This document shows positions 1 to 64,000 of a stretch of DNA of 64,000 bases, piece after piece; the stretch's first letter is position 1, and every line of letters begins with the position of its first letter. The notes beneath the pieces are model-generated. The model had not been told where the DNA came from and did not search any database. It saw only the letters and a list, made by a program, of their open reading frames with translations. This stretch comes from a virus, in IMG/VR virus record IMGVR_UViG_3300028114_000011, positions 1 to 64,000 of that record, one strand, 5' to 3'. A program made the translations under genes and the position numbers.

Positions 1-240
1 TTTACCACCAAAACCAAAATTTACTTTAACAACCTTTCCTTTGTCGTTTTTGACATACACTTTGAACTTCTTGATGTCTCCTTGCATGATTTTACCAAGT
101 TGAACTTTTCTTCCTTGGTATTCTGCTTCTTGAAGTAAATTAACGTCTTCTACTGAACCATAAATGTCTTCGTAGATGAAGTCATTAGTATTAATGAATT
201 CCTCCATTAAAACCTTCTTTATGATTGTTTCTATATTCAT
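1..240 (-). CDS. Partial protein with capsid-targeting-like N-terminus
   Basis: An open frame starts at ATG 240 and runs off the left edge, giving 80 codons. The N-terminus (residues 1-14) is a basic amphipathic helix ending LMEE, the hydrophobic-x-Glu pattern shared by about ten proteins in this window and resembling T4 prohead-protease sites. The rest is basic and ends near the edge in KVNFGFGG. I recall similar basic stretches in T4-like marine phage proteins but cannot name a function. TATTTAT lies 4 nt before the ATG. Virion-internal location is inferred from the leader only. Confidence 0.7.
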   Translation of the reverse strand, partial: MNIETIIKKVLMEEFINTNDFIYEDIYGSVEDVNLLQEAEYQGRKVQLGKIMQGDIKKFKVYVKNDKGKVVKVNFGFGGK

Positions 241-244
241 ACCT

Positions 245-251
245 ATAAATA
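245..251 (-). promoter_or_regulatory. TATTTAT motif, putative late promoter
   Basis: Coding-strand TATTTAT followed by AGGT and the ATG at 240. Confidence 0.45.
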
Positions 252-266
252 TCATATAAACAAAAA

Positions 267-288
267 AAGGTGAAGTCTCCTTCACCTT
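267..288 (-). terminator. Rho-independent terminator
   Basis: A perfect 9-bp stem (267-275 with 280-288) closes a TCTC loop, with a T-run on the minus strand at 261-268. It ends the leftward unit 1092-354. The 65 bases between it and the gene end at 354 hold another small hairpin (ACACG/CGTGT near 300-313) and no gene. Confidence 0.8.
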
Positions 289-353
289 AATTTTGGGTCA
301 ACACGGTTCGTGTCAACATCTCTCCACCACTTTGTTTTTATAGAACAAAGAAA

Positions 354-620
354 CTATCCCTCTAACTTGGATTTAGCAACAACAACTTCCGCCATTGATA
401 CTTCTTTATTTGTTCCCAAAATTAACGATTCTTTTAACATTGCAAACGGTATATGGATTAAAAAATCCTTGCCGTTGAAGGTCGTAAAATCTTCTTTCAA
501 GGATAGGGACGCATGAACCATATTCAAAAATATTTTGAACTGGATTTCATCCACAAAAGTTTCATTTAGAATTTCACCGTGTTTTGGGTGAACAAGAAGT
601 ACGTTTTTTACTGTTGCCAT
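354..620 (-). CDS. Hypothetical protein, 88 aa
   Basis: I start this at ATG 620 (MATVKNVLL). The frame is open upstream to 671, but only from a TTG inside the end of the preceding gene. The product has alternating hydrophobic segments and no motif I recognise. It is the last gene before the terminator at 267-288 and lies 43 nt downstream of the 142-aa gene, probably in the same transcript. Confidence 0.65.
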   Translation of the reverse strand: MATVKNVLLVHPKHGEILNETFVDEIQFKIFLNMVHASLSLKEDFTTFNGKDFLIHIPFAMLKESLILGTNKEVSMAEVVVAKSKLEG

Positions 621-663
621 ATGTTTACAAATGTAATTGTTTTTTTTTAATAAACCAAATTTT

Positions 664-1092
664 TTATTCAATTATCCATTTAATTTTTGATACAGTAAGG
701 TCTTCATAAACATTCATATATTTCAATTCATTATGAATGTAAGTGGTAATTGCATCCCTATATCTTCGGTTCATTCTTTTGACTCCATTAATAAAATCTT
801 GTCTGATATACCAACCGGAATGTTCGTATTCTTCCATATACTGGCTATTTTTGACATCAATTTCAACATCAACTTCATAAACAAATTCTCTTTGATGCCA
901 AGCGTAACCATTTTGGTATTTTCTAATTGAAGTAATTTTTATGGTTGAATTTATTAAAACTCCCCATGAATCAATATACCTATAAGGATGAGGATAACCA
1001 TTAGTTTTTATTTCTAAGGTTTTAACATATTTTTTTATAAACTTGATGTCTTTATCTTTAAGTGCGTATCCTGTTTTATATTTGTTTTCCAT
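664..1092 (-). CDS. Hypothetical protein, 142 aa
   Basis: A basic, aromatic-rich protein with many Tyr and Trp residues and no transmembrane segment or recognisable domain. It has a textbook Bacteroidetes promoter (TTTG, 19 bp, TATATTTG) whose -7 element ends 4 nt before the ATG, so its mRNA would have almost no leader. It is the first gene of a two-gene leftward unit that ends at the 267-288 terminator. Confidence 0.75.
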   Translation of the reverse strand: MENKYKTGYALKDKDIKFIKKYVKTLEIKTNGYPHPYRYIDSWGVLINSTIKITSIRKYQNGYAWHQREFVYEVDVEIDVKNSQYMEEYEHSGWYIRQDFINGVKRMNRRYRDAITTYIHNELKYMNVYEDLTVSKIKWIIE

Positions 1093-1096
1093 ACAA

Positions 1097-1127
1097 CAAA
1101 TATACTAAAAAAAATTAATTGCACAAA
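1097..1127 (-). promoter_or_regulatory. Bacteroidetes-type promoter
   Basis: Minus strand: TTTG at 1127-1124, a 19-bp spacer, then TATATTTG at 1104-1097. This fits the known Bacteroidetes consensus TTTG/TAnnTTTG. It lies just after the terminator of the large RNA and reads into the 142-aa gene. Confidence 0.7.
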
Positions 1128-1154
1128 AAAATGGATAAGAAAAAACTTATCCAT
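1124..1154 (-). terminator. Rho-independent terminator of the large RNA
   Basis: A perfect 9-bp stem ATGGATAAG/CTTATCCAT (1131-1139 with 1146-1154), a 6-nt loop, and seven T on the minus strand at 1124-1130. It closes the leftward non-coding transcript. Confidence 0.9.
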
Positions 1155-2290
1155 CAAATTTTTTACCGGTGGCTCCATTAAAAAAAACGTTGAGATTACA
1201 CGTTTGTTGTGAGAACCTTTAGAGTCATTATTGTTTCTACTCCTATCCACTTTCTTTTGGAAAGTATTTCTCAGTGACGGTCTTTTAGGTTTACCACTCC
1301 TTGAGGTTTGAATTACTCTCATCTTACTTGACTCTTTTTGAGGATGCCTCCCCAATTCGTCCTTGCGGGACTAAAGGTTTTTTGGATAATTACACGTCAG
1401 CTTGGGGCCTTCGTGTGCAATGAACGGCTCATTACTATGTAGTCACCTTTCATCCAAACCTGACGGACACTTTTCCTTAATTTATTTTTAATTGTTATTA
1501 ATCATAATAATAAGTTTTTGTGTTGTGGATTGTCGAAGTAGTGGTCCGCCACCCGAGATGACCTATCTTTTGAACAAGTCAATACTCAACTACTCCGTGA
1601 GATATCCCTACCTCCATATTTCAAGACTACTTCGTGATAGACCTCTTGGTAGAGGTTAATCAAGGTTAATAACGACACCACTCGTACTTTAACATACCTT
1701 TCGGTTTTAAGTATCCTTTAATATTGGAAAACGCAATAATGAAATTGGATAACTTCATGTTTTGCAAATATTCCTACGGGTTATTCCTATTGGTGTTCCC
1801 ACCTCAAACAGACGACCCACATCGCCTAATCACCTAACCACTTTCCCTACAGCGTTGCCCTCGGTACTAAAGGTTAAACGGTATCCCGCTTGTGTACTCG
1901 ACCTCGATTGTCCAAAGACAACCAAGACGCAAACCATCTAACACAAATGATTCACTTTATCCCACTTTCGTGGTTTATTTTAATGGACCATACACGGCCC
2001 ATTGAACTCTTCGTTTCATAAACTTTAAAGAAAAGGGGGTTAATCTTTTATTTCAAATTTTATATGAACAATTTGTTCGTTAGAATTTCAAAGAACGAAT
2101 TAATGATATAACTATTGCGGTAATATGTTACACTTACACTTTAAATGTGAAGGACTTCTGCTTTGTTTCATACAGTTAAATGTTTGTCCCGTAGTCACTT
2201 TCCTCACATACAACAGTAGCCCTACGGACCTAGACTGTTTTAATCATCAATATTTCAATTTTTTATTTCGGACGTTTCCGATTTGTTTTA
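1155..2290 (-). ncRNA. Large structured non-coding RNA, about 1.1 kb (candidate)
   Basis: About 1.1 kb without a credible gene, visibly more GC-rich than its surroundings, bounded by a host-type promoter (2291-2321) and a strong terminator (1124-1154). The minus strand folds into many perfect short hairpins: AATGGGCC/GGTCCATT (1982-2003), CCAC-GAAA-GTGG with a GNRA tetraloop (1962-1973), ACCTCT/AGAGGT (1641-1656), GTGG-CGGA-CCAC (1541-1552), GTCC/GGAC (1359-1371) and AATGA/TCATT (1419-1433). A bulged GTCC-GTAG/CTACGGGAC helix lies near 2190-2236. The one frame with an ATG (from 1355) reads through the terminator and is not credible. Size, solitary gene form and phage context recall the GOLLD and ROOL giant RNAs, but I cannot confirm membership. 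Confidence 0.75.
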
Positions 2291-2298
2291 CAAATTTA
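2269..2298 (-). repeat. Promoter/leader repeat copy 1
   Basis: This 30-bp segment matches 2509-2538 except at a few positions. It includes the -7 element and an initial hairpin CGGA-AACG-TCCG (minus strand, 2280-2269) at the predicted 5' end of the large RNA. Confidence 0.7.
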
Positions 2299-2321
2299 AG
2301 ACATTTATTTCAATCTGTCAA
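2291..2321 (-). promoter_or_regulatory. Strong host-type promoter of the large RNA
   Basis: Minus strand TTGACA (2321-2316), 17-bp spacer, TAAATTTG (2298-2291). It matches the Bacteroidetes -7 consensus exactly and carries a full TTGACA. It points into the large non-coding RNA. Confidence 0.8.
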
Positions 2322-2338
2322 GTAATTTGTGAACTTTT

Positions 2339-2482
2339 TTAAACATTTTCTACAAAAACTTTTATAGTTCCATAGAATTTAGCTCTTACACTTGCAAAGA
2401 CTTCATTTGAAGTATAAAGTTTTCTTCCTTTATCATCAAAGTAAAAAAAAATCTCTGTAGTGATGATTAAATCTTCACTCAT
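2339..2482 (-). CDS. Small hypothetical protein, 47 aa
   Basis: ATG at 2482 to TAA at 2339. The peptide begins MSEDLIITTEIFFYFDDKGR and ends FVENV; it is aromatic-rich with no known domain. It sits between the two copies of the TTGACA/TAAATTTG promoter, about 50 nt downstream of the right-hand one, so it has its own transcription start. No terminator separates it from the second promoter. Small size makes the call less certain, but the promoter spacing supports it. Confidence 0.6.
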   Translation of the reverse strand: MSEDLIITTEIFFYFDDKGRKLYTSNEVFASVRAKFYGTIKVFVENV

Positions 2483-2508
2483 AATTTTAATTTTTCAAAT
2501 TATACAAA

Positions 2509-2538
2509 GGGTCGTTTCCCAATTGTTTTACAAATTTA
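2509..2538 (-). repeat. Promoter/leader repeat copy 2
   Basis: Copy of 2269-2298. Here the initial hairpin is GGG/CCC around AAACGA (minus 2520-2509). The outer pair is G-C where copy 1 has C-G, a compensatory change. Confidence 0.7.
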
Positions 2539-2561
2539 AAACTAATATTCTGATTTGTCAA
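2531..2561 (-). promoter_or_regulatory. Strong host-type promoter of the 47-aa gene
   Basis: Minus strand TTGACA (2561-2556), 17-bp spacer, TAAATTTG (2538-2531), the same architecture as 2291-2321. Bases 2562-2654 beyond it are AT-rich with nothing else recognised. Confidence 0.78.
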
Positions 2562-2654
2562 ACAAAACAATAAAAATTTTTTGATTTTTTTGTAATAAAT
2601 ATAAATATATTATACTTCATCAAAAGTTTTATTGTTTTTAAATTTTTTTTCAAA

Positions 2655-2661
2655 TATTTAT
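2655..2661 (+). promoter_or_regulatory. TATTTAT motif, putative late promoter
   Basis: Plus-strand TATTTAT, then ATAAT, then the GTG start at 2667. Confidence 0.45.
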
Positions 2662-2666
2662 ATAAT

Positions 2667-3023
2667 GTGAAAATTTTAGTTAACGATAACGTTTTTAATT
2701 GTAAAGTTGCGGCAAACTCCGAGTCCATTCAAAAAGGTATGATGGGTAAAAAGTTTGATAGTAATTTTGATGGTATGTTGTTTATGATGCCAGATAAAAA
2801 AAATCAAACGTTTTGGATGTACGATTGTTTAATTCCTTTAGATATTATTATGATTGATGGAAATGTAATAACAAAAATTAATCATAACTGCCCTCCTTGT
2901 AATGACCAAAAAAATTGTGAAATGTTTGAGGGATTTGGAAATATTGTTTTAGAATTGGATGGGGGTATTTGTAAAGAATTGGGAATAAAAGAAGGTGATA
3001 GAATTAAAACTTCCTTATTTTAA
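2667..3023 (+). CDS. DUF192 family protein
   Basis: A 118-aa protein matching the DUF192 pattern: QKGMMG near residue 22, GMLFMM near 36, FWMYDCLIPLDIIMID near 48-63, and a closing GIKEGDRI. Family members are small beta-barrel proteins of uncertain function, usually secreted in bacteria; no signal peptide is visible here. The start is GTG, because the overlapping ATG one base out of step is followed at once by a stop. It is one of six plus-strand genes, and its stop overlaps the end of the convergent 44-aa gene. Confidence 0.85.
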   Translation: MKILVNDNVFNCKVAANSESIQKGMMGKKFDSNFDGMLFMMPDKKNQTFWMYDCLIPLDIIMIDGNVITKINHNCPPCNDQKNCEMFEGFGNIVLELDGGICKELGIKEGDRIKTSLF

Positions 3024-3154
3024 TTTTTATCAATTTTTCTTTGTAGAATATCAATAAATTTATTTCTCATATCAATTACTAAATCATTTATATTTCTAAT
3101 ACCAGATTCTGAAATAAGAAAATTTAGTTGATTTTCTGTGATGATGATTTTCAT
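3020..3154 (-). CDS. Small hypothetical protein, 44 aa
   Basis: ATG at 3154, TAA at 3020, overlapping the end of the DUF192 gene tail to tail. The N-terminus MKIIITENQLNFLISES is an amphipathic helix with ITE and ISE, so it may be a small member of the capsid-targeted set, but this is weak. The remainder is basic. Confidence 0.5.
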   Translation of the reverse strand: MKIIITENQLNFLISESGIRNINDLVIDMRNKFIDILQRKIDKN

Positions 3155-3209
3155 ATTAATGAATACCTTGTAAAAATAGAACTTAGTCTTTGTTTTATGT
3201 TATGTAATA

Positions 3210-3216
3210 TATTTAT
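3210..3216 (+). promoter_or_regulatory. TATTTAT motif, putative late promoter
   Basis: Plus strand, 19 nt before the ATG of the Cys-rich protein gene at 3236. Confidence 0.4.
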
Positions 3217-3235
3217 CTAATAAATTGAATAATTT

Positions 3236-3841
3236 ATGAAACTTTTACTCGAAAAAGAATTGTATCTCATAAAAAAAATGATGGGTATAATATTAGAAGA
3301 AGAAGACCCAAAAACAGAAGAAGAGTGCGATAAAAAAAGAGATACCGGTACTAATTGTTATTGGGCTTACAAAAAAAATAAATGTATAACTTGCCCTGAA
3401 GGTCAACGTTTGAGTTATCCATCGGAAGAATGTAGTTCATGTGACCCTGATGATGAGGTATTTGTACCAGGATTTGGTTGTGAAAAAATTTGTGATGATG
3501 ACGAATATTTTAATAGGGACAGTGGTGAATGTGAAAAAATACCACCAGGTAAATTTTATGATGGTAACCAATTACGTGATATTGACGAAGATATTTTAAA
3601 ATTTTGGGATTTAGAAAATGAAAAAAGAGAAAAGGAAGGTAAATCAATATTAAATCCTTACGAAAAACCTGAAAGCGAAGAAGACAGGGAGGATTGGGAT
3701 GAGATTTTTAAAATGGCAAACTTTTTTGTGAATGAAGACAGGATTAACGGTAAAGAAGAGAAAATATCAATCAGAAAATGGAACAAACAGACGGAGAACT
3801 GTTTGAACAATAACACTCGCCCACCAGAGTTTCCATTATAG
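3236..3841 (+). CDS. Cys-rich protein with capsid-targeting-like N-terminus
   Basis: A 201-aa protein. Residues 1-22 form a Leu/Lys-rich helix ending GIILEEE (hydrophobic-x-Glu). Residues 29-105 hold eleven cysteines in CxxC-type spacings (TCPEG, CSSCDP, GCEKICDDD), like extracellular Cys-rich or furin-like modules. The C-terminal half is acidic and charged. No signal peptide is visible, so disulfide formation would have to follow delivery or particle assembly. Its end overlaps the convergent methyltransferase gene by 6 bp. The function is unknown; an internal-head protein is inferred from the leader. Confidence 0.75.
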   Translation: MKLLLEKELYLIKKMMGIILEEEDPKTEEECDKKRDTGTNCYWAYKKNKCITCPEGQRLSYPSEECSSCDPDDEVFVPGFGCEKICDDDEYFNRDSGECEKIPPGKFYDGNQLRDIDEDILKFWDLENEKREKEGKSILNPYEKPESEEDREDWDEIFKMANFFVNEDRINGKEEKISIRKWNKQTENCLNNNTRPPEFPL

Positions 3842-4684
3842 CTTTTCGTTTTTAATTTCTTTTATTGTTTTAAAATATTCAACTCTTGTTTTTGCAACTT
3901 CACAATAGTTTGGTGATAGTTCTATTCCTAACCATCTTCTACCTAAAACTTCAGCCGCCACCAAACTGGTACCACTTCCTGCGAAGGGGTCTAATACTAT
4001 ATCGTTTTTGTAGGATAATATCTTAATCGCCTTAGTTGGTATGTCCATCGAGAACGTAGCCTTGGTGAGTGACTTAGTATCTGCAAAGTAATTCCACTGA
4101 CCAAACACAAGTTCCATAAACTCTTTCTTATCTTGTTCTTCATACACCACTTTTTTCTTAAAGGTTCCGTCTTCTTGTTCAATATCAGTTGGGACTCCTG
4201 TCCATTGCGGTTGTCCTTTGGTCAATTTTTTTGGACTATTTTTATAAGCTAGTATCAAACACTCTTTCGGGTTATATATGTATGGTTGACTACAATTCAT
4301 CCATGAACCCCAAGCGGTAGTCTTACTTCTATGTGGAGAATCTTCAACTAAATCCACAAGACCGAACCATTTAAATCCTATAGATTTCATTACGTTCCAT
4401 ATTTCAGAAACTATAAAAACTCGGCCACCTCGGTCTTTCAAATTAATCTCGAATGGGATATTTACGCAAATTCTACCATCATCTTTTAAAACTCTAAAAG
4501 CCTGTTCTAACCATTTCTTGGAAAATTCAAGGTATTCTTCCAAATTTGTATTATCATCGTAAACATCATAATTAATGTTAACTGAATATGGCGGGCTGGT
4601 TAAAACTAAATCTATTGAATTTTCAGGAAGTATTTTCATTACTTCAACACAATCCCCATTTATTATTTTTCCTGTTTCTATCAT
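3836..4684 (-). CDS. Site-specific DNA methyltransferase (N4-cytosine or N6-adenine, beta class)
   Basis: A 282-aa AdoMet-dependent DNA methyltransferase. The catalytic motif TSPPY is at residues 29-33 and the AdoMet-binding motif DPFAGSGTS near 231-239, so motif IV precedes motif I (beta-class order). The SPPY form is typical of N4-cytosine enzymes but also occurs in N6-adenine ones. No cognate restriction gene is adjacent, so it probably modifies phage DNA against host restriction. It ends overlapping the plus-strand Cys-rich gene and follows a 32-aa membrane peptide gene by 1 nt. Confidence 0.92.
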   Translation of the reverse strand: MIETGKIINGDCVEVMKILPENSIDLVLTSPPYSVNINYDVYDDNTNLEEYLEFSKKWLEQAFRVLKDDGRICVNIPFEINLKDRGGRVFIVSEIWNVMKSIGFKWFGLVDLVEDSPHRSKTTAWGSWMNCSQPYIYNPKECLILAYKNSPKKLTKGQPQWTGVPTDIEQEDGTFKKKVVYEEQDKKEFMELVFGQWNYFADTKSLTKATFSMDIPTKAIKILSYKNDIVLDPFAGSGTSLVAAEVLGRRWLGIELSPNYCEVAKTRVEYFKTIKEIKNEKL

Positions 4685-4685
4685 T

Positions 4686-4784
4686 TTAAAATATCATTTT
4701 TACTACTTCATAAACTAATGTCCATACCATTGTCAACCAAACTATGGTAATTGTTGTTGCTACTATTCTATATCTTGTTTTCAT
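4686..4784 (-). CDS. Tiny membrane peptide, 32 aa
   Basis: ATG 4784 to TAA 4686. A basic N-terminus (MKTRYR) is followed by one hydrophobic helix of about 20 residues. It is packed between the 131-aa membrane protein gene (2 nt away) and the methyltransferase gene (1 nt away). Tight packing and a good transmembrane profile support it; function unknown. Confidence 0.5.
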   Translation of the reverse strand: MKTRYRIVATTITIVWLTMVWTLVYEVVKMIF

Positions 4785-4786
4785 TT

Positions 4787-5182
4787 TTATACCATATTAA
4801 CTATTATTTGTGCCAATTTATAACCTGTAAATGCTCCTGCCGCCGCTGAGCCAGGTAATACTATAAATTTACCTAATATTGTGTCATACTTTTTCCTATT
4901 TACAATATAAGAAATGAGTATGTAATAAACAATATAGTTGATTAAAACCATAAAGTCCAGTTCTTTTGCAACAAATACAACAACTGAGTTTCCTAAAACC
5001 CCCCACATAAAATTTATTAGAGTTTCTCGAAGTAATTCGTTTGGTGTTGTTATTGCATCTAAGACATTAATCTCTCGATTCAGACTTGATTTTTTGTTCG
5101 ATTGTTTCGATGTGGTGTTCGAGGTACCAGAGAGCTTTTCTGAGGTCCTCAAGTTCTTTATCTTTTCTTTTTTTTCCTGCAC
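4787..5182 (-). CDS. Membrane protein, up to 131 aa
   Basis: The C-terminal 80 residues contain two or three hydrophobic segments (around FMWGVLGNSVVVFVA, LINYIVYYILISYIV and the Gly/Ala-rich end). The longest frame opens at GTG 5182, but its first 40 residues lie over the DUF3310 gene in another frame and are low-complexity Ser/Lys/Asn. The true start may therefore be a non-ATG codon near 5065, just after the DUF3310 stop. Holin-like size and topology, but nothing specific to support that. Confidence 0.6.
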   Translation of the reverse strand: MQEKKEKIKNLRTSEKLSGTSNTTSKQSNKKSSLNREINVLDAITTPNELLRETLINFMWGVLGNSVVVFVAKELDFMVLINYIVYYILISYIVNRKKYDTILGKFIVLPGSAAAGAFTGYKLAQIIVNMV

Positions 5183-5302
5183 GTGATATATATTTTACTG
5201 TGTTTCCTAAACTAAATCCTAATTCCCAAGCATCAATTACTTTGATTGCTTCATATGTATTTTCTTCCCTCCGTAGTGTTCAGGGTGATTAACTTGTTCC
5301 AT
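5067..5302 (-). pseudogene. DUF3310 gene with a one-base frameshift
   Basis: ATG at 5302 overlaps the glutamine synthetase stop as TAATG. The first 12 codons read MEQVNHPEHYGG, the diagnostic DUF3310 start. The frame then fails, with a stop after 21 codons. Stepping back one base near 5265-5268, in a GGAGGGAAG context, restores a full DUF3310 C-terminus (EAIKVIDAWELGFSLGNTVK, ISRAGKK, LEDLRKALWYLEHHIETIEQ) to TAA 5067. A missing G in a G-run, real or from sequencing, explains it best. DUF3310 proteins are small phage proteins of unknown role. Confidence 0.85.
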
Positions 5303-6423
5303 TATTCCTCTTCTCTATATTCTTTTAATAATTCATCAGCCGGTCTTGTTCCGTATTTACCATCAATATTTTTAATATCAACTTTAGAATTCATTTTCAT
5401 TGTTATTTCCATAAGTTCTTCAGCAGTATTTAAAGATTTTAAAACTTGATTAACAACTCTATAAGAATCGGCATTTGATGCTGGTCTTCTATCTTCTAAA
5501 TAACCTCTCCAATTTTCAGCAGTTGTTTTAGGAATTCTAATTGATGAGCCTCTATCCCCAACACCGTATGAAAACTTATCAATATTTTGTGTTTCGTGTT
5601 TACCGGTTAATCTCATATTATTATTTGAACCATATTCTTTTATATGGTCTTCGTGTCTTGAACCAAACGTATTAAAAATAGATTGGAAGTATTCGTATCC
5701 ACCTAAACTTCTCATTCTTTCATTTGAAAAGTTTGTATGCATTCCTGAACCATTCCAATCACCAGTAATTGGTTTTGGATGTAATACAATTTCATAGTTA
5801 AAGTTTTCAGACAATCTGTACAAGAAATATCTACTCATCCATAAATCGTCCGCAGCATTTAAACTACCTTTTGAAAATATTTGATACTCCCATTGTCCAA
5901 GAGCAACTTCCGCATTTATACCGGTAATTTCCATACCATATAACATACATAAACGCATATGTTCTTCGGCAAAACTACGACCAACAACATTGTGACCAAC
6001 ACCACAATAGTATTTACCTTGAGGGTCTAATCTAAAACCAGTATCGTGTCCTAAAAATTCATTTGTTTTTTGGTTTTTAATAAAGTATTCTTGTTCAAAT
6101 CCAAACCAAACATCACTTTGGTCTTCTATTTTTGACCTCATATTTGATTCGTGTGGTGTCCCGTCAGGATTTACAACTTCACATAAAACATAAACTCTAC
6201 TATTTTCCAAAGGAAAACTTTTTTGTGAGTAATATTTCACAGGTTTAAGAATCCTATCTGAGTTTTCAGTGTCAGCTTGCATTGTAGATGACCCATCAAA
6301 CCCCCATTCAGGAAATTTAAACTCAATGGAGTTTAAATCCATTTCTTCAACTTTAACTTTACTTCTGAGGTTAGGTTCAGGTAAATAACCATCCAACCAC
6401 ACATATTCTAATGTAACTTTCAT
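5302..6423 (-). CDS. glnII: Glutamine synthetase, type II (GSII, eukaryote-like)
   Basis: A 373-aa enzyme of about normal GSII length that would make glutamine from glutamate, ammonia and ATP. The beta-grasp N-domain has FPEWGFDGSST (about residues 36-46). The catalytic domain has WFGFEQEYF (metal ligands), GINAEVALGQWEYQI, HPKPITGDWNGSGMHTNFS (ammonium/glutamate site), DRGSSIRIP (ATP/phosphate contacts) and EDRRPASNADSY. No catalytic block is missing, so it is probably active. Some Bacteroidetes and Proteobacteria carry GSII, so acquisition from the host is plausible. It starts 4 nt inside the preceding 60-aa gene (ATGA) and is coupled to DUF3310 downstream. Possible role: nitrogen supply during infection. 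Confidence 0.95.
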   Translation of the reverse strand: MKVTLEYVWLDGYLPEPNLRSKVKVEEMDLNSIEFKFPEWGFDGSSTMQADTENSDRILKPVKYYSQKSFPLENSRVYVLCEVVNPDGTPHESNMRSKIEDQSDVWFGFEQEYFIKNQKTNEFLGHDTGFRLDPQGKYYCGVGHNVVGRSFAEEHMRLCMLYGMEITGINAEVALGQWEYQIFSKGSLNAADDLWMSRYFLYRLSENFNYEIVLHPKPITGDWNGSGMHTNFSNERMRSLGGYEYFQSIFNTFGSRHEDHIKEYGSNNNMRLTGKHETQNIDKFSYGVGDRGSSIRIPKTTAENWRGYLEDRRPASNADSYRVVNQVLKSLNTAEELMEITMKMNSKVDIKNIDGKYGTRPADELLKEYREEE

Positions 6424-6602
6424 TTTATTTTATTTATGTAATTTATTATTTGTTCTTTTTTTACTCCTTTTTTATACAAGTTATAGACTTGCATAGAAAA
6501 ATTGTCGGTACACACAATAGCATCCGCTTTTAAGTAGTTTTCAAGATTATGTAGATTATTAAGTATATTTTCTTTTTTTAATACTCTTTTATTAAACCCC
6601 AT
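6420..6602 (-). CDS. Hypothetical protein, 60 aa
   Basis: A small basic protein, mostly helical by composition, translationally coupled to glutamine synthetase (ATGA overlap). It has a central ADAIVCTDNFSMQVYNLYKK segment and no known domain. It lies immediately upstream of the synthetase in all likely transcripts; a regulatory role would be a guess from position only. Confidence 0.7.
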   Translation of the reverse strand: MGFNKRVLKKENILNNLHNLENYLKADAIVCTDNFSMQVYNLYKKGVKKEQIINYINKIK

Positions 6603-6720
6603 TTTGTTTTTTTTCTTTAATGGTTAAATATAACTTTCTAACTTGATTACCTAACTCTGTATCGTTAGGGTATTTTTTTATTAAATTTTTTATTTCTTTA
6701 ACTAATTCTTTTTTTTTCAT
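6592..6720 (-). CDS. Small Lys-rich protein, 42 aa
   Basis: ATG 6720 to TAA 6592, overlapping the next gene by 11 nt. The product (MKKKELVKEIKNLIKKYPND...) is strongly basic and helical. It forms a small-gene string with 6420-6602 ahead of glutamine synthetase. Function unknown. Confidence 0.55.
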   Translation of the reverse strand: MKKKELVKEIKNLIKKYPNDTELGNQVRKLYLTIKEKKQNGV

Positions 6721-6734
6721 ATTAGAAATATAAA

Positions 6735-7487
6735 TTATTCGCGACTTTTTGTCAAACTAGGTTTACTTAATATTTTGGATTGTTGTATATAATTTAATAT
6801 TTTTCTTTTTGATATTGGAAGAAGAGTTTCGTTAAATGGGAAGTTATTATCGTGATTAACTTTAAAAACAATTATATTTTTGTGGATTAACGGGTCCTGT
6901 AGATTTTTAATTAATGATTTTCTATTTTCAAACAATTCAGGTGATAAGTTGTTATCCTTAACTTCACATATTTTTTTAACTTGACATTTTAAATCTAAAG
7001 TATTTTTTTTGATTTCTTTTATAATGAATTCATATAAAAAGTTTTTGCCATTATTTTCAATAATAAATAAACCTTCTTTTTTATCAAAACTTTTTTGATT
7101 GCTAATAACTGTAAGTGATACGGCATCGTTAACCAATTCCCAAATTGCTTTTGCTTGGTCAAAAAATTCTTGTAATTTTTGTGATGAAAATTTACAAATC
7201 CTATAGACCTCTAAAATGTCTTCTTGGGTCATTAATGGAATGTCTTGGGCTACTAAATCTGAAATTAGTATTTCTTCATCTTTTTCTTTTATTTTTTTGG
7301 TGAGCATTAAAAACTGACCTTTTTGAATCATCAAATTTATGTTTGCCAAATGAAGCGACAAGAATTGAAAATTTGGGTATAACTTAAAGTTGGATAGGTC
7401 TTTATCTATTTTTTGTAGATAACTTAATAAGATGTATTGTTTGTGTTCTAAATCAATAGGTTCTTGAAACGGCCAATTTGTATCCAT
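6735..7487 (-). CDS. Hypothetical protein, 250 aa
   Basis: A soluble mixed-composition protein starting MDTNWPFQEPIDLEHKQYIL, a start I associate with conserved proteins of T4-like marine phages but cannot name. It has no membrane segment or nucleotide-binding motif. The middle is helical (residues about 55-120) and the C-terminal third is basic. It is the first gene of the glutamine synthetase string; 40 nt separate it from the upstream 399-aa gene. Confidence 0.75.
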   Translation of the reverse strand: MDTNWPFQEPIDLEHKQYILLSYLQKIDKDLSNFKLYPNFQFLSLHLANINLMIQKGQFLMLTKKIKEKDEEILISDLVAQDIPLMTQEDILEVYRICKFSSQKLQEFFDQAKAIWELVNDAVSLTVISNQKSFDKKEGLFIIENNGKNFLYEFIIKEIKKNTLDLKCQVKKICEVKDNNLSPELFENRKSLIKNLQDPLIHKNIIVFKVNHDNNFPFNETLLPISKRKILNYIQQSKILSKPSLTKSRE

Positions 7488-7527
7488 ACTAAAAAATGTA
7501 AGAAAAAGTTTCTAACCTGTAAATAAA

Positions 7528-8727
7528 TTAGTCGTATCTAATAATAATAAAATCAAGTCCATTTACATTTAATTCGTCGTGGTCACCATCATAACTTCCA
7601 AATATATTACCCCAACTATCATGGTTAATTATAAAATTAATAACATCTCCTTGGTCGACATAATCCAAAATATCACTCTTATCAAGACCAGTTTCTTTAA
7701 AATAAGATAAAAATTCATCTTCATTATTATCTACCCACATTTCAATAGCCTCTTCAATTTCATTTTCGTCAAAATCACCTTTTGGATTTTCTTTGATGTC
7801 TTCAATAAGTTCTTCTAAATCAGATATTTCTTCTTCCAAACTGTTTTCAGTCTCTTCATCCAAATCTTCGTTATCAATTCTGTATTGTAGTTTAGACATT
7901 TTTTCTTCATAGATTCTAATATAATTTTCTTGTTCTTTTGTAAGTTTTTCTTCTAATCCAAAATCTTCAGGACTATCATACATAGGTCCTTCTATATACC
8001 ATCGTAACCAGTCTCTAACCCTTTCTGAATCAAGGTGGTCTTCCCATACCCAATTTGCAAATGCATCATAACCTAATTCATCAATTCTAGATTCAATAGC
8101 TTCTCGAGCATTTTGTTCAATTGTTCTTGAATCAAAAACTATGTATTCATTTTCCATACCTTCTTCTCCTAACCACGTAAATGATTTACCACCATAATGG
8201 TTATAATTGTTAGGATATAAGTTATATTTGTCTTCCAAAACTATTTCACCGTCTTCTTCAATTTCTTGGGGGTAGTTATTATTTTCTAAGTATTCATATA
8301 AAGCTTCTGTTTGGTAAGATATTAATTTTTTATTATTTATATTCCAAGCGTCTTCTTTTCTTAATTGGTCTAAATAATTGAGTCTTTTTTGTAGTTCTTT
8401 TTGTTTTCTAATAATTTCTCTTCTACTTCCATAGTCTATAATACTTTTAGCTTTATCTTTGTCAAAAACGTCAACGTTAGAATATGATATATCTAAATCA
8501 CCATTTATCTTTGATATTAAATTAAGATTTTGAATGTCTTTATTGTTATTAAGATTCAAATTTCCGTCAATTATAATTTTTTTGTTTCTATATTGAGGTA
8601 ATCTAAGAATATTTGCAACATCATCATTCACATACTTCAATAGTTCTAAAAATTCGCTAGGTGAAATAATTACTTCATCTTGCTCGTTTTCTAAAATTAT
8701 ATTTCTGATAATATTTTTATATGACAT
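7528..8727 (-). CDS. Acidic protein with capsid-targeting-like N-terminus
   Basis: A 399-aa protein. Residues 1-13 (MSYKNIIRNIILE) are a basic amphipathic helix ending in ILE before Asn, matching the prohead-cleavage pattern. Residues 40-95 resemble short leucine/asparagine repeats (GNLNLNNNKDIQNLNLISKI) like a small LRR or beta-solenoid. The rest is very acidic with long Glu/Asp-rich helices, probably coiled. TATTTAT lies 5 nt before the ATG. It is probably an internal-head protein; biochemical role unknown. Confidence 0.75.
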   Translation of the reverse strand: MSYKNIIRNIILENEQDEVIISPSEFLELLKYVNDDVANILRLPQYRNKKIIIDGNLNLNNNKDIQNLNLISKINGDLDISYSNVDVFDKDKAKSIIDYGSRREIIRKQKELQKRLNYLDQLRKEDAWNINNKKLISYQTEALYEYLENNNYPQEIEEDGEIVLEDKYNLYPNNYNHYGGKSFTWLGEEGMENEYIVFDSRTIEQNAREAIESRIDELGYDAFANWVWEDHLDSERVRDWLRWYIEGPMYDSPEDFGLEEKLTKEQENYIRIYEEKMSKLQYRIDNEDLDEETENSLEEEISDLEELIEDIKENPKGDFDENEIEEAIEMWVDNNEDEFLSYFKETGLDKSDILDYVDQGDVINFIINHDSWGNIFGSYDGDHDELNVNGLDFIIIRYD

Positions 8728-8732
8728 ATTTT

Positions 8733-8739
8733 ATAAATA
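8733..8739 (-). promoter_or_regulatory. TATTTAT motif, putative late promoter
   Basis: Minus-strand TATTTAT, then AAAAT, then ATG 8727. Confidence 0.5.
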
Positions 8740-8794
8740 TTACAAAAAAAAGAATTGATTAATTCAAAAAATGATTTAAAGTTTTAAACAAAGA

Positions 8795-8801
8795 TATTTA
8801 T
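8795..8801 (+). promoter_or_regulatory. TATTTAT motif, putative late promoter
   Basis: Plus-strand TATTTAT 30 nt before ATG 8832, back to back with the minus-strand copy at 8733-8739 in the same divergent gap. Confidence 0.45.
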
Positions 8802-8831
8802 AATAAAATAAACTAATTAAAAATTATAACC

Positions 8832-8978
8832 ATGGCAGGATGCGGATGTAAAAACAATCAACAACAAACACAAACTCAAACACAAACTCAACAAACTCAA
8901 ACACAAGCACAACAAACAACACAAACTGTTAAAAGTGCCGTAACAAAAATTGTTGAAAAGTATTACAACAAAAAGTAA
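8832..8978 (+). CDS. Small Gln/Thr-repeat protein with CGC start, 48 aa
   Basis: ATG 8832 to TAA 8978. It starts MAGCGCK, followed by a Gln-Thr dipeptide run (about residues 10-32) and a basic helical tail ending YYNKK. The two cysteines could bind metal or a lipid, but no lipobox is present. It has its own upstream TATTTAT and reads divergently from the 399-aa gene. Low-complexity coding, so moderate confidence. Confidence 0.65.
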   Translation: MAGCGCKNNQQQTQTQTQTQQTQTQAQQTTQTVKSAVTKIVEKYYNKK

Positions 8979-9041
8979 TTAGTATTTAACTTAATTTTTT
9001 TTTTACATAAGATTGTAAAAATAAAAAGTTAAATATTAAAA

Positions 9042-9893
9042 ATGTCACAAATAGAAATCAACAATCCATTAGATGGAAAAAGATTATGTAATGCTTTAGC
9101 GGATTTACTTGTAAAAAAATTTGAAGAAACAACTCCTGGGTGTAAAACTGAAATAACAGTATTTAACCACAGGAGTTTTTTTATTGTGAATGGTTTTACA
9201 ACCTCAACTAAAACAATAAACATTGCAGACTTATTCAAAAATTATCTCAAAAATTTTAATGATAAGATGTATGAAACTATCAAAGTAATTGATATTATCA
9301 AATTTGTGGATGTTTTAGTTGTAAATCCACTAAACATTAATTTTAATTACAATAAAAATTATGATAGTATTCAAAAGGAACTATGTTTATTAGTGGATGA
9401 ATTTTTCAATAATGGAATCAAAGTAAACTTAAAGTTAGATTTAAAAAATAAAATAATGTTTTATCAAGCAAATAATAGTGAGTCCTTATTTGTTGAAAAG
9501 TTAAATTTAAAGTATCCCGAATATAAGTTAATTAAGTATAATTTTGATAATATAGAATACAGTTCAGATAAAAAATATGGTTTATCTTTTGGAAGTGAAA
9601 AATTATATTATTTTTTAGGTGACTACATATCAAATCATTTATTTAATAAATCAATATCTAATAAATTAAAATTTTGTATGTATAGTGATGAAAATTTTAA
9701 AGATATTAATTCAGAAAATATTATTTTTAAAATATCAAATAATGACCATATTGTTAAAACAGAATGGTTAGAGTCTTTAGTTTTAGATGTATTCCCATTT
9801 GATTCAGGTTCATTACTTAATACTTTCACTGAAGAAAATTTAGAAACAAAAACTAAAGAACTTAATTTAATTAATGAACTTATATTATTCTGA
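9042..9893 (+). CDS. Hypothetical protein, 283 aa
   Basis: A plus-strand gene 63 nt after the Gln/Thr-repeat gene. The product is soluble, Asn/Lys/Phe-rich, and begins MSQIEINNPLDGKRLCNALA; no motif recognised. The alternating strand pattern around residues 40-110 suggests an alpha/beta fold. Its 3' end overlaps the convergent glutaredoxin gene by 9 bp, so neither gene has room for its own terminator there. Confidence 0.8.
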   Translation: MSQIEINNPLDGKRLCNALADLLVKKFEETTPGCKTEITVFNHRSFFIVNGFTTSTKTINIADLFKNYLKNFNDKMYETIKVIDIIKFVDVLVVNPLNINFNYNKNYDSIQKELCLLVDEFFNNGIKVNLKLDLKNKIMFYQANNSESLFVEKLNLKYPEYKLIKYNFDNIEYSSDKKYGLSFGSEKLYYFLGDYISNHLFNKSISNKLKFCMYSDENFKDINSENIIFKISNNDHIVKTEWLESLVLDVFPFDSGSLLNTFTEENLETKTKELNLINELILF

Positions 9894-10175
9894 CAAATAT
9901 TTACGGACCAACTCTAAAGCCTCTGTTACGCCTTCGTAGTCGTCATCAGGGGCTAAAAGTTTAACGTTTGAATAATCTTCATTATTTTCTTCCAATGTCA
10001 TTAACATAAGTGCCGGAACATATTCATTATTTTTAGCTTCAGCAAACGCTCCATACTCCTCTTCATATTCGTAAATATCTCTATCCACATAAGGTATGTT
10101 GTGTTCATCAAACAACTCTTTAATATGAACACAATGAGGACAACTTTTCATACTAAATAAAATTACTACTTTCAT
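9885..10175 (-). CDS. Glutaredoxin/thioredoxin-like protein
   Basis: A 96-aa thioredoxin-fold protein with the redox motif CPHC at residues 12-15 after a hydrophobic beta strand (MKVVILFSMKS), then the helix HIKELFDEHNIPYVDRDI and a YVPALMLM strand where the cis-Pro loop should be. Phage glutaredoxins usually supply electrons to ribonucleotide reductase; none is in this window. It overlaps the upstream gene as ATGA (10172-10175). Confidence 0.85.
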   Translation of the reverse strand: MKVVILFSMKSCPHCVHIKELFDEHNIPYVDRDIYEYEEEYGAFAEAKNNEYVPALMLMTLEENNEDYSNVKLLAPDDDYEGVTEALELVRKYLSE

Positions 10176-10513
10176 ATACTATCTATTGTAAAATATTTAT
10201 TTAAACCTAATAATAAAATATCTATTTTGGATACGTTATCTGTCAAGATATTTATTTTATAGGTCATTTCATTTTTATTTTTTTGGAAAAAAATTAAAAT
10301 CTCATGTTTACTCCACCTAATGGTGCCTTCAATATACTGATGTTTTGTATCATATACCGAATTAGACCAAATAAGATTTCCTTTAGTTATTAACTGATTT
10401 AAACCTTCGTTTGTTATATTTTTTGTTCTAACACAATTTGGTCTCAAATTGTTTTCAAACAATGATTTAAAAATGTCATAAACATATTCTGGAACAAATT
10501 CTTCTTTTTCCAT
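10172..10513 (-). CDS. Hypothetical protein, 113 aa
   Basis: A soluble mixed alpha/beta protein; no motif recognised. It is translationally coupled to the glutaredoxin gene and lies 20 nt downstream of the PcfJ-like gene. The composition is ordinary for this genome. Confidence 0.75.
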   Translation of the reverse strand: MEKEEFVPEYVYDIFKSLFENNLRPNCVRTKNITNEGLNQLITKGNLIWSNSVYDTKHQYIEGTIRWSKHEILIFFQKNKNEMTYKINILTDNVSKIDILLLGLNKYFTIDSI

Positions 10514-10533
10514 AGTAAAAAATAATAAGTCAT

Positions 10534-12249
10534 TTAAGGAAGTAAATCTTCAAAAAAATTGTTGCCTTCTAATTGTAAATATTGTTCATCTAAAATTTGA
10601 TGTTGCCAAGTACTAAATTCTTCTGTTTCATTTTCCCATCTTGGCATTAAAGCAACTATTCTTGTCCCTAAATGTTCAGAACTTTTGAATGTAGAAACTT
10701 GTTCAACAACTTTTCCGTTTCTATACTTTTTAACCATTTTAGGTAGTTTTAAAGTACCTAACTTATAAAGTAGGTTGATATTTGCCAATTGAATGTTTGC
10801 AACTTCTGAAAATTCTAATGATGGTTGGTAGTTGTATTTAGCTCTTTCTTGAACATTCAATACTTCATCACTCCTGAATATATACTCAACAGTAATTCTG
10901 TCGTCCCCATCTTTAGAATCTTTTCTAATTGAAAAAATTATGCTGTCAGCCCTTTCAACATATGTTCTTACACAATTTTTTTGATGTTGTGATTCTTTTT
11001 CGTAATCCCAAGAAGTTTTCAATAAAACTGGATAATAGGTTTCACCTTTATGTTCTATTGGTTTTTCTAAATCATCTATATTTCCGTAAAATCTTTCAAT
11101 TTCCCCCGTTCTATAAGACTGAATTAATCTACTCCATTCTTCATGTTCTACATTGAATTCGTGAATTGAGTTGAATTTCATTTTTACATTTTCTCCAAGT
11201 TTTGTTAATTTCCTTTTGAAATTAATATGCTCACATAATGTTGAATACAAATAATTGTCCATATTTTCACACAACAGAACAATCCTATCTTTTTCTTTAT
11301 CCGTTAGTTCTAGACCTTCAAACAAATAATTGTCCTGATGTGGTTGTGTTAGATGATACCAATCAGATGGTGACTCTTCCTCGTTTAATTTTATTTCGTT
11401 ATTTGTTTTGAAAATTTTTTCATTTAGTTTGTTAAATCTATCAATACCCAAAAGGTGGTAAAGGCATATCATTTTTTCAAAATTTAAAAGTTTAATCTCA
11501 TTCAGCATTTTTTTAGCTTTATTTCCTTTAATTTTTAATGCCCCCATAAATGTGTCTACAAGGTTCATATTGTTTTTTCTTAAATCTTTAAGAGAAACAA
11601 AAGTACCTGAAAACTTAATCCATTCATTTGGTAACTTCACTCCCTGTATAAGGTATTTTGTTAAACTATAAAATGAATAAACGTTATTTGTTTTGAAGTT
11701 TTGAGGATTTTTTAGTTCTAACTTTTCCCAAATTTTTCCTAAAAAAAAGTATATGTAACTTTGTGAGTCAACTGTTTCGTGAATTTTTAACGCATATGTT
11801 ATATTAAAAATATTATTACAAGTCGGATTTACTTTCATTGAGGTTCCGATTTTCTTTTTGTTTTTACCATTAAAGGTTCCAAGATAAAACATTTTTGTTT
11901 TAAAATTGAATGACAAAAAGTTAGTCTGTTTTCTAACAACAAAATATCTATTTGATAAAATCCTATAACGTGTATAAACTTGAGACTTTAAGGAAATTGA
12001 ATCTTCACTTTCTTCAACAAATATTCTTCTTCTCTGAAAGGATAAGTCAGCCATTAAATTACCATAGTTTTTTTCATAATCTACCTCATCAAAAGATTGG
12101 TAATCATCAAAATATTTTAATTCTTTTTTTGTGACATAATTATCAACTTTTTCTACGGGTTCTACAGGACAATAGTTTTTGAAAACTCTTGTATTATATG
12201 ATTTAATTTCAAGAAATTTATGAAATGTTTTACCTTCTACTTTTAGCAT
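10534..12249 (-). CDS. PcfJ-like protein, 571 aa
   Basis: I start at ATG 12249 (MLKVEGKTFHKF). The frame is open to 12336, but that stretch overlaps the previous gene. The C-terminal part carries the PcfJ-like signature: a His/Gln then KNCVRTY near residue 440, followed by a strand pair (SIIFSIRKD, RITVEYIF). PcfJ-family proteins are found on conjugative plasmids and in phages; their activity is not established to my knowledge. The N-terminal 400 residues are helical and basic without a known domain. Confidence 0.7.
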   Translation of the reverse strand: MLKVEGKTFHKFLEIKSYNTRVFKNYCPVEPVEKVDNYVTKKELKYFDDYQSFDEVDYEKNYGNLMADLSFQRRRIFVEESEDSISLKSQVYTRYRILSNRYFVVRKQTNFLSFNFKTKMFYLGTFNGKNKKKIGTSMKVNPTCNNIFNITYALKIHETVDSQSYIYFFLGKIWEKLELKNPQNFKTNNVYSFYSLTKYLIQGVKLPNEWIKFSGTFVSLKDLRKNNMNLVDTFMGALKIKGNKAKKMLNEIKLLNFEKMICLYHLLGIDRFNKLNEKIFKTNNEIKLNEEESPSDWYHLTQPHQDNYLFEGLELTDKEKDRIVLLCENMDNYLYSTLCEHINFKRKLTKLGENVKMKFNSIHEFNVEHEEWSRLIQSYRTGEIERFYGNIDDLEKPIEHKGETYYPVLLKTSWDYEKESQHQKNCVRTYVERADSIIFSIRKDSKDGDDRITVEYIFRSDEVLNVQERAKYNYQPSLEFSEVANIQLANINLLYKLGTLKLPKMVKKYRNGKVVEQVSTFKSSEHLGTRIVALMPRWENETEEFSTWQHQILDEQYLQLEGNNFFEDLLP

Positions 12250-12286
12250 AATTACAAATGTATATATAATTTTAAAATAAAAAAAA

Positions 12287-12574
12287 TTAGTTAAGTGATA
12301 TTTTACCCATATGGTGGTCCATAAATGTACCCACAATTTTGTCTAACTTTTTGACGGTTGCGTTTTTTTGAACTTCAAGAATAATTTCTATCATTTGTTT
12401 TCTTGTTGGTGCTAACTCCTTTTCATCCTTTTCATTTGTTTCAACAATTTTTCTTATTTTCTGAAAGAAAATATTGCTGTCATTGTCACCAATAAGTATT
12501 TTTAATTGTTCGGGATTTTTGTCAAAAAACTTGACAAGATTTGTCATATAAATTTCAATATCAACATTACTCAT
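12287..12574 (-). CDS. Hypothetical protein, 95 aa
   Basis: A small helical, charged protein lying 37 nt upstream of the PcfJ-like gene and 39 nt downstream of the LRR gene. An internal EIILEVQKN occurs near residue 64 but is not at the N-terminus, so I do not count it as a capsid-targeting leader. Function unknown. Confidence 0.7.
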   Translation of the reverse strand: MSNVDIEIYMTNLVKFFDKNPEQLKILIGDNDSNIFFQKIRKIVETNEKDEKELAPTRKQMIEIILEVQKNATVKKLDKIVGTFMDHHMGKISLN

Positions 12575-12613
12575 AAGACAAAGTTAATAAAACTCTTCTT
12601 AAATGTAAAATTT

Positions 12614-13975
12614 TTAGAAGAAAATATGTAATGGTGAATCATCACTAATGTTTTGTAAACTTTCAGGTAACGCATCTTTATTACTTCCTTTAAGATTAAT
12701 AATAGAAAGTCTTGGTAATTCTGAAATACAATCAGGTAATCTTTGTAACTCTGGGTTATCAGGTAAAGACAAGAATTGTAGTTTTTGAAGATTACAAATT
12801 GAATCCGGTAACGACACAACACAACCAACTAAGTGGATAGCCGTAAGATTTGTTAATTCACCAATACTTTGTGGGAATTTGAATTTCAATTCTGCACCTT
12901 TAGCTATAATTTCAAGTCTTGTAATGGTTTTAGGTAAACTGTTAATAAATTCTTCAGTTCCGTATAATGCCATAAATTTGGATGCTGGGTCTCTTGGGTA
13001 ATCAACAGTGGCTTTGTTTTTATCAACACCTTGCATAATATTTTCCATCATTTCAGGTTTGAAATATGTTTTCAAATCTTCATTTTTCTTTAAAAACTCA
13101 ACAAGGTCAATTTGCCTGTCATCTGCGTCCATAAACTGTTTGTCTTGGAAATGGAATTGGTATCTATTTGCAGGTAAACCTGATATGTCACCTACTTCTT
13201 TACCATAGCCTTTAAATGGTGTTGGTGAATTTGGAATAACAACATAAAGTGGTCCTTTTGATAAATAAGATTTCCAATAACTAAGACCAGGTGAAGATGT
13301 ACACCATCTTGTTTCACCTTTAATTGGTTCGTTGTGGGAACCACCATAAAAACAAGCGGCATCTTTACCTAAATCATCAGTTCTTGTAATTTTTACCACT
13401 GTCCAATTAGAAAGTCTTGTAACATTATCGGCACCTGGATGTGAATATGTTTGTGAGGCTTCTTTTTTCTCTTCTTTAGATGCCTTGGTTTTTTCTAAAC
13501 TAAAATCTTTTACTTGGTCGTAAAGTGTCTGTGGTGTTAGTTTATTGATGTCTCTATATTCTTGTGGTAATTTGTTTTTGTTTCTTTCAAACTTCATCAA
13601 ATCTTGAGTTGTTTTATACAAATCTTCTAAAAACAAATCTTGCCATTCCTTAATTGCTTGTTTTACCGCAGGACTATTAGGGTCGGTAACTCCACTTTGA
13701 AATTCAATTTTTGGTGATACAAAGTTTTTCAATAACCATTGGGTGTACTTACCAATTTTAACGTTCTCCATTTTTTCAGCAGTAACATTATCTTCAGTCA
13801 TGCCATCAGGAATTTTTGATGTGGGGTCTCCTGCGATAATTTTAAATAATACTTGTAAAGGCATCATTCCTTTTTGCCCTCTTTCCTTTGGTTTAACGTA
13901 TTTGTCAAAAAGAACTTGAAATCTTGAACTTTCAAGAATTATATCTCTTAAAATATTGGTAAATCTAATAGCCAT
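12614..13975 (-). CDS. Leucine-rich-repeat protein with capsid-targeting-like N-terminus
   Basis: A 453-aa protein in three parts. Residues 1-15 (MAIRFTNILRDIILE) match the hydrophobic-x-Glu leader. A middle domain (about 190-330) contains TRWCTSSPGLSYWKSY, GPLYVVIP and RYQFHFQDKQFMD, a pattern I recognise as recurrent in marine T4-like phages but cannot name. The C-terminal 100 residues are four to five leucine-rich repeats (FPQSIGELTNLTAIHL, LPDSICNLQKLQFLSL, LPDCISELPRLSIINL). LRRs bind proteins, so a capsid-delivered, host-targeting role is possible. TATTTAT lies 16 nt upstream. Confidence 0.8.
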   Translation of the reverse strand: MAIRFTNILRDIILESSRFQVLFDKYVKPKERGQKGMMPLQVLFKIIAGDPTSKIPDGMTEDNVTAEKMENVKIGKYTQWLLKNFVSPKIEFQSGVTDPNSPAVKQAIKEWQDLFLEDLYKTTQDLMKFERNKNKLPQEYRDINKLTPQTLYDQVKDFSLEKTKASKEEKKEASQTYSHPGADNVTRLSNWTVVKITRTDDLGKDAACFYGGSHNEPIKGETRWCTSSPGLSYWKSYLSKGPLYVVIPNSPTPFKGYGKEVGDISGLPANRYQFHFQDKQFMDADDRQIDLVEFLKKNEDLKTYFKPEMMENIMQGVDKNKATVDYPRDPASKFMALYGTEEFINSLPKTITRLEIIAKGAELKFKFPQSIGELTNLTAIHLVGCVVSLPDSICNLQKLQFLSLPDNPELQRLPDCISELPRLSIINLKGSNKDALPESLQNISDDSPLHIFF

Positions 13976-13991
13976 CTTAATTATTTTATAT

Positions 13992-13998
13992 ATAAATA
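13992..13998 (-). promoter_or_regulatory. TATTTAT motif, putative late promoter
   Basis: Minus strand, 16 nt before ATG 13975, in the 46-bp gap after the Dam-like gene. Confidence 0.45.
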
Positions 13999-14021
13999 TT
14001 ATGATTTAAAGAAAACGATAA

Positions 14022-14870
14022 TTAATAGTTCATTATTAGTAGTTCTTCTCCCATGTTTTGTTTTTCACCTTTCTTTGCCGCTGCCGCTTTAGCAAACTCT
14101 TTTTTAACCCAAGTGTATTGGTCTTCAGGAAACCATTGGTGTAATAATTCAAAATCATAATACGATAAAGAAAACTTACCTTGAACATTATGTAATACAT
14201 TAGCAAGTCTTTCGTGGTCTTGTCTATCAAAATCGTGATTTGAGTAATATTTCCCTTCACCAACGATATAATACGGCGGGTCAACATAAAAATATGTCGT
14301 AGGTGAGTCATATTTTGTGATTACATCTCCAAAATCCATATTTTCAACATCAGTAATTTTAAGAAAATGTTCAATGTAATTACTATCCATTAATTTATTT
14401 TTAAATGATGTGAATTTTGAGTGATATTTACCTTTTAAATCAATAAATTTGGATTTTTCAGGATTTGCCCCCGAGAACACTTGACTTAAAACGTATGCAT
14501 ATTTTGCCGCAGTTTTATAGTCACCAGTCTCTACGTTGAAATTTTCATTGAATAATTCAGCCTGAAAGTTGATAAATTGTTCTTCACATATTGGGTTAGT
14601 TGGTGTAATCCCTTTTTGTTGAACAACTAATTTTTCACATTCTTCTAACAATCTTTTTGGGTTCCTTATGCAATAAAATAGATTGTAATTTAAAGGGTTA
14701 TAGTCATTATATACAACTTTATTTAAATTAGGATAATTTTTTAAATCCATTTTAAGGAAAACCCAAAACATTCCGCTAAAACTTTCAACGTATGTTTCAA
14801 TATCATTAGGAATATAAGGTATGATGAATGATGAAATTTTGGATTTACCTCCGATATAACTTAGTGCCAT
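14022..14870 (-). CDS. dam: DNA adenine methyltransferase (D12 class, Dam/T4 Dam-like)
   Basis: A 282-aa N6-adenine methyltransferase of the alpha class. YIGGKSK at residues 5-11 is the FxGxK AdoMet-binding motif, and DPPYY near 197-201 is the catalytic motif. Spacing and length fit D12 enzymes such as T4 Dam (259 aa). It is unrelated to the beta-class enzyme at 3836-4684, so the phage may make two different base marks. It follows a 29-aa peptide gene with no gap (TAA then ATG). Confidence 0.93.
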   Translation of the reverse strand: MALSYIGGKSKISSFIIPYIPNDIETYVESFSGMFWVFLKMDLKNYPNLNKVVYNDYNPLNYNLFYCIRNPKRLLEECEKLVVQQKGITPTNPICEEQFINFQAELFNENFNVETGDYKTAAKYAYVLSQVFSGANPEKSKFIDLKGKYHSKFTSFKNKLMDSNYIEHFLKITDVENMDFGDVITKYDSPTTYFYVDPPYYIVGEGKYYSNHDFDRQDHERLANVLHNVQGKFSLSYYDFELLHQWFPEDQYTWVKKEFAKAAAAKKGEKQNMGEELLIMNY

Positions 14871-14960
14871 TTATTTAATTTCTTTAAACTTTGTTAATTT
14901 TCTTTCTAAAAAAGTGAATGCATTTGAGTAAATATAATTCTTAAAATTCATAAAGTCCAT
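14871..14960 (-). CDS. Tiny basic peptide, 29 aa
   Basis: ATG 14960, TAA at 14871 directly adjoining the Dam start. The peptide (MDFMNFKNYIYSNAFTFLER...) is aromatic and basic. It could be a leader peptide coupling translation to Dam. Support is only position and an open frame. Confidence 0.35.
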   Translation of the reverse strand: MDFMNFKNYIYSNAFTFLERKLTKFKEIK

Positions 14961-14968
14961 TTTTTTAA

Positions 14969-14975
14969 TATTTAT
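14969..14975 (+). promoter_or_regulatory. TATTTAT motif, putative late promoter
   Basis: Plus strand, 30-31 nt before ATG 15006. Confidence 0.4.
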
Positions 14976-15005
14976 TTTCAACTAACTGATAATTAAATTA
15001 TAGGT

Positions 15006-15161
15006 ATGAAAAAAGAAAAAGCAACAGAAGTAGGATGTAGTGCATGTAAAAAAGGCATGTCAGGTTCACAAAAATGGATTACAGTCTTGGCGGTTTATAT
15101 GTTAATTGCCGCAGTTTACGGAACAGTTGAAATGGTTAAAAATATTATATCTTTATTTTAA
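15006..15161 (+). CDS. Small membrane protein with CxxC, 51 aa
   Basis: ATG 15006 to TAA 15161. A basic N-terminus with GCSACKKG (CxxC, residues 10-17) precedes a single transmembrane helix (about residues 23-43) and a basic end. It could be a zinc- or redox-sensing membrane peptide or a small holin-like protein; neither is supported further. It overlaps the 3' end of dnaJ by 9 bp on the opposite strand. Confidence 0.65.
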   Translation: MKKEKATEVGCSACKKGMSGSQKWITVLAVYMLIAAVYGTVEMVKNIISLF

Positions 15162-16124
15162 GATATTTTCTATTTGTTCTTTTTGTTCGTTTGTAAGTGT
15201 TATGGTATTTGTAATACTTAACTTTACGTACAGATTACCAATCCCATTATTGAGTTTATAACCCTTACCGACCAATTTAAGAGGTTTATCTGTGTCAAAA
15301 TTATCAGGTAGATTTATTTTAATATTACCGTCGGGATGTGGTATTTCTATTTCACCATTTAATAACAAGTCTTTAAAATTCAACTTTAAATAATAAACCA
15401 AGTCTGCGTTAGATTTTTCAAAATTATTATGTTTAATACAAACAACCTTTAAAATTAAATCACCTTTACCTAATCCAGGTATTTCGTCACCTATCCCCCT
15501 CATTCTCATAAAATCACCATTATCAACATTTTTGGGAATTTGGACATTAAATTTTGTGTGGTTAGATGTCACTCCGTTTCCATAACAAAACCCACAAGCA
15601 TCTATTAAGTATTCACCAACACCTTTACAATCCGTACAAGTTGCTTGTATTTGTGTTTTGAAAAATCCTGTACCTACAGTTTGGACGGTAAACCCTCTAC
15701 CTGCACATCTACTACAGACTTTTTTAGTACCACCAGTTCCATTACAACTATTACAAGATTTATTAACATCAACTTCTATTGTTTTTTCAACACCTTTATA
15801 AGATTCTTCTGCACTAATAACAATTTCAATAACTTTATCTGCCGGTTTTGGTTTCCTTTTGGATTGTCCCATCATTTCCTCAAAAATAGACCCAAATCCA
15901 AAATCGCCACCACCACCAAATGGGTTCCTCCTTTTCATATCGTAGTCACCTCTTTTTTTGTCATCCCCTAAAGTGTCATACGCTTCAGAAATCTCTTTAA
16001 ACTTTTCTTCACCTTCAGGGTTTACATCCGGATGGTATTGCTTACTTAATTTTTTATATGTTTTTTTTATATCTTCTTGTGTTGCGGTTTCAGAAACACC
16101 TAATATTTCATAATAGTTTTTCAT
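15153..16124 (-). CDS. dnaJ: DnaJ (Hsp40) co-chaperone
   Basis: A 323-aa type I Hsp40. The J domain is at residues 1-62 with HPD at 31-33. A short Gly/Phe linker (NPFGGGGDFGFGSIF) follows, then four zinc-finger repeats CNSCNGTG, CSRCAGRG, CTDCKGVG and CGFCYGNG, then the beta-rich substrate-binding domain (VQIPKNVDNGDFMRMRG). It is about 50 residues shorter than E. coli DnaJ, mainly in the linker and C-terminus. It would direct host DnaK to phage proteins, for example in head or tail assembly. No dnaK or grpE is seen here. Its ATG is separated by one base from the ATG of the divergent gene at 16126. Confidence 0.95.
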   Translation of the reverse strand: MKNYYEILGVSETATQEDIKKTYKKLSKQYHPDVNPEGEEKFKEISEAYDTLGDDKKRGDYDMKRRNPFGGGGDFGFGSIFEEMMGQSKRKPKPADKVIEIVISAEESYKGVEKTIEVDVNKSCNSCNGTGGTKKVCSRCAGRGFTVQTVGTGFFKTQIQATCTDCKGVGEYLIDACGFCYGNGVTSNHTKFNVQIPKNVDNGDFMRMRGIGDEIPGLGKGDLILKVVCIKHNNFEKSNADLVYYLKLNFKDLLLNGEIEIPHPDGNIKINLPDNFDTDKPLKLVGKGYKLNNGIGNLYVKLSITNTITLTNEQKEQIENILK

Positions 16125-16125
16125 A

Positions 16126-16767
16126 ATGTCAAATTATATTGTCGTACTTTTTAAGAATAAGAAAAAAAGAAAAATTATCAAACGTTATTTAACAGAAAAA
16201 AACGCGATAGATTCTTTTAAAGAATTGGTTAACAAAAATCAAAAAATCTTATTTGATAAAAAAATTGAAAACGCAACTCCGGTTGATTATCATATTGGTC
16301 TTTTAACAAACCAATCCAGTGTTCAAAATACACTTTATTTTGTTGATGATTTAGGTAGAAACCACGTTGCAAATTTACAAGATAAAGATTATGTTTTTTT
16401 AAAAATAGAAAAATTTAAAATTGAAGAAAAAATATACGACTATCAAAAAAAAGATAAAATAACTTTTGAAGATTTTATAAATTCGTATTGTAAAAGTAAT
16501 GAACTCAAAAACATTTTTTCACTGAACAACAAAATTTGTATTCAGATTAATGAAGATGTTTATCTTTTTTCATTAAAAGAAATTGAAGAGTCCCATAGGT
16601 TTTTAGACATCTTGGAAAAACATTTTTATGAAAACTCAAGAAATGATGCAATCATTGTAAGAGATGTATCAATTTCTCAAAGAAAATGGATTTATAATAT
16701 TTTAGTTGAAAAGGGTTACAATAAAAGAAACCTATATAGACAAAAAACTACTTTCTCAAAAAGGTAA
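16126..16767 (+). CDS. Hypothetical protein, 213 aa
   Basis: A divergent neighbour of dnaJ with only one base between the two start codons, so its promoter and ribosome-binding site must lie inside dnaJ. The product is Lys-rich with an N-terminal strand-helix unit (IVVLFKNKKKRKIIKRYL) and a likely mixed fold; no domain recognised. It overlaps the convergent 73-aa gene by 20 bp. Confidence 0.78.
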   Translation: MSNYIVVLFKNKKKRKIIKRYLTEKNAIDSFKELVNKNQKILFDKKIENATPVDYHIGLLTNQSSVQNTLYFVDDLGRNHVANLQDKDYVFLKIEKFKIEEKIYDYQKKDKITFEDFINSYCKSNELKNIFSLNNKICIQINEDVYLFSLKEIEESHRFLDILEKHFYENSRNDAIIVRDVSISQRKWIYNILVEKGYNKRNLYRQKTTFSKR

Positions 16768-16969
16768 ATTCCAAATTAGATATTTGAATTACACATTTTT
16801 TTTCGTTTTGATTAATCATTAGGTGTTGTAATAGATTAGAAAAGGTGCCTTCATCCAAAGACACCTTTACTTCAACTTTTTCATTTTTTATAAAAGAACT
16901 TTCAATTAAATCTGAAACCTGAGCCAGTTTTTCTAAGTCATCCCTAAAGCTTGCTTGATTCTCTCCCAT
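16748..16969 (-). CDS. Hypothetical protein, 73 aa
   Basis: A small acidic/amphipathic protein starting MGENQASFRDDLEKLAQVSD. Its start overlaps the end of the 70-aa gene by 37 nt. Function unknown; part of a string of five small overlapping genes from 17884 down. Confidence 0.65.
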   Translation of the reverse strand: MGENQASFRDDLEKLAQVSDLIESSFIKNEKVEVKVSLDEGTFSNLLQHLMINQNEKKCVIQISNLEFTFLRK

Positions 16970-17145
16970 AAAGTTAATTTTTTTGTTTCAGATATGGTAT
17001 TCTTTATTTCTGACGGTTTAAACATTTTGATTTCAGATGAAAACTTTTTTTTAAGTTCGTCATTAATCTTGTTGGACTTTTTTACTTCCTCCTTCAGCGA
17101 CTCCATTTCCCTCAACAACGGATGTAAGTTTTTGTTTGGTTCCAT
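16933..17145 (-). CDS. Small coiled-coil protein, 70 aa
   Basis: Charged heptad-like helix around residues 11-40 (REMESLKEEVKKSNKINDEL), then a basic tail ending LTLWERIKQALGMT, which could be an amphipathic membrane or DNA-contacting helix. It overlaps both neighbours (37 and 83 nt), a strong sign of coupled translation. Function unknown. Confidence 0.65.
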   Translation of the reverse strand: MEPNKNLHPLLREMESLKEEVKKSNKINDELKKKFSSEIKMFKPSEIKNTISETKKLTLWERIKQALGMT

Positions 17146-17527
17146 TAGTATTTAAAGTTGTTAATTCGTTAGTATCAAATTTCAAAGTTCTAAGGGTATC
17201 AATATCCCCATTTTCAAAAATACCTTTTAATTCATTCACTTTCATCTTAAAAAGTCTTTCTTTTTCTTCTCTTTCTAAATTTGTGGATATTACAGCATCA
17301 ATTGTTTTTTCTACAATATCAATTAAGGATGTGTTATTTTCACAAACAAAAGAAGTTATTGTTCTAGATTCATTATCTTGATTTTGTAAAATCTCTAATC
17401 CTTCTGGTGCCTTTTTTAACGTAGACCACGTTGATGGGAAAATCATATCGAATGTCACATAATTTTTTAAAATCCTTACTGACCTAAGATAACTTCCCGT
17501 TTTGTTAATAAATTCACTATAAATCAT
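17063..17527 (-). CDS. Hypothetical protein, 154 aa
   Basis: Begins MIYSEFINKTGSYLRSVRIL, with a strand-rich N-terminal part and a helical, charged middle (LEREEKERLFKMKVNELKG). I recall similar proteins in T4-like marine phages but not a function. It touches the membrane protein gene at 17527 and overlaps the next gene by 83 nt. Confidence 0.75.
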   Translation of the reverse strand: MIYSEFINKTGSYLRSVRILKNYVTFDMIFPSTWSTLKKAPEGLEILQNQDNESRTITSFVCENNTSLIDIVEKTIDAVISTNLEREEKERLFKMKVNELKGIFENGDIDTLRTLKFDTNELTTLNTNGTKQKLTSVVEGNGVAEGGSKKVQQD

Positions 17528-17709
17528 TACAACATAATTAAATAAGTTAATACATATGATATTGATAAACCATAATATAATTGTTCATACTTTTCAAATT
17601 CATAAGGTACTGGTGGGTTAGAAAAAACAGACCTAGAAAAATTAAATATAAAACGTAGTAGTAATAATATAGTGAAAATAAAACCAAAAAGTAATAGATA
17701 ATTAATCAT
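17527..17709 (-). CDS. Small membrane protein, 60 aa
   Basis: Two hydrophobic helices: residues 4-25 (LLLFGFIFTILLLLRFIF) and 45-60 (YYGLSISYVLTYLIML). It overlaps the Hc1-like gene by 8 nt. Holin-like in size, but not next to the amidase; function unknown. Confidence 0.7.
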   Translation of the reverse strand: MINYLLLFGFIFTILLLLRFIFNFSRSVFSNPPVPYEFEKYEQLYYGLSISYVLTYLIML

Positions 17710-17884
17710 TTTTTTCTTCCTTATTGTTATTTAAAATTTCAGTTCTTAGTTGTTGTGATAGACTTTTTAATTGTTGGCAAGTTTTTCTGGCTCTAATACC
17801 GGCAGACTTGTTTCCATTATAAAATTTTGTGGTGTCAACTGATAATTCTTCAACTAACGCCTTGATTTGTTCTAAAGTTTCCAT
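17702..17884 (-). CDS. Histone H1-like (Hc1 family) protein
   Basis: A 60-aa protein matching the short Bacteroidetes Hc1-like family: METLEQIKALVEEL, then KFYNGNKSAGIRARKTCQQL (the family has FYxGNxAAGTRxRKxxQxL), then SLSQQLRTEI. Family members are basic helical proteins related to the chlamydial nucleoid protein Hc1 and are presumed DNA-binding. It could condense phage or host DNA. No capsid-targeting leader is visible, so it probably acts in the infected cell. Confidence 0.75.
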   Translation of the reverse strand: METLEQIKALVEELSVDTTKFYNGNKSAGIRARKTCQQLKSLSQQLRTEILNNNKEEKND

Positions 17885-17943
17885 TTATATTTTTTTATAC
17901 ATTTATTTTTTTTAATTTAAATACTATTAGGTGTTTGTAAATA

Positions 17944-18438
17944 TTATTGTGTCAATTTTACAGACCTTTCTAACATCTTATACAGTTCTGTAAAAATTTC
18001 AATATCAGATTTACTTTTAGGAGTTTCTAAATCAAACATGTGGTTAAAAAACTTATCAACAGTTTTTTTTATTTTTTCATCTTTTTGATTATAAAAGGTA
18101 TCAAAGAAAAAACTTTCAAAAAAAACAACGTCTTTTTGATTTAGTTGAAAATCTATATTTTCTTTTTTAAAACTTTCTATTGTTTTGTTAAGACACCAAT
18201 CAAAATGTTCTTTCTTTTGTTGTTCTGTCATACCTGTTTTAGTTTCTAATGAATTGTTGTTTTCTTCACCCAAGTATGTAATTTTTATTAATCCGTAAAA
18301 AGAAAAACAAAAATCTCTAAAAAGTTCAGTATATTCAGGGATGATATTGTTAGCTAAATACCAAGCAAATATATCTTCTTTTTCCATTGGTTTAGCTAAC
18401 CAATCAAAAAAATTCCCCATGTTATTAGATAATGACAT
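17944..18438 (-). CDS. Hypothetical protein, 164 aa
   Basis: A soluble helical protein rich in Phe and Trp near its start (GNFFDWLAKPMEKEDIFAWYL); no motif recognised. It lies between the Hc1-like gene and the 574-aa putative head protein, with gaps of 59 and 40 nt that hold nothing else. Confidence 0.75.
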   Translation of the reverse strand: MSLSNNMGNFFDWLAKPMEKEDIFAWYLANNIIPEYTELFRDFCFSFYGLIKITYLGEENNNSLETKTGMTEQQKKEHFDWCLNKTIESFKKENIDFQLNQKDVVFFESFFFDTFYNQKDEKIKKTVDKFFNHMFDLETPKSKSDIEIFTELYKMLERSVKLTQ

Positions 18439-18478
18439 GGGGAAAATATAATATAATTTTTATGAAAATGAATTTTAA

Positions 18479-20203
18479 TTATTGTGTTTTTCTATTATAT
18501 CCAATTAAACTTTTCATTTTTTCCATTTCGTTAATTACTTCACCACCGTTAACTGACTCTAATTTCATCATAATTTTATTAGCTCCTGACTCAGAACCAC
18601 TTTTGTCAGACACCACAGGTTGTGGAGATTTATTATATGCCTTTTTCTTTAACTTAGCTAAATAATTATTTTTACGTACTTTATCTCTCATATCATTTAC
18701 AGGAGTTTCAACAGCATTAGCCCACTTAGGGTTATTACCTGTTTCTGATGACCCTTTAAGGTATTTAGAAACTCTCTCTTCATTTGGTTCAAAAGAATCG
18801 TAATCTAAATTTTCTAAAGCCGCTGCAGTAAAGTTTGTAATATACTCATCAACAGCCTTAGATGGTACGTAAGCCATTTTATCCATTTTAGCAAGTTCTC
18901 CATTACCTTTGGGAAATCCTTTGGGTGACATTTCGTATTTACCTTTAGAACCTGTTTTAAGATAATCTTTCATTTTTTTAACAACACTATCAATATAATC
19001 CTCTTCTTGTTTTTTTGATTGTCCAAGTGAAGATTTTAAGTATGTATCCGCTTTAGTTAATTTTTTTCTTTTTTCTTCTAATACTATTGATTCAATCAAA
19101 CTAATCATTTCACTTTCTGTAAAAATTAATCTTGATTCTTCAACTTTAGCTTTACCTTTACCTGGCCAATCTTTTTTTGCTCTTTTAGCAAAATAAAGTT
19201 GTCCCATTTTTTCTCTACTTGAACTTGGTACTTTTTTACCTAACCTTTTTAATTCAGCGTTTCTTTTCTTCAATTTTTTAATTGCGGACTCTATTTCTTC
19301 AACAGACATATCGGCATACTCACCTGTTTGTTCTACTTCAACATCTCCTTTCCATTTTTCAGTAATGTAAGATTCTTCAACAGGATATGTTTTACCACCA
19401 ACTCTAAAAGTTTTATCACCTCTTTCACGTGCTGCGGATAATGCTCCTGAAAATGCATTACCTTCTTCAACATCTTCTTCTTCTAAATCTAATTCATATA
19501 AAGTTTCTTCAACTTCTTTTTTCATAGACCTTAGAGCTTTAAAATCTGCACCTGTAATTTTTCCGTATGGTTTAGCTTTATCAATGTTTCTTCTACCATC
19601 CGTAAAACCTTCGTAGTCATCTTCATCTAGTTTTTCACGATACTTAGTTTTGTATGATGGCATATCATCAGGAATTCTTAAATCATCTTCATCTTCCTCA
19701 TCATCACCATAGTATGGACTATACATACTTCGGTCTTTATAATCGTCGTCATGTGATGGAGCATTAAACCTTAAATCATCTTCATCTTCCTCATCATCAC
19801 CATAGTATGGACTATACATACTTCGGTCTTTATAATCGTCGTCATGTGATGGAGCATTAAACCTTAAATCATCTTTATCAAAATCATTACCTTTTCTATC
19901 TAAACTTAATTCAAAAGTTCTATCACCCATTAAATCGTCTTTTTCTTTTCTTGACATTCTTGATAAATTTTTATTACCAAATCTTGGGTGTCCATCTTCC
20001 ATACCTCCCAATTCCATCATTTCACCATATCCTCGGTTTCCACATTCACACATTCTTCCTTCGTACATTTTACCCCCACATTCTGAGCACATTTGTTTTT
20101 TCATATCTTTATTTTCAAATATTTTATTTTCAATATCAAAAATTCTTTTATCTATTTCTTCGGATATTAATTTTTTTGCGATATTTTTTATGTAATCGTC
20201 CAT
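18479..20203 (-). CDS. Composite putative internal-head protein, 574 aa
   Basis: N-terminus MDDYIKNIAKKLISEE is a basic helix ending ISE. A zinc-ribbon-like CSECGGKMYEGRMCECG follows (about residues 38-54), then an acidic region with two exact 31-residue repeats (NAPSHDDDYKDRSMYSPYYG in each). Residues 356-376 carry a second, internal leader-like element (LIFTESEMISLIESIVLEEK), close to the LTESDLTRIVRRIVLE leader of 34545-35018. The C-terminus has VINEMEKMKSLIGYN. This looks like two leader-bearing proteins fused, with several possible prohead-protease sites. TATTTAT lies 4 nt before the ATG. Confidence 0.75.
   Translation of the reverse strand: MDDYIKNIAKKLISEEIDKRIFDIENKIFENKDMKKQMCSECGGKMYEGRMCECGNRGYGEMMELGGMEDGHPRFGNKNLSRMSRKEKDDLMGDRTFELSLDRKGNDFDKDDLRFNAPSHDDDYKDRSMYSPYYGDDEEDEDDLRFNAPSHDDDYKDRSMYSPYYGDDEEDEDDLRIPDDMPSYKTKYREKLDEDDYEGFTDGRRNIDKAKPYGKITGADFKALRSMKKEVEETLYELDLEEEDVEEGNAFSGALSAARERGDKTFRVGGKTYPVEESYITEKWKGDVEVEQTGEYADMSVEEIESAIKKLKKRNAELKRLGKKVPSSSREKMGQLYFAKRAKKDWPGKGKAKVEESRLIFTESEMISLIESIVLEEKRKKLTKADTYLKSSLGQSKKQEEDYIDSVVKKMKDYLKTGSKGKYEMSPKGFPKGNGELAKMDKMAYVPSKAVDEYITNFTAAALENLDYDSFEPNEERVSKYLKGSSETGNNPKWANAVETPVNDMRDKVRKNNYLAKLKKKAYNKSPQPVVSDKSGSESGANKIMMKLESVNGGEVINEMEKMKSLIGYNRKTQ
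19681..19866 (-). repeat. Exact tandem repeat, 2 x 93 bp
   Basis: Bases 19681-19773 are repeated identically at 19774-19866, in frame, giving two copies of a 31-residue acidic/Tyr-rich unit. Identity at third codon positions implies a recent duplication. Confidence 0.95.
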
Positions 20204-20207
20204 ATTA

Positions 20208-20214
20208 ATAAATA
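20208..20214 (-). promoter_or_regulatory. TATTTAT motif, putative late promoter
   Basis: Minus-strand TATTTAT, TAAT, then ATG 20203. Confidence 0.5.
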
Positions 20215-20235
20215 TTAGGTATGAAGAAAAAAACC

Positions 20236-20805
20236 TTAAATATTATCAATAAGAATTTTTAATATTTCTTCTTCCGTTAAACCTGTTTTATATGACACGT
20301 TTAAAATTGCCTCTTTAAGTTTTGATTTTTTCTTTTTTGGAGTTTTTTTTGTTAGTTTCATACCAAAATCACCAGTCTTACTAAAATCCAATGAATTGAT
20401 ATCACCTTGGTTACAATATGGAAAAGTTTTACATTTTTCTTTTGGTTTTACAAACATACCTCCAGGTAGTTGTGTTTTTTTGGATGGACCCCAATTATTA
20501 AGGTTTTTAGCCAAAAAAGATGCCCCTTCAAAGGAACCTGAAGATGATGCACCGGTTGCTTCAGTTGCTTCAATTTTTTGAGCTTCGTCATCCTCTTCAT
20601 TAAAATTTATAGCCGGTGAAAAACTTCCAGCGGAACTTGCACCCATTCCTTCTTTTGGTTCTTTTTTAATTTTCTTATATTCTTTTTTTGCCTTCGTATC
20701 TTTAGAAAATAAACTAAATATAGGTCTACTTATCGTTGATGACTTTTCTTGTAGGATTTCTTTAAGTGCGTTTTCTATTAACTTTTCTGGGCTTATATTT
20801 CTCAT
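20236..20805 (-). CDS. Protein with capsid-targeting-like N-terminus, 189 aa
   Basis: Residues 1-20 (MRNISPEKLIENALKEILQE) form an amphipathic helix ending LQE. The rest is low-complexity, with two copies of a GASSxGSF element (near 53-60 and 84-92), a Cys pair (CKTFPYC) and a very basic KKTPKKKKSK patch near the end. The basic patch could contact DNA inside the head. It follows the 83-aa gene with a 2-nt gap. Confidence 0.72.
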   Translation of the reverse strand: MRNISPEKLIENALKEILQEKSSTISRPIFSLFSKDTKAKKEYKKIKKEPKEGMGASSAGSFSPAINFNEEDDEAQKIEATEATGASSSGSFEGASFLAKNLNNWGPSKKTQLPGGMFVKPKEKCKTFPYCNQGDINSLDFSKTGDFGMKLTKKTPKKKKSKLKEAILNVSYKTGLTEEEILKILIDNI

Positions 20806-20807
20806 TA

Positions 20808-21059
20808 TTATAATTTTAAGTTTTTAATTGTTCCTCCCCACATACTTCTCTGTCTATAAAGTTCAAAGTAAAATTCAGTAAAAGCCTTTGCTATGTACTC
20901 AGTTATATCCCCTCTTAACTTTCCTTTTTTAATTTCTTTTTGGATTAAATCTATCATTTGATTTTCAAACTGTTTTAATGTACTTGAATTAAAAAAGTTT
21001 TGTATCTCTTTTTTTACTATTCTTTCAACTTCTTTTTTATCTGTTTGTGAAAGTGCCAT
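20808..21059 (-). CDS. Conserved phage protein of unknown function, 83 aa
   Basis: Highly charged and helical: MALSQTDKKEVERIVKKEIQ at the start and a RQRSMWGG segment near the end. I recall related short proteins in T4-like marine phages, always unnamed. It overlaps the signal-peptide protein gene by 1 nt (TAATG). Confidence 0.72.
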   Translation of the reverse strand: MALSQTDKKEVERIVKKEIQNFFNSSTLKQFENQMIDLIQKEIKKGKLRGDITEYIAKAFTEFYFELYRQRSMWGGTIKNLKL

Positions 21060-21475
21060 TACTTCATTATGCTAAATACAGTTAATGTTGTAATAAGAAC
21101 ACCACTAATAATTTGTGTCATTGTATTTTTAACTTTTAATTTTTTAACTTCCTTTCTTAAATCATCGTTTTGGTCAGAAATGATTTTAAATTTTTCTTCA
21201 GTTTTATTAACTATTTCACTACTTAATGAATCTTTTTCTTTCCAAGTTGCAATAGTTTTATCTAAAAAATATATTTTATTATTTAATTGTTTGATTTCTT
21301 CTTTATCCAACTTAGATAGTTCTTTTAGTTTATCGTATTCATTAAGGTCTAACAACATTTTTTGTGCAACACCATAAGGAATACATAATTCTGACGTATC
21401 CACTGGTTTTATTTTTTGAGTTAGTCCAACAAAACTAAATAACAATATTATGGTGAGTAAAATAATTTTTTTCAT
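21059..21475 (-). CDS. Exported coiled-coil protein with C-terminal membrane helix
   Basis: A 138-aa protein. Residues 1-19 are a signal peptide (MKKIILLTIILLFSFVGLTQ), residues about 45-115 a long charged coiled coil, and residues 117-135 a hydrophobic segment. With the adjacent N-anchored coiled-coil protein (21479-21829) and an amidase-like gene 0.9 kb upstream, a spanin-type role in disrupting the outer membrane is possible. No lipobox is seen, so a classical outer-membrane spanin is not supported. Confidence 0.72.
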   Translation of the reverse strand: MKKIILLTIILLFSFVGLTQKIKPVDTSELCIPYGVAQKMLLDLNEYDKLKELSKLDKEEIKQLNNKIYFLDKTIATWKEKDSLSSEIVNKTEEKFKIISDQNDDLRKEVKKLKVKNTMTQIISGVLITTLTVFSIMK

Positions 21476-21478
21476 AAT

Positions 21479-21829
21479 TTAAAAGTTATATCTTTTTCTT
21501 AACAGACTATCTATTTGTTTTTTGTCTGCATTTTTTATTTCTTCTTTTTTCTGAGTGTAATAATTATTTACCTCTTTTTTCTCAACTTTAATGTTAGATA
21601 TTTTGTCATCAATTTTATCTATTTTTTGTTGATATACATTAAGTGAGTCATTCAAACTTTTTTGAAGGTTTTTTAATTCTTCAATTTTTTTATTTAATTG
21701 GTCTATTTTATACTTGTCAAGTTCTGACATTTGAGGTTTTGGTGTTGCCAAATAAACTATTAGATATAAAATTAAAATTGAAGCTATAATCCCAACAATC
21801 CATTTCCAATATTTTTTTATATATTCCAT
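21479..21829 (-). CDS. N-anchored membrane coiled-coil protein, 116 aa
   Basis: I start at ATG 21829, which follows a good AGAGGAG ribosome site; the frame opens at 21904, but that part lies within the previous gene. A transmembrane helix (residues about 10-29) is followed by a coiled coil (about 38-100) and a basic end. This topology resembles inner-membrane spanins. It lies 3 nt upstream of the signal-peptide coiled-coil gene, suggesting partners. Confidence 0.72.
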   Translation of the reverse strand: MEYIKKYWKWIVGIIASILILYLIVYLATPKPQMSELDKYKIDQLNKKIEELKNLQKSLNDSLNVYQQKIDKIDDKISNIKVEKKEVNNYYTQKKEEIKNADKKQIDSLLRKRYNF

Positions 21830-21830
21830 A

Positions 21831-22364
21831 TTACTCCTCTTCTGTAAATTTAGTTTTCTTTCTTGTTGAAATAATTTTAGCCCATTTGCTTTTAAACTTT
21901 TCAAAAAATGATTTTAATTTATTTGTCAATTCAACTAGTTGTTCGTCAAGTTGTATCATATCTCCATTTATATAAACACCGTTGTTTTCTCCAATTGAAT
22001 AGAAAAACTCAATGTCGGCATCTACAATTTTACCACTCCACTGAACAGAGTTACTATATACATTTAAAACTCCAAAGTCAGAAAGGTCTGAAACTTCATT
22101 AACAAACTCTTCCATAGTTTCTTGGTACGACTGTTTTTCATCACTTGTCAATTCCAAATCTTTTTTGTCTTTTCCGTGAAGAGTTAAAAGTCCACCTGAA
22201 ATTCTGTAAGTTTTACTTTTATCTTTTTTGACTTTATCAACATCAATTTCTTGGTCTTGTTCAATATTGTCTTCAATACTTTTTGCCAAATTAACAGGCC
22301 CTGTTTGTTCTTGCAAAAGTCTAGACTTTTTCAACAACATTTTTATTTCATCATATTGGTTCAT
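21831..22364 (-). CDS. Protein with capsid-targeting-like N-terminus, 177 aa
   Basis: N-terminus MNQYDEIKMLLKKSRLLQEQ ends in LQE before Gln. After a charged linker comes a beta-rich domain (GVLNVYSNSVQWSGKIVD, IEFFYSIGENNGVYINGDM) and a basic helix. The domain pattern recurs in T4-like marine phages as I recall it, without a known role. It overlaps the amidase-like gene by 14 nt. Confidence 0.72.
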   Translation of the reverse strand: MNQYDEIKMLLKKSRLLQEQTGPVNLAKSIEDNIEQDQEIDVDKVKKDKSKTYRISGGLLTLHGKDKKDLELTSDEKQSYQETMEEFVNEVSDLSDFGVLNVYSNSVQWSGKIVDADIEFFYSIGENNGVYINGDMIQLDEQLVELTNKLKSFFEKFKSKWAKIISTRKKTKFTEEE

Positions 22365-22959
22365 ATTCGTTTAATAATTTTTCAAATTTTTTAAAATCAA
22401 AAGAAGGGTTTATATCCTTACAGTTTGATATGTGATTACTTTTAGTTGTAATTCCATTAAAGTTTTCAACACCAGGTATTTTAACATTTGTACCCGTTGT
22501 TTGTTTTTTAATGTTAAAATCATCACATAACACATGTGTTAATAAAACCAAACTTTCAATTTGTTTTTGACTATAGCTGTCCCAAAAAAATTGTTCCCTC
22601 CATTTTTTTTCAAAAACTTTCTCTTTATAAATATCACCTATCCAGTTTAAGTGGTGTTGTTCTATTGGTATTTTTTTTAACCAAGTAAGATTCTCCAATA
22701 CAATTACTATTGAGTTCTTATCCAAACTTTCATCCCTCATATATTTTGAGTATTTGTTAGGTTCTGAAACCATAAAAATTTCACCATTTTTGTTAATAAC
22801 ATAGTTTGGTAGATATGGATTGTTTTTATTATATCTATTAATAAGTGATTGTATATAATTTTTGTAAGGCCTTTTGGTATCGGCCAATATAATTTGACTT
22901 TTTTTGTCGTTTTTGGACAGGTCTTTATATTCTATTAATTTTGAAATTTCCTGTATCAT
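22351..22959 (-). CDS. Putative endolysin, N-acetylmuramoyl-L-alanine amidase-like
   Basis: A 202-aa protein with an Amidase_2-like layout: LPNYVINKNGEIFMV (about residues 48-62), SIVIVLENL near 82-90, IESLVLLTHVLCDDFNI near 133-149 and a C-terminal NHISNCKDINPSFDF. The first zinc His of the family (usually in an HHT motif) is not evident; the aligned region reads ILADTKRPY. Activity is therefore uncertain. It lies 35 nt inside the end of the membrane protein gene and next to coiled-coil membrane proteins, consistent with lysis. Confidence 0.6.
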   Translation of the reverse strand: MIQEISKLIEYKDLSKNDKKSQIILADTKRPYKNYIQSLINRYNKNNPYLPNYVINKNGEIFMVSEPNKYSKYMRDESLDKNSIVIVLENLTWLKKIPIEQHHLNWIGDIYKEKVFEKKWREQFFWDSYSQKQIESLVLLTHVLCDDFNIKKQTTGTNVKIPGVENFNGITTKSNHISNCKDINPSFDFKKFEKLLNEYEPI

Positions 22960-24136
22960 TTTTTGTGTATGAAAGTCTTCTGTTAATTACAGGTTCTATT
23001 GGTTGTATAACTTCTTGTATGGTTTCAGTTTCAACATCTTTTTTGGGTTGTTCAATAACTTCTTCAACTATAATTTTATTTTCAACGGTATCTGGTTCAT
23101 ATTCATCAACAATACCATAAATGTCATCTTCATTAATGATTTCATCATTTTCTATTGATTCTTCATTTGTTTCGTAAACATTTTCATATAAATAATCAAT
23201 ATTTTCATCGTAGTCATCTTCGTAGATGTCTTCGTCCATAAAGTCTATGTGTTCTTCAAAAGGGTCATTTATATCCTCTTGAACTTGATGTGTTTCTTCT
23301 TTAACTTGGGGGGTAACTTGGGGGGTATCCTCTTCTTTTCTTTTTGCTTTAAACGCTTGATTTGTTGCAATTACTAACGTTATTGCCAATGGGTCAAACA
23401 CAAAGATTAAAATTAGAATGAACAGATTTGCCGTTTTTTTAATATCCCAATCTAATAACTCACTCATATATTTAATTGTTCCAAGTTCGTTACCTGATAT
23501 TTCTTCAGATTCTAAATTTAACACATCTATATCCAACTTTGTAATACTGTCATTTAATGATTCTATTTTCTTTGACAATATGTCCCTATTTTGTTGGGCA
23601 ACTTTTAATTGGTCCTCAAACGCTCTTCTATTACCTGTGTTAGCGCTTGTAATAACTTGTCCTGATGTTCTATCAATAGATTGGGTGGTTGTGTTTGTTG
23701 ATAGTGCGTTTCTTAAATTTGTAATGTCTTTATCTAATACTGACTTTTCGGTTTGGTGTTCTTTTTTTATTTCTTCAAACCTTTCTTTTTTTACCTCAAT
23801 GTTTTTAATCTTTTTATTATTGATTTCTAATTTTGCAATGTTTGAAGAAAACCCCGTACTTAAAAGTCCATAAATTCCTAAAGATGTGATAATTGATAAG
23901 GTTATAAGAGCTATTGTCATATATATTTTTAAACCCCCATAAGTTTCTTTCCAATTGTCGTGAAGATAAGTGGCAATTGCAATTTTAGATAATTCCAAAA
24001 ATGACCCCATAATAATCACAGGAATGGCAACACCAATAAAAACAACTGATAACCCAACAACACTATAATACGCAGCGGTCCCTGATAATCCAATAGCACA
24101 AAATAGTAAAAACCAAGGTAACATTTTATCTTTCAT
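22925..24136 (-). CDS. Polytopic membrane protein with long acidic tail, 403 aa
   Basis: Three hydrophobic helices in residues 7-95, a long charged coiled coil (about 100-210), a fourth helix (about 225-255, FILILIFVFDPLAITLVIA), then an acidic cytoplasmic tail rich in Glu/Asp/Tyr. The layout resembles DUF4407-type membrane proteins, which I name only as a possibility. The start at 24136 is preceded by TATTTAT at 17 nt and by a terminator, so it heads its own unit including the amidase-like gene. Confidence 0.75.
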   Translation of the reverse strand: MKDKMLPWFLLFCAIGLSGTAAYYSVVGLSVVFIGVAIPVIIMGSFLELSKIAIATYLHDNWKETYGGLKIYMTIALITLSIITSLGIYGLLSTGFSSNIAKLEINNKKIKNIEVKKERFEEIKKEHQTEKSVLDKDITNLRNALSTNTTTQSIDRTSGQVITSANTGNRRAFEDQLKVAQQNRDILSKKIESLNDSITKLDIDVLNLESEEISGNELGTIKYMSELLDWDIKKTANLFILILIFVFDPLAITLVIATNQAFKAKRKEEDTPQVTPQVKEETHQVQEDINDPFEEHIDFMDEDIYEDDYDENIDYLYENVYETNEESIENDEIINEDDIYGIVDEYEPDTVENKIIVEEVIEQPKKDVETETIQEVIQPIEPVINRRLSYTKNDTGNFKINRI

Positions 24137-24153
24137 AACATCAACTATAATAG

Positions 24154-24160
24154 ATAAATA
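24154..24160 (-). promoter_or_regulatory. TATTTAT motif, putative late promoter
   Basis: Minus strand, 17 nt before ATG 24136; a second copy is at 24167-24173, inside the T-rich tail of the terminator. Confidence 0.45.
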
Positions 24161-24177
24161 CTAAAGATAAATAAAAA

Positions 24178-24198
24178 CCCCCATTGGTACCGTGGGAG
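24178..24198 (-). terminator. Probable terminator of the second small RNA locus
   Basis: Minus strand CTCCCA/TGGGGG with one mismatch around loop CGGTACCAA, followed by TTTTTATTT. Confidence 0.6.
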
Positions 24199-24305
24199 TA
24201 GTGTGGTTTCATTCTATCATTTATGTAGAATTGAGGATTTTCACCCAAGGAGCTTCGTGTCCCATTCCGCCGAGTTGTGTGGGTAATCTCGGTTCAACCC
24301 ATATT
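24199..24305 (-). ncRNA. Structured RNA or structured 3' UTR, candidate
   Basis: A GC-richer non-coding stretch between the 178-aa gene and its terminator. Helices visible: CCGAG/CTCGG (24270-24274 with 24288-24292), an alternative GGGT/ACCC (24281-24284 with 24297-24300), and ATTCTA/TAGAAT (24211-24216 with 24226-24231). It shares GGGACAC...GGGT(n)AAAATCCTCAA with the small RNA at 24856-24998. No own promoter is visible, so it may be made as the 3' end of the upstream mRNA. Confidence 0.5.
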
Positions 24306-24842
24306 TTAGATATGTATCACAATATAATTATCAATACTTTTTTGTTCAACTCTCACTCTTTCTGCATTATCTTCTTGTCTTTTAGTTTTCAAAAATTGAC
24401 CATCTTTAGAAAAGGCTGAAGTGATGATATTAAAAAAATTACCATCTTTATGTAATAAAACTTCAATATAATCAAAGTTTTCTTCATCTTCATTGTTTTT
24501 TCTTTTGTGAACAAAAATGATTTTGTTATTTTTTGGTTGTTCGTTCTCAAATGCTCCATATATTTTGTCAACATTATCACTGAAAAAATTTTTAATCATT
24601 GTATCAGGAACCGCAAATCTTGGTGGTTGTCTAAACTTCGATTTATTGGTATATAAAAAATCGTTGTATTTATCAACTATGTCTTTATATGTTTCATTTC
24701 CATGTCTTTCATTTCTTTGATGATAAGTCGATTTCAACTGTATAAGCCTATCGTTTGAAATTGTAGAAAATATTGTAGTACCTCTAGGTTTATTATTTTC
24801 CTCGTTTAAAATAATATTCTTTAATGTAAGTAATAGTTTCAT
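24306..24842 (-). CDS. Protein with capsid-targeting-like N-terminus, 178 aa
   Basis: I choose ATG 24842; the frame is open to 24878, but those codons are the terminator hairpin of the upstream small RNA. N-terminus MKLLLTLKNIILNEENN ends in LNE. A mixed domain follows with NERHGNETYKDIVDKYNDFL and RFAVPDTMIKNFF, then a beta-rich end (DYIEVLLHKDGNFFNIITSA). The last part resembles small toxin or nuclease-like folds, but I cannot assign it. It lies between the two structured RNA loci. Confidence 0.75.
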   Translation of the reverse strand: MKLLLTLKNIILNEENNKPRGTTIFSTISNDRLIQLKSTYHQRNERHGNETYKDIVDKYNDFLYTNKSKFRQPPRFAVPDTMIKNFFSDNVDKIYGAFENEQPKNNKIIFVHKRKNNEDEENFDYIEVLLHKDGNFFNIITSAFSKDGQFLKTKRQEDNAERVRVEQKSIDNYIVIHI

Positions 24843-24847
24843 ACTAT

Positions 24848-24854
24848 ATAAATA
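24848..24854 (-). promoter_or_regulatory. TATTTAT motif, putative late promoter
   Basis: Minus strand, ATAGT then ATG 24842, directly after the small-RNA terminator. Confidence 0.5.
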
Positions 24855-24855
24855 C

Positions 24856-24883
24856 AAAAAGGGTGAGAAAAAACTCACCCTTT
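24856..24883 (-). terminator. Rho-independent terminator of small RNA
   Basis: GGGTGAG/CTCACCC (24861-24867 with 24874-24880), extended by AAA/TTT pairs, then a T-run at 24860-24856 on the minus strand. Confidence 0.88.
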
Positions 24884-24998
24884 AATTTTTCAGTACGACT
24901 TGAGGATTTTAAACCCGACACACTAACCGCGGTGTCCCGACGACTTACGACCCCAGAAGTAAGCTTCCCGACAAACTTGAGGATATATCTCGTCGTTT
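24856..24998 (-). ncRNA. Small structured RNA gene, about 140 nt
   Basis: A complete non-coding unit: host-type promoter at 25005-25036, GC-rich body, strong terminator at 24856-24883. The body closes with ACGAC/GTCGT (24992-24996 with 24895-24899) and holds GAAG-CTTA-CTTC (24956-24967) and ACAC/GTGT near 24910-24926. GTCGGG occurs three times and ATCCTCAA twice. It does not fold as a tRNA that I can draw, and I see no tmRNA, 6S or riboswitch signature. It sits between the sigma factor gene and the 178-aa gene. Confidence 0.7.
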
Positions 24999-25004
24999 GT
25001 GATA

Positions 25005-25036
25005 CAAAGATAATATAAAAGTTGACATCTGCCAAA
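25005..25036 (-). promoter_or_regulatory. Bacteroidetes-type promoter of the small RNA
   Basis: Minus strand TTTG (25036-25033), 20-bp spacer, TATCTTTG (25012-25005), matching TAnnTTTG. Confidence 0.65.
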
Positions 25037-25043
25037 CTTTTTA

Positions 25044-25859
25044 TCATAAATATTCAAATAAATCTGAACATTCATTTCTAAGTTTACGAAGAGCTTTTTC
25101 TTTGATTTGTCTAACTCTTTCTTTTGTTAGATTAAAATCCGAGCCAATATCTTCCAAAGTTCTTGGTGTTCCTGAAATACCGTAATAATCTTCAACAATT
25201 ACCTTTTCTCTTGAATCCAAAACTGACATTATTTCATTCATTTTTTGTTTCAAGGTATCTTGTGTTGAAAATACTTCATCAGGTAATGACGCTCCATCAT
25301 TTTTAATTACATCAATCAAAGTATCACCATCTTCGTTAATATGCATGTCCAAATCAACAATCTTTGGAAGGGATGCAAATTTAGCAGATAATTCACCATT
25401 TGTTTTTTCCAATTCTTTTTTCTCTTTGTGCATATCCTGAACAACATTGACCGGGAGTCTAATTGTTCTTGAGTTATCATTTAAAGATTGTAGAATTGAT
25501 TGTTTAATCCACCAAACCGCATATGAAATGAAACGGTTATTTTTGGTCCAATCAAAATTCTTGATTGCCTTTAATAGCCCATAATTACCTTCAGCAATCA
25601 AATCAGATAAATCAATTCCTTGATTTTGATATTGTTTTGCAACGGTAATAACAAAACGTAAATTACCTTCCAAAAGTTCTTTATAGATAAGTTCTTTTTC
25701 TCTTTCTGTACAATCCCCATCTGTAATTTTTTTTGAAAGTATCTTTTCCCTTTCAGGTGTCATTACTTTTAATTTTCGGATGTCTTTTAAGTACAGTTGA
25801 ATTTCGTCTTGGTTAATTGGGTTTGTTGATTTAATTTCCTCGGTCTTCTCTTTTTCCAT
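25044..25859 (-). CDS. RNA polymerase sigma-70 family factor, primary (RpoD)-like
   Basis: A 271-aa group 1/2-type sigma. Region 1.2 is near residues 16-45 (NPINQDEIQLYLKDIRKL), region 2 near 65-135 (GNLRFVITVAKQYQNQG, DLIAEGNYGLLKAI, FISYAVWWIKQSI), a short region 3, and region 4 at the C-terminus (TLEDIGSDFNLTKERVRQIK). The length fits the short Bacteroidetes RpoD (about 290 aa), unlike the small T4 late sigma gp55. It may redirect host polymerase to phage or host-type promoters. It overlaps the upstream gene by 29 nt. Confidence 0.93.
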   Translation of the reverse strand: MEKEKTEEIKSTNPINQDEIQLYLKDIRKLKVMTPEREKILSKKITDGDCTEREKELIYKELLEGNLRFVITVAKQYQNQGIDLSDLIAEGNYGLLKAIKNFDWTKNNRFISYAVWWIKQSILQSLNDNSRTIRLPVNVVQDMHKEKKELEKTNGELSAKFASLPKIVDLDMHINEDGDTLIDVIKNDGASLPDEVFSTQDTLKQKMNEIMSVLDSREKVIVEDYYGISGTPRTLEDIGSDFNLTKERVRQIKEKALRKLRNECSDLFEYL

Positions 25860-26421
25860 AATTGTCTAATATTTGTTTTTCTTCCTCTGTTAATGACTCT
25901 ATCCCTTCTTCTGATATTTTATCCAAAATTTGGTCCACAGTCGGTTTCTCTTTTTTTTCTTCTCTGTTAAATGGGAATTTAATTTCACCTTCTGTTAATG
26001 GAAAAATAAATTCCATCATCCCACTTATTCTTTTCTTTTTTTCTTCTGTTAAATCATCTTTACTTACTCCTTTAGTTTTTGTTGGTTTTTTTACTCCGTC
26101 TATATTTAAAAAATCTCTCTTCAATTTTTGTTCCATTTTAATGTCAATGTTTGATGTCACTTCCATTAAAAAATATTGCTCAACAATTTCATTCATACAC
26201 ATATCAACATACTCTTTCAAATCTTGAAATGTTTCTTTGGTTCTAAAGTTAATAACCATACCAAACTCACCATAGTTGAACTTCATAAATTTGGAGCTCA
26301 CAACGGTAATTAATTGATATGATACGTCATTTACGAAGGTTTCGTTGTCTGCAAAATCACCAAACATAAATAACATATATTGTTTTCCTTCTGACTCCAT
26401 TTCTGTTTTCTTCTTTCTCAT
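25831..26421 (-). CDS. Hypothetical protein, 196 aa
   Basis: The N-terminal two thirds are mixed alpha/beta; the C-terminus has VDQILDKISEEGIESLTEEE, a helical motif seen at the ends of many Bacteroidetes proteins. It overlaps the sigma gene start by 29 nt, so the two are probably co-expressed, and it could be a sigma partner. The ATG overlaps a TATTTAT motif at 26420-26426. The 57-nt gap to gp46 holds nothing I recognise. Confidence 0.75.
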   Translation of the reverse strand: MRKKKTEMESEGKQYMLFMFGDFADNETFVNDVSYQLITVVSSKFMKFNYGEFGMVINFRTKETFQDLKEYVDMCMNEIVEQYFLMEVTSNIDIKMEQKLKRDFLNIDGVKKPTKTKGVSKDDLTEEKKKRISGMMEFIFPLTEGEIKFPFNREEKKEKPTVDQILDKISEEGIESLTEEEKQILDNYGKREDRGN

Positions 26422-26426
26422 AAATA
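26420..26426 (-). promoter_or_regulatory. TATTTAT motif overlapping a start codon
   Basis: The last two bases of TATTTAT are the AT of ATG 26421; if it is a -10 element, it must serve an internal or downstream start. Confidence 0.25.
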
Positions 26427-26478
26427 TCTTTTGGTGTGGTTTCTAATTGTTCTACAAACTTAATTAAACTAAGTCCAT

Positions 26479-28851
26479 TTACAAAACTTTTGACACATTA
26501 TTTTCTTTTTTTATTTTCACAACACTATCATTCCATTGATTCACGAGCGGATTGTGACTTATAACGAAGATTTTATCAAAGTATTCTTTAATCTTAATGA
26601 AGAACTCAGCAACCATTTCCAAGTTGTCATTACTGATTTTACCGAATACCTCATCAAACACAATTACGTTGGGTTTGGGTAAACTACATATCTTACTTAA
26701 CACTGAACGAAGAGCAAGGGCCGCAATTGTTCTTTCAAATCCTGAACCAGAAACCATTAGTTTTTCAATTCCTGTTCCATTATCAATCATCATAAACTCT
26801 ACCTCATTTTTGTCTGAAATTCTAATTTCAAGTTTAAAGTATGAACTATCTTCCATTAATCTTTGAAGTTCTGAGTTGATGAGTGGCATCATAGTTTTCA
26901 TTATCATTTTAGAAATGCCATTTTTACCAAATAGTTCCAAATATATTTTGTATATTTTTTCTTTTTCTTCCTCTTCTTTAATCCTTATTATCAACTTTTT
27001 GTTGTTTTCTATTTTTTCGTCAATAGTGGTGATACTAAACTTATTGTTGGATATTGTGTTATTAATATTACTTTTTTGAATTTCAAGTTCATCTAATCTT
27101 AAATCGGCTTTTATTAACATAGATTCAATTTTTTGATTTTCTTGAATTTTATCTTGAATTTCTTCCCAACTTTTGATTTTTTGTTTTAGGTTTTCAATTT
27201 TTAAATCACAAGACTCAACACTTACTTCATACTTTTCTTTTATAAGTTTGTTTTTTTCATATTCATCAAACTCTTTTTTTAACTGAACAAAACTTTGTTC
27301 TTTGCGGGATAAATCCTGCATAAGTGTCGTTTTTGTGGTTTTGTGCACGATAAGTCCATCTAACTCTGCAATTTTAGCATTTGTAATTGCGGCATTCATT
27401 AATTCAATTCCACAATGTTCACACTTGATGCCTCCTTCTACTTCAGACTTCAACTTGTTAATTGATGCAATTTCTGTATCAATATGAACTACTTCTTTAT
27501 AAACCTCGTTGTATTGTTCTTTAACCTCATCGTGTTTATCCTCGTGATAAAACTCACTTGGTTCAACAACTTTAAGTTCGTTGATTTTAGAAATATAACC
27601 CTTCTTTTCAAAATCAATTGCATTGATTTCTTCTTGAGTTTTTGTTGGATTTAAAAGTAATAGTTCTTTATCAATATTAGAATGTTTTTTCTTTAACATG
27701 TCGTCACGATAAGTTTTACCTTTTACAATCGCGTCTTCAACATTTTGTAGTTCTGAAACTTTTTCTTCAATTTGAGTTTTGATTTCTTTAATTTTTTCTT
27801 CACTTAATAAAATATCATCTTTTAATTGTTGTGAAGAATAAACGTTTGACATTTTTGATTTAGAAAAATCCCCGTAAACTTCTTTTGCAACTTCTTCTTT
27901 TTTCTTTAGAAATTCTAATCCCATAAATCTTGAAAGGACCTGACCTCTCGCCGTTGGTTTTGCTTCCAATAATTCCTCAAGGTTTGATGCTGTTGTAAGA
28001 ATGGTCATTAAGAAGTCTTCTTTTGTCCCAATAGAAGATTTGATGAACGCTTCAGTTTCTCTTCTTTGTTCTCCTGTAAAGTTTTGTAAACTCCCATCTG
28101 AAAGTTTTTTAAAGAAATCTAACTCAGTTTTTACATTCCATTCACCTTTCTTAGACATTTTACGTTCAATGTTCCTAACTATAACGTAATCCTCACCATC
28201 TATTGAAACTTCACCTTTAACGTGTACTTTATCTTTTGTTGTAAACCTGTTAAATATTTCTTCAGCCTTTGTTGTTTTTGTTGTTTCATTAAAGAACAAA
28301 AACATTAAAAGGTCCACAGATAAAACGGTTTTCCCGCCAAAGTTAGGTGGGTCTGACTCAACAACTACAATACCATTAAGTTTTTCAAAATCTAATTTTT
28401 GATTTTCTCCGTAAGATAAAAAGTTTGAAAACTCAATGTTTTTAATATACCACTTTTTGAATTGTGTGGTCTCTTCTTGTTTTTCTATTATTTTGTTTTC
28501 AACTATTCTATTAATTGTTAATACATCATCTAAATTAGAAAAAAGACCTCTGTTTTCCAAGAATTGTTTAATCAAACCAAGTTGGTAGTTTGTATCAGTT
28601 ATGTTTACCGACACATCAACACTTTGAGTTTCCTCCGTATTTGTTGTTTTTGCTTTAGTTAAGACATTAACATTAGTGGTGTTATACTTTTTAGAAAAGT
28701 AATGTTTAACCGACTTTATTTTATCTTGCGTAAAGTTTTCTGGTAAATCTTCCCAAACAACTTGAATAGTTGGATTTATAAACTTTGAAAAATCAAGGTC
28801 CTTAATCATAATTTTATAGTTGAAATGTTTTGGTGGATTAAATAAATCCAT
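26479..28851 (-). CDS. 46: gp46-like recombination endonuclease subunit (SbcC/Rad50 family)
   Basis: A 790-aa SMC-like ATPase, larger than T4 gp46 (560 aa). Walker A reads PPNFGGKT near residues 167-174, lacking the first Gly of the family consensus. A zinc hook CEHCG lies near 474-478 between two coiled-coil arms; the signature VSGSGFERT and Walker B VIVFDEVFG are near the C-terminus. About 130 extra residues precede the ATPase head (starting MDLFNPPKHFNYKIM), not found in T4 gp46. It acts with the gp47-like nuclease (30949-31728) on DNA ends for recombination-dependent replication. Confidence 0.93.
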   Translation of the reverse strand: MDLFNPPKHFNYKIMIKDLDFSKFINPTIQVVWEDLPENFTQDKIKSVKHYFSKKYNTTNVNVLTKAKTTNTEETQSVDVSVNITDTNYQLGLIKQFLENRGLFSNLDDVLTINRIVENKIIEKQEETTQFKKWYIKNIEFSNFLSYGENQKLDFEKLNGIVVVESDPPNFGGKTVLSVDLLMFLFFNETTKTTKAEEIFNRFTTKDKVHVKGEVSIDGEDYVIVRNIERKMSKKGEWNVKTELDFFKKLSDGSLQNFTGEQRRETEAFIKSSIGTKEDFLMTILTTASNLEELLEAKPTARGQVLSRFMGLEFLKKKEEVAKEVYGDFSKSKMSNVYSSQQLKDDILLSEEKIKEIKTQIEEKVSELQNVEDAIVKGKTYRDDMLKKKHSNIDKELLLLNPTKTQEEINAIDFEKKGYISKINELKVVEPSEFYHEDKHDEVKEQYNEVYKEVVHIDTEIASINKLKSEVEGGIKCEHCGIELMNAAITNAKIAELDGLIVHKTTKTTLMQDLSRKEQSFVQLKKEFDEYEKNKLIKEKYEVSVESCDLKIENLKQKIKSWEEIQDKIQENQKIESMLIKADLRLDELEIQKSNINNTISNNKFSITTIDEKIENNKKLIIRIKEEEEKEKIYKIYLELFGKNGISKMIMKTMMPLINSELQRLMEDSSYFKLEIRISDKNEVEFMMIDNGTGIEKLMVSGSGFERTIAALALRSVLSKICSLPKPNVIVFDEVFGKISNDNLEMVAEFFIKIKEYFDKIFVISHNPLVNQWNDSVVKIKKENNVSKVL

Positions 28852-28858
28852 TTTTTAT

Positions 28859-29110
28859 TTAGTCGTTTTCGGTTACATTGTGAAATCCAGCAACTTCAAT
28901 TTTTGAACCATCAGGTAGTGTAGTATCTAAATCTTCATTTAAATCATTTGATTCAGTATCTCCGCTAATTTCGGAAAAACTTTCTTTTAATTCCTCCATC
29001 TTTTTTTCAAACATTTCATTCCATTTTTTCTTTAAAATGTTTTCTTCGTGTTTTACTCTGTTGTTTCTTTTTTGAACTTTTGCTTTATGTGCTTTTGCCG
29101 CTTTTCCCAT
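28859..29110 (-). CDS. Small charged protein, 83 aa
   Basis: The N-terminal half is basic (MGKAAKAHKAKVQKRNNRVK), the C-terminal half acidic and probably disordered, so it is strongly dipolar. It lies 7 nt upstream of gp46. It might bind DNA or act as a partner of gp46; this is position only. Confidence 0.68.
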   Translation of the reverse strand: MGKAAKAHKAKVQKRNNRVKHEENILKKKWNEMFEKKMEELKESFSEISGDTESNDLNEDLDTTLPDGSKIEVAGFHNVTEND

Positions 29111-29130
29111 TTTTATATTATTTAATTATT

Positions 29131-29478
29131 TTATTGATTACTAGGTCTGTTTTGTTCATACCACTCAACAATTGCATTGATTGCCCAAACGGCCCCTGAT
29201 GATAGTATTCCGTCAAAAAACCAAGAACACCATAAGGGTGTGTTAAACATAACATTTGTTGGTGAATAAATCAACAGGGATAATACAAACCCTCCCCAAG
29301 TTGAAAAACACATAGGGCAAGATAATATTCCTGAAATAAATTCACCTAAAGAACTTAAAGGTGTATATTTGTTTTCACCCCATTTATGGAAAAAATTCCT
29401 TAATCCTTGAAAGATTGAACCATAAACCATTATGTTCATCAAACCATAACTTAAAATAAACCAAACTACAATACTCAT
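29131..29478 (-). CDS. DUF1360-like membrane protein, 115 aa
   Basis: Three hydrophobic segments: residues 3-25, 46-68 and 82-102. SCPMCFSTWGGFVLSLLI (about 53-70) resembles the Cys-x-x-Cys/Trp signature of DUF1360 membrane proteins, known from phages and bacteria with unknown function. It lies in the recombination gene string. Confidence 0.68.
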   Translation of the reverse strand: MSIVVWFILSYGLMNIMVYGSIFQGLRNFFHKWGENKYTPLSSLGEFISGILSCPMCFSTWGGFVLSLLIYSPTNVMFNTPLWCSWFFDGILSSGAVWAINAIVEWYEQNRPSNQ

Positions 29479-29490
29479 ATTTTTTATTTT

Positions 29491-30141
29491 TTAACTGTTT
29501 AGATTAGAACTACCATGAAATCTAGCATTTATAAAACTATTATTCTTTGATTGTTCTGATAACTTTTTTTCTAATTCTTTATTTTTATTTTTTAATTCTC
29601 TTATCTCTTCATTCAATTTTTGAATTGTTTGTTGAAAAAGAGCAACTTTATCATCCCCCACATTTTGTTTAGAAATGTCTAAACTTTGTCTAAGTTTGTC
29701 TAATTCTTCATTTTTTTTAGACATTTCGTTTTCCAACTGTTGTATTTTTAACAACAGTTCATTTTCACCACTTTTGTCACTTATATATTCAATTTTTGTG
29801 ACAACTTTTTCTACTGGAACTTCAACAATCTTTTCAACTTCTTTAATGACCTCAACAATTTTCTCCACCTCTTTTATCACTTCAACAGGAATTTCCACTC
29901 GTTTTTCAACAATTAACTCCTTTATTACCTGTTTTTCTTCAATACTACTCGTTTTTAAGTCTTTTTCACTATCATTAAGTGTTTTTCCCAAAAGTCCATA
30001 TCTTTTAATATCGAACCCTTGTTTAAAACATAGATACATGAAGTTGTCAATATCTTTTATATTTTCATCTTCACAAAATGCAAAAACCGTCTGAAATATT
30101 TCCTTACTAAATATTTTGGAGTTTTTCTGTTCCATTTTCAA
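29491..30141 (-). CDS. Coiled-coil protein with VE/KV-rich repeats, 216 aa
   Basis: After a 60-residue helical N-domain comes a repetitive Val/Glu/Lys stretch (VIKEVEKIVEVIKEVEKIVE) and then a long coiled coil (about residues 130-200). The KVVEVPVEK-type repeats occur in many phage structural or cytoskeleton-like proteins. Its start overlaps the HNH gene stop (ATGA-type, 30138-30141). Function unknown. Confidence 0.72.
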   Translation of the reverse strand: MKMEQKNSKIFSKEIFQTVFAFCEDENIKDIDNFMYLCFKQGFDIKRYGLLGKTLNDSEKDLKTSSIEEKQVIKELIVEKRVEIPVEVIKEVEKIVEVIKEVEKIVEVPVEKVVTKIEYISDKSGENELLLKIQQLENEMSKKNEELDKLRQSLDISKQNVGDDKVALFQQTIQKLNEEIRELKNKNKELEKKLSEQSKNNSFINARFHGSSNLNS

Positions 30142-30764
30142 TATCTTTTTTCTAAATTTTCAAACCACCATAAAGGTTGTAAATTCGTATAATGACATAA
30201 GTCATATATTTCATCTTGTGTTTTACCACTTATGAGTGGAATAATATGGTCAATGTGCCACCCATTTAGACCATAGTTTTCCCAACTCATCCCTTCTTTG
30301 AATTGTTTTTCAAGGTGTTCTTTTAATTTAATTGGTTCACACCCAACTATGTCAAATGTTGAGTTACTTTTTGTTATGTTTTTACTTTTTAAAAAATTCT
30401 TAATCCTACTTCTAACATTACACCTTATTTTAAAAACATCGTCATATTTTTTTCTCTCTTTAGCGTAATTATTAATTTTTTCTTTATTATTTTCTCGATA
30501 TTTTTTAGCTCGTATTTTTTGTTCGTCTTTAGTTTTTTCTCTGTATTTTTTCTTAGTCTCTTTGTGTTTTTTAAGATTTCTGAAATACGTTTCTTTGTTC
30601 CAATTGTTAATTTTTTCTTTATTTATTTTTCTGTAAGAATTAATTCTAATTCTTGTGCAAATTTTACATTCATTTCTTACACCATCTTTTGAGTCTTTTC
30701 TTAAATGAAAATCATTTAAGGTTTTTTCAATATTACAAATGTTACAAATCTTTGTATTTTTCAT
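30138..30764 (-). CDS. HNH endonuclease (probable homing type)
   Basis: A 208-aa protein. An N-terminal zinc finger has CNIC near 7-10 and CKIC near 33-36. A very Lys-rich middle (about 45-110) is typical of DNA-spanning linkers. The C-terminal HNH core reads WHIDHIIPL and HYTNLQPLWWFENLEK. It is a free-standing selfish nuclease inserted in the gp46-gp47 region. It overlaps the small RHH gene and the coiled-coil gene, so it does not interrupt an obvious gene. Confidence 0.9.
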   Translation of the reverse strand: MKNTKICNICNIEKTLNDFHLRKDSKDGVRNECKICTRIRINSYRKINKEKINNWNKETYFRNLKKHKETKKKYREKTKDEQKIRAKKYRENNKEKINNYAKERKKYDDVFKIRCNVRSRIKNFLKSKNITKSNSTFDIVGCEPIKLKEHLEKQFKEGMSWENYGLNGWHIDHIIPLISGKTQDEIYDLCHYTNLQPLWWFENLEKRY

Positions 30765-30903
30765 TTTTATAATCTTTAAGAAGTTTATTTACTAATGAAG
30801 ACAAGTTAATGTGTAAAGAACGATAAAATTTTAATAATTCAGGTTCAAGCGCAACCGATACTTTTGTTTTTTTATCTTCATCTTTTATTTTCAATCTTCC
30901 CAT
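30742..30903 (-). CDS. Small ribbon-helix-helix-type protein, 53 aa
   Basis: ATG 30903 to TAA 30742. A basic start is followed by KTKVSVALEPELLKFYRSLH and LSSLVNKLLKDY: a beta strand then two helices, as in Arc/CopG/MetJ repressors. It overlaps the HNH start by 23 nt. It could repress its own transcript and the HNH gene. TATTTAT lies 5 nt before the ATG. Confidence 0.65.
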   Translation of the reverse strand: MGRLKIKDEDKKTKVSVALEPELLKFYRSLHINLSSLVNKLLKDYKNEKYKDL

Positions 30904-30908
30904 ATAAT

Positions 30909-30915
30909 ATAAATA
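30909..30915 (-). promoter_or_regulatory. TATTTAT motif, putative late promoter
   Basis: Minus-strand TATTTAT, ATTAT, then ATG 30903. Confidence 0.45.
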
Positions 30916-30948
30916 TCTTAATAAATTAAAAAGTGTGAATATTATTAA

Positions 30949-31728
30949 TTAAATATTTAATAATTTTTCAGTTCCATTTTCAATATCTTCAAATGAATTA
31001 ATTGAAAATTTTAAAAAAGGTTTAGGGTTTGGTAAATCGACATAAGAATATTCTTTTGTGTTAACATCATAAATTCCATAACCATGTCTTCCAATACTTT
31101 CTCCAATGTTCTGTTGAATTGGTGAACCGACCATATATCCTTTTCCTGTTTTGAATTTGAACTCTTGTCTTTTGTGAATATCTCCACATAAGACAACTTC
31201 AAGACCATCAAACTTTTCAACATCGTATGCTTCTTCACCAAAGTCAAACCCTAAATCAGTTTTCATTCCTTGTATTGGTCCGTGAAATAAACCAATTCTC
31301 ACACCTTTAGCATCTGTAATATCTGGTGGAATGTTTCCTTGAAATTGCGAATATACGCACCAACTAATATTGTCGTCCTCATAAACACCTCTATCTTTAT
31401 AATAAACAATATTCTTACTATTCAAGGAATTGATAATTGGTGATAACGCATCCAATCTATCTAAATTATTTAAAATTGCATCATGGTTTCCAGGTATAAT
31501 AATTGTTTTACAAATAAACGAACATTCAGTTAAAACCCATCTAACCATTTCAATAAGTTCAGGTGTCATTTGATTTTTAGAATGAACAAGGTCACCGGTA
31601 AAAATAATTCTATCGGGCCCCAATTCTTTCCATTGTTCAATTGCGTTTTCCAAAATTGACCTATACAAATCGTGGTCTTTGAAAAGACGAATATGTAAAT
31701 CTGAAAAGTGAACTAGTTTTTTAATCAT
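30949..31728 (-). CDS. 47: gp47-like recombination nuclease (SbcD/Mre11 family)
   Basis: A 259-aa calcineurin-like metallophosphoesterase with all metal motifs: FSDLHIR (D-x-H) at the start, FTGDLVHS, IPGNHDA, LFHGP and CGDIHKR. It is about 80 residues shorter than T4 gp47 (339 aa), lacking part of the C-terminal partner-binding region. It would form the end-processing complex with the gp46-like ATPase. It overlaps the upstream 80-aa gene by 8 nt. Confidence 0.93.
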   Translation of the reverse strand: MIKKLVHFSDLHIRLFKDHDLYRSILENAIEQWKELGPDRIIFTGDLVHSKNQMTPELIEMVRWVLTECSFICKTIIIPGNHDAILNNLDRLDALSPIINSLNSKNIVYYKDRGVYEDDNISWCVYSQFQGNIPPDITDAKGVRIGLFHGPIQGMKTDLGFDFGEEAYDVEKFDGLEVVLCGDIHKRQEFKFKTGKGYMVGSPIQQNIGESIGRHGYGIYDVNTKEYSYVDLPNPKPFLKFSINSFEDIENGTEKLLNI

Positions 31729-31963
31729 TTAATTGTGTTTTATCTCCGCAGTATATTTCGTATGGTGGTTTGAATGGGTCATCATTTTTTGGAAAAGGGT
31801 TAATTGGTATTGGTACGCGGTATGGTTCAGTTATTCCAATCTTTGGTTCATCTTTTACTTCCCCCATTTTTTCCACAATAGGTGTGATATCTATGTGTTT
31901 GTTTTCAAGTTTACCGGTTAAATACCCTTCTAACCAAATATAAAATTCTTTATAACTTAACAT
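31721..31963 (-). CDS. Hypothetical protein, 80 aa
   Basis: Starts MLSYKEFYIWLEGYLTGKLE, a start I associate with small conserved T4-like phage proteins, and has a Pro-rich middle (YRVPIPINPFPKNDDPFKPP). It overlaps gp47 and the upstream 49-aa gene. Function unknown. Confidence 0.7.
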   Translation of the reverse strand: MLSYKEFYIWLEGYLTGKLENKHIDITPIVEKMGEVKDEPKIGITEPYRVPIPINPFPKNDDPFKPPYEIYCGDKTQLND

Positions 31964-32106
31964 AATTCTCTACAATAAAGGTTTGCCAATACAATTCTTG
32001 CGAACTTAAATTCTTTTGCTCTGTTTAATTTTAATCCATAAGCAAGTGCCACAGTTTTAAGGTGAGGATATGCTTGTGATACTGTCATTTTTCCTATTTC
32101 TATCAT
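31957..32106 (-). CDS. Small basic protein, 49 aa
   Basis: ATG 32106 to TAA 31957; overlaps both neighbours by a few bases (4 and 7 nt), as expected of a real coupled gene. Helical, with VALAYGLKLNRAKEFKFARI. Function unknown. Confidence 0.6.
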   Translation of the reverse strand: MIEIGKMTVSQAYPHLKTVALAYGLKLNRAKEFKFARIVLANLYCRELC

Positions 32107-32321
32107 TTTTCAAATAATTGTAAGTCTTTGTTAACGTGACCACAATCATTACACATATATGTTGGAAATGGTACAATCGTATCTTCGTGACTACCTGTTA
32201 GTAATTTTGAAACTTTTTTTAATAAAGTAATTTCTTTAAAGTATGTTGATTCACACTTTTCACACTTGACGGTTTCTTGCTGTCGTAAGTCTATTTTGGG
32301 TCTAATAATTTCTTCACTCAT
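32103..32321 (-). CDS. Zinc-ribbon protein, 72 aa
   Basis: Two CxxC knuckles, CEKCES (about residues 19-24) and CNDCGH (about 57-62), make a zinc ribbon. It resembles small T4-like phage zinc-ribbon proteins that may touch nucleic acid or polymerase. It sits in the replication gene string. Confidence 0.75.
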   Translation of the reverse strand: MSEEIIRPKIDLRQQETVKCEKCESTYFKEITLLKKVSKLLTGSHEDTIVPFPTYMCNDCGHVNKDLQLFEK

Positions 32322-32324
32322 AAT

Positions 32325-32573
32325 TTAATAATTTACAATTTCTTCTTCCTCGTTGGAGTATTTTTGTTTTATCATTTCAGTATTGAATGTAAATTCATCC
32401 ACTAAATTAGACTCAGAACCACCTTCAATGGTTTCTTCATACATTATTTGATTGAAATGTTCAAGAATTTCTTCTTCACTTTTTCCTTGTAAGTTTGGAT
32501 AATCCTCCAAATTAATTTCAATCGGCCCATAGGATTCAAAAACCGAATAAGTTTTGGTCATATAAATTTTCAT
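32325..32573 (-). CDS. Hypothetical acidic protein, 82 aa
   Basis: An acidic protein (MKIYMTKTYSVFESYGPIEI...) with no motif recognised. It lies 3 nt upstream of the zinc-ribbon gene and its ATG overlaps the TGA of a possible 30-aa gene. Confidence 0.7.
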   Translation of the reverse strand: MKIYMTKTYSVFESYGPIEINLEDYPNLQGKSEEEILEHFNQIMYEETIEGGSESNLVDEFTFNTEMIKQKYSNEEEEIVNY

Positions 32574-32662
32574 TTGATTATATAATTAACGTTTATTTTA
32601 AATTTTATTAAATGGTCCCAACTTGTTGTTGTGTACCATAGTGGTGTAATATTTTTTTCCAT
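32570..32662 (-). CDS. Possible tiny protein, 30 aa
   Basis: ATG 32662 to TGA 32570, ATGA overlap with the next gene; peptide starts MEKNITPLWYTTTSWDHLIK. Only the overlap supports it. Confidence 0.35.
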   Translation of the reverse strand: MEKNITPLWYTTTSWDHLIKFKINVNYIIK

Positions 32663-32678
32663 ACTAAAAGATAATTTA

Positions 32679-33545
32679 TTAATTTATTTTTGTCAAATAC
32701 TTTGTCATATCCATTTTTAAAATAATATCAACAACTTCTTTTGGAATGCGGTATTCTTTAAACTCAGTATCTTCTTTTAAATGCACAATTACCCCTCCAA
32801 GTAATGGTGTATTTTCATATTTACTACCTTCTAACATTTTCAAAAGTAATTTACCATAAAAAGGTAATTGTGTGTTGTAATGTCCAAGAGCATTATTTGG
32901 AAGGTTTTCAAATGGTTTTTTCATAGGTTTTGTAAAATTATTAATCTCCATATTTTTTTCCTTATTTGTTTTCCAATCTGTAATCACAAACCCAAAACCG
33001 GTTTTTTGTTTATTAAACATAATCCAAACCTTATCAGGTTGACCGGTATAACCAAGTTCGGGATGACCTAAAACAATTTCCGTATCAAGTAATACAGCAC
33101 CTCTTTCTTCCATAAGTGATAAAAACTTTTTACCACCCTTAATCATTTTATCCCCTTTCATAACAAGTTCCAAATCACATTCAAAAAGTGGTTGTCTAAC
33201 TTCCTTATCAATTTTGAATCTGTTTATTGTTTCCAATTCCAACTCATAGTGAACTCTACTTCCCATATTAGTTGATATTAAACCACTTTGTTTCCATTCT
33301 TCTAAATAGGTATGAGTCAAATATGGGTCACCTTTTGCCATTCTTCTTGCAACTTCCTCTGATGGAAATTCATCATAAAACAATTTCATAACTTTTGATA
33401 CAGATGGAAAGTCGTCTCTTACTTCACCATTAATATCCAACATAGTATATCTATGTTTATCTTCTTCAAAAGTTAATTGAAACTCACTTTGTTTTTGAGT
33501 TATTATTTCTCTTATTTCTTTTGCTATTTTTTTTAAATCTATCAT
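32679..33545 (-). CDS. PD-(D/E)XK superfamily nuclease
   Basis: A 288-aa protein. The nuclease core is visible as LGYTGQPDKVW (motif Asp) followed by FGFVITDWKTNK (D-x-K), with an upstream helix MGSRVHYELELETI that may carry the first acidic residue. Such phage nucleases act as exonucleases or Cas4-like recombination enzymes. It overlaps the primase gene (ATGA) and belongs to the replication string. Confidence 0.82.
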   Translation of the reverse strand: MIDLKKIAKEIREIITQKQSEFQLTFEEDKHRYTMLDINGEVRDDFPSVSKVMKLFYDEFPSEEVARRMAKGDPYLTHTYLEEWKQSGLISTNMGSRVHYELELETINRFKIDKEVRQPLFECDLELVMKGDKMIKGGKKFLSLMEERGAVLLDTEIVLGHPELGYTGQPDKVWIMFNKQKTGFGFVITDWKTNKEKNMEINNFTKPMKKPFENLPNNALGHYNTQLPFYGKLLLKMLEGSKYENTPLLGGVIVHLKEDTEFKEYRIPKEVVDIILKMDMTKYLTKIN

Positions 33546-34459
33546 TTGAATTCTACGTAATATTTTTCAATGTCACCTCTAAGGTCACATACATCTTTAT
33601 CTTTTGGTAGTTTTACTAACTTTACTCTATTGTAAAGTGCACCACCATTTAATTTATCATATAAGTTTTTTGCGTCAGTGTAAGCATCACCATCCAAACA
33701 AACTATTATATTCTTTTTTGCTTTGGTATATAATTTTTCCCAAAGATTGTCATTTAAAAACTTTCCTAATAAACAAATAGAATTATCTAAAAAGAAACTA
33801 TCAAACACCCCCTCAACCAAGTATATGTCTTTTTTCCAATCAATTAAACTTTCATTAAAAATTAGAAAATCCTTTGATGCTTCGGGGTTTTTGTATTTTA
33901 ATTTACTTCGTGGGTTCCAAGACCTTGATACAAAAAAGTTGAGTTCTCCTTTTTTATCAAACGAGGGGACTACTATTCTTCCTGCATATTCACCTTCCAA
34001 ACAGAAACCAATTTGATATTTTTCAATTATATAATCGGAAATTCCCCGTTTATGTAGGTAATTTATGGCTTCTTTTCTTGGAATATGGAGTGGGTGGACC
34101 TCATCAAACTTTTTGTATTCTTTTGGTAGTTCAAGTTTTTTATAAACCTTTTCTTTTTTTTCAAACTCATCGGGTCTGATTAACTTATAGATTTTTTTAT
34201 CTTTTTTTGAACCAAACTTATCAATAAGTTTTCCTAAATGTCCGTGAGTACCGTGTGTTTCAGAACAACCCCAGCATTTATAAACGTGTTGTTGATAATT
34301 GATTTCAAGATTACCTTTTCCATCTGTCTTATCCATTCCTTTTATCTCGTGTGAACATACAGGACAATCTACCGAAATTTGTCCTCTAATTTCATTTACC
34401 ATCTTTGGTTCTCCAAAAATGTTTGTTATAAGGTCTATGATTAATTCTTCAGCTTCCAC
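33542..34459 (-). CDS. 61: DNA primase (T4 gp61-like / DnaG-type)
   Basis: A 305-aa primase. An N-terminal CHC2-like zinc site has CPVC near residues 32-35 and CWGC near 62-65; the Toprim domain has YLVEGVFDSFF and CLDGDAYTD. Between them PRKEAINYLHKRGISDYIIE is the usual primase core helix. Close in size to T4 gp61 (342 aa). It would make RNA primers together with a gp41-type helicase, not seen here. A terminator upstream (34498-34526) separates it from the head-protein genes. Confidence 0.9.
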   Translation of the reverse strand: MEAEELIIDLITNIFGEPKMVNEIRGQISVDCPVCSHEIKGMDKTDGKGNLEINYQQHVYKCWGCSETHGTHGHLGKLIDKFGSKKDKKIYKLIRPDEFEKKEKVYKKLELPKEYKKFDEVHPLHIPRKEAINYLHKRGISDYIIEKYQIGFCLEGEYAGRIVVPSFDKKGELNFFVSRSWNPRSKLKYKNPEASKDFLIFNESLIDWKKDIYLVEGVFDSFFLDNSICLLGKFLNDNLWEKLYTKAKKNIIVCLDGDAYTDAKNLYDKLNGGALYNRVKLVKLPKDKDVCDLRGDIEKYYVEFK

Positions 34460-34497
34460 CCTTTAAAGATAAGAATTATAGGGTAAATGTCAATTAA

Positions 34498-34526
34498 CAA
34501 AAAAACCCACCTTTGAGGGGTGGGTT
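34498..34526 (-). terminator. Rho-independent terminator
   Basis: AACCCACC/GGTGGGTT (34504-34511 with 34519-34526), followed on the minus strand by a run of T to 34498. It ends transcription from 35444-34545. Confidence 0.88.
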
Positions 34527-34544
34527 ACTCTAATTTTATTTTAT

Positions 34545-35018
34545 TTACCTATTTCCATCAAAAAAAATCAATTCTTGTCTACAAAATAATTGATAATTTT
34601 TTTTCTTACCGTCAGTTTTAACCATTATTCTTTGTTCATAATCAACCCTACCATTCACGTCCATATTTTCTGTTGCAGTTCCCCCTTTTACTAATTTTTG
34701 TGTCGCCGTAAAACCAAAAGTTTGACCTGGTTGTACTACAAAAGGTAATTGTTTGTCAGGTCTAATTCTCATATTATCGTTCATAGGTTGAATATCGTAT
34801 ATTGTGATAGGTAATGACCCAGCATTTTTAACTCCTGTAAACTTAAAATCAATTGTGTCTCCAAATTCAACAAGAGTTTTACGTGGATTTATAACTTGCA
34901 ATTGTCCCGTTAATGGTCCCGCATTTCCTCCCATCATTCCAGGATTAGATTGTTCTAAAACAATTCTTCTAACAATTCTTGTTAAATCTGATTCTGTTAA
35001 TCTTACTATTCTTTTCAT
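34545..35018 (-). CDS. Protein with capsid-targeting-like leader and Ig-like domain, 157 aa
   Basis: Leader MKRIVRLTESDLTRIVRRIV then LE, a strongly basic amphipathic helix, with the predicted cut after VLE. A Gly/Met-rich linker follows, then a beta-sandwich-like domain: VINPRKTLVEFGDTIDFKFT, AGSLPITIYDIQP, FVVQPGQTFGFTATQ, resembling DUF1573/Ig-like domains. The first 20 codons are identical in DNA to the next gene's. No membrane segment. The domain may be a decoration or internal structural module. Confidence 0.78.
   Translation of the reverse strand: MKRIVRLTESDLTRIVRRIVLEQSNPGMMGGNAGPLTGQLQVINPRKTLVEFGDTIDFKFTGVKNAGSLPITIYDIQPMNDNMRIRPDKQLPFVVQPGQTFGFTATQKLVKGGTATENMDVNGRVDYEQRIMVKTDGKKKNYQLFCRQELIFFDGNR
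34959..35018 (-). repeat. 60-bp leader-coding repeat, copy 1
   Basis: Identical base for base to 35385-35444; encodes the shared 20-residue leader from the ATG on. Confidence 0.95.
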
Positions 35019-35030
35019 ACTAAAATATTT

Positions 35031-35444
35031 TTAATAATTCATTCCCCCTCTATCAGGTCGAATTTTATCTGCAATATATTGAAAGTTTTTAATAAATAAA
35101 GTAGCTAAAGTTGCAAAAGTAACAAGACCACCAACAGCAGCAATTTTGTCTGACTTTTTTGTTCTTCTTACTTCTCTTCTGATTTTTCTTCCCGTTCTTC
35201 TAAACCATTGAACTAATTTTTTTAACCATTTTGGTTTTCTTCTTGATAACTCCATTATGTAGTTTTCAGCTTCTTCTTCTGTCATATCTGCAAATAAATT
35301 ATCTACACATCTTTCCATTGCCATATCATTGTTTTCGTCACAATTTTCTATAGCAACTTCAGCTTGCATATTTGTATTTTCGTTAACAATTCTTCTAACA
35401 ATTCTTGTTAAATCTGATTCTGTTAATCTTACTATTCTTTTCAT
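35031..35444 (-). CDS. Protein with capsid-targeting-like leader and one membrane helix, 137 aa
   Basis: The same 20-residue leader as its neighbour, then NENTN (predicted cut after VNE). Next come a Cys-containing acidic segment (ENCDENNDMAMERCVDN), a very basic segment with many Arg/Lys (about residues 70-95), and one hydrophobic helix (AAVGGLVTFATLATLFI, about 101-118). If packaged, release with DNA could place the helix in the host membrane; this is inference. TATTTAT lies 26 nt upstream. Confidence 0.78.
   Translation of the reverse strand: MKRIVRLTESDLTRIVRRIVNENTNMQAEVAIENCDENNDMAMERCVDNLFADMTEEEAENYIMELSRRKPKWLKKLVQWFRRTGRKIRREVRRTKKSDKIAAVGGLVTFATLATLFIKNFQYIADKIRPDRGGMNY
35385..35444 (-). 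repeat. 60-bp leader-coding repeat, copy 2
   Basis: See 34959-35018; 426 bp apart, direct orientation. Confidence 0.95.
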
Positions 35445-35470
35445 AATTATTTTTTTTTAGTTATTTTACT

Positions 35471-35477
35471 ATAAATA
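35471..35477 (-). promoter_or_regulatory. TATTTAT motif, putative late promoter
   Basis: Minus strand, 26 nt before ATG 35444. Confidence 0.4.
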
Positions 35478-35504
35478 CTTTACAAATACAAAAAAAACCA
35501 ATCT

Positions 35505-36110
35505 TTACCAAATTTTTTTTTCTTTCATATAACCAAGAACACAAGTGTAAGAATCCGCCATATCAAAACATTCTTTTTTCAAAGTGTTATTCTTTGTGTA
35601 ATGCCAAGTGATTTGAGGTTCTTTATCTGAAACTTTTTTCCAAATAATTTCTTTTTTATCTGCATCTTTTGGTAATCCACCAAACAATACAAATTTATCT
35701 TTGTCATTTTTTTGTATTAAATCAGGCCAAGCATATTTTCTTGAATTGTATGTTGAAATGTAGTTTGGAACAATACCCAAAATATCATAAATTGATTTTG
35801 TAATCATTGAATTATATCTTAAAAGTATCCCAACTGTCCATACATTGTTTGAATTTAATAATGGTTCCTCAATTACTACTTTAGTAATACCAAGGTTTCT
35901 GTAATTTTGAAGTTTTTCTTCAAATGAAACGACCTTTAATAATAACTCTTGGATTTTATCTTCAGGTTTAGGTTTTATCACTGGTGAAAAATGTGTTAAT
36001 TCTAATAACTCTTTTGATTGAATGTCAAATAAAGACCACCCGATTGTTCGAGTTGATATGTCTAAGCCAAGAACTTTTGGTGAGTTCTTCAAATCTGATT
36101 TTGTCCCCAT
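35505..36110 (-). CDS. ruvC: RuvC-like Holliday junction resolvase
   Basis: A 201-aa RNase H-fold nuclease with the RuvC acidic residues: LGLDISTRTIGW (Asp 17), VVIEEPL (Glu near 81) and DMADSY near 186-191. About 30 residues longer than E. coli RuvC (173 aa). It probably does the job of T4 gp49, resolving branches before packaging. It lies 6 nt after the first tail-appendage gene. Confidence 0.88.
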   Translation of the reverse strand: MGTKSDLKNSPKVLGLDISTRTIGWSLFDIQSKELLELTHFSPVIKPKPEDKIQELLLKVVSFEEKLQNYRNLGITKVVIEEPLLNSNNVWTVGILLRYNSMITKSIYDILGIVPNYISTYNSRKYAWPDLIQKNDKDKFVLFGGLPKDADKKEIIWKKVSDKEPQITWHYTKNNTLKKECFDMADSYTCVLGYMKEKKIW

Positions 36111-36116
36111 ATAAAA

Positions 36117-38330
36117 TTAAAAATCGTACTTAATAGGATACTGTTGGACACCTTGTCTTTTTTCAGGTGATTGTATCTTAGAAATAACCATAAGTTCTTT
36201 GTCTGCATTGTAAAGTGCAACTTCAGTAACATAAGGTGGTGTCGTACCATCCCAAGTTGGATTTGAAGAATCAAAGAATTGTGTTTGACCTAAATTACAT
36301 AAGAAGTTCATAACATATATAGTTGCTTGAATATCTGTTTCAATTGTACCAAAAAAGAAGAATTCACCACCAAAGTTTAATGTAACCCCCGTTTGATTTA
36401 ATACAGGTAATGTTATATAATCATTAAGGTCATATATTGGTGCAGTGTCATACATATTTTTTGTCAACTGTAAAGTTGTTCCAGTTAAACCTGTTACAGT
36501 TAGATAACCACCAACCGTTGTTGCTGATAACTGTGATGTGACATCAATTTCTCTCCATTGCGTTACATCAGGTCTTGTTGTTGCTGTTGTAACTTTTTGA
36601 GCCAATAACTTTATATCATTTGCCGTAAATCCTGATGGTAATCCAACTGAAGGTACTTGTAAAAATGGGAACTCATTACCAAACCTAACAAGGATGTCAG
36701 AAGCGCCCGGTAATAAACTTTGGTCGTTTCCTGTGATTGTTTGGTAGTAATTACAATGAAGTGAATTTGTAAATGCTGAGTTATTAAATCTATATGTTAA
36801 AAACAAAGTTTCAGTATTTCCTGTTAACAATCCTTGAGTTCCACCTAAAACGCCACTAAATGTATTTGGTGTTACTAAACCTAATTTAGGTGCCGGTAAA
36901 GTCCAACTTCTATTTGATTTGTAATTTAATGCTGCAACTATTTCATCATCATCAAAAACAATAATTTTTAAATCAGGAAAAACCTTACCAACTCTATTTG
37001 GGATACCATTTGAATTTGCGTGAGTGTCCCAAAGATGATAATATCTTAAACCAGGAGCATTAAAGTTTATACTTTTTCTTGACTCAATATAATGTGGAGT
37101 AAATAAATTTAAACTAGTAAAACCTGATGGGTCTGTATATAATACTTCACCAGTTGTACCACTTGGATTTTTATGCCACATTAACCACGGAATTGAAAGT
37201 TTGAAGTTTATTGCTTGACCTGTATTTCCCGGATTGTTTGCGTCAAAATCTTGCATTGCAAACTTTTCACCATAATAATTGTCTATTGCTTGATTTGTGT
37301 AATGTACAATCGCAATGGCCTTTTGTTCGGATGGTTTTAGAGTTATTTTTTCAGAAAATGAATTATAAAAATAAACTGAGTCAGTATCTGTTTGACCACT
37401 ATCGGAATAGTAACCCAAATATTCTTTAGAACCCGTATATCCTGTTGATGCGAATTGATTAAAGTCTTGGTTTACCGTATCAAAAATACCAGCCGGTGAT
37501 TCTGTCCACGGAATGTTCATATTCCAAACTTTAACATCATTTTGTGAAACATCACAATTAGTTTCAAAATTAAATACATTCGGATGCCAATAAGGTTCAG
37601 GTGTAAAAGAATCATAAATAACAGTCATACCTGATGGGTAAAAAACAACTCTTGAGTCACCAGTATAACCCATTCCACTAAAGTTTGGTAGTTGTCTATC
37701 AACTTGTATATTTACGGTTGTCGCAGTAGATGTGTCACCTGTTACTCCAACCACAACATAACTAAATATCGGCGCCGCTCCTGTAAATGGTTGTATGTTA
37801 TCCGTTCCAAATAAAAATAAAAACATTCCATTTGTAACTGTACCTGATACCGTTGGGTCAATACTTGAATATGTTAATGTTAATACATCTCCCGAGGTTA
37901 CCGCCGAATTTGAAACAATAAAATTTGGATTAATTGTATAGGCTGTTGAGGTGTATGCACTAAAAACAACGGGTGAGCCAGTTGACCCTGTGAAAAAACC
38001 ACGAGGAGCTGCACTATTAAAAACATTATCTATGTAAGACGCATCAAATGGAACACCTAAAGTACTTCCTGATGTTGAGTCCACAAATAACGGGTATTTA
38101 ACTTGCATTCTATTTTTTTCAGGAATTGGAGCTAAATTTTGTGCGTTGTATTGAGGCATTAAAACATTAAGTTGTACATAATCTGTATTACTTGTACAGT
38201 TATAACAAACTTCACTATCTCCTACCTCAAAATAAGAAATATCAAATTTACCTTGCGATATCTTTTTTCTTGCTGCGTCAGTGATTATGGTGTTAATTAA
38301 CGCTGAGGTATTTTTGATTATATATGACAT
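36117..38330 (-). CDS. Large virion (tail/baseplate appendage) protein, 737 aa
   Basis: Starts MSYIIKNTSALINTIITDAA, then GKFDISYFEVGDSEVCYNC. The body is Thr/Ser/Gly/Asn/Tyr-rich beta structure with many TG-turns, typical of tail or fibre proteins of this cluster. The C-terminus EVALYNADKELMVISKIQSP resembles the ends of phage tail-attachment proteins. TATTTAT lies 5 nt before the ATG. Exact structural role unknown. Confidence 0.78.
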   Translation of the reverse strand: MSYIIKNTSALINTIITDAARKKISQGKFDISYFEVGDSEVCYNCTSNTDYVQLNVLMPQYNAQNLAPIPEKNRMQVKYPLFVDSTSGSTLGVPFDASYIDNVFNSAAPRGFFTGSTGSPVVFSAYTSTAYTINPNFIVSNSAVTSGDVLTLTYSSIDPTVSGTVTNGMFLFLFGTDNIQPFTGAAPIFSYVVVGVTGDTSTATTVNIQVDRQLPNFSGMGYTGDSRVVFYPSGMTVIYDSFTPEPYWHPNVFNFETNCDVSQNDVKVWNMNIPWTESPAGIFDTVNQDFNQFASTGYTGSKEYLGYYSDSGQTDTDSVYFYNSFSEKITLKPSEQKAIAIVHYTNQAIDNYYGEKFAMQDFDANNPGNTGQAINFKLSIPWLMWHKNPSGTTGEVLYTDPSGFTSLNLFTPHYIESRKSINFNAPGLRYYHLWDTHANSNGIPNRVGKVFPDLKIIVFDDDEIVAALNYKSNRSWTLPAPKLGLVTPNTFSGVLGGTQGLLTGNTETLFLTYRFNNSAFTNSLHCNYYQTITGNDQSLLPGASDILVRFGNEFPFLQVPSVGLPSGFTANDIKLLAQKVTTATTRPDVTQWREIDVTSQLSATTVGGYLTVTGLTGTTLQLTKNMYDTAPIYDLNDYITLPVLNQTGVTLNFGGEFFFFGTIETDIQATIYVMNFLCNLGQTQFFDSSNPTWDGTTPPYVTEVALYNADKELMVISKIQSPEKRQGVQQYPIKYDF

Positions 38331-38335
38331 ATTTT

Positions 38336-38342
38336 ATAAATA
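38336..38342 (-). promoter_or_regulatory. TATTTAT motif, putative late promoter
   Basis: Minus strand, AAAAT then ATG 38330. Confidence 0.5.
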
Positions 38343-38362
38343 TATTTTTTTATAAATTTATT

Positions 38363-39937
38363 TTAAGAAAAACCTATTTTTTGTAAAGGCATAGTTTTAG
38401 GTGAACCGTTAACACTTATACCACTACAGGTTGATGGTGTTATAGTAACATTTGTAATTGAAACTGAATCCAATATATACCCTTCTAATTGACATCCTCT
38501 AAATTCTATAGTTGGTGTGTTAATAAATTGGGTAATTGTTCCGTTTATAAGTCCACCTGAAGATATTGTCGCAGTATAAGTATTTGTGTAAGAACTAAAG
38601 TTTATATAAGATGAAGCACAAGAAGGTCTACTTAATCCTGTTGATGTGACAATTGAATTAACAGGTGAACTAAGTGTTGCACTACCAACAGTTGTTGCGG
38701 TTATTGAATTTGTAATTACAGGAACGTTTGATGCGAATGTTTTACCTGTAAATCCAACGGCAGTATTAATTGTAAAGTTTACAGTTTTACCAGCAGGTAA
38801 TGTAGGACTTACATTAATTTGATAGTACCAAGTTTTTGTTACGGTAGTCCCAACATTCACTTGATTAGCTAAAGGTGTCAAACTTAAATTTAAAACATAA
38901 TTAGTAAATGCACTTTGTGGTGTTAGAGTTACTGATTGTGTTGTAACAGTATTATTGGTATCTTTAATATGAACTGTATAATTTCCAGCAACTAAACCTA
39001 AAAAGACATTTGACGCTTGGTAATTAACCCCATTTATTGAATAAGTGTAAGAAGGGACCCCACCATATCCTGTCACATTTAACACTCCATTACTTGTATT
39101 TGAGCAAGTTGGTTGGGTTGTTACAACAGATAATGTAAGTGGTGGTGTTGTGCAAACTCCTGTACTAACTAATACGGTTCCTTGATAAGTCCCTAACAAT
39201 GACCAATTTCCTGTTGGTGGTGTTGTTGGTTGAAGTAGTGCGGGTACACCAGGATTAGTCCATCCACTTATTTCCCATCTTGTATTTCCTGTGTTGTAGT
39301 ACATTGTTGTTGTTGAACTTGTCCAAGATGGGTATCCATTAATTGTTGAACCGCTTGTGTATGTGGTTAGATATGTGTTGTTTAATGAAGGAGTATATTC
39401 AAAACATAAATTTTGTGGGTAAACCGGTGTAGGTACTGGTGGTGGTAAACAATCTGAACAAGTATCAAATGGCCCTGTAGAAATTACTGCAAAATTATTT
39501 ACATAGGATTGTCCCGTATAAAGTGTTTGACCACTATGTGTCCAACAACCCGTTTGTGTTGTTAAACTATAAACTTTACCATCAACAAACTTAGATGGTA
39601 AATCGGCAACATAATAAACAAAGTTTCCTGAATTTTGACAATCCTCAAATTGTTCCAAATAAAAACTATCATAGTCAACACTACAAGTTGTTCTTCCTGT
39701 AAAATCACCATAATAATCAATAACCGTTGCGGTATAATCACCAGGTAGTAAGTTTGTTATTAAAGAACCTTGAGCTCCGTTGCTCCAAGAAATATTATAT
39801 GGTGGTGTTCCTCCTGTAACATAAAGAGTTATAAGACCATTTGTAGAATCAGGTGTTGACGCATTAATACTATCACAATCTAACCCCAATGGTAGAAGTG
39901 TTATTATATTACAACTATTTCCACTTAAAAGTCCCAT
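38363..39937 (-). CDS. Appendage protein with SprB-like repeats, 524 aa
   Basis: At least two SprB-type repeats: residues about 25-75 (TPDSTNGLITLYVTGGTPPY ... LLPGDYTATVID) and about 275-330 (QPTCSNTSNGVLNVTGYGGV ... AGNYTVHIKD). SprB is the gliding-motility adhesin of Flavobacteria, and such repeats are typical of Bacteroidetes surface proteins. A Thr/Pro-rich centre and a beta-rich C-domain follow. Probably a fibre or receptor-binding component. The gene abuts the next with a 1-nt gap. Confidence 0.8.
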   Translation of the reverse strand: MGLLSGNSCNIITLLPLGLDCDSINASTPDSTNGLITLYVTGGTPPYNISWSNGAQGSLITNLLPGDYTATVIDYYGDFTGRTTCSVDYDSFYLEQFEDCQNSGNFVYYVADLPSKFVDGKVYSLTTQTGCWTHSGQTLYTGQSYVNNFAVISTGPFDTCSDCLPPPVPTPVYPQNLCFEYTPSLNNTYLTTYTSGSTINGYPSWTSSTTTMYYNTGNTRWEISGWTNPGVPALLQPTTPPTGNWSLLGTYQGTVLVSTGVCTTPPLTLSVVTTQPTCSNTSNGVLNVTGYGGVPSYTYSINGVNYQASNVFLGLVAGNYTVHIKDTNNTVTTQSVTLTPQSAFTNYVLNLSLTPLANQVNVGTTVTKTWYYQINVSPTLPAGKTVNFTINTAVGFTGKTFASNVPVITNSITATTVGSATLSSPVNSIVTSTGLSRPSCASSYINFSSYTNTYTATISSGGLINGTITQFINTPTIEFRGCQLEGYILDSVSITNVTITPSTCSGISVNGSPKTMPLQKIGFS

Positions 39938-39938
39938 A

Positions 39939-41513
39939 TTACCAAGTTGCTCCGCTTATTCTTTTCCAACCTGTGTTGTCTTTATAGTAAAAATAACTAT
40001 TGTCCCATCGTAAAGAACCGGGTTCTCCTAATGTGTCTAAACTACTTGTTGGTGTACCTGAATAAGCCAAAACAATGTTTGGAACATATACTGTATTTGA
40101 TAATGTTGCAGTAATACCAGTCCCTCCTAAAATAACTGAACGAAATGTATTTACCGTATTTCCTGAACCACCAATAATTGCAGAATCATAAACTGGAGCT
40201 GAAGGTCCAGAACCCGTGATGGTATTATATTTTCCTCCTAAAATTGTTGAGTTATCCGTATCACCACTCTGAATTAAATTAGAAATACCTCCTAATATCG
40301 CACCTTGTGAATTATTAATTGTAGATTGTTTACTATAAACAAAAGATAATTCCCCGTTATTTATGTTGTCATTTCCCCCCGCAAAAGCTTTGTCTGAGTT
40401 AATTTGATTTGCTACCCCAATAATAAATGAATTATTCCCTTCTATTTTGTTAGAGTCCCCAAAAGAAACTGAACTTGTTCCGACCACATAATTATTATTA
40501 TTAAAAACACAAGAATTGATGCCAAATACGGTGTTGGATTTTCCTTGTGCAAAAGTAGATTTACTTAATGCGTTATTAGTTTCATTTATAGCCATTGAAA
40601 AATCTCCCAAGGCTGCAGCACTGCTACCTTTAGCGTTAGAAATGAATCCACCAACGTTTTGGTTACCATTCCAAGTAGAAACAGGCGCAGTATTTCCAAC
40701 AACCGCAAATGAACTAGTACTTGTTGAAATATCGTACAAATAAATTATTGTTTGACTTCCGTTAAAAGTTGCTCCTGATACTTTTCTATAGGTTTCAGTT
40801 AAAGTATTTGCATATGACACATCATTTATATACACATAATCATCTGAAGTATATTCTGTTGTGATGTCACCATAAGAACTTGAAAGGTAAATAACTCCAG
40901 CAGTCAATCCTGTTGCTAAATATCCTTTGTTTGTACCGGCCAAAGTTCTATAACCTTCAGCGTGTGAATAAGTACCTATTGCAATTGTAGTCTTACCTTC
41001 AGCGTGAGATGCATTTCCAAATGCAAGTGTGTTTTCACCTTCAGCGTGTGAAGTAATTCCTGACGCGATTGTACCTGAACCTTCAGCGTGTGTGTAATTA
41101 CTTAACGCTTGTGTATTATTACCAAACGCAAAAGATAAAGTCCCTTGAGCATCAGAACCTGTGGATTGAACTCTATTATGTACTGTTATTTCGTTTGAAC
41201 AAGCATGAATATTTTCAGTGTAAAAACTTGTAATACAATTTCCCGAACCACCTGTAAATGGTGTTGTAAGACCTGAAACGGTAAAAGTTCCGCCAGTACT
41301 ATTGGTAAAAGTTAATGTACCTCCTGAAGAAACTGCAGTTCCACCTGTTAAATATACATCAGGTGAACCCCCAAATAAAGGTACCAACTGACTTAGTGAT
41401 GCTTTATATGATGAACCACTAGCACTTTGTGATGTATCACCTGTTATTACAATATGTATAAGGTCATTAAGTGAAGCCCCTGTGGCGAATGTCCTTGATG
41501 TTAAAGTTGCCAT
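39939..41513 (-). CDS. Tail fibre with YadA-like head repeats, 524 aa
   Basis: Starts MATLTSRTFATGASLNDLIH, a common phage fibre start. Residues 141-196 hold four 14-residue repeats of the form SHAEGxxTxAxGxx, the trimeric-adhesin (YadA/Hep_Hag) head motif. A second run of GG/NT-rich repeats (about 350-460: AILGGISNLI, TILGGKYNTI, AIIGGSGNTV, VILGGTGITA) looks like a beta-solenoid. The C-terminus (GSLRWDNSYFYYKDNTGWKR) is typical of fibre tips. Probably trimeric. Confidence 0.85.
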   Translation of the reverse strand: MATLTSRTFATGASLNDLIHIVITGDTSQSASGSSYKASLSQLVPLFGGSPDVYLTGGTAVSSGGTLTFTNSTGGTFTVSGLTTPFTGGSGNCITSFYTENIHACSNEITVHNRVQSTGSDAQGTLSFAFGNNTQALSNYTHAEGSGTIASGITSHAEGENTLAFGNASHAEGKTTIAIGTYSHAEGYRTLAGTNKGYLATGLTAGVIYLSSSYGDITTEYTSDDYVYINDVSYANTLTETYRKVSGATFNGSQTIIYLYDISTSTSSFAVVGNTAPVSTWNGNQNVGGFISNAKGSSAAALGDFSMAINETNNALSKSTFAQGKSNTVFGINSCVFNNNNYVVGTSSVSFGDSNKIEGNNSFIIGVANQINSDKAFAGGNDNINNGELSFVYSKQSTINNSQGAILGGISNLIQSGDTDNSTILGGKYNTITGSGPSAPVYDSAIIGGSGNTVNTFRSVILGGTGITATLSNTVYVPNIVLAYSGTPTSSLDTLGEPGSLRWDNSYFYYKDNTGWKRISGATW

Positions 41514-41537
41514 TTTTTATTTTATATATATCATAGT

Positions 41538-41828
41538 TTATTGAAAGTCGTATGGTATTCCGTCTTGGAATTCAAAACATATTAAATTTTCAAATTGTTT
41601 ATATGTGCAAAAACTATCTGAACAGAATTCACATCCATTTGCATCTATTATTTTAATAACATAACTGTTCATTGATTCAAAGGAAACAGGTAAGGTAAAT
41701 GAATATGGTACGGTAGTAATTGTTGCAATATATTGACAAGTACCATATATACCACATTCATCGCAAACCCACACGTCGTATGGACTTGTTCCTGATATAA
41801 TTGTGTTAAGTGTTACTATTGTTGCCAT
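41538..41828 (-). CDS. Small beta-domain virion protein, paralogue A, 96 aa
   Basis: I start at ATG 41828 (MATIVTLNTI), since the frame upstream lies in the stop of the previous gene. The domain has SGTSPYDVWVCDECG then NSYVIKIIDANGCEFC. The same fold pattern recurs at 46401-46688 and 46692-46901, so these are paralogues, each a single Cys-containing beta domain resembling half an SprB repeat. Probably a fibre adaptor or decoration. Confidence 0.75.
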   Translation of the reverse strand: MATIVTLNTIISGTSPYDVWVCDECGIYGTCQYIATITTVPYSFTLPVSFESMNSYVIKIIDANGCEFCSDSFCTYKQFENLICFEFQDGIPYDFQ

Positions 41829-41830
41829 TT

Positions 41831-43441
41831 TTAACAAACTCCATTAACTGTGCAGAACTCAGTGATTACACCACTATTATCAACACTATAAATTTTATTT
41901 CCGTATCTTATATAATCAATCGTCAAAGGATATAATAATGATGAATTACTATAAACTGTAACACCTGTTTGTATTTGATTAATTGAAGGGTGGGTATAGA
42001 ATATTGTTTGAACTCCAAAGTTTGTTAATTGACATCCTGGACAATTAACTGAATATGCACCATTACCTATCCAAGTATTAAATGTACCAACGAGTGGTTC
42101 AACTTGTAAACATTCTGTGCAGTCAACATATGTTGTTGCTGTTGTCGCCGTAAATCTATCTTCATTTACCACAATATAACCTGAAGGTGGAACATAATTT
42201 ATAAAGTATCCTACATAACTATAACAATTTCCGGAATAATCCCTAATTACTTCTCCTGGGTCTAGATTTGTTGGTGGATATGCTGTTTGTGTAATCATAG
42301 ATGTTGTCGTACAAGATGTGAACACAAAGTAAGTACCAGGGGCATATGTTGGTGTAGGTGTCGGCGTAGGTGTAGGTGTCGGAGTTGGTGTCGGAGTTGG
42401 TGTAGGTGTCGGAGTTGGCGCTGGACAAACAGTACATCCTGTGTACGCTGAAACAACAAGTTTAACTGTCGCGTTTGGACTAGCAGTTGTATCTTGTATG
42501 TAAGTTGCACATTTTAATTGGTCGTTAATGACACCCAAGAACGTCTGACCTGTTGTTATTGGTGTTCCTGATATATCTAAAGAACCTGAAACATAATAAG
42601 TGACGTTTTCATTACAATCTCTTAACTCTTTAACTCTAAAACATACAAAGTTTCCATCATCAATTGTAAATGTTACAGTTTCACCCGTTAAATTAATTGT
42701 TGGTGTCGGTGTTGGAGTTGGTGTAGGAGTTGGAGTTGGTGTAGGAGTTGTTCCACTAACTGTAATATCAACGGTAAACCCTGAACATATATCGGGTGTT
42801 GGTGATGGTGTCGGAGTTGGTGTGGGTGTTGGAGTTGGTGTGGGTGTTGGAGTTGGGGTTGGTGATACACATAACACATCAACTTCAAAATCAAATATAT
42901 CACAAACAGGTGTTGGTGTTGGCGTTGGAGTAACACAAGAACCTGCGTAAAATAAATCCGTATATAAATTTGGACAAGTTGATAATGTTGGGTCTTGTCC
43001 AAAGAAATAACAACCTGTTCCAGGTGCTGTACCTAAACACCATTTTGTAGGTCCTTTATAAATGTATCCCGGTTGTGTTCCACCTGTAAAAAACGGTAAA
43101 GTATTATAACTTCCCGCCACAACATAACTACCACTATATGCTGAAAAATTTACATCGTTAATTTGAACACAATACACATTTGAACAACATTCTCCCGTTG
43201 CGCAAAATGATGATGAGCAACCTGATAGTTGTTGGGTGTATATTCCGTTAGGTACAATACTTGTTGCAGTGAATCCTGAAGTGAATGCAGATACTATAGT
43301 ATAACATCCATTAACAACAACACTATCATAAGTGACACTAAAAACTGTTGTAACAGCCGATGTTGCACCGGTCCAATTTGATTGGTCCGTATAATATTGT
43401 AATCCGGGATAACAACAACTTTGTAAGAGTATATTCGCCAT
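41831..43441 (-). CDS. Virion protein with long Pro-Thr repeat tracts, 536 aa
   Basis: Cys-containing beta domains are separated by four Pro-Thr dipeptide tracts (around residues 172-180, 195-217, 233-249 and 345-370); the longest run is about 25 residues. Such tracts are extended and, in other systems, favoured O-glycosylation sites. Two glycosyltransferase genes lie immediately upstream. Probably a stalk-like fibre. The DNA of the tracts is GGTGTx-type low complexity and a likely site of length variation. Confidence 0.8.
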
Positions 43442-43461
43442 TAAAAAATTAACTTTATAAT

Positions 43462-43468
43462 ATAAATA
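43462..43468 (-). promoter_or_regulatory. TATTTAT motif, putative late promoter
   Basis: Minus strand, 20 nt before ATG 43441, inside the 45-nt gap after the glycosyltransferase gene. Confidence 0.4.
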
Positions 43469-43486
43469 AGCTTATGTTTATTTTAT

Positions 43487-44284
43487 TTACAACTCAAGGT
43501 CCGTTTCTTCAGGAAGATAGTTATAAAAGTGTTTATATGCGTGAATAAAAGCAACATCGGGCTGTTCTTCCATAGGTATTGACCAACCACTTTTATCCCA
43601 CCAATTTCCTTTATTTTTTGAATCGTATTCTGCCCAATCATTCCAAACACCACTTGTATAACCAAAAAATTGAAAAAGAAATGAAAGTGTCGCATCACAC
43701 CACTCGATTGGTCTTGAATCCAACTGATATATTTCACCCCAAGGAACCTCGTTTAAATTATTATATATTTCAATAAATTTTTTACGATTGAATATTGCCC
43801 CTCCACACGCACCATAACCTTCTAATGAGCCAATCTCACTCCAATAATGTCGTGATTCGTCTGTTATATTGAATTTGTTTTTCAAATATTTGTAAAGTTC
43901 AGGAGTATACATAGGTCCGTTTGCTCCCGCAATATCAAAAGTCGGTGGTTTTGTTATTTCACATTTACACCAAACATCATCTTCATAATGTATTACCCAA
44001 TCAACGTCTTTTAATGTTGTCACACAAGCATCATAAATTCTTTTTAACCAATCCAAAGGTCCATTTTCACCTAAAAAAACCCTACCCGAATGAGGATTAT
44101 TAATTCCTTGTTGTTCAATCCAAGTATAGTCACAATTAAATTTTTTTGCAACAGGCTCTAATAATTTAGAACCATCTTCATATAACGCAACTGGAATGTT
44201 TGGGTAAATTTTTCTTAACTGTTCTAGCGCTTTATAACAAGCAACAAGTTTATGCCCTGATTGATAAAATGCACCTATTTTCAT
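43487..44284 (-). CDS. Glycosyltransferase, GT-A-like
   Basis: A 265-aa protein. N-terminus MKIGAFYQSGHKLVACYKAL fits a nucleotide-sugar fold; VIHYEDDVWCK (about residues 98-108) carries the acidic metal-binding motif (DxD-like), and GYGACGGAIFNRKKFIEIY near 170 resembles acceptor-side motifs. It overlaps the GlcNAc-transferase-like gene by 4 nt (ATGA). Likely targets: phage fibre proteins or host surface glycans; the context favours fibres. Confidence 0.78.
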   Translation of the reverse strand: MKIGAFYQSGHKLVACYKALEQLRKIYPNIPVALYEDGSKLLEPVAKKFNCDYTWIEQQGINNPHSGRVFLGENGPLDWLKRIYDACVTTLKDVDWVIHYEDDVWCKCEITKPPTFDIAGANGPMYTPELYKYLKNKFNITDESRHYWSEIGSLEGYGACGGAIFNRKKFIEIYNNLNEVPWGEIYQLDSRPIEWCDATLSFLFQFFGYTSGVWNDWAEYDSKNKGNWWDKSGWSIPMEEQPDVAFIHAYKHFYNYLPEETDLEL

Positions 44285-45522
44285 ATTTCACCTGTTATTT
44301 GTTTTATCCACCCATTTTCTTTATGGTGTAACCATATTGACCACGATTTAGCAGAATCATCAACCATAAAGGTTCTCTTAATTTGGACGTAGTCACTTTT
44401 AACACTATAACAAGTTTTTAATTCGTCTTCAGAGGCATCTTCTCTAAATATTTCACCACCAAATTCATCTAAAAATGAAACGGCCCAAAAATCATAATTA
44501 TCTTCAGGTGCTTCAATTCTTGGAACAACTATATTGTATGTGAATTTATTTAGTTTTGTTTCAAACCAATTTGAGTCGTCGTTAATTGGCGGGTCAGTCC
44601 CTTTTAATGTTTCGGGGTGTAATCTTCTTTTTTTAAAATCAATACCAGCATATAACTCATAATCCCTATGAGACCTTACATCACCTAAACCAAATTCCCC
44701 TAAATCAATATTATTATCTTCTTCTTGTAACATATGTCTTAATCTAACCAACCCTTCTGAATTGATTACATGCCATTCTTTTTCAATTAGACCACTTTTT
44801 ACATTTTCTTCATTAAAATCATCCCAATGTTTAGTTCTACCTATTCTTGTATATTCATGCCAAACAACTGTCTTATGGGGGTGGAATAAATCATAACCCA
44901 AAGTATAAGACCTAATAGATAGACTTATTTCATCACCTGCAAAATATATATTTGGGTCGTACTTGTACTCATCACAATGTTTACCTAATGTAAAAAAGAA
45001 ATGACCGCTTACAAATCTTGCAGGTATAGGTTTTTCTAATTTTTGCCAATTTGGTATTTGTTCAGGATAAAAGAAAATTGTTCCATACTCTGAAAACTTT
45101 CTTGCAACACACTTGTATGGTTCTTCGTTTAATAACTTATTAGTTTTTGGTTCATACATACCTGCGTATGCGGTAATTATTGGTTTTTCAACACCAGTTA
45201 ATTTCATCATTTCAATTAATTCTACATCCCAATCTTGTAAAAAACGGTGATGTGAGTCTAATTGCATTGTGTATTCTTCACCCTTCCATAGTTTTTGAAT
45301 AAGACTTCTAGCCCAACATAAACCTTTACTTTTGGTCCAGTGATAGTCCAAAATTGTGAACCTTTCGTCTTTTTGAAACTCTTCTAAGGATTCATTTTCG
45401 TCTCTTTGCCAACAAAGACCGAATGTTAGATTTTCAGGATATTTTGCTTTATTAATACAATCTCTAATTGTTGGTAAGAGTTCGGGGTCGCGATAAGATG
45501 CGATTTGAACAAATATTTTCAT
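44281..45522 (-). CDS. GlcNAc-transferase-like glycosyltransferase (Skp1 GnT / GT60-like)
   Basis: A 413-aa protein whose first 270 residues match the GlcNAc glycosyltransferase family: IFVQIASYRDPELLPTIRDC, LTFGLCWQRDE, MQLDSHHRFLQDWD (D-x-H metal site), FFFTLGKHCDEYKYDP and YFAGDEISLSIRSYT. The eukaryotic founder modifies hydroxyproline on Skp1 in the cytoplasm, so a cytoplasmic protein acceptor is plausible. The C-terminal 130 residues are a separate beta-rich domain. It is flanked by Pro-Thr-rich and Gly-Thr/Ser-rich virion proteins. Confidence 0.85.
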   Translation of the reverse strand: MKIFVQIASYRDPELLPTIRDCINKAKYPENLTFGLCWQRDENESLEEFQKDERFTILDYHWTKSKGLCWARSLIQKLWKGEEYTMQLDSHHRFLQDWDVELIEMMKLTGVEKPIITAYAGMYEPKTNKLLNEEPYKCVARKFSEYGTIFFYPEQIPNWQKLEKPIPARFVSGHFFFTLGKHCDEYKYDPNIYFAGDEISLSIRSYTLGYDLFHPHKTVVWHEYTRIGRTKHWDDFNEENVKSGLIEKEWHVINSEGLVRLRHMLQEEDNNIDLGEFGLGDVRSHRDYELYAGIDFKKRRLHPETLKGTDPPINDDSNWFETKLNKFTYNIVVPRIEAPEDNYDFWAVSFLDEFGGEIFREDASEDELKTCYSVKSDYVQIKRTFMVDDSAKSWSIWLHHKENGWIKQITGEI

Positions 45523-45570
45523 AAAGAAAAATTATCAAATAAAGTATACAAATAAACATTTTTTTAAAAA

Positions 45571-46377
45571 TTAATTCCACACTTGGATATAACCTAAATA
45601 AGATGTAAATGAGTTAGTTGTTCCTCCACTCATTATTAATTGAAAATCTCCTCCCGTAAAACCAGAAACCGTTACGGGGGTCGACGCATCTGAAAGTGCA
45701 TATCTTTTAAAATCACCATTATTGTCACACCATCCAATAGAATAACAACCGATTGCTGTACCACCACTAAAAACAATTTCACCAAATATTTCGGATGGAT
45801 GGTTATTTGCTTGGGCGGTAGACGCACCAAGGATAGTATAACTAATTAATGTGTCTGAACCAAATTTTGTAACCATTTCAATAGTAGGTGAGTTGTCCAA
45901 AGACCCCCATATACCCGTTACCCTAAAATGTATAATTTTTGAAATATAATTAACACTATCAGTAAAAAATTGAGTTGTAAAATTTTTTGAGCCAAAATTT
46001 GTTGCCCCACTAAATAAATCAGCACTTGACCCAACTCCATATGTAATAACATTATTTCTAGTATAAATAGTTCTCATTGCAACTCCACCCAAAATATCTG
46101 TATTCCCACTTATTGAGTTTAGTGATGGTGAAGTACCTGATGTTCCGTTTGTGCCGCTAGTTCCGTTTGTACCTGAAGTACCATTCGTACCACTTGACCC
46201 TGAGGAACCACTAGTCCCACTACTACCTGAAGTTCCAGCAATTGATGCTGTTATCGCACTAAAAGGTACCGCCTCAGTTCTACCACTTGTAATTGGTGTG
46301 TAATTAACAATAACTAATAATGAATTGGCGTATCCTGTGGTTGCTGCCGGTAAGGAGGATATTGGTAAATCTGGCAT
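45571..46377 (-). CDS. Collagen-like (Gly-X-X) fibre protein, 268 aa
   Basis: N-domain MPDLPISSLPAATTGYANSL is a common fibre/adaptor start. About residues 48-83 are uninterrupted Gly-X-X triplets made of GTS, GSS and GTN (about twelve), collagen-like in spacing but without proline. A beta-rich tip domain follows, ending YIQVWN. The Ser/Thr-only triplets could be glycosylated. It is likely trimeric. Two TATTTAT copies lie upstream. Confidence 0.82.
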   Translation of the reverse strand: MPDLPISSLPAATTGYANSLLVIVNYTPITSGRTEAVPFSAITASIAGTSGSSGTSGSSGSSGTNGTSGTNGTSGTNGTSGTSPSLNSISGNTDILGGVAMRTIYTRNNVITYGVGSSADLFSGATNFGSKNFTTQFFTDSVNYISKIIHFRVTGIWGSLDNSPTIEMVTKFGSDTLISYTILGASTAQANNHPSEIFGEIVFSGGTAIGCYSIGWCDNNGDFKRYALSDASTPVTVSGFTGGDFQLIMSGGTTNSFTSYLGYIQVWN

Positions 46378-46385
46378 AGGTTTTT

Positions 46386-46396
46386 ATAAATAAATA
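46386..46396 (-). promoter_or_regulatory. Two overlapping TATTTAT motifs
   Basis: Minus strand, at 46386-46392 and 46390-46396, the nearer 8 nt before ATG 46377. Confidence 0.45.
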
Positions 46397-46400
46397 TTTG

Positions 46401-46688
46401 TTATGTTATTTTGATTCTAAATCCATCTTCTTGTAATATATAAAAACCATCTTCTTGTAATAAATAACTTCCACAATCAATTTGTATTTCTCTTATACAC
46501 CCATCCGCAGTTATAACTTTAATATAAACAATGTCTTCATTTGGAAAAAAAACTGATGAATCTATTACGACATTTGGTGGGATAGAAGTGACCCCTGATA
46601 CATAAAAACAAGATACGTTTGTTGGGTCACATATATAAACATCATATGGACTTGTGCCACTTGTTACTCCAGTAATTTCTATTATCAT
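46401..46688 (-). CDS. Small beta-domain virion protein, paralogue B, 95 aa
   Basis: Same domain as 41538-41828: VTSGTSPYDVYICDPTNVSC then VYIKVITADGC. It ends with a near-perfect repeat (YLLQEDGFYILQEDGFRIKI) whose units are 8 residues. It lies 3 nt downstream of paralogue C. Confidence 0.75.
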   Translation of the reverse strand: MIIEITGVTSGTSPYDVYICDPTNVSCFYVSGVTSIPPNVVIDSSVFFPNEDIVYIKVITADGCIREIQIDCGSYLLQEDGFYILQEDGFRIKIT

Positions 46689-46691
46689 AAT

Positions 46692-46901
46692 TTAACAATT
46701 TACTTCTTGAAATGTTTCACAACCGTTATCATCAATAGCCTTTATAACTAATGAACTCGCACCACTGTAATATGCACTTAAAACATAAGTACCAAGTGAA
46801 GTACCAAGAAGTGAGCAGTTGTTACCATTTTGGTCACAAACATAATAATCAATTGGAGGCGTTCCTCCTGTTAAACCCGTTATGTCTATAGAATAAGGCA
46901 T
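46692..46901 (-). CDS. Small beta-domain virion protein, paralogue C, 69 aa
   Basis: Minimal version of the domain: ITGLTGGTPPIDYYVCDQNG then SLVIKAIDDNGCETFQEVNC. It directly abuts the 768-aa adhesin-like gene and may be a split-off or spare repeat unit of it. Confidence 0.75.
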   Translation of the reverse strand: MPYSIDITGLTGGTPPIDYYVCDQNGNNCSLLGTSLGTYVLSAYYSGASSLVIKAIDDNGCETFQEVNC

Positions 46902-49208
46902 CTACGTGTTACAGGTTACATCATACTCTATTGTTAATTCCAATGTAAAATTGGCATCTGATAATGGGTCAAAATCACCTTCACAATTTGATTCAATATG
47001 TATTGTATTATCAGTTAAACTTATTGTGTAAAGACTAATATCTGTAATACCACTTAAGACACCCTCTATTGTTGATTGCCATAATGTGTCTTGTGGAACG
47101 TCGTTTAATGTTGTGGCAGTATAGAATGGTTGTGTGAAACCTGAACCATTTATATCTAACTCAAGTATGAATTCTGCAGTATTTAAACTACAACCCGTAT
47201 ATCCACTTGTAACGTCAATATAACCTTCATTTAACATTTCTAAAAAGCCTCTTTTTGCGCCAACTGTTGTTGTAAACACATCATTACATAATGAAACGAC
47301 AGAATAAGTTGTCACGTTATTTCCTGAACACGTAATTGTAAAATTGTGAGTTTGTGAACAACCACTACTATCCACAACTTCAACTGAGTAAGTGCCGGCA
47401 GTTAATCCTGAAATTGTGGAACCTGTTTGTCCTGATGGTATGTTGTCAGACCAATCATAAGTAAATGTTGGTTCGCCATCGTAAATTAAAACTTCGGCAG
47501 TGCCATTTTGACCATTATAACATTGTGTTGTAGAAATTGCTGAAATTAAACTACCTCCTGTTGAAATGGTTATTGATTCTCTTATTTCGCAACCTTCTCC
47601 ATCGACTATTGTTAATATATAACTTCCAGCCGTTAAGTTATTAAATGTATATGCCGTTGCAGATGTATCAATCACTGACTGACCATCACTTAAGATGTAA
47701 TCTAATGGTAAAGTATAACCTGTACTAACTTCAATATATAGTACACCATCAGTTTGCGAACAAGTTGAACCAGTTGTTAATGTTGTTGCACTAAACTTAT
47801 CCGTTGAAGAAACTGTAAATGTTGTTGTATACTCACAATTAGTTCCTGTTGCCGATATTGTTAAGTCATAAGTATCGTTAGTCAAACCTGAAAATGAACT
47901 TGTTAAACTTTGTGTTGTATTTGTATAAACTTGCCCATTGGTTTGTCCTGATAAACTGTAAGTATAAAAGTTGTTTGACCCTTGTAATGAAATTGAAACT
48001 GAACCTAGTTGTTGACTACAATTCGAATTTGATACTTGTGTATCAACAACAAAAAATGAGTTAGTAGCATTTATAAATGCACTTATAGTTTCCTTACAAA
48101 AATTACCATCAGTAATTTCTAAATTGTAATTACCGCTTGATAAACCTGAAAGTGTTAGTGTATTACTAAGTGTATATCCAACTTGTGAAGTACTTGCCGA
48201 ATAGTAATATGGAACACTACCACCTGTAATTGTGAAAGTTATACTCCCATCTGATGAAAAACAACTTGGATTGTTTGATGTGACAATACCTAAACCTAAT
48301 GGTTCGGCTTGACCTATGGTTTCACTTTTAGTGGTACTACACCCATTTGAGTCTGTAACGGTACAACTATATGTGCCTATTGTTAGACCAGTAATTGTTT
48401 GACCGGTTTCACCATTACTCCAAAGATATGTATATGGTGCGGTTCCTGTTACGCCAGTGACTGAAAGTTTGCCTTGATTTATCACACAAGTCGACGCATC
48501 TACTTTCCAAAATCCAAAGTCTAATGCAGTACTTGCAGAAATAATAGCATTCGCAGTTGTGGCGGTTGACAACCCGTAATCAACAACTTCAACAAAATAA
48601 GTATCCGCAGATAAATTTGTGAACGTATAGGGAAAAAGTGTAGTATTTTGTGATTGTATTGTACCACCACTTGTCTTTAAAAACAAAACATAAGGTGATG
48701 ATTGTGAATTTGCACTTACAGTTAAAGTACCATCGTTTGAGCCACAAAAAGTTCCTGTGACTTCAATAATATCTGTGTAGAAACAACCAGTGATTATTAC
48801 ATTAACATATAATTCATTATTTTCATACCCCAATGAATCATTTAATCTAAATACATAAGTGTCCGCAGTTAACCCTGTAAAGGTTATTGGACTTGAGGAT
48901 GTTTGAGCGGTAATCCCTCCTGGTATGACATTATCAATAGTGTATGGTGGTATTCCTCCAAAGGGTGAAAATGTAACCGAACCTGTTGGGTCTGAACAAG
49001 TTCCTGTTACCGAAAATGATAATCCAATTGGTTGTTCTTCGCAAGTTGGGTCGCAAGAACTATCCTCATCAATATATATACCATATGACGACCCAGAGTA
49101 TACGCCATCTACACAAATACTTTCACCTAAAGATGCCCCTGTTCTGGTGACACCACAACAGTCAATATAATAATATACACCATCCGTTAATCCTGTATAA
49201 CAAGCCAT
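46902..49208 (-). CDS. Multi-SprB-repeat adhesin-like virion protein, 768 aa
   Basis: After a Cys-rich N-domain (MACYTGLTDGVYYYIDCCGV), about seven consecutive SprB-type repeats run to residue 640. Each follows CxxxxGxxxxxxxGxxPYxYxW/S ... xxGLxxGxYxxxVxDxxGC, e.g. GTAPYTYLWSNGETGQTITG and EPTFTYDWSDNIPSGQTGST. The last 120 residues form a different domain. A long stalk-like adhesin on the virion is implied, probably contacting the cell surface. It is coupled to the next gene by a shared base at 49208. Confidence 0.85.
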   Translation of the reverse strand: MACYTGLTDGVYYYIDCCGVTRTGASLGESICVDGVYSGSSYGIYIDEDSSCDPTCEEQPIGLSFSVTGTCSDPTGSVTFSPFGGIPPYTIDNVIPGGITAQTSSSPITFTGLTADTYVFRLNDSLGYENNELYVNVIITGCFYTDIIEVTGTFCGSNDGTLTVSANSQSSPYVLFLKTSGGTIQSQNTTLFPYTFTNLSADTYFVEVVDYGLSTATTANAIISASTALDFGFWKVDASTCVINQGKLSVTGVTGTAPYTYLWSNGETGQTITGLTIGTYSCTVTDSNGCSTTKSETIGQAEPLGLGIVTSNNPSCFSSDGSITFTITGGSVPYYYSASTSQVGYTLSNTLTLSGLSSGNYNLEITDGNFCKETISAFINATNSFFVVDTQVSNSNCSQQLGSVSISLQGSNNFYTYSLSGQTNGQVYTNTTQSLTSSFSGLTNDTYDLTISATGTNCEYTTTFTVSSTDKFSATTLTTGSTCSQTDGVLYIEVSTGYTLPLDYILSDGQSVIDTSATAYTFNNLTAGSYILTIVDGEGCEIRESITISTGGSLISAISTTQCYNGQNGTAEVLIYDGEPTFTYDWSDNIPSGQTGSTISGLTAGTYSVEVVDSSGCSQTHNFTITCSGNNVTTYSVVSLCNDVFTTTVGAKRGFLEMLNEGYIDVTSGYTGCSLNTAEFILELDINGSGFTQPFYTATTLNDVPQDTLWQSTIEGVLSGITDISLYTISLTDNTIHIESNCEGDFDPLSDANFTLELTIEYDVTCNT

Positions 49209-52156
49209 TAATTACAATTTATACTAGCGTTTATACCTATATTTAAGTAGAGTTTTTTGTTTGTGAAGTCATCATAACAAGTTGAGTTACTAATTATTAA
49301 AGTTTTACCTGCAAAATAGTAGTTCAAACCTTGGTTATACAACCCTACTAATTTGTTATCGATTTCCGTTATAATTTGAGCAACTGTAGGAACGTCATAG
49401 AACCCATACCCCGTATAGAATTGTTCTTGTACTAATATTGTATTATCCAATCTACAATCAACAAACCATTCCGAAACTATACTAGTTAAATCACAATTCG
49501 CCTGTGTATATCCACTTTGAGCGACAACTGCACTCAACACTTGAGTTAAATATGTTTGAGGGCTTTGGAAATTCAATTCACAAGATAGGGTTTGGTCAAT
49601 ACAATCATAACCAAATAACTGACCGTCGAATGTACAAGGTACACATTCAACTTGAATAAATTGGCATCCTCTTTGTCTTCTCCATACAAACTTTTGTCTA
49701 TGGAAAATTGAATTCTCCATTTTTTGACCCGTTAACCAAAGAGTTGTTGCTGGAACCAATTGTTCCAATAATCTTTGCCAATAATCACCAATACCTAAAG
49801 TATAATCAATCATTTTTTGATATGTGAATTGATTAGAAGGTATACCTACGGTTTGTTGTGACTGAAGATATTTCCAATATATTGATTGGAGTGTTGGATA
49901 TCCCCCTGTTTTACCATCAAAAATAGTTTGTCTATTACGAACATTAATCATATTCATAAAGAATGATTGTGCAAACTCAAAGAAAGTTTTTTGTTTTGGT
50001 TTTGGATTAACAAATGTCCAATCAATTGCACCAGGATATGGGTAAGGTGATGTAAGACCTGAGTTTGGAATTGGGTAGTCATATTTAACACACATATCCC
50101 AAACGTCATAAACTAACCCTTGACCCATATTAATGTTTAGTTCAATATTTTTAGAGTTAATAATTTGCTTATCACTCGTTACTGTATAATCAACTCCATT
50201 AAAATTTGAGTCGTTTTTTCTATTACCAATATCATCAACTGACCAAGACTTTTGATTATCAAATATTTTTGTAATAGTATAACCTTCATTTAGATATGGA
50301 AACTTTGTAAATCGGTTTAAGTATTCTTGACCGTATGAAGGTGCTTGTAACTTTGTTAGAACACTAGGAACATTTTGATTAAGTTGTGAATTTTCTAAAT
50401 CAACAACTTGAGGTGCCCTATGTTTAGGACTTGACTCAAACCAACCTGAACCTTTTTGATAAAAATAATCATCAGTTTGTTGAGGAGCTTTTGGGTATCC
50501 GTCGTCAGATATGCCGTAGTCATTTAAAGTTGTTGTTACCGTTTCGACTCTTCCATCAGTAGTAAAACCTGTATAAGTAACACCATGCACCGAAAAAGTA
50601 TTTGTTGGGTCTAATGCCGGTCTTTCAACATATACTGTCCCACCACTAATTTTAGCATAGTTTTCTTTAAATTGCTCAACATTAATTTTAGAATCCACTA
50701 AATAAACAACCTCGTTAAATTCTGTAATTGCTTCAGGTGCCCCAATAAGTCTCATTATGTATTCTAAAGAATTTCTTGTACCTTTAGATTTGAACATATA
50801 GGCAGAATTTAAAATTACGTTTCTATAATATTGATAATTTAACTCTGATGGTGTTTGGTCTTGAGCCTGACCTGTATAAATTTGTTCAGAACTTGTACTA
50901 AATACTGCCTCTAATAATTGGTCATTATTAATCGGTGATATGTTGGTATTTACTCCGAGTGTTTGCGCTAAATTGACCAAAAGTTGTGATGGTATATCAT
51001 TTCCAACTTTATAATTAACGGAGTTCATATTAGCCAATGCGTCAATAAACTTTTTAACCTCATCAAAACTTCTACCGTAAATTTGTAGAATTTTTTCCAT
51101 TTTTTGGTCTTGGGTGTCAAAGTCTTTAAATGCCCCTGTTGTTAAAAATCTAGATATTAAATTTGTTTTATATTCATCTAAATTTAATGATATATTACTT
51201 AACTTATCTAAGTAATTGTCAAAATTTGATGATACTATATCTAAATTCCAAGTCCCATCTAAAAACCAAGTAACACTTTCAATTTTTAAAGTAAAATCAC
51301 CATTAGAGTCATAGTAAGGATACTGAAAAGTTGATGTATATTTAGGTTGACTATTTCTATTTAAAATAAAATCCTCAACTTCATCAAATTCATCTTGAAA
51401 TATTTCTGCCGTTTTTTGTGTATTGGGTTTTATAATTAAATTATCAGTTGATGCGGTTACCCCTGAAAAAGGGTCTCCAATTACTGTCATCGTGATGGTA
51501 CCTGCAGTTAAAGTTGTTGAGGGTATAAAATCAACTAAAGGATATTCTGTAGTAACACTTGAAAAGTATAAACTAAAATCTTGATAATTGTTTGTTATAT
51601 CTCGGTATTTAGAAACTTTGATTGGTCTAACTTGTAAGTTTCTTCTTGCATTTGTAGAAAAATCAATGTCAAATGGATTTGTAATCCACGGAACATTAAC
51701 ATCAAAAGTTGTTAAATTTTCTATTGGGTCAAAAGTAATGTTAATAGCCGTATAACCCGTTGTTAATGACAATGTTTGGTTTCTTACATCAAGAGCCGCT
51801 GGATAATAACTAATTATTTTTGTTACAGATGCCGATAATCTTTTTTGTAGTGAACCATACAAGGTAAAACTTGTGACTTGTGAAATATCAAAATTTGGAT
51901 AAACTGAAAAATTCTTTTGTATTATTTTTTTGGTTTGCTCAATATCTTCAATATTAAGATTTTCCAAATTATAAAGTTGTGAAAATACACCTAAATCAAA
52001 ATTTCTGTTTACCTTTTCATAAATGGCAGTTGTAAATTCAAAATTTCCTTGTGTTAAACCACCACCAGTAACCAACTGAAATCCAACAATATTGTTAAAA
52101 GCAGTAGAACTACCTACAGGGGGAGCCGGTGGATATCTAAAAATTTGTTTTGCCAT
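49208..52156 (-). CDS. Large baseplate/tail protein, 982 aa
   Basis: Begins MAKQIFRYPPAPPVGSSTAF. The middle contains MFKSKGTRNSLEYIMRLIGA (about residues 455-475), a motif of phage tail protein I/baseplate wedge components, and DPFSG-type loops; the C-terminal part has several Cys pairs (CVPCTFDGQLFGYDC). Size and gene order after gp25 and gp6 suggest a baseplate or fibre-attachment protein; a specific T4 counterpart cannot be assigned. Confidence 0.78.
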   Translation of the reverse strand: MAKQIFRYPPAPPVGSSTAFNNIVGFQLVTGGGLTQGNFEFTTAIYEKVNRNFDLGVFSQLYNLENLNIEDIEQTKKIIQKNFSVYPNFDISQVTSFTLYGSLQKRLSASVTKIISYYPAALDVRNQTLSLTTGYTAINITFDPIENLTTFDVNVPWITNPFDIDFSTNARRNLQVRPIKVSKYRDITNNYQDFSLYFSSVTTEYPLVDFIPSTTLTAGTITMTVIGDPFSGVTASTDNLIIKPNTQKTAEIFQDEFDEVEDFILNRNSQPKYTSTFQYPYYDSNGDFTLKIESVTWFLDGTWNLDIVSSNFDNYLDKLSNISLNLDEYKTNLISRFLTTGAFKDFDTQDQKMEKILQIYGRSFDEVKKFIDALANMNSVNYKVGNDIPSQLLVNLAQTLGVNTNISPINNDQLLEAVFSTSSEQIYTGQAQDQTPSELNYQYYRNVILNSAYMFKSKGTRNSLEYIMRLIGAPEAITEFNEVVYLVDSKINVEQFKENYAKISGGTVYVERPALDPTNTFSVHGVTYTGFTTDGRVETVTTTLNDYGISDDGYPKAPQQTDDYFYQKGSGWFESSPKHRAPQVVDLENSQLNQNVPSVLTKLQAPSYGQEYLNRFTKFPYLNEGYTITKIFDNQKSWSVDDIGNRKNDSNFNGVDYTVTSDKQIINSKNIELNINMGQGLVYDVWDMCVKYDYPIPNSGLTSPYPYPGAIDWTFVNPKPKQKTFFEFAQSFFMNMINVRNRQTIFDGKTGGYPTLQSIYWKYLQSQQTVGIPSNQFTYQKMIDYTLGIGDYWQRLLEQLVPATTLWLTGQKMENSIFHRQKFVWRRQRGCQFIQVECVPCTFDGQLFGYDCIDQTLSCELNFQSPQTYLTQVLSAVVAQSGYTQANCDLTSIVSEWFVDCRLDNTILVQEQFYTGYGFYDVPTVAQIITEIDNKLVGLYNQGLNYYFAGKTLIISNSTCYDDFTNKKLYLNIGINASINCN

Positions 52157-53064
52157 TATTCAACTATGTTCGTAAAGTTTTTACTATAATCAATGTTATT
52201 ATTTCTATCTTGTCTAACTTCATAAAGAAGCTCATTGAATGTATCTCTAATTTCAAACAAGTTGTATTGTTTGTAGATGTTGCCAGCACTATCGTAAAGA
52301 GTGTAAATACCATCTTCAATACTTTTAGTTTGGTTCCCATAAAGAGCAATTGCCAACGTATCAATATCGTATTCAGCCATTTGAATATCGATAGTTATCG
52401 GATTGAAAAATGTATTAGTTATTATAATGTTTTGATTTGGTTGTCCAATAAATGGTATTGCGTTTGGTTTATTAGACGGTGATGAAGACGGTGAAACAGT
52501 ACAAAAAATTAAATCTGTTGGGTTATCAACATATCTATATCTTATGGCCTTTTGTGATGTATTAACTTGTTCTGTCACCACGGGTTCACAATAAAATGAT
52601 GAGGTTACTATTCTATAAAAATTTGGGATTTTGGTGCCGTCAGAATTTAAATACTCAATTCTAAACCCAACGAGTCCTTGGTTAACAAACTTGTTTCTAT
52701 ACTGTGAAGGAACACTGTTAATATCAATAATGATACCTTTAACGTTTGGTAGTGCAGATAGAACACCACAATCGGTAATTGTTGTTCTAATTTCTGCAGG
52801 TCTTATCATTAAAGTATATATTCCTAATCTACTAAACTCTGTTGCCGGTAGTTTAAGATTGTATAATCCTCCTAATATTTCTACATTATTGTTTCCACCA
52901 GTGTCGGAATTATGGAAGTATGGTGTTAAAATATTTGCAGCATTTAATTTTTTCAATAAAAAATTATCTGTCACATCTCGTGAAGGTGTATAGTGAAGAA
53001 TGATTTCAACATCTTCAGGTGATACGTCAGCGGGTCTAGTTATGCCGTATGTGCCAAGTGCCAT
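52156..53064 (-). CDS. Virion protein, probably baseplate-associated, 302 aa
   Basis: Beta-rich, starting MALGTYGITRPADVSPEDVE; contains VKGIIIDINSVPSQYRNKFV and IVTSSFYCEPVV. No named domain. It is coupled to the 982-aa gene by a shared base and preceded by TATTTAT at 11 nt, so it may head a late subunit. Confidence 0.75.
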   Translation of the reverse strand: MALGTYGITRPADVSPEDVEIILHYTPSRDVTDNFLLKKLNAANILTPYFHNSDTGGNNNVEILGGLYNLKLPATEFSRLGIYTLMIRPAEIRTTITDCGVLSALPNVKGIIIDINSVPSQYRNKFVNQGLVGFRIEYLNSDGTKIPNFYRIVTSSFYCEPVVTEQVNTSQKAIRYRYVDNPTDLIFCTVSPSSSPSNKPNAIPFIGQPNQNIIITNTFFNPITIDIQMAEYDIDTLAIALYGNQTKSIEDGIYTLYDSAGNIYKQYNLFEIRDTFNELLYEVRQDRNNNIDYSKNFTNIVE

Positions 53065-53075
53065 TTTTTTATTTT

Positions 53076-53082
53076 ATAAATA
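53076..53082 (-). promoter_or_regulatory. TATTTAT motif, putative late promoter
   Basis: Minus strand, 11 nt before ATG 53064. Confidence 0.45.
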
Positions 53083-53096
53083 GTTTATGTAATTTT

Positions 53097-54185
53097 TTAT
53101 GTTTGATTAATTTTATAATATCCGTATCCATACCTAACCATATCACCTATATTATCAACTTCATTTAATCTTTGTAAAGGTTCAAAGGCACTATACTTAC
53201 CTCTTTCAATGTAAACATCACTTTGAACTTCGGGGTCCATAACAAAGTCTAATAGATATTCATTTTTTGTTATTGCCGAAAATAAAAGGTCGTTTTGGGT
53301 AAATCCTGAACTTTGAAGTAGGTATAATGTTTGCCCATTTGGAAAATCGTAATACGTAATGTCATTAATTGTGTATGAGGTATACCCTGAAGTTATTGAA
53401 TTTATTTGACCGTATGGGACTCCATTTTTTATAAAAGTATATCCAACAGTATATGGGTTAGGTCCCCATCTTTTTACGTCAGTTAATTTAGATTTAGTGA
53501 ACCCCGATACAGGAAAAGGTACTGTCGTATAAGAACTTGATATTTGTGACGCTACGTTGTTTTGTGAATCACCTGTTGCAATAAAATCATAACTAACAGG
53601 TATTCCTGACCAAATACCACCTTGTGGTGTAAAAGTAAAATTACCTTGTAAATTGGAAATGGTCACACCCGTCAAAGGGACAGTAATTGGTTTTTGAATA
53701 ACCGTCATTCCAAATGTGTTTTGACCTGAAAAGGTTATAGTATAATCACCAGGTGTTGTCGGATATAAATGATTTAGTGGTTGGTTTGAAACTTGTTGTG
53801 TTGGGCTACCGTCCCCCCAATCAACAAAGTAATTTGAAAGACTTATAAAAGATATTTCAATATCCCCCGATGTGTTATAGAAATATACATCATACGGACT
53901 TAAAGTATTTGCAGAAAAAACAAAGTTTGCTAATACATCTTTTTGTAATAATAATCCGTCAAATTCACTATAAAATCCAATGTCATTCATTGTTTGGGTT
54001 AACATTATAGGAATTGTTAACCCTGTAAGTAAAGAAGTTCCACCTGTACCACCACTTAAAATATAAGACATACCAGAATAGACACCAAACGTTTCAAGTC
54101 CTGTGTCACCACTATAAGTTTCTGTAAAAATATCTGATAAGATATTTTCAGGAGAAACAACTATTGAATATTTTTCAGCCTCCAT
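53097..54185 (-). CDS. Virion protein with PKD-like domain, 362 aa
   Basis: Residues about 100-165 form a PKD-type beta sandwich: ISFISLSNYFVDWGDGSPTQ then HLYPTTPGDYTITFSG; the WGDGS and PGxYTxxF elements are diagnostic. PKD domains are common in Bacteroidetes surface proteins and mediate protein or glycan contacts. The C-terminal 60 residues (FVMDPEVQSDVYIERGKYSA) look like a baseplate-binding segment. It shares its start base region with the next gene (TAATG at 54185). Confidence 0.8.
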   Translation of the reverse strand: MEAEKYSIVVSPENILSDIFTETYSGDTGLETFGVYSGMSYILSGGTGGTSLLTGLTIPIMLTQTMNDIGFYSEFDGLLLQKDVLANFVFSANTLSPYDVYFYNTSGDIEISFISLSNYFVDWGDGSPTQQVSNQPLNHLYPTTPGDYTITFSGQNTFGMTVIQKPITVPLTGVTISNLQGNFTFTPQGGIWSGIPVSYDFIATGDSQNNVASQISSSYTTVPFPVSGFTKSKLTDVKRWGPNPYTVGYTFIKNGVPYGQINSITSGYTSYTINDITYYDFPNGQTLYLLQSSGFTQNDLLFSAITKNEYLLDFVMDPEVQSDVYIERGKYSAFEPLQRLNEVDNIGDMVRYGYGYYKINQT

Positions 54186-55036
54186 TATGGGTTTCCGTAT
54201 TCATACCATTTTATGACATTAGTCGTATCACCAACTCTTAATAATGTTGGTGCTTGGTTTTGTTGTGGAATTTCTTTATAAACTTGGTATTCATAATTTG
54301 TAAAATCTAACTCCACTTTGTAGTAAAAGTATTGGGATTTATTAAAGTTAAATTCATTTCCTGCAGAAAATGTAGATTGTGGTTCATTCATAAATCTAAC
54401 AAACTGACCGGTTTTTGCGTTAAAAAACTTTGCAGTCATATAAAATTCTGTAATATTAATAAAATCTCTTTCTTTTAACCAATAGATAAAAAACCCCTCT
54501 TTATCAGCCCCTGTGTAATCTAACTTAAACTTTGGTTTTTTAACATTTACTTGGGTTTGATTATTTAAAGGACCTAAAAACCCAACTCTTGTTTGTCCTT
54601 GTTGTGTTGGAATTACAACACTAAAATATGCTTTTTGATTTTCATTTGTTTTTGTATCATAAAAATCTAATTTGAAAAAACTACCTTTAAAAGAGTTTAC
54701 AAAATAATATAATTCAGGGTCTGTAAATGTTGCATTTGCATAATCAACGGACCAATCACTTGAAGTTGCTGAGGTAACTTGTACGGTTGAATCTAAAAAA
54801 TAAAACTCATAGTTTATATCAGTTTTATCGGGTGTTTGTAAGTAAGATGTATTTGCAAATCTTGTAGTTTCAAAATCATCAATACCATTTATCAAATCTT
54901 GTAATATATCTTTTTCAAATTCAACTATACCATCATTTCTTCCTGCCATATCAAAACTTATTTCAACAGGAATATTAAAAAATGTGTCTTCCGGTGTTAC
55001 ACTAAATCTATAGTAGTTATTATTCACAATCGTCAT
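54185..55036 (-). CDS. Virion/baseplate protein, 283 aa
   Basis: Beta-rich throughout, with a start (MTIVNNNYYRFSVTPEDTFF) and a FLDSTVQVTSATSSDWSVDY element; no named domain. It overlaps its upstream neighbour by 17 nt and its downstream one by 1 nt, placing it in the same translationally coupled baseplate operon. Confidence 0.75.
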   Translation of the reverse strand: MTIVNNNYYRFSVTPEDTFFNIPVEISFDMAGRNDGIVEFEKDILQDLINGIDDFETTRFANTSYLQTPDKTDINYEFYFLDSTVQVTSATSSDWSVDYANATFTDPELYYFVNSFKGSFFKLDFYDTKTNENQKAYFSVVIPTQQGQTRVGFLGPLNNQTQVNVKKPKFKLDYTGADKEGFFIYWLKERDFINITEFYMTAKFFNAKTGQFVRFMNEPQSTFSAGNEFNFNKSQYFYYKVELDFTNYEYQVYKEIPQQNQAPTLLRVGDTTNVIKWYEYGNP

Positions 55037-56735
55037 TTATTATCTGTTGATATTCATTAGAGAATGTATTGTTGTTTCTTAGTATTGGGTACTGTAAAAA
55101 TATGCAGTTTAAAAATGGGTAATGGGAACCATTTATAAATGGATTATTAACACCAATACCATCACTATCAATAAACCCATAGGTGTATAAATCCCTCCAA
55201 AACCATTTATTATTGTATTGACTAAACCAAGAATATCCAGGTATTCCTACTACAGATTTTTTATCACCATTTTCAATATAATCACTAAACGCTCTAATTG
55301 GTATAGAATAGTGTGGATTATACAAGTAACCATCAGGATAGTTTTGATTACCTGTTGTTAAAAACAATATGTCATTAAATGAGTACTTATGAACCATTCT
55401 TGATAAAACATATTCTTTTTGTTCTATATAGTTGTACTCACAAAAATCCCCTGAAATAACATCACCCTGATTTAATATATCGTTATAATAAAAAGTTTGA
55501 CCGTTATATAAATAAGAAGAAGTGGGAATGTTATCTTTATTCAAACTACTACTGTGATTCCACCACGTATCTATTGAGTTTTCTAAAAAGTTAAAGTTCC
55601 AACCAATATCAATACCACTTGGTATACTATTTTGATTTGGGAATGGTTTATTAAACCACCCCATATAACCTCGGTTAATAATGGTAAAAAACAATTCGGT
55701 GATTGGTTTTCCATTATTGTCAATATACCCCCCAATTTTAACATCCTTATCAAATGTGAATGAAAAACTTTGTGAATTATTTTTTACCGAAACTCTTTGT
55801 ACTTGGTTTGGTGTAAGTGCTGAGTATTCTAATTTTTTATCAATTGCAAAAGGGTTATTTTCAAATCCAACTTTACCTACATTGCATTGCTCACTATTTT
55901 TTATTATTTTATGTAATCTTACATAATATATTGATTTTGTTTCCGCAGAGTTTGCAGGTTCAGTTATTCTTTTTAGGTTTCCGTAAATACCTGTCTGAAC
56001 ATCAATGGTAGGGTATTTTAAATCATAAATTGTAAAAACTTTTTCTTCTGAATTAATAGTACCATCACCCAAAGAATAAACTTGAAATACTGTTTTGTTA
56101 TTTATTGGTGTTGATAGTTCAACGTATTGACCCACTTGTAAGTTATGAATTGTACCACAATAAAAATATACAAGTTGTTTTCCATTAAATTTACCTGTTG
56201 TTAATACATAAGGTATTCCATCACCCGCCAAAAAACCACTATTAGTAACACCAAACTTTTCATCAGTATATGACATAGTTTGAGCCGTTGTACTTGAAAA
56301 TGCATAACTCATATAAAACGACCAATTATATGATGATGCACTTTTAGTGACAAACGGAATATGTCCAGTAATCCCACTAACTCTTACCATAGAAAACTCA
56401 TCAAATTGAGGATTTCCTTCCCAAAAGTTTGCGTTATTTGTTGCATTTGCAATAGCATTTGTATAATACAAATAATTTTTAAATGGGGTATATGAAGTTT
56501 TACCTGTTACTGTATTATCAAACACATTTGTGATTTTACCTGCAACTCTAAACTTATCACTTGATTGTCTTTCTTGGTCAAAAATATTTTGTTGGTTTAC
56601 AAGAATACTTCTATCCCCTTCAATTAACTCCCTTCTATCCCCAATTAAAGGTGGTTGTATCCAAACATCTCTGTCAACACTTCCGGCACTTCTTTCAGAC
56701 CCAAGTACAATTCTTATTTCACTTTCGTTAGACAT
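55020..56735 (-). CDS. Virion/baseplate protein, 571 aa (possible gp8-position protein)
   Basis: Starts MSNESEIRIVLGSERSAGSV, then RDVWIQPPLIGDRRELIEGD. Beta-rich and aromatic. In T4 the order is 25, 6, 7, 8; this gene is third after gp25 and gp6, so a wedge role is plausible by position only (T4 gp8 is 334 aa). It overlaps the 1617-aa gene by 8 nt. Confidence 0.75.
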   Translation of the reverse strand: MSNESEIRIVLGSERSAGSVDRDVWIQPPLIGDRRELIEGDRSILVNQQNIFDQERQSSDKFRVAGKITNVFDNTVTGKTSYTPFKNYLYYTNAIANATNNANFWEGNPQFDEFSMVRVSGITGHIPFVTKSASSYNWSFYMSYAFSSTTAQTMSYTDEKFGVTNSGFLAGDGIPYVLTTGKFNGKQLVYFYCGTIHNLQVGQYVELSTPINNKTVFQVYSLGDGTINSEEKVFTIYDLKYPTIDVQTGIYGNLKRITEPANSAETKSIYYVRLHKIIKNSEQCNVGKVGFENNPFAIDKKLEYSALTPNQVQRVSVKNNSQSFSFTFDKDVKIGGYIDNNGKPITELFFTIINRGYMGWFNKPFPNQNSIPSGIDIGWNFNFLENSIDTWWNHSSSLNKDNIPTSSYLYNGQTFYYNDILNQGDVISGDFCEYNYIEQKEYVLSRMVHKYSFNDILFLTTGNQNYPDGYLYNPHYSIPIRAFSDYIENGDKKSVVGIPGYSWFSQYNNKWFWRDLYTYGFIDSDGIGVNNPFINGSHYPFLNCIFLQYPILRNNNTFSNEYQQIINDDCE

Positions 56736-59700
56736 CTTGGTTTAATATATACGCTTTAATGTATCTGTTAATGGCACTTTTACCTTTATTCAAACCAAAA
56801 TAAAAATGGTTTGGTCCCCCAACAATAAATGACTGTTGTGTACCTGCCGGCCAGTTTGGATTTGCCAATCCTTGTGGTGTTTGATTGTAAATATAACCTC
56901 GTCTTCCTGTTGTTGATGGATTAAAGTATGGTGTTGTTGGGGGGTTAAAACTAAAGTTTTGGTATAGTTGTGAGTAAAACCCACCATTAGATAAAACATT
57001 AGTATTCCAATCATTTGTATCTGAACCAAATATTGATGATGTTGTGGTTGATGACCATTGATATGTTGGTACTAGTTGGGTATTTGGATACCCAAAATAA
57101 TTTGTAAGTGTTGGTGTAAATGTTTGAATACCAGGACTCAATGTTAATCTATTAACGGTATTTGAACTAAAGAATATACCCATTAAAGCATCACCTGTAC
57201 CAAGGTATAATTCATTATCTGAATAATTATCTTCATCAAATTCTTCAATCCCATATTCAGAATTTATTGAAAACATTTGTGCAACATCCCCATCAATTCT
57301 GTCTTCACTTCTTGAAAACATTCTGTTTATTGATGCATCACCTAAACCTAAAACTTGTCCCCAAAAGTTTGAATTTATCAATCTTGAAATAATGAATAAC
57401 TGTAAAATTTCAGAAGTGTCATTATACGATGTACTTTTTATTGACTCAATTAAATAACCTTCAAAGTTAGGGTTAGTACAAATTTCTTTTGTAAATTCAT
57501 CTCTTGGTCCTAAATCCATTATGGTTGTAGGGAAAAATAAATTACGAACATTCATTCCCTTAAAGTTTGCATCTTGCAAAGTTGGGCTTGCAAATGTTCC
57601 TTGTCTTGGTTTTTGACCAATAAATTTAGTTCCATCGTAAATCGCACTTCTATAAAAAAGTGAATTCGTTGTTCCACGAGTATAAAATATTGGTCCTTGA
57701 TATGGTCTTAATGTACTATCAGGTGTTCCACAAAACTTATACTTTTTTGGTTGTCCTGTAATATTGAAAATTGTTTGTTTTTTTAACGAAAACATATATA
57801 GTGAACCATTCACCCAATTGTTTTGAAACACTTGTGAAAATATACCTCTACACGCAGCAAACACCATTCTAAATCTTGTCTTCCATTCAAAGAAGTAAGT
57901 AATGTCTTTTGGTATTGAAACAATAAGTGGGTTATCAACAAACTTATAACATCCCCCCGACATTCTTTTGCCGTTAGGGTTTTCACTACAAGGATTTTGA
58001 ACAGAAAATGAGGTTCCTCCCCCTTGATAACATTTAAGTACTGTCATATTTTCACAACTTAATGAAGCCAAGACTGTACTTGAAACTTGACTTGGAGTAT
58101 CTCCTGTCAAATCTTGAGCATTGTTTGTGGTATCACCGGGCCCATTTGTTGTTGGCGCCAACGCCGTTCCACCTTCTTCATCAACAGCATAAACTGAAAA
58201 GTTGTCATTTAAAAATAAACTAAATGAACTATTACCACTTACTTCTGTTATATCTGAAGTTGGTAATCTATCAGACCTAAATACAATGTTTAATGAGTTA
58301 GATACTGATATATTAGAAACCGCTGTTGTGTGGTAAGCCGGGGAATAAACTCTTGTTGTTGTAGTTGCAACATTTATTGGGGAACCTGGAGTTGCATTTG
58401 AAGCAATTAATGAACCACCTTCAATATTACCTTGAGGACTTAATACCCCATTTGTCCATTGGAACGCCAACTTATTGTTACCAACACTTGGTTGAATATT
58501 AGAGTACACACCAGGTGTTGATGTAAAATACCCTAAATTAACAACGTCACTGTTATAAGACTTAAATGAACTTTGTGATTTATCGGTTGAGTTGTAGTAA
58601 TATGGTGCATTGTTTGTAAATGCAGTAAATAATGTACTATCAGGTGTAAAACCAAAAGGTGGGTGATAAAGAGTCGCATTATTGTTATTTGATACTGAAT
58701 GTGATTCAGGGGTTTTATAGTCATTAAACCATGCACCACTTCCTGAGTTTTGTTGTATTGGGACGTTCAAGTAATAACTTCCTTCAACAAAAGGACCTGT
58801 ACCTAAGTTAAAACCAAAAATTTTAGATAAGTCGTATTTAATATTTTGTTTTTCGGTGTATGGGTCAGTACCTCTTGTCAAAAATATTACTTCATAATTT
58901 GCAAAATCATCAATGAACTTAATTGGGAATACATAATCACATTGTTGTGGTAAAATTCCATAACAGAACCTTTGTGTTTTTTTGAATAGGTATTTGTTTA
59001 ATAAACCACCAGTTGTATTTGTAAGTCCTGAAAACTGTGTTACAGTCCCCCCTGTAATTACTTGGAAATATTCAACACCGGCAGGGAATTTGTAATCTTT
59101 ACCATCTTCAGATATTTTCAACTTTAAGTTTACGGTTTGCTGTGTACCTCCTTGTGTTATATAATTAACAGGGACTGTAACTAAACTTGAGGCATTGTAA
59201 GGTGTTGTACCTGTAATACTATTAGTATTAAATTGATTTGAATTTGTAATTCCCGTTAAGTTAGGGTCATTGATTGAATCAGTGTCTTGGAATGTTAAAA
59301 GTTGTCCAGGTGGTAACCCATTGAATGTTCCACTATCAACAAATAACATCATAATACTATCTGTAAACGGCTGTGACGCATCTACTGTTGTCGTGTTAGG
59401 TATTGTGTTTCTAACTGTTGTTTGAATTAAGTTATCCCCATCAAAATACCTTTGTCTTATATTTGCCAAGTTTAACGATTGGGATAATGTAACATCGTTT
59501 GCTAAAAATTTTATCCCTCCTTGAGCAGGAAACTCAGATATTGGAGTTTTTACTAATTTATCATTATCATTTCCAAGATTTTGATATTGATATCCAGCCA
59601 TAGCTTGAGCAATACCATTGTTAAATGCCGCTGGGTCGTTTGATGTGGACGATAAAATAGAATTGTACGTACTATAACTTACTGTTGAATTAGTATCACC

Positions 59701-61581
59701 CAAAGGACTATTATTTTCTGATGATATTGATACATTAGCACTTTGTGCAAATCCACTTTGTGTATCATCTTCAGGTAAAGTTTCATCGGTACAAGGACAC
59801 GCCTCACAATCAGGATATGATAACATTGGTAAAGATATTCTTTTAAAAATATTTTCTTTACCTAACTTTTTTATCGCTTCTTTTTTACATCCACCTTGTG
59901 GTCTAGCACCAAAAGTTATTGCTCTTATGGCTAAACAAATACCATAGATAACAACGTTTATTACCCATATTAATAAATTTATGATGATTCTTAATATTGG
60001 GTAGATAAACGCCAATACGTGTAAAAGTATTATAAGAATTATAAAAGTAGGGGTTATAATTATTGTTAATAAACTAAATAAAAAGAATATAAAATCAAAA
60101 TTTCTAACACCGTCATTAACAGGGAATCTATTTGTTGTTGTTGTACACCTTCTATCTGTTATTTCTTTTATCCCTAAATGACGACTTCTATTGAACCCCC
60201 ATTTCCATCTATCTATAAAATTTGCAACAGTATAAACTTTATTAAAATTAAATTCATAGAATTTATCATCACAATTAACGGCCTCTTGAATCATTTGTTG
60301 ACCAATAGTTGTGTTTACATCACCGTAGTCATCCCAATCAAGACTAAACGCATATGAATTTAACTGAGCTGTTAGGTCAGTAGGTGCATTCACATTTGCC
60401 GTTGTCCATCCCCATTCTTTTACATTAGGAACAAGATAATCGGCGCGTAATATACTGGCGTTCATACCATCTTCATTTTGGTATTGAATTCTAAATCTAT
60501 ATTTACCTTTTGTTGGTATACCCACGTTTGGGTCTGTTGAAAGTACTTGTTCTCCAAATTCATTTGTGGTTACGTAGTCTAAATTCATTGGCACGTTTGC
60601 CAACCAAGTACCATTATCGTCAATTATTTTTCCGCCTTCAGGTAAAGAGTACTGTTCTAAAGCGGGTCTACCGTTAATGTCGTAATTAATTGTTTGTCTG
60701 ATTGCTAAAATTCTACCTTGACCTGTTACTAAATCACATAAATTACCTGAATCTTTTTTTGGTTTACAGTTTGATTTTAAAAAGTCTTCTTCACTTGTTG
60801 AAAATAAAGAACCCATAAAAACGGCCTGTGGTGTGATTTCTATACCTAAATCTCTTAAATCAAAATCAACTCTTGTAATACCAACATTACAAATGTTTTC
60901 TTCACCCCAAAAAGATGCAACATCAATATCTTTTTTCTGACCAACTATTTGTGGTAATGAGTCCAAATCTGTTGATGCTTTAAGTTGGTCCCCATCAAAT
61001 TGTTCAGAAGTCCCACGACCCAATCTAATTAAGTCTGCAGGTCTTAGTGAAAAACACCCAATATTAGAAAGGTCTAAATCTAAAACCGCTGTTTGAATTC
61101 CTAACGGAACCCCTACAATCATAAAGTCACCACTTTCATTTGTTTTGACAGTGTACTTATAATACTTTTCATAAACTTCTAATACTTCTTTTCGTTTCAG
61201 AACATCTTCAACATCAGGAAATGTACCTGTTGGGGTGTGACCTCCGTATTCTTTAACGTATGGAAGTAAATTATATCTAAACCCATCTTCATTTTTTTGG
61301 TCAGGTCTTTTGTATGGATATAATGTAGACACTATAGGGTCATTTTCATCAACAGCGTCTAAAGGTACGAATATTGAAACATTCGCATTTGGTACTCCGT
61401 AACCACCATTAACAATAACTCGGCCAGCAACAACACCATAATCGGCACAGAATCTTGTGTACACATCTTCTTGTCTTAATTTTAGGGAAAGTATTTCCAA
61501 AAAATCGAAGTCTTGTGTGACGTTGATTCTTAGATTTTGGTCTTTTAGTGGTTGAGCCTTTAGTCTGTACGTCTTGGTCAT
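56728..61581 (-). CDS. Giant baseplate protein with hydrophobic segment, 1617 aa (possible gp7-position protein)
   Basis: Directly follows gp6, where T4 has gp7 (1032 aa). The N-terminal 490 residues look like wedge structure (LKLRQEDVYTRFCADYGVVA, NANVSIFVPLDAVDENDP). Residues about 490-555 are almost purely hydrophobic (FIFFLFSLLTIIITPTFIIL, LLIWVINVVIYGICLAIRAI), enough for two or three membrane helices, followed by a Cys cluster (PDCEACPC). The rest is beta-rich. A membrane-active segment in a baseplate protein is unusual. TATTTAT lies 13 nt before the ATG. Confidence 0.82.
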   Translation of the reverse strand: MTKTYRLKAQPLKDQNLRINVTQDFDFLEILSLKLRQEDVYTRFCADYGVVAGRVIVNGGYGVPNANVSIFVPLDAVDENDPIVSTLYPYKRPDQKNEDGFRYNLLPYVKEYGGHTPTGTFPDVEDVLKRKEVLEVYEKYYKYTVKTNESGDFMIVGVPLGIQTAVLDLDLSNIGCFSLRPADLIRLGRGTSEQFDGDQLKASTDLDSLPQIVGQKKDIDVASFWGEENICNVGITRVDFDLRDLGIEITPQAVFMGSLFSTSEEDFLKSNCKPKKDSGNLCDLVTGQGRILAIRQTINYDINGRPALEQYSLPEGGKIIDDNGTWLANVPMNLDYVTTNEFGEQVLSTDPNVGIPTKGKYRFRIQYQNEDGMNASILRADYLVPNVKEWGWTTANVNAPTDLTAQLNSYAFSLDWDDYGDVNTTIGQQMIQEAVNCDDKFYEFNFNKVYTVANFIDRWKWGFNRSRHLGIKEITDRRCTTTTNRFPVNDGVRNFDFIFFLFSLLTIIITPTFIILIILLHVLAFIYPILRIIINLLIWVINVVIYGICLAIRAITFGARPQGGCKKEAIKKLGKENIFKRISLPMLSYPDCEACPCTDETLPEDDTQSGFAQSANVSISSENNSPLGDTNSTVSYSTYNSILSSTSNDPAAFNNGIAQAMAGYQYQNLGNDNDKLVKTPISEFPAQGGIKFLANDVTLSQSLNLANIRQRYFDGDNLIQTTVRNTIPNTTTVDASQPFTDSIMMLFVDSGTFNGLPPGQLLTFQDTDSINDPNLTGITNSNQFNTNSITGTTPYNASSLVTVPVNYITQGGTQQTVNLKLKISEDGKDYKFPAGVEYFQVITGGTVTQFSGLTNTTGGLLNKYLFKKTQRFCYGILPQQCDYVFPIKFIDDFANYEVIFLTRGTDPYTEKQNIKYDLSKIFGFNLGTGPFVEGSYYLNVPIQQNSGSGAWFNDYKTPESHSVSNNNNATLYHPPFGFTPDSTLFTAFTNNAPYYYNSTDKSQSSFKSYNSDVVNLGYFTSTPGVYSNIQPSVGNNKLAFQWTNGVLSPQGNIEGGSLIASNATPGSPINVATTTTRVYSPAYHTTAVSNISVSNSLNIVFRSDRLPTSDITEVSGNSSFSLFLNDNFSVYAVDEEGGTALAPTTNGPGDTTNNAQDLTGDTPSQVSSTVLASLSCENMTVLKCYQGGGTSFSVQNPCSENPNGKRMSGGCYKFVDNPLIVSIPKDITYFFEWKTRFRMVFAACRGIFSQVFQNNWVNGSLYMFSLKKQTIFNITGQPKKYKFCGTPDSTLRPYQGPIFYTRGTTNSLFYRSAIYDGTKFIGQKPRQGTFASPTLQDANFKGMNVRNLFFPTTIMDLGPRDEFTKEICTNPNFEGYLIESIKSTSYNDTSEILQLFIISRLINSNFWGQVLGLGDASINRMFSRSEDRIDGDVAQMFSINSEYGIEEFDEDNYSDNELYLGTGDALMGIFFSSNTVNRLTLSPGIQTFTPTLTNYFGYPNTQLVPTYQWSSTTTSSIFGSDTNDWNTNVLSNGGFYSQLYQNFSFNPPTTPYFNPSTTGRRGYIYNQTPQGLANPNWPAGTQQSFIVGGPNHFYFGLNKGKSAINRYIKAYILNQDV

Positions 61582-61594
61582 TTATCGTTTTAAA

Positions 61595-61601
61595 ATAAAT
61601 A
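61595..61601 (-). promoter_or_regulatory. TATTTAT motif, putative late promoter
   Basis: Minus strand, 13 nt before ATG 61581, in the 74-nt gap after gp6. Confidence 0.45.
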
Positions 61602-61655
61602 GATAATTTAGGTTTTTTATTAAAAACTAATAACCTTAAAAATAAAATAAAGGAT

Positions 61656-63494
61656 TTAGTAGAAGTCTACAGTTCTTAGTTGTTTTACTCGAACATTAAT
61701 ATCTCTTGAATCAAACCTAATTTGATAAATTTGGTCCGGTTCTGCAAAGATAGTGTCGTCAATTAAAAGTATCTCTTTTGTATCTTTATTAGAATATCTT
61801 TGTGAAGTTTCAGATGAAGAATATTGACCACCAACTCTATTATAAATTTTAAGTTCGGTTAATGTACTAACCCCTGCAGTATTTTGTATTATCCTTCTTA
61901 TATCAGACACATTCACATTTTGACCTAAGTCTCTATTTTGTGGGTTCATATATGTTGACACTTGGTCAATAATTTGTGTAATAATTTGACTTTGAGCTGT
62001 GTTATTTTCTATAACTACCGAAATTTCAAACTCTAAATCAATTACTTTAGCAACATCGATTGATATGTAGTCATTAATCATTCTGTATTTAGAAAGATAG
62101 GTTGCTAAATTTGTTTTCAATGCGTTTGGTACTGTTTGAGTTAAATTACCTTCAGAGTCGTAAGATAAAATTTGTACAGTAACTTTATTATTATTTTCGG
62201 TAATTGCAACCTTTGCAGGTGCTCCAAATTTACCAGGCATTGTATCAATCAATGATTTATAATCATTTACAGTTACCGCTCTTTTTTGGGATGCAAAATT
62301 AAACGAAACCATATTTCTTACTTCTTCAACGGTTGGTTGGTTAGCACCCCCAACAGCACTTGTAATATTATTAACTTTCAGTGATTGTATAACACTTTGA
62401 TTAATTTGTGTTGACGGTCCATTTACTGCGAAATCTATTAAACCAACTTGATTTATTGCACCAACTCCAACATTTGATGCAGTTCCACCACCCACACGAT
62501 ATTGAACAAATAGTGTTGAATTAGGTGTTACTGTTAACCCCAATCCAATGTTATTTTGGTAATTTTGTATTTTAAGTGGAGTTCCTAAATTTGCAAATAG
62601 TTGTAACTGTTGGTTTGGTGTGGTTGTTGCCGCTCCAAATTGTATTTTCATATACCCTTCAGGTGTATATTCACTAATAAATCTATTATCTGTTTTAATG
62701 TATCTACCAACTTTTATACCTGCGTTATCTATAGGTTTAGTTGTATCTTCAATAAAAATAGTATCTTCGGCTAACGCATCAACTTCGTACCATTTATTAT
62801 TACTTGTGATAAACTCCGCATTTGTTGGTGTTGATTGGTATTGCGTTCCGTCTTTTTGAATAATTGTTGTTATTGACAATACATTTTTTTCAGGTAGAAA
62901 AAAGTTATAAAAAGGGACCACGTCAGCAGCATTAACAACCTGTTTATAAACTTTTGTTGCACCATTAACAACAACTTCTCTTTTGGTGATAATATAACTT
63001 ATTATTTTGTTGTTCGCATCAAATACGGGCACTTTCGTTCTATTGTTAAATCCTTCGTTATTATATTGTGTTGAAAAATCAATGTCGTACACTGTTTCAA
63101 AAATTTGACCTCCACCATTAAATTGAGCACCTGTTCTTAAAATACCCAAATATCTACTATCTTCATTGTCACCAAAAGCGGGAACTTGAATTGATACCTC
63201 AACTAAAGCAACAGAGGGTCTAAATCCTGGTATTTTTAAACCGTATGTTCTTGCGATATTGAATACCGAAGACCTTTGTTGAGCGTATTGTAATACTGTT
63301 TCTTGTATACTTCGGTCTATGTGAAAATGTAAGTTATCTCCAATGGCAGCATTTAAATCCATCAACACTGAAAATATTGATGCATCATTAAAGTTTTGAA
63401 TTATATCTGGATAATATTGTTGGGTATAATTTATTAGGTCCTTTCTTAGACTTTCAAAATCCCTACTTGTATAATTAATTTTTTGTGTAGCCAT
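61656..63494 (-). CDS. 6: Baseplate wedge protein gp6-like (baseplate J family)
   Basis: A 612-aa protein, close to T4 gp6 (660 aa). The N-terminus INYTSRDFESLRKDLINYTQ and then DASIFSVLMDLNAAIGDNLH are the classical gp6/J-like start. The middle has the repeat-like beta domains, and PTVEEVRNMVSFNFASQKRA with VTVNDYKSLIDTMPGKFGAP (about 385-425) is the most conserved block of the family. It builds the wedge ring with gp25. It lies 1 nt after the gp25-like gene. Confidence 0.93.
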   Translation of the reverse strand: MATQKINYTSRDFESLRKDLINYTQQYYPDIIQNFNDASIFSVLMDLNAAIGDNLHFHIDRSIQETVLQYAQQRSSVFNIARTYGLKIPGFRPSVALVEVSIQVPAFGDNEDSRYLGILRTGAQFNGGGQIFETVYDIDFSTQYNNEGFNNRTKVPVFDANNKIISYIITKREVVVNGATKVYKQVVNAADVVPFYNFFLPEKNVLSITTIIQKDGTQYQSTPTNAEFITSNNKWYEVDALAEDTIFIEDTTKPIDNAGIKVGRYIKTDNRFISEYTPEGYMKIQFGAATTTPNQQLQLFANLGTPLKIQNYQNNIGLGLTVTPNSTLFVQYRVGGGTASNVGVGAINQVGLIDFAVNGPSTQINQSVIQSLKVNNITSAVGGANQPTVEEVRNMVSFNFASQKRAVTVNDYKSLIDTMPGKFGAPAKVAITENNNKVTVQILSYDSEGNLTQTVPNALKTNLATYLSKYRMINDYISIDVAKVIDLEFEISVVIENNTAQSQIITQIIDQVSTYMNPQNRDLGQNVNVSDIRRIIQNTAGVSTLTELKIYNRVGGQYSSSETSQRYSNKDTKEILLIDDTIFAEPDQIYQIRFDSRDINVRVKQLRTVDFY

Positions 63495-63495
63495 A

Positions 63496-63960
63496 TTATA
63501 TGTTAATTATTATAAATTCTCTTGAACCAAAAGAATTATTATCATCAGTGTAATCAATAGTTAGTTTCGCCGTATATTCTTGAGTTTCTTTTCCGGGTAT
63601 TTTATATATATCACTTGTTCCAAGTAATTCTTGATTTATTTCACCAGGTGCTTCATCAGATTGCAAATATGGAACAACACTAATATCGTTTATTGTTAGG
63701 TTTGGTATATATTTTTCAACCTGTTGTTGTATTTCAGATTTTATCCCATCAAAAGTTTCACCATCTAATGGGTCAAATATAAATTCATATATTCTAGTCC
63801 CAAAGTCAGGATTATAGTATCTACTACCTTTAGCAGTTAATATTAGATGTAATAAATTAGTCCTGATTTCATCACCAGCATTTTCAGTTAAATCAAAGTA
63901 ATAAGATTTTGGGCTATCCCTAAACGGGAAAGTAACACCATATGTTCTACCATCTGCCAT
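63496..63960 (-). CDS. 25: Baseplate wedge protein gp25-like
   Basis: I start at ATG 63960 (MADGRTYGVTFPF); two more codons upstream would need a TTG. The 154-aa product has the gp25/GPW fold: GVTFPFRDSPKSYYFDLTE, then IRTNLLHLILTAKGSRYYNP, the typical ltT.kGeR.mnPdFG block, and IYEFIFDPLD. T4 gp25 is 132 aa; the extra residues are near the C-terminus. It initiates sheath assembly on the wedge. TATTTAT lies 5 nt before the ATG. Confidence 0.93.
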   Translation of the reverse strand: MADGRTYGVTFPFRDSPKSYYFDLTENAGDEIRTNLLHLILTAKGSRYYNPDFGTRIYEFIFDPLDGETFDGIKSEIQQQVEKYIPNLTINDISVVPYLQSDEAPGEINQELLGTSDIYKIPGKETQEYTAKLTIDYTDDNNSFGSREFIIINI

Positions 63961-63965
63961 ATTCA

Positions 63966-63972
63966 ATAAATA
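63966..63972 (-). promoter_or_regulatory. TATTTAT motif, putative late promoter
   Basis: Minus strand, TGAAT then ATG 63960; it would start the whole baseplate operon. Confidence 0.5.
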
Positions 63973-64000
63973 TAATATCGAATATTTTTAGTTAAATAGA

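Follow-up and report, generated by a model that had tools for sequence, protein, structure and literature searches.

A GOLLD RNA and a small pseudoknotted RNA behind an rRNA-type leader in a phage probably infecting Bacteroidota

The window analysed here comprises the first 64,000 nucleotides of an IMG/VR virus record of 73.5 kb (IMGVR_UViG_3300028114_000011). The initial annotation had described positions 1155-2290 as a single structured non-coding RNA gene of about 1.1 kb. On the minus strand, from upstream to downstream, we located the following features:

2339 to 2482, minus strand: small conserved ORF of 47 aa, just upstream of the promoter; a neighbour and not part of the RNA
2291 to 2321, minus strand: Bacteroidota-type promoter (-33/-7), TTGACAGATTGAAATAAATGTCTTAAATTTG, of the form TTGACAG...TAAATTTG
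2268 to 2281, minus strand: leader hairpin UCGGA-AACG-UCCGA, in a boxB-like position
2100 to 2250, minus strand: small independent pseudoknotted RNA, here called module A (alignment, covariation, no Rfam match)
2243 to 2106, minus strand: core of module A covered by its covariance model
2250 to 2243 with 2107 to 2100, minus strand: outer closing helix of module A, read by eye
2087 to 2096, minus strand: boxA-like GTTCTTTGAA, containing the sole GTTCTTTGA in the 64-kb window
1599 to 2070, minus strand: GOLLD 5' domain, the cap domain by homology (alignment and covariation, 39 sequences)
1187 to 1597, minus strand: GOLLD 3' domain (Rfam RF02032 and covariation)
1130 to 1155, minus strand: intrinsic terminator, a 10-bp stem and then a T run

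The comparison of the whole window with all Rfam families (to E 1) returned GOLLD (RF02032) and no other match. The hit lies at 1187-1597 on the minus strand and covers the full model (1-416) with 313.3 bits and an E value of 8e-89, the gathering score of the family being 150 bits. The initial annotation had proposed a giant phage RNA class, naming GOLLD among the candidates, and in this it was right; ROOL, OLE, and HEARO, which it had also listed for an Rfam check, gave no covariance match in the same scan of all families to E 1. It had further supposed that two other structured RNA loci in the window share the octamer ATCCTCAA with this one, and this part was not supported, as GOLLD is the sole RNA that Rfam identifies in the window. 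The octamer itself occurs 9 times in the window versus 2.7 expected in shuffles and is untied to RNA loci; we discarded it as a shared RNA signal because only one of the nine copies falls inside the GOLLD-region RNA.

The Rfam GOLLD model spans the 3' domain only, and alignment with 38 relatives extended the RNA body to about 2070. The window RNA resembles GOLLD (RF02032; env-38, PMC12286853) in its match to all 416 positions of the 3' domain, in the separate, less conserved upstream 5' domain (2070-1599), in its total length above 800 nt, and in being phage-encoded, the source being a virus record that also encodes virion structural and baseplate wedge proteins. Many relatives of the window RNA have tRNA genes nearby, as is usual for GOLLD, whereas the 73.5-kb record contains no tRNA gene, and no tmRNA gene either. 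Since tRNA adjacency is not a defining feature of GOLLD, the membership stands despite the tRNA-free record. On sequence grounds, the core of the region is a new member of this known class. Two features set the window transcript apart and are not described for GOLLD in the papers searched: its host-rRNA-type leader and the separate pseudoknotted RNA at its start.

Then, we evaluated the structure of the RNA on 99 IMG/VR stretches collected by a 3'-domain pattern. The resulting alignment (A3; 38 cluster representatives plus the window, 1039 columns) was folded as an alignment, and covariation was measured as counts of two-sided changes relative to a strand slid by 1 or 2 columns. Among the 39 sequences, the 5' domain has 124 pairs with 95.8% of cells paired, and 80 of these pairs show two-sided changes (523 cells); for the 3' domain the figures are 105 pairs, 96.7% of cells paired, and 57 pairs with two-sided changes (464 cells). 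The slid-strand controls gave 34-109 such cells. The compensating base changes sought by the initial annotation are thus present in both GOLLD domains. Its hairpins are backed by this covariation, and its GNRA tetraloop corresponds to a GAAA loop (CCACGAAAGUGG). The fold energy of 1187-2060 has z = -4.1 versus dinucleotide shuffles. The GC content is indeed higher, at 0.37 in 1001-2000 versus about 0.31 across most of the window, a real but modest difference, with 0.39 reached at 42001-43000. The terminator at the end of the region was also found, with a 10-bp stem in place of the 9 bp given before. The host-type promoter it described is present (Bacteroidota type, 2321-2291) and lies just outside 1155-2290.

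The similarity searches split the region. By blastn, single matches placed GOLLD in an uncultured phage of 634 kb (L002) and in Acinetobacter phages, and in the Flavobacterium psychrophilum phages the match was confined to the 5' tip. With nhmmer, we aligned the body of the region (5' and 3' domains) with L002, leaving out the 5' tip, and aligned the tip alone with phage FpV4 (L004). Region 1155-2290 therefore holds two RNAs: in place of one 1.1-kb RNA gene there is the GOLLD RNA, and 2250-2100 becomes an independent small RNA, module A.

Module A is about 140 nt long. It was found in 24 viral contigs (two patterns) and in two genome bins (third pattern), and blastn matched it in 29 records of Flavobacterium phages, a set that includes duplicates. 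An alignment of 19 sequences (A2) backs five helices with 30 pairs, 95.3% of cells being paired and 20 pairs having two-sided changes; the cells with such changes number 134, versus 9-22 when the strand is slid. Helix 1 (98.7% paired, two-sided changes in 6 of its 8 pairs) crosses helices 2 and 3 and thereby makes the fold a pseudoknot. A covariance model that leaves the pseudoknot out retrieved three loci outside the training set at 93.6 bits (L041, L050, and L089), which are near-identical copies of one module A variant without the inner hairpin. Against Rfam 15, module A had no match, the best score being 15.5 bits with a gathering score of 115.

In other phages, module A lies among tRNAs, beside phage tmRNA, or alone after a promoter and boxA; a setting in tRNA/tmRNA islands is frequent. 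In FpV4, a cultured Flavobacterium phage, module A (3002-3140) precedes an Rfam tmRNA (3531-3945) by about 390 nt, in a gene-free stretch of 2.3 kb. Judged by this genomic company, module A belongs with the tRNA, tmRNA, and GOLLD repertoire of phages. The huge-phage tRNA islands around it (L013, L018, L022, L125, and L137) contain repeated tRNA-like units of about 105 nt, GGTAGATACCAGAGGAGAAC...GTGCAAATCTAGCTCTACCAACA, with an extra inner hairpin, several of which are missed by ARAGORN. Downstream of module A in L130 and L012 there are long stretches with no obvious gene and no GOLLD match, possibly another large RNA.

For the leader, we grouped 81 GOLLD loci into 48 clusters by shared 12-mers. 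The motif GTTCTTT[GA]A (boxA) occurs 700-830 nt ahead of a fixed anchor in the 3' domain in 46 of the 48 clusters. By comparison, equally sized intervals next to it gave 0-3, the opposite strand gave 0, and shuffles gave 0.07. In 42 of these 46 clusters, a TTG-N18-24-TAnnTTTG promoter lies at most 100 nt upstream of boxA. Between promoter and motif, a stem of at least 5 bp is present in 69%, compared with 8% in shuffles; the stems vary in sequence yet stay paired (UCGGA/UCCGA, UCAGGA/UCCUGA, and CUUGGU/ACCAAG), and the loop reads AANG in the relatives. Directly upstream of the promoter, most promoter-bearing relatives encode a protein of about 50 aa with the pattern Y.Y..G....TPN..FA..RA..YGT..V[YF]VEK. 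A small ORF occupies this position in 50 of 72 loci and is mostly of this type (L025, L031, L043, L046, and others); the protein had no significant match in PHROG or Pfam. Further along the window, a phage glutamine synthetase is encoded at 5302-6423 on the minus strand (Pfam Gln-synt_N and Gln-synt_C).

The combination of promoter and boxA occurs 140 times in the fetched loci: 91 sites precede GOLLD, 5 the small RNA, at least 33 a phage tmRNA (assigned by program or 5' motif), and 4 short ORFs, and among the 7 remaining sites we recognised by eye 5 tmRNA-like and 1 tRNA-like sequences. The tmRNA genes with the same promoter and GTTCTTT[GA]A leader include those of L025, L029, L036, L041, L051, and L062. 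We compared this arrangement with Bacteroidota rRNA leaders from PLSDB, the source entries being catalogued as plasmids and carrying 16S genes of named Bacteroidota. Four 16S leaders (Phocaeicola L147, Prevotella L159, Parabacteroides L160, and Segatella L161) carry GTTCTTTGA 144-222 nt ahead of the 16S gene and about 65-77 nt past the start of the same promoter type, with hairpin-like sequence in between. A Chryseobacterium leader carries the variant GATCATTGAAA, so boxA is not always identical in flavobacteria. We left out the 16S leaders of the G001 phylum, as their 16S start is not Bacteroidota-like.

At the level of sequence, these comparisons show the GOLLD leader to be of rRNA type, made of promoter, hairpin, and boxA. 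As in the Bacteroidota rRNA leader and in the boxB-boxA-boxC of E. coli rrn, the order is promoter, hairpin, and GTTCTTTGA, with boxA tens of bases past the promoter. The phage copies differ in preceding GOLLD, tmRNA, or the small RNA and not 16S, in having shorter hairpins and, in the window, in having the small RNA between hairpin and boxA. The loci were fetched by a pattern from the window RNA and its nearest relative, which misses divergent members, and the Acinetobacter phage GOLLD has no boxA-like motif in the fetched stretch; among the loci compared, the boxA leader is established for the GOLLD of this phage clade and not for GOLLD in general. The lambda nut sites (boxA-boxB, N protein) would be similar in the use of a phage boxA and host Nus factors to pass terminators; they differ in that here the hairpin comes before boxA, as in rrn, and single RNA genes are served and not early operons. 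By description, module A is comparable, as a small RNA often encoded near phage tRNAs, to the small stable RNAs C and D, which phage T4 encodes in its tRNA cluster and which have no known function. In E. coli, the rRNA antitermination complex needs boxA, and boxA suffices for its formation (PMC10250234). By analogy, the cassette, which in these phages almost always precedes a stable RNA gene, suggests that Nus factors act in antitermination on giant untranslated RNAs of these phages. No paper linking GOLLD and boxA was found in the literature searched, a weak negative given that few subscription papers were covered.

It could be argued that GTTCTTTGA owes its conservation to the structure of GOLLD, through pairing with CTCAAGGAG in the 3' domain, and not to a role as boxA. 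Indeed, the consensus fold pairs 2094-2088 (GTTCTTTGA) with 1304-1298, and 97.8% of the cells are paired. However, this helix has zero two-sided changes, the partner strand stays unchanged where GTTCTTTAA variants occur, and after the same promoter GTTCTTTGA also precedes phage tmRNA, module A, and 16S rRNA, all without the partner; we consider the purely structural role unlikely and read the motif as boxA. That the 5' element (2250-2100) belongs to GOLLD as one of its domains is also quite unlikely. A single promoter does serve both in the window and L021, with boxA between them, whereas in L005, L007, L010, L014, and L041 each has its own promoter and boxA; Flavobacterium phages and tRNA/tmRNA islands also contain the element with no GOLLD detected nearby.

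Taking module A as a separate RNA, its position in tRNA islands would also fit an RNase P RNA, in reduced or permuted form, that accompanies the phage tRNAs, and we take its GAGGAAAGU to resemble RNase P conserved region I and its CAGAA..CUU to resemble conserved region V. Nevertheless, module A had no match to the RNase P models even at E 10, and the P4-like pairing shows no covariation at all and is disrupted in the Flavobacterium phage sequences, while competing helices covary. The relationship was rejected, alike conserved strings notwithstanding, and we regard it as very improbable. Finally, a decayed or missed protein-coding region has a negligible probability. Several ORFs of 40-106 aa exist in the GOLLD stretch, on both strands, but each is open in only 0-11 of the 38 aligned relatives, mostly with frame-breaking length changes. 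The conserved reading frames that would have spoken against the initial annotation were not found among these relatives, its non-coding assignment is upheld, and the covariation of module A and of both GOLLD domains backs the RNA reading.

We are fairly confident that the locus is a stable-RNA unit of a phage probably infecting Bacteroidota, with an rRNA-type leader, module A, and GOLLD, a putative Nus antitermination, and a putative RNA cage; promoter type and leader are what point to Bacteroidota as the probable host. Host RNA polymerase would start at about 2285 on the minus strand, would transcribe the leader hairpin, module A, boxA, and then GOLLD itself (about 880 nt), and would end at the terminator (1155-1130, minus strand). 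In E. coli, NusB/NusE and other Nus factors are brought to the polymerase by boxA RNA and make it Rho-resistant. If the same applies here, the boxA RNA would load NusB/NusE and further Nus factors on the polymerase, which would then resist Rho and complete the long untranslated GOLLD, and GOLLD may fold while tethered to the polymerase, as rRNA does. The GOLLD env-38 structure solved by cryo-EM is a 14-mer RNA cage with 5' cap and 3' ring domains (PMC12286853), and by homology the window RNA would build such a cage with its 5' domain as cap and its 3' domain as ring. Concerning abundance, a Lactobacillus brevis prophage has a GOLLD that builds up during lytic growth and is dispensable, and the most abundant transcript of phage ICP1 is a non-coding RNA of GOLLD-like size (both reported in PMC7567579).

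A broader proposal, to which we give even chances, is that Bacteroidota phages keep GOLLD, tmRNA, and module A behind copies of the host rRNA leader, diverting NusB/S10 antitermination to make and fold these RNAs, and that module A is a new class working with the phage translation RNAs. The host-rRNA boxA before GOLLD provides a concrete hypothesis, namely that GOLLD would be made by the rRNA antitermination machinery. Furthermore, promoter plus boxA can serve as a sequence flag for stable RNA genes in Bacteroidota phages, and here it led to phage tmRNA genes. Module A is a new, covariation-supported pseudoknotted RNA, and its members in cultured Flavobacterium psychrophilum phages (the FpV4 group) would make laboratory study possible.
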